From JACPSX01 sp035288405 [NCBI: bacterium] (GTDB taxonomy: Bacteria; JACPSX01), in the NCBI GenBank assembly GCA_035288405.1, contig DATEAK010000266.1, forward strand, positions 1 to 16,583: 16,583 nt of DNA, written 5' to 3'. The position numbers were made by a program, and so were the translations under genes. The notes under the pieces are model-generated. The model did no database searches. It was not told where the DNA came from and was given only the letters and a program-made list of their open reading frames with translations. Each line of letters starts with the position of its first letter. Positions within the stretch are counted from its first letter, which is position 1. Positions 1-16,583 of this stretch are shown here, piece by piece.

Positions 1-82
1 TCCGGAAAATAACTCCTTTCGCCCGGTCCCTGAATTACGACACAGTCTCCGAAGGGGGGAGAGGGGCAGAGGGGGCAACTTA
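1..82 (-). other. Intergenic gap after the NrfD-like gene, with a possible ribosome binding site for a gene off the left edge
   Basis: Read on the minus strand, the last 20 bases contain GAAAGGAG, a strong Shine-Dalgarno-like string, and then only 12 bases before the window ends. No start codon follows inside the window. The string suggests that another gene of the same operon begins just outside; a Fe-S or catalytic subunit would be usual after an NrfD-type gene, but that is inference. No terminator hairpin with a T-tract is visible in these 82 bases. Confidence 0.35.
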
Positions 83-1345
83 CTAGTAGGCAGCGCGTCT
101 TTCCTTGAATCCGTAGATGATATGCAAGATGGCGATGAACATCAGCAGCCCAAGGCTGTACGTCCCTACCATCAATGTCCACTCGGCGTTTGAGGGCGAG
201 TAAATGGCCGACACCGGTAGGTTCGGGGTCATCAGGGAGGGAAGCAGAATATAGAGTCTCTCAGTGAACACCCCTATGACCACCATGAATGAGGAGAGTC
301 CGATCCACAGAGGGGTGCGGGTCCACGGAAGCCCCAACAGGACCAGGGGAATCAGCAGGCCCACAATCACGTCAAACCAGAAGATCCCCGAAAAACGACC
401 CTTGAGCAGTTCCTCGAGGACCGCCACGTGGGATACGGTGCCGGAATATCCCACTGTTAAATACTCGCTGAACAGAAAGTACATAAGGACCGGAATCAGA
501 AGGAAGAGGTACTTGCCAAGCTGGATCACCACGCTGTCGTCGATCTTGATCTTGAACATCCAGCGGGCCAGCAAAACATTGAGAATAACCCCGGCCATTC
601 CGGCCACAAGGGCGGAAACAATGAACAGAGGAGCCAGGATCGTGGTATTCCAACCCGCCTGTCCTTTGACCAAACCCAGGATCCAGGCAGTCACCGAATG
701 CAGAGCCACGAATCCAGGAATGGAGACGATAGCCAGGATCCTGAGGACCTTGTGATTCACTTCCAGAGCGCCATGCGAAAAGGGCAGCGGGACCCCAAGG
801 GAGAAAAGGCGCGCAAGCCAGCGGGTCTTTCTTGAAGATCCGAACTTCTCCGCCATCTCCGGGCGCACGCTAAAGAAGAGGAGGGCCGAACAAAGTACCA
901 GATAAGAGTTGATCACGATCACATCCCACAGGAGAGGAGAAGTGAGGCGAGCATAGAGAAGAAGGAAGTAGATCCGGTCGGGACGGCCCAGATCCAGGGT
1001 GATGAAAATACCGGCCAGAATCAGAAAGCTGATCGCCATGGCTTCAGCTACCACAGCAATGGTCTTCAACTTCTCCAGGTTCAAGGTATGAGCCATCGCA
1101 GAAATGGCGATGCCGCCGGCGCTGAGCCCCACGCAGAAGATGAAGTTCGCCACATAGATGCCCCACTGCACCGGGCGGTTGAGTCCCGTGATTCCCAGCC
1201 CCTGCGCTGTCTGGCGGTAGAACATATACATCCCGATCCCCACCAGCATCGCCAGCAGACCAGCCAGGTAAGCATAGTTCGGGAGCCCTTCCTGGTGGGG
1301 GTCGGCCAGCCTTGCTTGAGGTTGAAAGTTCGCGATTGTTGCCAT
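83..1345 (-). CDS. NrfD/PsrC-family integral membrane quinone-reactive subunit
   Basis: 420-aa polytopic membrane protein with about nine or ten hydrophobic segments. Family marks are GLSAGG (73-78), DLGRPDR (118-124), the stretch HSVTAWILG (216-224) followed by W232 and a P239..SAL segment, and ERLYILLPSL (362-371). NrfD/PsrC/DsrP proteins exchange electrons between the quinone pool and a peripheral Fe-S or molybdopterin subunit. No such partner lies inside the window, so the substrate is unknown. The frame stays open 57 codons further upstream, but that extension overlaps the preceding small gene and does not look like family sequence. I chose the ATG at 1345 because GGAGAGGAA lies just before it and the protein then begins as expected. 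It is the fourth gene of an operon headed by a cupin gene and lies 46 bp after the one-TM gene. The family is sure; the specific complex is not. Confidence 0.93.
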   Translation of the reverse strand: MATIANFQPQARLADPHQEGLPNYAYLAGLLAMLVGIGMYMFYRQTAQGLGITGLNRPVQWGIYVANFIFCVGLSAGGIAISAMAHTLNLEKLKTIAVVAEAMAISFLILAGIFITLDLGRPDRIYFLLLYARLTSPLLWDVIVINSYLVLCSALLFFSVRPEMAEKFGSSRKTRWLARLFSLGVPLPFSHGALEVNHKVLRILAIVSIPGFVALHSVTAWILGLVKGQAGWNTTILAPLFIVSALVAGMAGVILNVLLARWMFKIKIDDSVVIQLGKYLFLLIPVLMYFLFSEYLTVGYSGTVSHVAVLEELLKGRFSGIFWFDVIVGLLIPLVLLGLPWTRTPLWIGLSSFMVVIGVFTERLYILLPSLMTPNLPVSAIYSPSNAEWTLMVGTYSLGLLMFIAILHIIYGFKERRAAY

Positions 1346-1391
1346 GGTTACATTCCTCTCCACATCCCTTTTATTCGCGATCTCTATGGGC

Positions 1392-1595
1392 TTACCGACT
1401 TGTGTACTGGATATAGCCGTAGACCAGCATGGCCACGGACACGATTGCCGATAGAATCCCGGTGCCGATGAGAATCCCGGTGACCACATAGAACGGTCGG
1501 TTTTCTTTTTGCCCAACCCCGGCTTCCCGGTAGACTTCCCGTGCCCTGGTGGGTACGGACATCGCGGTTGTCATGTACGTCGCACTCGTTTTCAT
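1392..1595 (-). CDS. Small single-pass membrane protein, operon partner of the NrfD-like subunit
   Basis: 67-aa protein with a polar N-terminus (1-34, rich in Arg and Lys) and one hydrophobic helix at about residues 36-62, ending in YTSR. I recognise no named family. Its ATG is separated by a single base from the stop of the two-TM gene (TAACATG on the minus strand), and AGGGG lies just upstream, so the two are almost certainly translated together. Its size, single helix and place directly before an NrfD-type gene suggest a small structural subunit of the same membrane complex. A start at the internal Met8 is also possible. The tight packing makes it a credible gene; its function is inference from context. 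Confidence 0.75.
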   Translation of the reverse strand: MKTSATYMTTAMSVPTRAREVYREAGVGQKENRPFYVVTGILIGTGILSAIVSVAMLVYGYIQYTSR

Positions 1596-1596
1596 G

Positions 1597-1860
1597 TTAG
1601 CCCCTCACTTGCTGGGCTGAGAACTTCACCCGCCCTTTGACCACTGCCTGCTGCGCTGCACTAGTGGACTCGCTGGGGCGGCGGTATATGTGAAGCAGCA
1701 CCCCGGCAACCATAACCACCGGCAGGACAATCTGGGCCATCCGAGCCAGCACCGCCGTATCCACATAGCCGAAATACAGGGTGCTCAAACCGATACTGAT
1801 GGCATGCATCGCCACAAACAATCCAGTCCCCCACAAAACGTACTTTTGCTGTCGAGTCAT
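1597..1860 (-). CDS. Small two-TM membrane protein, operon partner of the NrfD-like subunit
   Basis: 87-aa protein with two predicted membrane helices (about 8-30 and 38-60), a short loop containing YFGYVDTAV, and a basic, polar C-terminal tail (61-87) that is probably cytoplasmic. H19 in the first helix and H57 at the end of the second could be heme or quinone ligands, but no known heme-binding family is recognised. The ATG overlaps the cupin stop codon in an ATGA arrangement, which indicates translational coupling, and the next gene follows after 1 bp. It is most simply read as an accessory subunit of the NrfD-type complex. No homologue is recognised from the sequence. Confidence 0.78.
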   Translation of the reverse strand: MTRQQKYVLWGTGLFVAMHAISIGLSTLYFGYVDTAVLARMAQIVLPVVMVAGVLLHIYRRPSESTSAAQQAVVKGRVKFSAQQVRG

Positions 1861-2264
1861 TGCTGACCTCCTTCCCGAGGAGGAGGGTTCTGGCCTTCCT
1901 CCTTCGCGATGATTCCGTAGAGCAACGCCCGGTAGGGTTGACGGTTTACCAACCGAAAGCGAAACTGCTTTCCCGACCGGATACTATCTCCGCGCAATAC
2001 CTCATAAGAATCCCCCCCTTCTTCCATCATGAGCTCCCCTTCAGACAGCACCAAGATCGCCGTCTCTCCCCAGAGGTACGGCTCTTCAAGGGAAGATCGG
2101 GGCTGGATCTCAATGGAGACAACTTCAAAAGCACCGCAGTCAAACAGAACACGGATTTGTCCCTGGGGACGCTCGATGGAACGCAGGCACTTTTCCCGAT
2201 GCCAAACCTGGATCGATCCACTTTCTCCAAGAACCTGGGCTGAATTTTGTTCTGAAACCATCAT
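1857..2264 (-). CDS. Cupin-like small cytoplasmic protein, first gene of the NrfD operon
   Basis: 135-aa soluble protein. Its middle (about 35-120) has the beta-rich, Gly-spaced pattern of a single-domain cupin: a strand with VVSIEIQP, then ILVLSEGELMMEEGG (70-84), a turn RGDSIRSG (91-98), and a final strand pair FRFRLVNRQPYRALLYGI. The His residues that bind metal in classical cupins are absent, so a catalytic role is doubtful and a binding or sensing role is more likely. The tail (121-135) is Gln/Pro/Gly-rich. The ATG at 2264 (a second ATG follows at once) is preceded by GGAAGGAAAG. The gene starts about 40 nt after the predicted start site of the sigma-54 promoter at 2315-2330 and overlaps the next gene by 4 bp. 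The fold call is moderate; the function is unknown. Confidence 0.75.
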   Translation of the reverse strand: MMVSEQNSAQVLGESGSIQVWHREKCLRSIERPQGQIRVLFDCGAFEVVSIEIQPRSSLEEPYLWGETAILVLSEGELMMEEGGDSYEVLRGDSIRSGKQFRFRLVNRQPYRALLYGIIAKEEGQNPPPREGGQQ

Positions 2265-2314
2265 GGATCTTTCCTTCCCCCGCAGGCCTCTTTCCCCCTG
2301 CTGCCATTTCAGAT

Positions 2315-2330
2315 TGCAATCTAAATGCCA
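2315..2330 (-). promoter_or_regulatory. Sigma-54 (RpoN) -24/-12 promoter of the cupin-NrfD operon
   Basis: On the minus strand the site reads TGGCATTTAGATTGCA. It has the invariant GG and GC of sigma-54 promoters with exactly 10 bases between them and matches the family pattern TGGCAC-N5-TTGCA at nearly every position. The predicted transcription start is near 2304, giving a leader of about 40 nt before the cupin ATG at 2264. No other well-formed GG-N10-GC site with these flanks was seen in the gaps examined. The site also lies inside the perfect 12-bp palindrome AGATTGCAATCT (2311-2322). Confidence 0.8.
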
Positions 2331-2414
2331 ACAAGAGAACTCCTGTAAAATATTATTATATAAAGAGATACAAAACGATTGAAAGAATGACGGGAGGCGA
2401 GCCGGTGGTCAATG

Positions 2415-2431
2415 TATTGCAATTTGCAATA
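2415..2431. promoter_or_regulatory. Proximal upstream activator site (palindrome) for an NtrC-type activator
   Basis: TATTGCAATTTGCAATA is a perfect inverted repeat: two 8-bp arms around one central base. Its centre lies about 119 bp upstream of the predicted start site, within the range where enhancer-binding proteins bind. A second, slightly degenerate copy lies 57 bp further upstream. The stretch between site and promoter (2341-2400) is AT-rich, as expected where DNA must loop. The binding protein is not shown by sequence; the NtrC-type regulator encoded at 3609-5015 is the natural candidate. Confidence 0.68.
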
Positions 2432-2471
2432 ACTTTCTTTGTTTTATTTAAAATTCAACAAGTTATGCGAG

Positions 2472-2496
2472 TATTGCAATTTGCAAGCTAGTTGCA
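2472..2496. promoter_or_regulatory. Distal upstream activator site with an extra TTGCA half-site
   Basis: TATTGCAATTTGCAAG (2472-2487) repeats the proximal palindrome with identical first 15 bases and then diverges. Just beyond it, TGCAA-GCTAG-TTGCA (2482-2496) forms a second inverted pair that reuses one half-site. The centre lies near -176 relative to the predicted sigma-54 start. Two activator sites in tandem are typical for proteins that form a hexamer before activating sigma-54 polymerase. Confidence 0.62.
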
Positions 2497-2507
2497 TTTT
2501 GGAGGAG

Positions 2508-2524
2508 TTGGAGTAGTTCTCCAA
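2508..2524. repeat. Short perfect inverted repeat downstream of the TerC gene
   Basis: TTGGAG-TAGTT-CTCCAA has a 6-bp stem and 5-nt loop. It lies 60-80 bp after the TerC stop codon on the minus strand. On that strand the T5 run precedes the hairpin and does not follow it, so it is not a standard intrinsic terminator. It may be a weak 3' end signal or chance. Confidence 0.3.
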
Positions 2525-2585
2525 AAAGGATTGGAAAAACAATACGATCGGAGAAAATGGCAGGTCTCAGGCAAGGGATTCGACG

Positions 2586-3497
2586 CTAATGCTCCTCCTT
2601 CGAATGGAAAAGCAGAGAAGCAAAGACCGAGAGGGCCAGGACTCCACCCACGATTCCGAGGGAGATTCCTATGGGGATGGGATAAGCCTCTGCGAGGAGC
2701 ATCTTTGCCCCCACAAAGCAGAGGACAATTGCCAACCCAAACTTCAAGAACCGAAAACGATTTACGACGCCCGCCAGCAGAAAGTAGAAGGATCTCAGCC
2801 CCAGGACCGCAAAGACGTTTGAGGTGTACACAATAAACGGATCCCGTGTCACAGCAAAGATGGCCGGCACAGAATCCACAGCAAAGATCAGATCCGTCGT
2901 CTCCACCACAACCAGGACCAGGAAGAGGGGGGTCAACCAGAAGCGCCTTTCCCGTCGGACCAGAAAGCGCTGCCCCTCATAGCCGGGAGTTACGGAAAAA
3001 ATTCTGCGGCAAAACCGAAGCACAAGGTTCTTCTCCGGATCCAACCGGCCATGGGGCTGAAGGGCCATCTTGATCCCCGTTAGGATCAGGAATCCACCGA
3101 ACAGGTAGATGATCCAGTGGAACCGTGCCAGGAGCAGCGCCCCCAGAGCAATGAAGATTCCACGCATGATCAAAGCGCCAATGATCCCCCAGAGAAGGAC
3201 CCGGTGCTGATACTGGGCCGGAACGGCAAAGTAGTGGAAGATCATCACGAACACAAACAGGTTGTCCACGCTCAGGGAAAGCTCGATGAGGTAGCCGGTG
3301 AGAAATTCCAGACCCTTGATGGAGCCCTGAGTCCAGAGGATGAGTCCATTGAACCCAAATGCCAGGCCCACCCATACGGCACTCCAGAGGCTTGCCTCCC
3401 GCAGGGAAACGATACGGGCCCGGCGATGAAAAAGACCCAAATCAAGGGTCAGCATCACGAGGATAAAAACGATAAAGCCGATCCAGTACCAGGCCAC
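2586..3497 (-). CDS. TerC/Alx-family integral membrane protein
   Basis: 303-aa membrane protein with about eight or nine helices. It carries the two conserved acidic TerC blocks: ELSLSVDNLFVFV (72-84) and ETTDLIFAVDSVPAIFAVT (199-217), followed by SNVFAVLGLRSFYFLLA (226-242). TerC/Alx proteins are linked to metal-ion export (manganese in several bacteria) and to tellurite resistance operons; no other ter gene is present here. The frame is open 35 codons further upstream, but that part is not family-like. GTG at 3497 follows GGGAGGGAG at good spacing and places the first helix at residue 4, as in homologues, so I prefer it. It lies 111 bp after the response regulator gene and may have its own control. 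Family is sure; the ion transported is not visible. Confidence 0.92.
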   Translation of the reverse strand: MAWYWIGFIVFILVMLTLDLGLFHRRARIVSLREASLWSAVWVGLAFGFNGLILWTQGSIKGLEFLTGYLIELSLSVDNLFVFVMIFHYFAVPAQYQHRVLLWGIIGALIMRGIFIALGALLLARFHWIIYLFGGFLILTGIKMALQPHGRLDPEKNLVLRFCRRIFSVTPGYEGQRFLVRRERRFWLTPLFLVLVVVETTDLIFAVDSVPAIFAVTRDPFIVYTSNVFAVLGLRSFYFLLAGVVNRFRFLKFGLAIVLCFVGAKMLLAEAYPIPIGISLGIVGGVLALSVFASLLFHSKEEH

Positions 3498-3547
3498 CCT
3501 CGACTCCCTCCCAATGTGAACCCGAACAAGCCCAAAGTCACTGCCGC

Positions 3548-3600
3548 AAAAAAAAGACCCTCCACAGAACCCATCCGTGAAGAGCCACGGGAGACGGCTC
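3548..3600 (-). promoter_or_regulatory. Possible leader structure between the response regulator and TerC genes
   Basis: Reading on the minus strand, GAGCC...GGCTC (3600-3582, loop of 9) and CCGTG...CACGG (3590-3575, loop of 6) are two short stems that cannot form together. A run of eight T follows at 3555-3548, 19 nt after the second stem. The spacing is too long for a standard terminator. It may be a weak terminator for the regulator gene or an attenuator for TerC. No yybP-ykoY (manganese) riboswitch pattern was found. Confidence 0.25.
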
Positions 3601-3608
3601 ACAAGCAG

Positions 3609-5015
3609 TCAATCGTCTTGATTGGAGGGCTCACCCTCCTCCTTGCCTAGTTTCCGCCAAAGGGTTACGGGAGAGACCCCCAGAATTTCCGCAGCGCGTG
3701 TGCGGTTTCCATTGCAGAGTTCCAGGACCTCCCGGATGTACTTAATCTCCGCCTCCCGCAGACTGGGCAGTGAACTTAGATCCTTTCCGGAAGAGGTCCG
3801 CGTCGGATCGCGCGCCTCGCTGACCATATGCTGGGGGAGGTGCTTGGTACGAATCAGCTCCCCCGGTTCTGCAAAGATCACAGCACGTTCGATGGCGTTC
3901 TTGAGTTCCCGGATGTTGCCGGGCCAGGGATAGCGGGACAGGAACTCAAGCGCATCCTCGGAAAAATCCCCTACACCCTTCTTGAGCTCCTTGCAATACT
4001 GGGCGAGAAAGTGGCGGGCCAGCGAGACCACATCTTGGAGGTGTTGGCGCAAAGGAGGAATCGCAATCTGAACTACATTGAGCCGATAATAGAGGTCATC
4101 ACGAAAGCGGCTTGCCGCCATCTCTTCGTCCAGGTTCTTGTTGGTAGCTGCAATGACGCGTACGTCGACCAGAACATCCTCTTCCGAGCCGACCCTTTTG
4201 ATTCTGGAATCCTCCAACACCCTCAGGATCTTCGCCTGCATCTCAGGGCGCATCTCGGCAATCTCATCGAGGAAAAGCGTGCCCCCGTCGGCGAGCTCGA
4301 AACTGCCCCGCTTCGTATAGACCGCTCCCGTAAAGGCTCCTTTGCGGTGGCCAAAAAGCTCGCTTTCCAGGAGATTCTCGGGGATGGCGGCGCAATTCAC
4401 TGTGACAAAGGGTCGGGCGGCGCGCGGACTGTTCATGTGGATGAAGCGGGCAATCACTTCCTTCCCCGTGCCGCTTTCTCCCAGAATCAACACGTTGGAA
4501 TTATTGGACGCCACTTTCAGGCCCAGGTCAAAGATGTCCCGCATGGCCCGGCTCTGGCCCATGAAAATCTCGCGCCCGTAGAAACCTCGAATCTCCCCTT
4601 TCAGAAAAAGGTTCTCATCGGCGAGACGCCGGTGCTCCATGGCTTTTCCAACCAGAACCCGCAGGTGGTCAGGCTTAAAAGGTTTCGTAATGTAATCCTG
4701 AGCGCCGAGCTTGATGCAAGTGATCGCAGATTCCAGAGAAGCGTATCCCGTGATCATGAGGACCCCGATGCTGGGATCGTGTTCCTTGATTTTATTGAGA
4801 AGCTGAATGCCATCCATCTTGGGCATTTTGACGTCGCAGATGATCAGGTCGTAGGCCCCCCTCTGGACCATTTCCAAGGCCGCCAAAGGATCCGTAGAGG
4901 CATCCACCACAAAGCCCGTTTTCTCCAAAGCCCGTTTGATGGCATCGGTGATGTTGACCTCATCATCCACCACCAGAATGCGGCCGTGATTTTCCCCTGT
5001 TTCCAGATCAGGCAT
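3609..5015 (-). CDS. NtrC-family sigma-54-dependent response regulator
   Basis: 468-aa protein with three domains. The receiver domain (about 11-125) has the acidic pair D17/D18, phospho-acceptor D61 (ICDVKMPKMDG), T89 and K111. The AAA+ domain (about 150-385) has Walker A GESGTGKE (179-186), the sigma-54-contacting loop GAFTGA (226-231), Walker B GGTLFLDE (244-251), and WPGNIRELKNAI (364-375). A Fis-type helix-turn-helix lies near the end (GNRTRAAEILGVSPVTLWRKL, 436-456). All residues for phosphorylation, ATP hydrolysis and sigma-54 contact are present, so it should be active. The ATG at 5015 has only a distant GGAG, so initiation may be weak or coupled to the flavoprotein gene that ends 37 bp upstream. 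It is the only sigma-54 activator in the window and the prime candidate to bind the palindromes at 2415-2496. Its kinase is not adjacent; the one at 9007-10578 is a candidate. Confidence 0.96.
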   Translation of the reverse strand: MPDLETGENHGRILVVDDEVNITDAIKRALEKTGFVVDASTDPLAALEMVQRGAYDLIICDVKMPKMDGIQLLNKIKEHDPSIGVLMITGYASLESAITCIKLGAQDYITKPFKPDHLRVLVGKAMEHRRLADENLFLKGEIRGFYGREIFMGQSRAMRDIFDLGLKVASNNSNVLILGESGTGKEVIARFIHMNSPRAARPFVTVNCAAIPENLLESELFGHRKGAFTGAVYTKRGSFELADGGTLFLDEIAEMRPEMQAKILRVLEDSRIKRVGSEEDVLVDVRVIAATNKNLDEEMAASRFRDDLYYRLNVVQIAIPPLRQHLQDVVSLARHFLAQYCKELKKGVGDFSEDALEFLSRYPWPGNIRELKNAIERAVIFAEPGELIRTKHLPQHMVSEARDPTRTSSGKDLSSLPSLREAEIKYIREVLELCNGNRTRAAEILGVSPVTLWRKLGKEEGEPSNQDD

Positions 5016-5052
5016 GGCGTACGCTTTTCTCCGAAACCTTCTGTGTATTGGT

Positions 5053-6417
5053 TCAATTCCGGGTTCGAGATCTTCCGGTACGGCTTCCGCTTCGGACCCA
5101 GGCCAGCAAAACTCCTCGCAGAAATCTTAGGACAACTCTGGGGTTAAGAGCAAGCAAGATAATACCCCCGTATGGAGAATCCCCCGTAAAAAGATGCCAG
5201 AGGACCTGGGAGACGGGACGGTTTCTCTTCCGCTTGAGGTGCTGCTCTCGGCGAACTGCTTGGATGAATCCCCGGGCCAGCAAGGTCCTCCTGGAAATAA
5301 AGTGATAGAGACCGAAGAACAGCTTGCCGCACAGGTTGTCTGCCGCAAAGGTAGCCAGACAGCGCCAGAAGTAGTGCCGACGCAACGAAGAACTGTCCAC
5401 TCCATGGCCCAGAACCGCTTCGACGGCGTAACGAGCCGTCCAGTAGGCCGATTCGATGCCGCTCTTCAAGTAGCGCGAAATACAGGCGTCTCCGATGATT
5501 ACCACCCGATCATCGTAGGGTCGGCGGGAGGTCGTGATGGGAACCTGAGGATGGCAGTGACAGACAATTTGCCATTGCTTCGGCAGAGAACACTGTATGG
5601 AAGGATTCTCTTCGATCTCTTTCCTCAAGTCCACGATTTTCACATGCTTGCCGATCCCCGTCATAGTAAGGTAAGGGCCCTTCGGAGTGAACGCCACAAA
5701 CCTCAAGTGCGGATCCTTGCTGGTGAATATGTGAATGAGACGGCTGTAGCGCATCCGGGGAGGATCGCGGGGAAGATAGAGTTCGGCCTGACAGGCATGC
5801 CAGGTTCTCGGCGGACGGTATCCGAAGGAGAAAGCTTTGTGGATCGCACTGTTGACACCGAAAGCTCCTACGACCAGTGCAGCGGTGTATTCCTGACCGT
5901 TCACCTTTCCGTGCAAGCGGCAGAGTCTCTGGGGGCCGATCCCAAATTCAATACGATCGATCCGCCAGTTCAGAAACCGGGCTCCTTCTTCCTGAGCCCT
6001 TTGTAGAAGGAAATAATCGAAGCTACCGGGGTGAAGGACCTCGGGCCCGTGACCGGGCCCTGCACCTCGGAAAAGGGTGGCGATCCTTTGTTCCTTCTCA
6101 CCCTTGACAAAGGCGGACAGGGAAGATTCGTTCAGAGAATAGCCGGCGACTTCCTGCTGAATGATGGCCGGGTCAAGGGGAATTCCCAGTTCTGTCAGGT
6201 GGTCCAGGAAATTGGCCCCGACCACCCCCGCACACATATTGCACCCTTTTCCGCCCGTTGAGAGGAAGGACTTGCTATCGAGGATCGCGACTTCCAGCGG
6301 CAGGTGGAGACGCCGGGCCTTCTGCAGAAGCTGGATTGCAAAGAGGCTCCCCGCCGGACCTCCGCCGACAATGGCGACCCGATCCCCTGGCTGCAGGCTC
6401 AACACTCTCCCGCGCAC
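5053..6417 (-). CDS. Geranylgeranyl-reductase-like FAD-dependent oxidoreductase
   Basis: 454-aa flavoprotein of the geranylgeranyl reductase / p-hydroxybenzoate hydroxylase fold. It has an N-terminal dinucleotide-binding motif VGGGPAG (17-23), the Cys-containing stretch GKGCNMCAGVV (57-66, C59 and C62), and the second FAD motif VIIGDACISRYLKSGIESA (306-324). Relatives reduce isoprenoid double bonds in lipids or quinone side chains; the substrate here is not evident, and a menaquinone or membrane-lipid role is inference. The tail is Arg-rich (RSGSRTGRSRTRN) and two C-terminal hydrophobic patches suggest membrane contact. The start is a GTG with AAGGGAGG just upstream. It is divergent from the MFS gene and lies 37 bp upstream of the response regulator, probably in one transcript. 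Confidence 0.88.
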   Translation of the reverse strand: MRGRVLSLQPGDRVAIVGGGPAGSLFAIQLLQKARRLHLPLEVAILDSKSFLSTGGKGCNMCAGVVGANFLDHLTELGIPLDPAIIQQEVAGYSLNESSLSAFVKGEKEQRIATLFRGAGPGHGPEVLHPGSFDYFLLQRAQEEGARFLNWRIDRIEFGIGPQRLCRLHGKVNGQEYTAALVVGAFGVNSAIHKAFSFGYRPPRTWHACQAELYLPRDPPRMRYSRLIHIFTSKDPHLRFVAFTPKGPYLTMTGIGKHVKIVDLRKEIEENPSIQCSLPKQWQIVCHCHPQVPITTSRRPYDDRVVIIGDACISRYLKSGIESAYWTARYAVEAVLGHGVDSSSLRRHYFWRCLATFAADNLCGKLFFGLYHFISRRTLLARGFIQAVRREQHLKRKRNRPVSQVLWHLFTGDSPYGGIILLALNPRVVLRFLRGVLLAWVRSGSRTGRSRTRN

Positions 6418-6459
6418 AGTGCCTCCCTTGTTGGGGGAGCGAGAATGACTTTCCCTTGG

Positions 6460-6465
6460 CTAGCC
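6460..6465 (-). promoter_or_regulatory. Possible promoter area for the flavoprotein/response-regulator genes
   Basis: In the 159-bp gap between the divergent flavoprotein and MFS genes, the minus strand contains a TATGAT hexamer near this position that could be a -10 box. No good -35 box lies 16-18 bp upstream of it. Support is weak and the exact position is uncertain by a few bases. Confidence 0.2.
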
Positions 6466-6561
6466 TCTAATCATACTTGGCCCTCATTCCTGCGGGCATA
6501 AGCCGTTTTCTTCAATTTCCTAAGGTAAGCGCATCGGGTTTCCAAGGAATGCCCGCTCTCG

Positions 6562-6570
6562 TGCTATGAT
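6562..6570 (+). promoter_or_regulatory. Extended -10 promoter directly in front of the MFS gene
   Basis: TGCTATGAT fits an extended -10 element (TGnTATnnT). Seven bases after its last T is position 6577, the A of the MFS start codon. No clear -35 hexamer lies 16-18 bp upstream, which extended -10 promoters tolerate. If used, the mRNA would have no leader, which agrees with the lack of a Shine-Dalgarno sequence before the ATG. Confidence 0.4.
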
Positions 6571-6576
6571 GAAAAA

Positions 6577-7833
6577 ATGGTCGCCAAAGAAACCGAACTT
6601 CTTCCACCAAAGCGTCTTCATTATGGCTGGATCGTCACCGGGGTGAGCCTTCTCGCAGTAATGGGAGCAGTGGGCTTCGGACGGTTCGCCTACACCCCGC
6701 TGCTCCCCAGCATGAAGGTCGCCATGAACCTGACCTACACGGAGACGGGCCTCTTGGGAACCGGGAATTTCATCGGTTATCTCCCCTTCTCTCTCCTCGG
6801 AGGTTTGCTGGCTTTCCTTTACGGCCCTCGGCTCCTGATTGCCATTTCCCTGGTTGTCGTTGGCGTCAGCATGATCCTGACGGGAGCTTCCGAGGTATTT
6901 CTCTTCGCCTTAGTGATGCGTTTTCTCACAGGGGTGGGGAGCGGAGGCACGAACGTTCCAGTCATGGGGTTGATCTCGTCCTGGTTTTCTCCCAGGAGGC
7001 GGGGTTTAGGCGCAGGGATCCTGGTTTGCGGATCAAGCTTGGGGCTGATCAGCTTCCGATTCTACATCCCGGCACTGCTGGCGCTTCCGGGGGGGAGCGG
7101 CTGGAGAGTTGCGTGGTATGCACTGGGAGGAGCAACTCTGTTCCTTGCTCTCCTGAGCGCTCTTCTCCTGCGGAATCATCCCGCTGAGAAGGGCTTGGCA
7201 CCCATCGGGTCCCCGCAGGCCTCGCTGCAGCCTGGTGCACAGAAGGTGGGACGCCCCACGCTCGCGCAAATGTTCGCGACATGGCCTCGTCTTTACCGCC
7301 TTGCACAACTCTACTTCTTGTTTGGTTTCTCCTACGTCATTTACCTGCAATTCTTCAACGCGTATCTGGAGCGGGAGCGCGGCCTGGCTCCGACCGCTTC
7401 CAGTTCGTTCCTTTTCCTGATCGGACTGGTCAGCGTCTTGAGCGGTCCCTTGTGGGGGAGCGTCTCGGATCGCCTGGGGCGAAAGGCCGGCCTGGCCATC
7501 GTCTTCGGTCTACAAGGGACTTCGCAGATCCTGCTGGCTTACGCCCACACCCCGGGAATGTTCACAGCGGCCAGCTTGCTCTTCGGTATCTCAGTCTGGA
7601 GCATTCCTTCCATCATGGCAGCGGCGGCTGCCGACCAAGTAGGCCCTCGTTTGGCACCGGCCGGTCTCGGTTTCATCACCGTGGTTTTCGGGATTGGACA
7701 AGCTCTGGGCCCTGCACTGGCAGGCTACCTGGCGGACTTCACGGGCACTTTCGTGACGGGATTCCTCGTCGCTTCCGTCGCGGGTTACCTGGGAATGGTT
7801 GGATCCCTCACTCTAAAGATTCAGGAAGAATAA
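6577..7833 (+). CDS. Major facilitator superfamily transporter, YbfB/YjiJ-like
   Basis: 418-aa membrane protein with 12 predicted helices in two halves joined by a soluble loop at about 205-235. The first helix carries GFGRFAYTPLLPSM (33-46), a mark of the YbfB/YjiJ group. The loop between helices 8 and 9 has the MFS signature GSVSDRLGRK (about 292-301). The substrate cannot be read from sequence; small organic acids are a guess from the broader family. It is the only plus-strand gene of the window and is divergent from the flavoprotein gene. The ATG at 6577 has no Shine-Dalgarno sequence, only an A-rich stretch, and may start a leaderless message. Its stop lies 6 bp from the stop of the convergent acyl-CoA dehydrogenase gene. 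Confidence 0.92.
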   Translation: MVAKETELLPPKRLHYGWIVTGVSLLAVMGAVGFGRFAYTPLLPSMKVAMNLTYTETGLLGTGNFIGYLPFSLLGGLLAFLYGPRLLIAISLVVVGVSMILTGASEVFLFALVMRFLTGVGSGGTNVPVMGLISSWFSPRRRGLGAGILVCGSSLGLISFRFYIPALLALPGGSGWRVAWYALGGATLFLALLSALLLRNHPAEKGLAPIGSPQASLQPGAQKVGRPTLAQMFATWPRLYRLAQLYFLFGFSYVIYLQFFNAYLERERGLAPTASSSFLFLIGLVSVLSGPLWGSVSDRLGRKAGLAIVFGLQGTSQILLAYAHTPGMFTAASLLFGISVWSIPSIMAAAAADQVGPRLAPAGLGFITVVFGIGQALGPALAGYLADFTGTFVTGFLVASVAGYLGMVGSLTLKIQEE

Positions 7834-7839
7834 ATCGGG

Positions 7840-8988
7840 TTACTTCTTTTTGAGGAGTTCGCGGGCGATGATCAGGTGCTGGATTTCCGAGGTCCCCTCG
7901 TAAATTCGGGTGAGCCTCAAGTCTCGGAAGAAGCGCTCGATGGGGAAGTCCTTCATGTAGCCCATGCCACCGTAAATTTGTAGGGCCCGGTCGGCGACCC
8001 GGTTGGCCATTTCGGAGCAGAAAAGTTTGGCCATGGAGGCCTCGGCCCGGATCTCTTCTCCCTGGTCCTTGAGACAGGCAGCGTTATAAACCATCATCCG
8101 GCCTGCGTAGATCTCCGTGGCCGAGTCGGCGAGCATGATCTGCACAGCCTGCTGCTCCGCGATTGGTTTCCCGAACTGCACTCGTTCCGTGGCATATTGC
8201 GTGGACAACTCCAGGAGTTTCTGTGCCGACCCCACACAACAGGAGGCCATGTTCAGGCGCCCCCTGTCCAGAACCTTCATGGCGATCTGGAACCCATCCC
8301 CTTCGCGTCCCAGAACACTCTCGGCCGGCACCCGGCAGTCCTCAAAGACAAGCTCGCAGGTATTGGAACCGCGCTGACCCATCTTGCGGTCGATCCTGCC
8401 CACGGAAAATCCCGAGGTTCCCTTCTCCACAAGGAAGCTCGTAATGCCCCCTCGGGGACCTTTGGCCGGATCCGTGACGGCCAAAACAGTGACCAGATCG
8501 GCAATATCTCCATTGGTGATGAAATGTTTCGTACCGTTCAGGACGTAGTGGTCTCCCCGTCGCACGGCCATGGTCCGGATGTTGGCTGCATCGGAGCCGG
8601 CCGAAGGTTCCGAAAGAGCGAAAGCGGACATCAGTTCACCGCGGGCAAGCCTCGGGAGGTAGCGTTTTTTTTGCTCGGGAGTACCGCTAAGCATCAAGCC
8701 GGTGACCCCCAATCCGTTATTGGTGCTGATGCGAGTGCGGAAGCAGAAATTCGTTTTGGAAAGCTCCTCGAAGACCAGGCAGTTTCCGAGCATGCCGAGC
8801 CCGAGTCCCCCGTATTCCTCGGGAATCGACAGCCCAAAAAGCCCCAACTCCTTCATCTCGTCTACAATTTTGTCGGGGATACGGTCTTCCTCTTCCACCC
8901 GGGCCGAGATGGGCTCTAGCTTTTCCTCCACAAACCGTCGAACGGTCTGTTGCAGCATCTTCATTTCATCGGGAATGTGAAAATCCAT
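7840..8988 (-). CDS. Acyl-CoA dehydrogenase
   Basis: 382 aa, the usual length for the short/medium-chain family. Order: helical N-terminal domain (1-118), FAD-contacting beta domain with LSEPSAGSD (125-133) and the FITNG strand, and C-terminal helical domain with RVQFGKPIAEQQAVQ and GGMGYMKDFPIER. The catalytic base is present as E364 in the motif RIYEGTSEIQ. It should oxidise an acyl-CoA to the 2,3-enoyl-CoA and pass electrons to an electron-transfer flavoprotein, but no etf genes are in the window and chain length cannot be assigned. The ATG has a strong AGGAAGGGAG just upstream. It starts 18 bp after the histidine kinase stop, so the two are probably cotranscribed, an odd pairing. Confidence 0.96.
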   Translation of the reverse strand: MDFHIPDEMKMLQQTVRRFVEEKLEPISARVEEEDRIPDKIVDEMKELGLFGLSIPEEYGGLGLGMLGNCLVFEELSKTNFCFRTRISTNNGLGVTGLMLSGTPEQKKRYLPRLARGELMSAFALSEPSAGSDAANIRTMAVRRGDHYVLNGTKHFITNGDIADLVTVLAVTDPAKGPRGGITSFLVEKGTSGFSVGRIDRKMGQRGSNTCELVFEDCRVPAESVLGREGDGFQIAMKVLDRGRLNMASCCVGSAQKLLELSTQYATERVQFGKPIAEQQAVQIMLADSATEIYAGRMMVYNAACLKDQGEEIRAEASMAKLFCSEMANRVADRALQIYGGMGYMKDFPIERFFRDLRLTRIYEGTSEIQHLIIARELLKKK

Positions 8989-9006
8989 TCTCCCTTCCTC
9001 TCGGTC

Positions 9007-10578
9007 TCAATCCGATTCTTCTTTGCCGATGTCTACAGGTAGAGTAACCCGAAGCGTGGTTCCGCTCTCTTTCCCCAGCTGCTGAGCCTCCTCTTCCACG
9101 ACCGATTCAATTTCGATCTTTCCGCCGTGTTCCTGGACGATTCCGTAACTAATCGACAAACCCAGCCCGGTGCCATCTTCCTTCGTGGTAAAGAACGGAT
9201 CAAACACCATGGGGCGGGCTGCGGGGGGGATTCCCGGGCCCGAATCCTGCACCGTGATTACCACCTGATCCTCCGCCGCCCGAGTCACCAGTCGGAGGGA
9301 TCCTCCCGTTCCCATGGCCTGAACGGCATTGAGGATTACATTCGTAAAGACTTGCTGGAGGCGATCCGCATCGCAGCGGACCAGAGGCAAATCCGCTTCC
9401 AGATGAGTTTCGGTCTTGATCTCCTTGAGTTCCAGATCGTGCCCGACCAGATCCAGGGTTTTCCGCAGAATGTCGTTGACTTGAGCGTATTCCAACTGAA
9501 GTTCCCGCTTCCGGGAAAATTCTCTCAACTCATCGATGATTCTCTTGCAGCGAGAGGCGTCCTCATCAATCTTACGCATGTCCCGGTAGAGGGGGGAATT
9601 CTCACTCACCTCCTCCATGAGCAAGTTGATGTTCATGAGAATGCTCGTGAGAGGATTGTTCAACTCGTGGGCCACCCCGCTGGCCAGCAGGCCGATGGAG
9701 GCCAGTTTCTCGGACTGCCGCAGGGATTCTTCCTTGCGCTTGAGTTCCTCCGTACGCTGGCGCACTTTTTCTTCCAGAGACCGGCTGTACTCCTCAACCC
9801 GTTCCTTGTAGGTCGCCAATTCCGCGATCATCGCGTTAAAAGACCGTCCCAGCTCCCCGATTTCGTCCGCCTCCCCCGCCTCCACCCGGTAACTCAGATC
9901 CCCTTGAACGATCCGCTTGGTTCCCAGAGAAAGCTGGCGAATGGGCTTTGAAATTTTCTGGGAGACGAAAAACCCGGTGACCACTGCCAGTCCCACTACC
10001 GTGGCTGTGAAGATAAACAGGAGGTTGGTTGCCTGGCGGCTTACCAGGCGGGACTGTTCCCGAAGCTCCTCGACCCGTTTCAGAAGAGCCCCATCCATGA
10101 TTTTGGTCTGGCTTAGGACTTCCTCCGTCGTTCGGACAATCCGCGTCATAATATCGATCCCTTCCGGACTGCGCAGGGGATCTCTCAGGGAAAAAAGCTC
10201 ATCGGCCAATTTCTTTACCTTGGTAATGTCAGGAGAGATAACGCTGACCATCTCCCGAGGCCTCTTGCTGGACCCGTGGCAAAAGGCCGTACCACAGCTT
10301 TGCAACTGCTTTTGTACGCCCTGCATGAGAACGGCAAAGTGGACCTCGGCCCCCGGGTCCGCCTGGAGAAGGTAGCTATTGATCGGATCCGAGAGCTCGG
10401 CCAAGGAAAGATTCAAAGCGCGGGTGGCTTCCAGGGAGCGGCTGATTTCCTCAAGCTGGCGGGCAATGTTGACGAGCTCCCTTTGGGCGTAAAAGCTCAC
10501 CCCTCCCAGGATGAGAGCTTCCGGGAGAACGACCAGAAGGAACGCCAGGACCAGCTTTCGCAGAATCGGGCTGCTCAT
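9007..10578 (-). CDS. Membrane histidine kinase with a possible heme-binding CX4CH motif in its external domain
   Basis: 523 aa. TM1 (about 8-28), an extracytoplasmic helical domain (29-184), TM2 (about 185-206), HAMP (206-258), a coiled coil (about 255-292), HisKA with H304 in SGVAHELNNPL, and a HATPase domain with N417, DSGPG (445-449) and GTGLGL (469-474). All catalytic motifs are intact. The external domain carries CGTAFCH (C95, C100, H101), a CX4CH arrangement known as a variant c-type heme site in some cytochromes, so redox or gas sensing is plausible but unproven. NtrB-like kinases of this design usually pair with NtrC-type regulators; one lies at 3609-5015 on the same strand. The ATG at 10578 has no clear Shine-Dalgarno sequence. 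The gene precedes the acyl-CoA dehydrogenase by 18 bp. Confidence 0.95.
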   Translation of the reverse strand: MSSPILRKLVLAFLLVVLPEALILGGVSFYAQRELVNIARQLEEISRSLEATRALNLSLAELSDPINSYLLQADPGAEVHFAVLMQGVQKQLQSCGTAFCHGSSKRPREMVSVISPDITKVKKLADELFSLRDPLRSPEGIDIMTRIVRTTEEVLSQTKIMDGALLKRVEELREQSRLVSRQATNLLFIFTATVVGLAVVTGFFVSQKISKPIRQLSLGTKRIVQGDLSYRVEAGEADEIGELGRSFNAMIAELATYKERVEEYSRSLEEKVRQRTEELKRKEESLRQSEKLASIGLLASGVAHELNNPLTSILMNINLLMEEVSENSPLYRDMRKIDEDASRCKRIIDELREFSRKRELQLEYAQVNDILRKTLDLVGHDLELKEIKTETHLEADLPLVRCDADRLQQVFTNVILNAVQAMGTGGSLRLVTRAAEDQVVITVQDSGPGIPPAARPMVFDPFFTTKEDGTGLGLSISYGIVQEHGGKIEIESVVEEEAQQLGKESGTTLRVTLPVDIGKEESD

Positions 10579-10727
10579 TGGCTCAAGATCGCAGGAGGAG
10601 CATGAGGATCGACTTCACCGGGGATGCCCCCCGGACAACCGACGAGTTTGCGTTCAATTGCTTGTCGCGAATTCTCTGTTCTCCACTCCGCAAACAATCC
10701 GGAAGTCCAGGGGGCCGGCCCGGGAAA
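10579..10727 (-). other. Intergenic gap between the EB_dh-like gene and the histidine kinase gene
   Basis: 149 bp without a gene. Just after the EB_dh-like stop on the minus strand is the 10-bp palindrome GGGCCGGCCC, and closer to the kinase a stem CCGGGG-GGCAT-CCCCGG. Neither is followed by a T-tract, so neither is a clear terminator. No convincing promoter for the kinase is visible. Confidence 0.3.
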
Positions 10728-11759
10728 TTACTTGCCGAAGGCCAGCTTGCTGGGACCGCCGGCAAAGGCATGGCGGACCGAAGCGTTATCGAACGCGGCC
10801 ATGCCAAACGCATACTGCTTGCTCAGGTCATCAAACTGGACATCATACTTGCTGCCGGTCTTCAGCTTGCGGGAAATTTCCAGCGTCCAGACCCCCTTGC
10901 TCCAGGAGGCATTGGCGCTGATGTCCCCACGATCGCCCTCAAATGGAGCGACCATGATCCCGGCGACTTCATTCCCCGCCTTGTACTTGCCGTCATCAAA
11001 GGGCTCCTTGTCCTTGTCCAGAATCCAGTACGGAGGAGCGGGCTTGTTCCCCTTGGCGGCGAATTTGGGCATCTTCTTGTCGTCGGTCTGGTTATCGACG
11101 TATCCGCCCCCCGTCTTGGGGTCGGTCTTTCTCCCGGCATTCGGGGACTTGTCCTTGTCGTATGGAGTGTTATCCAGGTACTGATCATCGATCTGCCCCA
11201 CGGGGTTCGTGCGCACCGCCTTCCAGTGCCACATATCTGCCAATTCCCCCGGATTCGCCGTGTACATGTTCCCGTAAGGCTTCCCGGCCTCCCCGGCGTG
11301 GCAGGCGACCATGCACCCCGCGGATTCAAAGGCCGGGGCGCTGATGTTCCAGATCACGGACACCTTATCTTCGTAGACCTTGTTGTTGTCCCCCCCCTTG
11401 TCATTGGGGTCTTTGAGCTTCACCCAGGAGCCATCGGCCTGCTTCTTCCAGGGGGAGCGCTGGTAGCTGCGGGTTTTGTCGCCCCATTGGGCCAGGAAGA
11501 AAACTTCCGTGTCCGTGTAGACAGCCTTCAAGGTCACTTCCGTGCCGCCGTTCGGAGGGAAATTGGCACCCGCGGACAGAGGGATCTTGATCGCCTTGGC
11601 CTGTTTCCACAGCGCATCCACTTTCCCGTCCAGCACTGGCCCCTTGGCGACCTTCTTGGCCGTCAGGAGGCTTGATTGCTGCGCATATCCTCCCGTCATC
11701 CACAAGGCCGCGGCTGCAAAGGCCAGCAAGATGGCAAAAACCACAAACCGCTTTTTCAT
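10728..11759 (-). CDS. Exported ethylbenzene-dehydrogenase-related (EB_dh) heme protein with CX3CH
   Basis: 343 aa with a clear signal peptide (MKKR, hydrophobic core 5-22, cleavage probably after GGYA at 23-26). The rest is a beta-rich domain like the gamma subunit of DMSO-reductase-family enzymes (ethylbenzene, dimethylsulfide and (per)chlorate enzymes, NxrC-like), which carry one heme and pass electrons outside the cytoplasm. Seen marks are LDGKVDALW near the mature N-terminus, CMVACH (C149, C153, H154), the conserved DMWHWK (175-180), PYWILD, VAPFEGDRGDI and VRHA at the end. CX3CH is not the usual CX2CH, so covalent heme is possible rather than sure. The frame is open 25 codons further upstream, but the ATG at 11759 is followed by the signal peptide and preceded by AAAAGGAG. 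It lies 97 bp after ahbD. No molybdopterin partner is in the window. Confidence 0.88.
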   Translation of the reverse strand: MKKRFVVFAILLAFAAAALWMTGGYAQQSSLLTAKKVAKGPVLDGKVDALWKQAKAIKIPLSAGANFPPNGGTEVTLKAVYTDTEVFFLAQWGDKTRSYQRSPWKKQADGSWVKLKDPNDKGGDNNKVYEDKVSVIWNISAPAFESAGCMVACHAGEAGKPYGNMYTANPGELADMWHWKAVRTNPVGQIDDQYLDNTPYDKDKSPNAGRKTDPKTGGGYVDNQTDDKKMPKFAAKGNKPAPPYWILDKDKEPFDDGKYKAGNEVAGIMVAPFEGDRGDISANASWSKGVWTLEISRKLKTGSKYDVQFDDLSKQYAFGMAAFDNASVRHAFAGGPSKLAFGK

Positions 11760-11856
11760 GCCCCCGTTCTCCTTTTCAGTCTCACAGTGTTTCCCCTCCC
11801 ACCCCAGGACGCTCAAGGATTGAGACCGCTCCACATCCTTTCAAGACCGGACCTTC

Positions 11857-12945
11857 TCAATACTCCGGCAAAGAGGATAAGTCCGTTTTGCTCTGGACCT
11901 TCGGGGTGTAAATACAGTAGGGCTCTTCCGCCATATAGTCTCCCGTTTCGGAGAAAGCCCGCGCCCGGCACCCCATGCATACCTTGATATACTCGCACAA
12001 ACCACACTTTCCCTGCAAGAGTTCATAGTGGCGCAACCGGTCAAACACCGGGGACTGCTCCCACACCTCCCGCAGGCGTTGAGTTCGGATATTGCCGGCA
12101 GTCACGGGCAGGTAGCCGCAGGGGAAGACCTCCCCTTTGTGAGAGACAAAGCAGACTCCGGAACCCGCCAGGCACCCCTTGGTCATGGCTTCCATGCCCT
12201 GGCGCGGCAGATCGAGGTGGCGCCCTTCTTCTCTGGCCTTCTCCCTGAGGATGCGGAAATAATGGGGGGCGCAAGTAGCCCGCGTGTGCAGAGCCTTCTC
12301 GCGGCTCTTCCGGTAAAGCCACAGAAGCACATCCTCGTACTTCTCGGGTGACAGCATTTGATCGCCGGCAATTTCCACCCCGCAGCCCACGGGGACCAGC
12401 ATAAAAATGTGCAAGGCATCGGCCCCCAGGCTCACACAGAGACGATATAGGTCTTCCAATTGCTCTACATTGTGGCGAGCCACGGTGGAGTTGATCTGAA
12501 CGCTGATTCCTTCGGCGCGCAGATCCCGAATCCCATTCAGAGCCGCCTGGAAGGATCCCGGAATCCCCCGGAAGCGATCGTGGGTCTCGTAGTCGGCACC
12601 ATCGAGGCTCACCGAAACCCGGCGAATTCCCGAGGAACGCACCTGGGCTGCCGTTTGACGGTCTACGAGAGTCCCGTTCGTGGCCAGGGCCACCGGGAGC
12701 CCGCGTTTCCCGGCATAGCGGGCGATCTCGAAAATGTCCGGGCGGTAGAGAGGTTCCCCCCCGCTTAGAATGAGGATGGGGCGGCCCAACTCGGTAAGAG
12801 CTTCGATAAATGCAAAGGCCTCCTGTGTGGTTAAATCACTGCGAGCCAGGGTCTTACTGACCTCCAGCCGCCGGCAGTGCTTGCATTCCAAGTTGCAGCC
12901 TACCGTACTTTCCCAAAAGACAAGCTTTAAGGCAGGAGTTTGCAT
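11857..12945 (-). CDS. ahbD: AhbD-type heme b synthase (radical SAM/SPASM, Fe-coproporphyrin III decarboxylase)
   Basis: 362-aa radical SAM enzyme. The SAM [4Fe-4S] site is CNLECKHC (C17, C21, C24), with SGGEP (61-65) for SAM binding. The C-terminal SPASM part has Cys at 258, 265, 276, 314, 317, 323, 326 and 344, including KGCLAGSGVCFVSHKGEVFPC and CGLCEYIKVCMGCRARA. These stretches and ATCAPHYFRI (223-232) match my memory of AhbD more closely than of NirJ or AhbC. AhbD converts Fe-coproporphyrin III to heme b by two oxidative decarboxylations in the siroheme-dependent pathway of sulfate reducers, archaea and some other anaerobes. The other ahb genes are not here. The ATG at 12945 follows AGAAG, a modest Shine-Dalgarno sequence. 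Neighbours are a P-II-like gene 49 bp upstream and the heme protein gene 97 bp downstream. NirJ-like heme d1 activity is the main alternative. Confidence 0.88.
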   Translation of the reverse strand: MQTPALKLVFWESTVGCNLECKHCRRLEVSKTLARSDLTTQEAFAFIEALTELGRPILILSGGEPLYRPDIFEIARYAGKRGLPVALATNGTLVDRQTAAQVRSSGIRRVSVSLDGADYETHDRFRGIPGSFQAALNGIRDLRAEGISVQINSTVARHNVEQLEDLYRLCVSLGADALHIFMLVPVGCGVEIAGDQMLSPEKYEDVLLWLYRKSREKALHTRATCAPHYFRILREKAREEGRHLDLPRQGMEAMTKGCLAGSGVCFVSHKGEVFPCGYLPVTAGNIRTQRLREVWEQSPVFDRLRHYELLQGKCGLCEYIKVCMGCRARAFSETGDYMAEEPYCIYTPKVQSKTDLSSLPEY

Positions 12946-12994
12946 CGTTTACTTCTTCCCCCCCAGAATAATTTCCCAGTCATCCGCATGACCT

Positions 12995-13306
12995 TCAACC
13001 GCAATGCTCCACGGGAATCACTGCAATTCTCATGTTGGAATGGGCCGGATCGGTCTTTTTGAATTCGACCAGCGTATCGAAAAGCGGACGTGCCAGTCTC
13101 CCGGACACCAGGATCGAAAAAACTTCTTCATTGCCCGGCCATACCGCCGTGCCGAAGTGCCTGCCGTCGGCATCGGTGCCGCAGACCCGTGAGCAGGTCG
13201 TATATTCGGACTCGCCGAAATTATCCAGGATTTGGGCAATCAGATCGTGCAGGTGGGAGTGACAGGTAATCCGGATATATTTCGCCCCCTCCGTGTCCTT
13301 GAGCAT
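12995..13306 (-). CDS. Small P-II/GlnB-like protein
   Basis: 103-aa soluble protein with the beta-alpha-beta-beta-alpha-beta pattern of the GlnB/CutA-type ferredoxin-like fold: strand KYIRITC, helix SHLHDLIAQILDNFG, strand YTTCSRVCGTD, loop GRHFGTAVWPGNE, strand VFSILVS, helix RLARPLFDTLVEFKK, strand MRIAVIPVEHC. I recall similar short P-II-like proteins with the HxGTxVWPG loop, but without an assigned ligand. The T-loop tyrosine of true GlnB is not recognisable, so nitrogen signalling should not be assumed. Cys15, Cys38, Cys42 and Cys102, and His16, His18 and His50, are numerous for its size and might bind metal. The ATG at 13306 follows GGAG very closely. It sits 43 bp after nfnB and 49 bp before ahbD. 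Confidence 0.72.
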   Translation of the reverse strand: MLKDTEGAKYIRITCHSHLHDLIAQILDNFGESEYTTCSRVCGTDADGRHFGTAVWPGNEEVFSILVSGRLARPLFDTLVEFKKTDPAHSNMRIAVIPVEHCG

Positions 13307-13349
13307 AACTCCAGACCCCCAGGTCTCTCCGGATCTCTCTCGGAGCGCA

Positions 13350-14840
13350 TCAACCCCCGTGTTGCGAGGCGCTCGAGACCTGCGGGGCGCTCGTTTCCAT
13401 GGGAGAATCTTCCAATTTTTTCTCCATCAAGTACCGGTGGATTCCGGTTACTGCCTTCTTTGACTGCCCCATGGCCAGGATGACTGTGGCCCCACCGGTA
13501 ACGATGTCGCCGGCGGCAAAGACTCCCGGCAAGGAAGTCATCCCTGTTTCCGGATCGATCTTGAGAACCCCGCGATCGTCGACTTTCAGCTCCGGGGCAC
13601 TCTGGCGAATCAGCGGGTTCACACCGAATCCCAGGGCAAAGATGGCGGAATCAACGGGCACGATAAAATTCGAATCGGCGACAGGAACGGGGCGGCGCCG
13701 GCCCGACTTGTCAGGCTCTCCCAGCTCCATACGCTGGCACTCCATGCCCACCAGCCGGTACTTCTCATCACCGACAAAGCGCAATGGATTGGTGAGGAAC
13801 TCGAACTTGACTCCTTCCGCCTCGGCGTGAGCCAGTTCCTCTACGCGGCAAGGGGCTTCGGCCCGAGAGCGCCGGTAGTAAACGGTCACGCTCTCCGGTC
13901 CCAGCCTCTGGGCCGTACGGGCCGAATCCATGGCCGTGTCGCCGGCCCCGATAACGGCCACTCGTTTCCCCACCCGCACCGGAGTGATGGATTCGGGAAA
14001 GAGGTCCGCCCGCATCAGGTTCACCCGCGTGAGAAATTCATTTGCCGAAAACACGCCGATCAGGTTTTCACCTGGAATCCCGAGAAACCAGGGGAGTCCT
14101 GCGCCGGTGCCGATCATGACGGCGTCAAACCCCAGCTCAAACAGTTCAGCGATCGAGGCAAACTTCCCCACCACCGCGTTGCACACGATCTCAACACCCA
14201 TCTTCTCCAGGTTCTCAATCTCGGCCGAGATGATTTCCCCTGGAAGACGAAACCGGGGAATTCCGTAAAACAGGACGCCTCCCGGCCGGTGGAGAGCTTC
14301 GAAGATCGTCACCTTGTGACCCAAGCGGGCCAGCTCGCTGGCAGCCGTGAGTCCCGCCGGGCCTGACCCAACGACGGCCACCCGAAATCCCGTAGGCGGG
14401 GGAATTTCGGGAATAACGATTTTCCCCGAGCGCCGCTCGTAATCGGACACAAAGCGCTCGAGTCTCCCGATGGACACAGGGCTCGGCTTCTTGGTTAGAG
14501 CCAAGATGCAAGCCTTCTCGCACTGTTGTTCCTGGGGACACACCCGCCCGCAAATCGCAGGAAGCACATTGGTTTCCCGGATTTTTTGGGCCGCACTGAG
14601 AAAGTCACCTTCTTCAATGAGACGCAGAAAGGCGGGGATATTGATTCCCACAGGACAGCCCTCCACGCAATCGTTGTTTGGACAATGAATGCAGCGGCTG
14701 GCTTCCAGAACGGCTGTCTCTTCAGAAAAGCCCAAATTAACCTCTTCAAAAGTGCGCGCCCTTTCCAGGGGATCCCTCTCCGGCATCGGTTGCCGGGGGA
14801 TTCTCATGCGCTCTTTGTTGCTTAGCTTAGGGTTCGACAC
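13350..14840 (-). CDS. nfnB: NfnB-type large subunit of ferredoxin:NADP+ transhydrogenase (glutamate-synthase-small-subunit fold)
   Basis: 496 aa. The N-terminal part holds two [4Fe-4S] sites (C50, C53, C58, C62 and C97, C101, C107, C111). An FAD Rossmann motif VVGSGPAG lies at 156-163, an NAD(P)H motif VIGAGDTAMDSA at 296-307, and the second FAD motif GDIVTGGATV at 445-454. IPRQPMPERDP near the start is typical of the NfnB/SudA/GltA-like group. With NfnA it would couple reduced ferredoxin and NADH oxidation to NADP+ reduction, or the reverse by electron bifurcation. The start is GTG at 14840 with AAAGGAAAC upstream, overlapping the nfnA end by 19 bp; ATG at residue 12 is an alternative. A homotetrameric glutamate synthase or sulfide dehydrogenase role cannot be excluded, but adjacency to NfnA favours Nfn. 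The last 25 residues are low-complexity. Confidence 0.88.
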   Translation of the reverse strand: MSNPKLSNKERMRIPRQPMPERDPLERARTFEEVNLGFSEETAVLEASRCIHCPNNDCVEGCPVGINIPAFLRLIEEGDFLSAAQKIRETNVLPAICGRVCPQEQQCEKACILALTKKPSPVSIGRLERFVSDYERRSGKIVIPEIPPPTGFRVAVVGSGPAGLTAASELARLGHKVTIFEALHRPGGVLFYGIPRFRLPGEIISAEIENLEKMGVEIVCNAVVGKFASIAELFELGFDAVMIGTGAGLPWFLGIPGENLIGVFSANEFLTRVNLMRADLFPESITPVRVGKRVAVIGAGDTAMDSARTAQRLGPESVTVYYRRSRAEAPCRVEELAHAEAEGVKFEFLTNPLRFVGDEKYRLVGMECQRMELGEPDKSGRRRPVPVADSNFIVPVDSAIFALGFGVNPLIRQSAPELKVDDRGVLKIDPETGMTSLPGVFAAGDIVTGGATVILAMGQSKKAVTGIHRYLMEKKLEDSPMETSAPQVSSASQHGG

Positions 14841-15670
14841 GAAGTTTCCTTTCTCTGCAGGTAGAGGTCGGCGGCGATCTTTTCTTCCTCACGATAGATC
14901 GTGAGACGCTGGGCAATCTCGTCAAAATCCACCTGATGCCCGTCGAACTCGGGACCGTCTACACAGGCAAAATAGCTTTTCCCCCCCACAGTCACCCGGC
15001 AAGCTCCGCACATCCCGATGCCGTCCATCATCAGCGCATTCAAGCTTACGTGGGTGGGAATCCGAAAGGGCCGGGTCATCTCGGAAATGGCCGCCATCAT
15101 GGGAATCGGGCCCACCCCGATGACGAAGTTCACGACCTGGGATTTCACGAGATCCGAGAGAACGTCAGTGACCATCCCCTTGACCCCGCGGCTCCCGTCG
15201 TTGGTGGAAATACGCAATTCATGGCAAGCCTGCTTTAGCTCTTCGGTCATGATCAGAAGCTCCGAGGTGCGGGCTCCCAGGATACCGATGACCGTATTGC
15301 CCAATTCTTTCAGGCGCTCGGCCATGGGGATGATCGCCCCGGCCCCGTATCCCCCACCCATGAGGACGCAGGTACCGTAATGCTTGAGTTCCGTTGCTTT
15401 CCCCAGGGGACCCACCACATCCTGAAACCCTTGGCCTTCCTGAAGATCCAGAATCTCGTAGCTGGTGCGGCCAACCCCCTGGACCACCAACCGAATCGTC
15501 CCTTTTTGACGGTCCCAACCGGAAATCGACAGGGGAATCCGTTCTCCCGTTTCGTTCACACGCACAATGACAAACTGGCCAGGTTCTATTTTCCTGGCCG
15601 CCAGGGGAGCTTCGACGTGTAAGAGTACCGTTTTTGGCGCAATCTCCTTACGAGAACGTATTGGAAACAT
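14822..15670 (-). CDS. nfnA: NfnA-type small subunit of ferredoxin:NADP+ transhydrogenase (FAD, NAD and [2Fe-2S])
   Basis: 282 aa. A ferredoxin-reductase-like beta barrel binds FAD (RIPLSIS, 44-50), followed by the NAD(H) domain with GGGYGAGAIIPMAE (105-118) and GVGPIPMM (185-192). A [2Fe-2S] site near the C-terminus has C221, C224 and C236 in GIGMCGACRVTVGGKSYFAC; D216 just upstream may correspond to the unusual Asp ligand reported for NfnA. The frame is open 38 codons upstream, but that part overlaps the PAS gene and is not family-like. The ATG at 15670 follows AGGAAGGCGG. It lies 19 bp after the PAS gene stop and overlaps nfnB by 19 bp, so the three are one transcript. SudB and dihydroorotate dehydrogenase electron-transfer subunits are close relatives. 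Confidence 0.88.
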   Translation of the reverse strand: MFPIRSRKEIAPKTVLLHVEAPLAARKIEPGQFVIVRVNETGERIPLSISGWDRQKGTIRLVVQGVGRTSYEILDLQEGQGFQDVVGPLGKATELKHYGTCVLMGGGYGAGAIIPMAERLKELGNTVIGILGARTSELLIMTEELKQACHELRISTNDGSRGVKGMVTDVLSDLVKSQVVNFVIGVGPIPMMAAISEMTRPFRIPTHVSLNALMMDGIGMCGACRVTVGGKSYFACVDGPEFDGHQVDFDEIAQRLTIYREEEKIAADLYLQRKETSCRTLS

Positions 15671-15689
15671 AGACAGCCGCCTTCCTAAA

Positions 15690-16133
15690 TTATTTATTCG
15701 GTCGCGCGAGCAGAGGCCCCCTGCGCCGCCCGGCCCGGGCTGGATAAGGAATGACCCGCAAGATATGAACCATGAGCGGCTCATCCCCTTCCCGGGCAGA
15801 AGCCATGAAAATGCGTGTCTTGGTCCATACCATCCGGCCGTCCGGTCGCTTGAGGATGAAAAGGAATGGGTGAATGGGATGGCCGTCCCGAACCAGGGCC
15901 CAGAGACGGCAATGAGCGTAGCAGAAGAGATTATGGAAGCGGTCTTGCCCGAGAAACACCTCGTGGCAGTGCTTGCCGATCACATCTTCCGGCTTGGTCC
16001 CGATGAGTGTAGCAGCCATCGCGTTGCACAGGACGATGCGGTCCTTGCGGTCTACGGCAAAGACTCCCTGGCGTTCTTCCTGCCCGATGCGAAGAAGGCT
16101 TTCTAGAAAGTTTTCTTGCTCCGGTCCCTGCAT
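15690..16133 (-). CDS. Stand-alone PAS domain protein with clustered cysteines
   Basis: 147-aa soluble protein made of one PAS domain (about 10-130): GVFAVDRKDRIVLCNAMAATLIG (23-45), EDVIGKHCHEVF (49-60), PFLFILKRPDGRMVWTKTRIF (89-109). C56, C71 and C75 sit in the segment after the first half, as in PAS proteins that usually continue into a LuxR-type helix-turn-helix or a kinase. Here no output domain follows; the protein ends in a basic tail RAGRRRGPLLARPNK. I chose the ATG at 16133, preceded by a modest AGAGGG. The open frame extends to 16541 but runs into IS-like sequence and shows no domain. It is the first gene of the nfn transcript (19 bp before nfnA), so a redox-sensing role over Nfn or its expression is plausible inference. 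Confidence 0.78.
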   Translation of the reverse strand: MQGPEQENFLESLLRIGQEERQGVFAVDRKDRIVLCNAMAATLIGTKPEDVIGKHCHEVFLGQDRFHNLFCYAHCRLWALVRDGHPIHPFLFILKRPDGRMVWTKTRIFMASAREGDEPLMVHILRVIPYPARAGRRRGPLLARPNK

Positions 16134-16423
16134 TTCACTGCCCTCTTGCCCCCGGCTCAAATTTCCCTTCCCCTGCAGCTCAACCCGATGTGAGAGAACC
16201 CCCTCGTATGCGATTAAATTACTGGGATTCGGACAAAGGGAAAATAAGACAGGCATATCATTTTCATAGGTCCAATGCTCTAAATTGTGTAAATACAGGG
16301 GGTACTGCGAACGCCAGGGTTGAAATGGTGCTCCGAAACGCCCCTTCCTCGGCGCGATATCCTGCCCTCTCGAAATCCTCAAGCCATCTGCGCGGTTGGA
16401 TCTAGGGATATTCGCTGCCGAAT
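16134..16423. other. Gene-free stretch upstream of the PAS-nfn operon
   Basis: About 290 bp between the PAS gene and the IS remnant. The minus strand has AT-rich parts (around 16200-16300) with TTTACA and TATGAA-like hexamers at non-ideal spacing (19 bp). The operon promoter is probably here, but no element is clear. No sigma-54 GG-N10-GC site with good flanks, no RNA gene and no terminator were seen. Confidence 0.35.
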
Positions 16424-16486
16424 CTACAGGAGAACCCTCATCATCGCCCGCTCCACAGCGCGGGAAGGATAAAACGGGTCTTCCAT
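16424..16486 (-). pseudogene. Truncated transposase start (IS remnant)
   Basis: An ATG at 16486 is preceded at ideal distance by GAGGAGG and opens a 20-codon frame that begins MEDPFYPSRAVERAM and then ends MRVLL-stop. The opening resembles, from memory, the N-terminus of a family of DDE transposases (ISNCY/IS481-like) that continues VERAMKVQEV and into a helix-turn-helix. The break after ERAM suggests an internal deletion. The upstream tandem repeats at 16542-16579 fit an IS end. No transposase remainder was recognised in the following 290 bp. Family assignment is uncertain. Confidence 0.5.
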
Positions 16487-16541
16487 CCTGGCCTCCTCTT
16501 GTTGCTAGGCCGACCAGGATACCGTCCCCCTTCCCCCGCAA

Positions 16542-16579
16542 GCGGACATTTCACTTGCTACGAGAGGCGGACATTTCAC
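16542..16579. repeat. Two direct copies of GCGGACATTTCAC, 25 bp apart, at a likely IS end
   Basis: GCGGACATTTCAC occurs at 16542-16554 and again, identical, at 16567-16579. On the minus strand it reads GTGAAATGTCCGC, repeated before the truncated transposase start. Multiple short terminal repeats of this kind are typical of the ends of IS21-like and some ISNCY/IS481-like elements, where they bind transposase. The true tip of the element may lie outside the window. Confidence 0.6.
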
Positions 16580-16583
16580 ATAC

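Follow-up and report, generated by a model that had tools for sequence, protein, structure and literature searches.

We identified the 321-bp gap at positions 2265-2585 of the window (the whole stretch of DNA analysed, 16,583 nucleotides) as the probable sigma-54 control region of a predicted operon for a cupin-like protein, two small membrane proteins and an NrfD-family protein, probably worked by the NtrC-family regulator NtrC1; we give this reading a probability of about 0.7. The presence of a control region with tandem enhancers is well supported by the letters, their spacing and the conservation in one orthologue. The control region itself is of a known kind, and the surprising part is the identity of its boxes to the LuxO box in a Tectomicrobia-like lineage. 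The features, in order of position, are as follows.

83-1345, minus strand: NrfD-family membrane subunit (PF03916, E 6.1e-44)
1392-1595, minus strand: second small membrane-protein gene, an open frame also in the close relative L001 (coordinates by hand from the translation)
1597-1860, minus strand: small membrane-protein gene, with an orthologue of 87 aa in L001 (coordinates by hand from the translation)
1857-2264, minus strand: open reading frame for the cupin-like protein, first gene of the predicted operon
2265-2585: predicted control region, bounded by terC, which ends at base 2586, and by the cupin-like gene, whose first base is 2264
2315-2330, minus strand: predicted sigma-54 -24/-12 promoter TGGCAT-N5-TTGCA, with the predicted start near 2304
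2354-2370: AT-rich block between promoter and boxes (minus strand TATCTCTTTATATAATA), conserved in L001
2415-2431: proximal box TATTGCAATTTGCAATA, a perfect 17-bp palindrome with a core equal to the LuxO box
2474-2486: distal box TTGCAATTTGCAA, a palindrome perfect over 13 bp
2487-2503: distal-box flank carrying a further half-site, ATGCAA (2497-2492 of the minus strand), conserved in L001
2586-3602, minus strand: TerC-family gene (PF03741), between activator gene and promoter
3609-5015, minus strand: NtrC1, the candidate activator, with a receiver, a sigma-54 AAA+ domain with GAFTGA and a Fis-type HTH

Read directly, the minus strand from 2331 to 2315 is TTGGCATTTAGATTGCA, which confirms the TGGCAT-N5-TTGCA that a preliminary description of this DNA had placed at 2315-2330 and contains the letters of a sigma-54 promoter (GG-N10-GC with TTGGCA and TTGC elements). 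It fits the Clostridiales consensus TTGGCATNNNNNTTGCT except for the last letter of the consensus (PMC6615313; this and the other papers are cited from excerpts). Upstream of it, TTGCAATTTGCAA occurs twice in the gap, at 2417-2429 and 2474-2486, and TATTGCAATTTGCAA begins at 2415 and 2472; with the start set 12 nt after the GC, the box centres lie 119 and 176 bp from it, and the two copies are thus 57 bp apart and as far upstream of the predicted start as had been described. The description of both copies as tandem 17-bp palindromes holds for the proximal one (2415-2431), whereas the distal one is perfect over 13 bp only. The half-site ATGCAA in the distal flank sits 11 bp from the next TTGCAA, and the same half-site is found at position 3984 of L001. 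A third TTGCAA at 2314-2319 was considered as a third box and rejected: it overlaps the -12 element, of which TTGCA is a regular part, and it is a perfect palindrome in the window and not in L001. Between promoter and boxes, the AT-rich block at 2354-2370 matches no recognised consensus and perhaps has a role in DNA bending.

Chance was assessed by shuffling the 321-bp gap with dinucleotides preserved. TTGCAANTTGCAA arose in 0 of 20,000 shuffles, a 16-nt direct repeat in 0 of 3,000 and two alike 6-1-6 palindromes in 1 of 5,000, while 39 of 5,000 contained a sense sigma-54 match with one mismatch or none. The loose sigma-54 pattern is found 12 times in the whole window (mean 7.1), a count that is not significant, as many having occurred in 13 of 200 shuffles. 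The weight is carried by the boxes, the position and the conservation.

Conservation in a relative is a stronger argument than motif counts. A genome scan returned three loci, one close (L001) and two distant (L002 and L003), and the conservation of the control region is that in a single relative, L001. This locus lies on a contig of a Candidatus Tectomicrobia metagenome-assembled genome (MAG), encodes an NrfD protein 91% identical to that of the window and has the same gene order: activator gene, terC, gap, cupin-like gene, two small membrane-protein genes and NrfD. Its terC is without about 145 bp that are present in the window (L001:3698-3701 compared with window 2787-2931), either a true deletion or an assembly fault. 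The alignment of window and L001 is gap-free from the distal box through the promoter, so that all three elements keep the same spacing. Identical columns number 16 of 17 in the distal box (counterpart 3995-4007, with the 13-mer exact), 16 of 17 in the promoter (2315-2331) and 12 of 17 in the proximal box (counterpart 4052-4064, one mismatch in the 13-mer), the last figure counting against our reading. Altogether, 44 of the 51 motif columns are identical, compared with 61 of 123 outside the motifs in the same stretch (Fisher p 3e-6, with columns treated as independent). Aligning the same gap from related genomes had been proposed as a check, and in L001, the one orthologue found, boxes and promoter are indeed kept upstream of the orthologous operon. 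The distant NrfD loci L002 and L003 show neither a cupin relative at E 1e-3 nor a box with two or fewer mismatches; L003 has two sigma-54-like matches, and rpoN is present in the genomes of both. Among viral contigs and plasmids no cupin relative was found, and a phylum search centred on the genome of L001 gave no further relative beyond that genome.

Judging from the genome of the close relative, sigma-54 promoters seem to be in use in this lineage. It contains 20 Sigma54_activat matches, 15 of them strong, with GAFTGA matched in 11 of the 15. Downstream DNA of 500 bp is available for 14 strong matches, a count that leaves out L032 (13 bp of downstream DNA) and the five weaker matches L042-L046 and includes L029, whose frame stops before the HTH and whose downstream stretch is perhaps not that of the whole gene. 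Four of these 14 (L027, L028, L031 and L038) are followed, 113-164 bp past the stop codon, by a sigma-54 match in which GG/GC is intact, against one of 14 on the other strand and two matches in 67,392 strand-bases of background loci; four were reached in 0 of 2,000 shuffle rounds. Palindromes with 6-bp arms lie downstream of L028 and L038, and none downstream of L027 and L031. The relative's locus has a second regulator, NtrC2, past the operon in the same direction; it is followed by a weaker promoter-like site, TGGCACGACCCTTGTT, in which GT replaces GC, together with an unlike palindrome, CCCTAC-N5-GTAGGG; this site and that of L034 (two mismatches) were not counted as matches. In addition, TGGCAYNNNNNTTGCA occurs seven times in the relative's genome and 0 times in the reversed control. 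Against such use, three models gave no match for rpoN in this genome, a fragmented MAG (contig numbers up to C294) in which ribosomal protein S7 was found; given that the assembly is in many contigs, rpoN may be missing from the assembly. No mention linking Tectomicrobia with sigma-54 was present among the literature matches listed.

The boxes have a published counterpart. The LuxO box consensus is TTGCAWWWTGCAA (PMC10162802), also given as TTGCA-N3-TGCAA (PMC3352281), and both copies in the window and one of the two L001 boxes agree with the stricter form, TTGCAWWWTGCAA. In Vibrio cholerae, the LuxO ChIP-seq sites at qrr2 and qrr4 read ttgcaatttgcaa, to which the 13-mer of the window is identical (PMC10328515). 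The layout is comparable as well: in Vibrio fischeri, qrr1 has one LuxO box in each of the intervals -175 to -106 and -106 to -60 (PMC10162802), and here, too, two boxes lie upstream of a sigma-54 promoter, with a candidate regulator that is likewise an NtrC-family response regulator. However, the organism is another one, the candidate regulator scores below the LuxO cut-off of NCBIfam, and the boxes precede protein genes, whereas those of LuxO precede small RNAs. As to Qrr small RNAs as a target, Rfam gave 0 matches to any family at the gathering score in the window and L001. Since letters and layout are of the LuxO type, we consider the boxes a match to a known enhancer with a different target.

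NtrC-type enhancers read GCAC-N5-GTGC; the 17-bp dyad described here can be read as TTGC-N5-GCAA, with the same spacing but different half-site letters. The HupR site, TTG-N5-CAA, was dropped as a candidate because its letters do not fit the boxes, and TTG-N5-CAA was not found among the literature matches listed. Sigma-54 promoters usually have enhancers at such distances, more than one site and an activator gene in the vicinity (PMC6615313). The sigma-54 regulons of Clostridiales (PMC6615313) and Desulfovibrio (PMC4641369) share the layout of a -24/-12 promoter, upstream palindromes and an activator gene that is often close; in the excerpted text, motif logos and supplements aside, PMC4641369 does not contain GCAA and PMC6615313 does not contain TTGCAA.

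Another question regards the size of the regulon. The palindrome had been put forward as a search motif for the whole regulon, which stands in part: in the relative, a core of it precedes three sigma-54-like promoters, while the exact 13-mer marks one only. In exact form, TTGCAANTTGCAA occurs once in the relative's genome, at the studied promoter only; with up to two mismatches it occurs at 47 places, compared with 23 for the reversed control. At all 47, the 400 bp downstream of the box were checked for a sigma-54 match with one mismatch or none. Besides the studied promoter with its two boxes, two places qualify, and the reading that a single operon of that genome is marked by the motif was dropped. 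On C67, ATGCAAATTGCAC and a perfect TGGCACTCCTCTTGCT precede an RHS-type gene (L078 / L051, G001:C67:2497). On C259, GTGCAATTTGCAC and CGGCACCATTCTTGCT precede a gene with PAS and cyclase domains (L079 / L073, G001:C259:3339), domains for which an assignment as sensor kinase was dropped. Two of 43 places outside the locus is near the background rate (about one expected). The 11-bp core TGCAANTTGCA is found at four places, a subset chosen after the fact, of which those on C97, C67 and C259 qualify and that on C123 does not. The studied locus lacks an element, TGCAAWTTGCACANNNNTTTGTGCARCG, that is common to the sites on C67 and C259, where 22 of 28 positions are identical, and the outer letters of these two sites differ from those of the studied boxes. 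These core matches may therefore belong to another regulator; the two sites may be bound by the regulator of the studied locus or by a sister with near specificity. L015 was not counted as a further promoter because its sigma-54-like match overlaps its box, and the LuxO-like sites on C131 and C124 are without a sigma-54 match in enhancer layout.

With regard to the activator, the preliminary description had called it unknown, which now appears overcautious, since the box has been published as that of LuxO and a GAFTGA-bearing NtrC-family regulator is encoded two genes upstream. This gene, NtrC1, has the receiver, the sigma-54 AAA+ domain with GAFTGA and the Fis-type HTH of an NtrC-family enhancer-binding protein, and it is 93% identical in L001, in the same order. 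With the full LuxO family model (NCBIfam NF041946, cut-off 800 bits) NtrC1 scores 374.3 bits and by that cut-off is not a member of the family. The LuxO chain 5ep0 was matched across the receiver and the AAA+ domain only. When isolated C-termini were scanned with the LuxO model, NtrC1 of the window (24.6 bits) and its L001 copy (22.3 bits) were the best of 15, followed among the matches listed by 20.2, 14.9, 13.7, 13.0, 12.8 and 12.0 bits; the 15 comprise NtrC1 of the window and 14 regulators from the relative, where L029 alone of the 15 strong ones was left out. The C-terminus of NtrC2 is absent among these listed matches. For the C-terminus of NtrC1 itself, LuxO ranks eighth of 17 families, which counts against a LuxO-type reading, and the top scores are therefore weak support. 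It also counts against NtrC1 that no sigma-54 site lies within 500 bp of its stop codon, the presumed target being located past terC.

Several other explanations of the gap have to be weighed. A chance similarity without function would agree with the unenriched promoter pattern, but the shuffle results and the conservation in L001 make it highly improbable. Alternatively, the boxes could be operators of a regulator that does not work with sigma-54, the promoter match being incidental. TTGCAA palindromes suit many helix-turn-helix factors, and the missing rpoN match in the relative and the pattern count over the window would be in line with such operators. However, the -24 element lies 84 bp downstream of the end of the nearer box, the promoter is kept almost unchanged in L001, a scan of 2250-2620 gave no sigma-70 promoter, and sigma-54 matches recur behind the activator genes of the relative; we regard this explanation as improbable, if less so than chance.

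Perhaps the control region is real and its boxes are bound by a different enhancer-binding protein, encoded elsewhere, or by NtrC2 downstream of the operon. The number of strong Sigma54_activat matches in the relative provides candidates, NtrC2 lies past the operon in the same direction, LuxO is not the top family for the C-terminus of NtrC1, and two more core-box sigma-54-like promoters exist elsewhere in the relative's genome. NtrC2, however, has a promoter-like site and palindrome of its own and does not appear among the listed LuxO-model matches, whereas NtrC1 is the nearest regulator gene and its position is kept in L001. We consider such an activator unlikely, though the most serious of the alternatives, and NtrC1 as the probable regulator of the gap.

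Beyond the letters themselves, we infer the following mechanism. NtrC1 would be phosphorylated on a signal, with D61 as the phosphoacceptor suggested by its sequence, bind the two LuxO-type boxes at about -119 and -176 and oligomerise; the oligomer would then loop to sigma-54 RNA polymerase at 2315-2330, and ATP hydrolysis by NtrC1 would open the polymerase complex. As an outcome, a quinol/cytochrome electron-transfer module would be made on signal only. The broader proposal that a non-quorum NtrC-family regulator in a Tectomicrobia-like lineage uses a LuxO-identical box to switch on an NrfD-type operon is tentative, and we put it slightly short of even odds. If it were true, the specificity for the LuxO box would be ancient, or have arisen repeatedly, in one kind of Fis-type HTH rather than being an invention of Vibrio, and if NtrC1 and LuxO bind the same letters, the recognition helices of the NtrC family could be compared across phyla. 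The analysis provides a concrete operator, tied to the LuxO box, and names a candidate activator for what is probably an electron-transfer operon of an uncultured lineage. The core variants on C67 and C259, together with at least four of 14 activator genes followed by a sigma-54 match, suggest that pairs of regulator and operator may be read from such genomes, perhaps as far as a code from recognition helix to operator; these promoter/box pairs and activator genes are further test cases.

The assignments within the operon differ in strength. The cupin-like protein has a weak Cupin_2 match (E 0.16, below the cut-off), and a cupin fold from a structure model was dropped as the model was too poor (pLDDT 43.9). 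For the NrfD-family protein the best NCBIfam model is DsrP, at 155.6 bits and below its cut-off of 350. In the relative, NrfD is followed (L001:6668-8293) by a triheme c7-type cytochrome and a multihaem cytochrome whose N-terminus is NapC/NirT-like; both may belong to the operon. Elsewhere in the window, positions 9007-10578 of the minus strand encode a sensor histidine kinase with an N-terminal CGTAFCH (C-x4-CH) that is possibly haem-binding, and a role as redox sensor is possible from its sequence.
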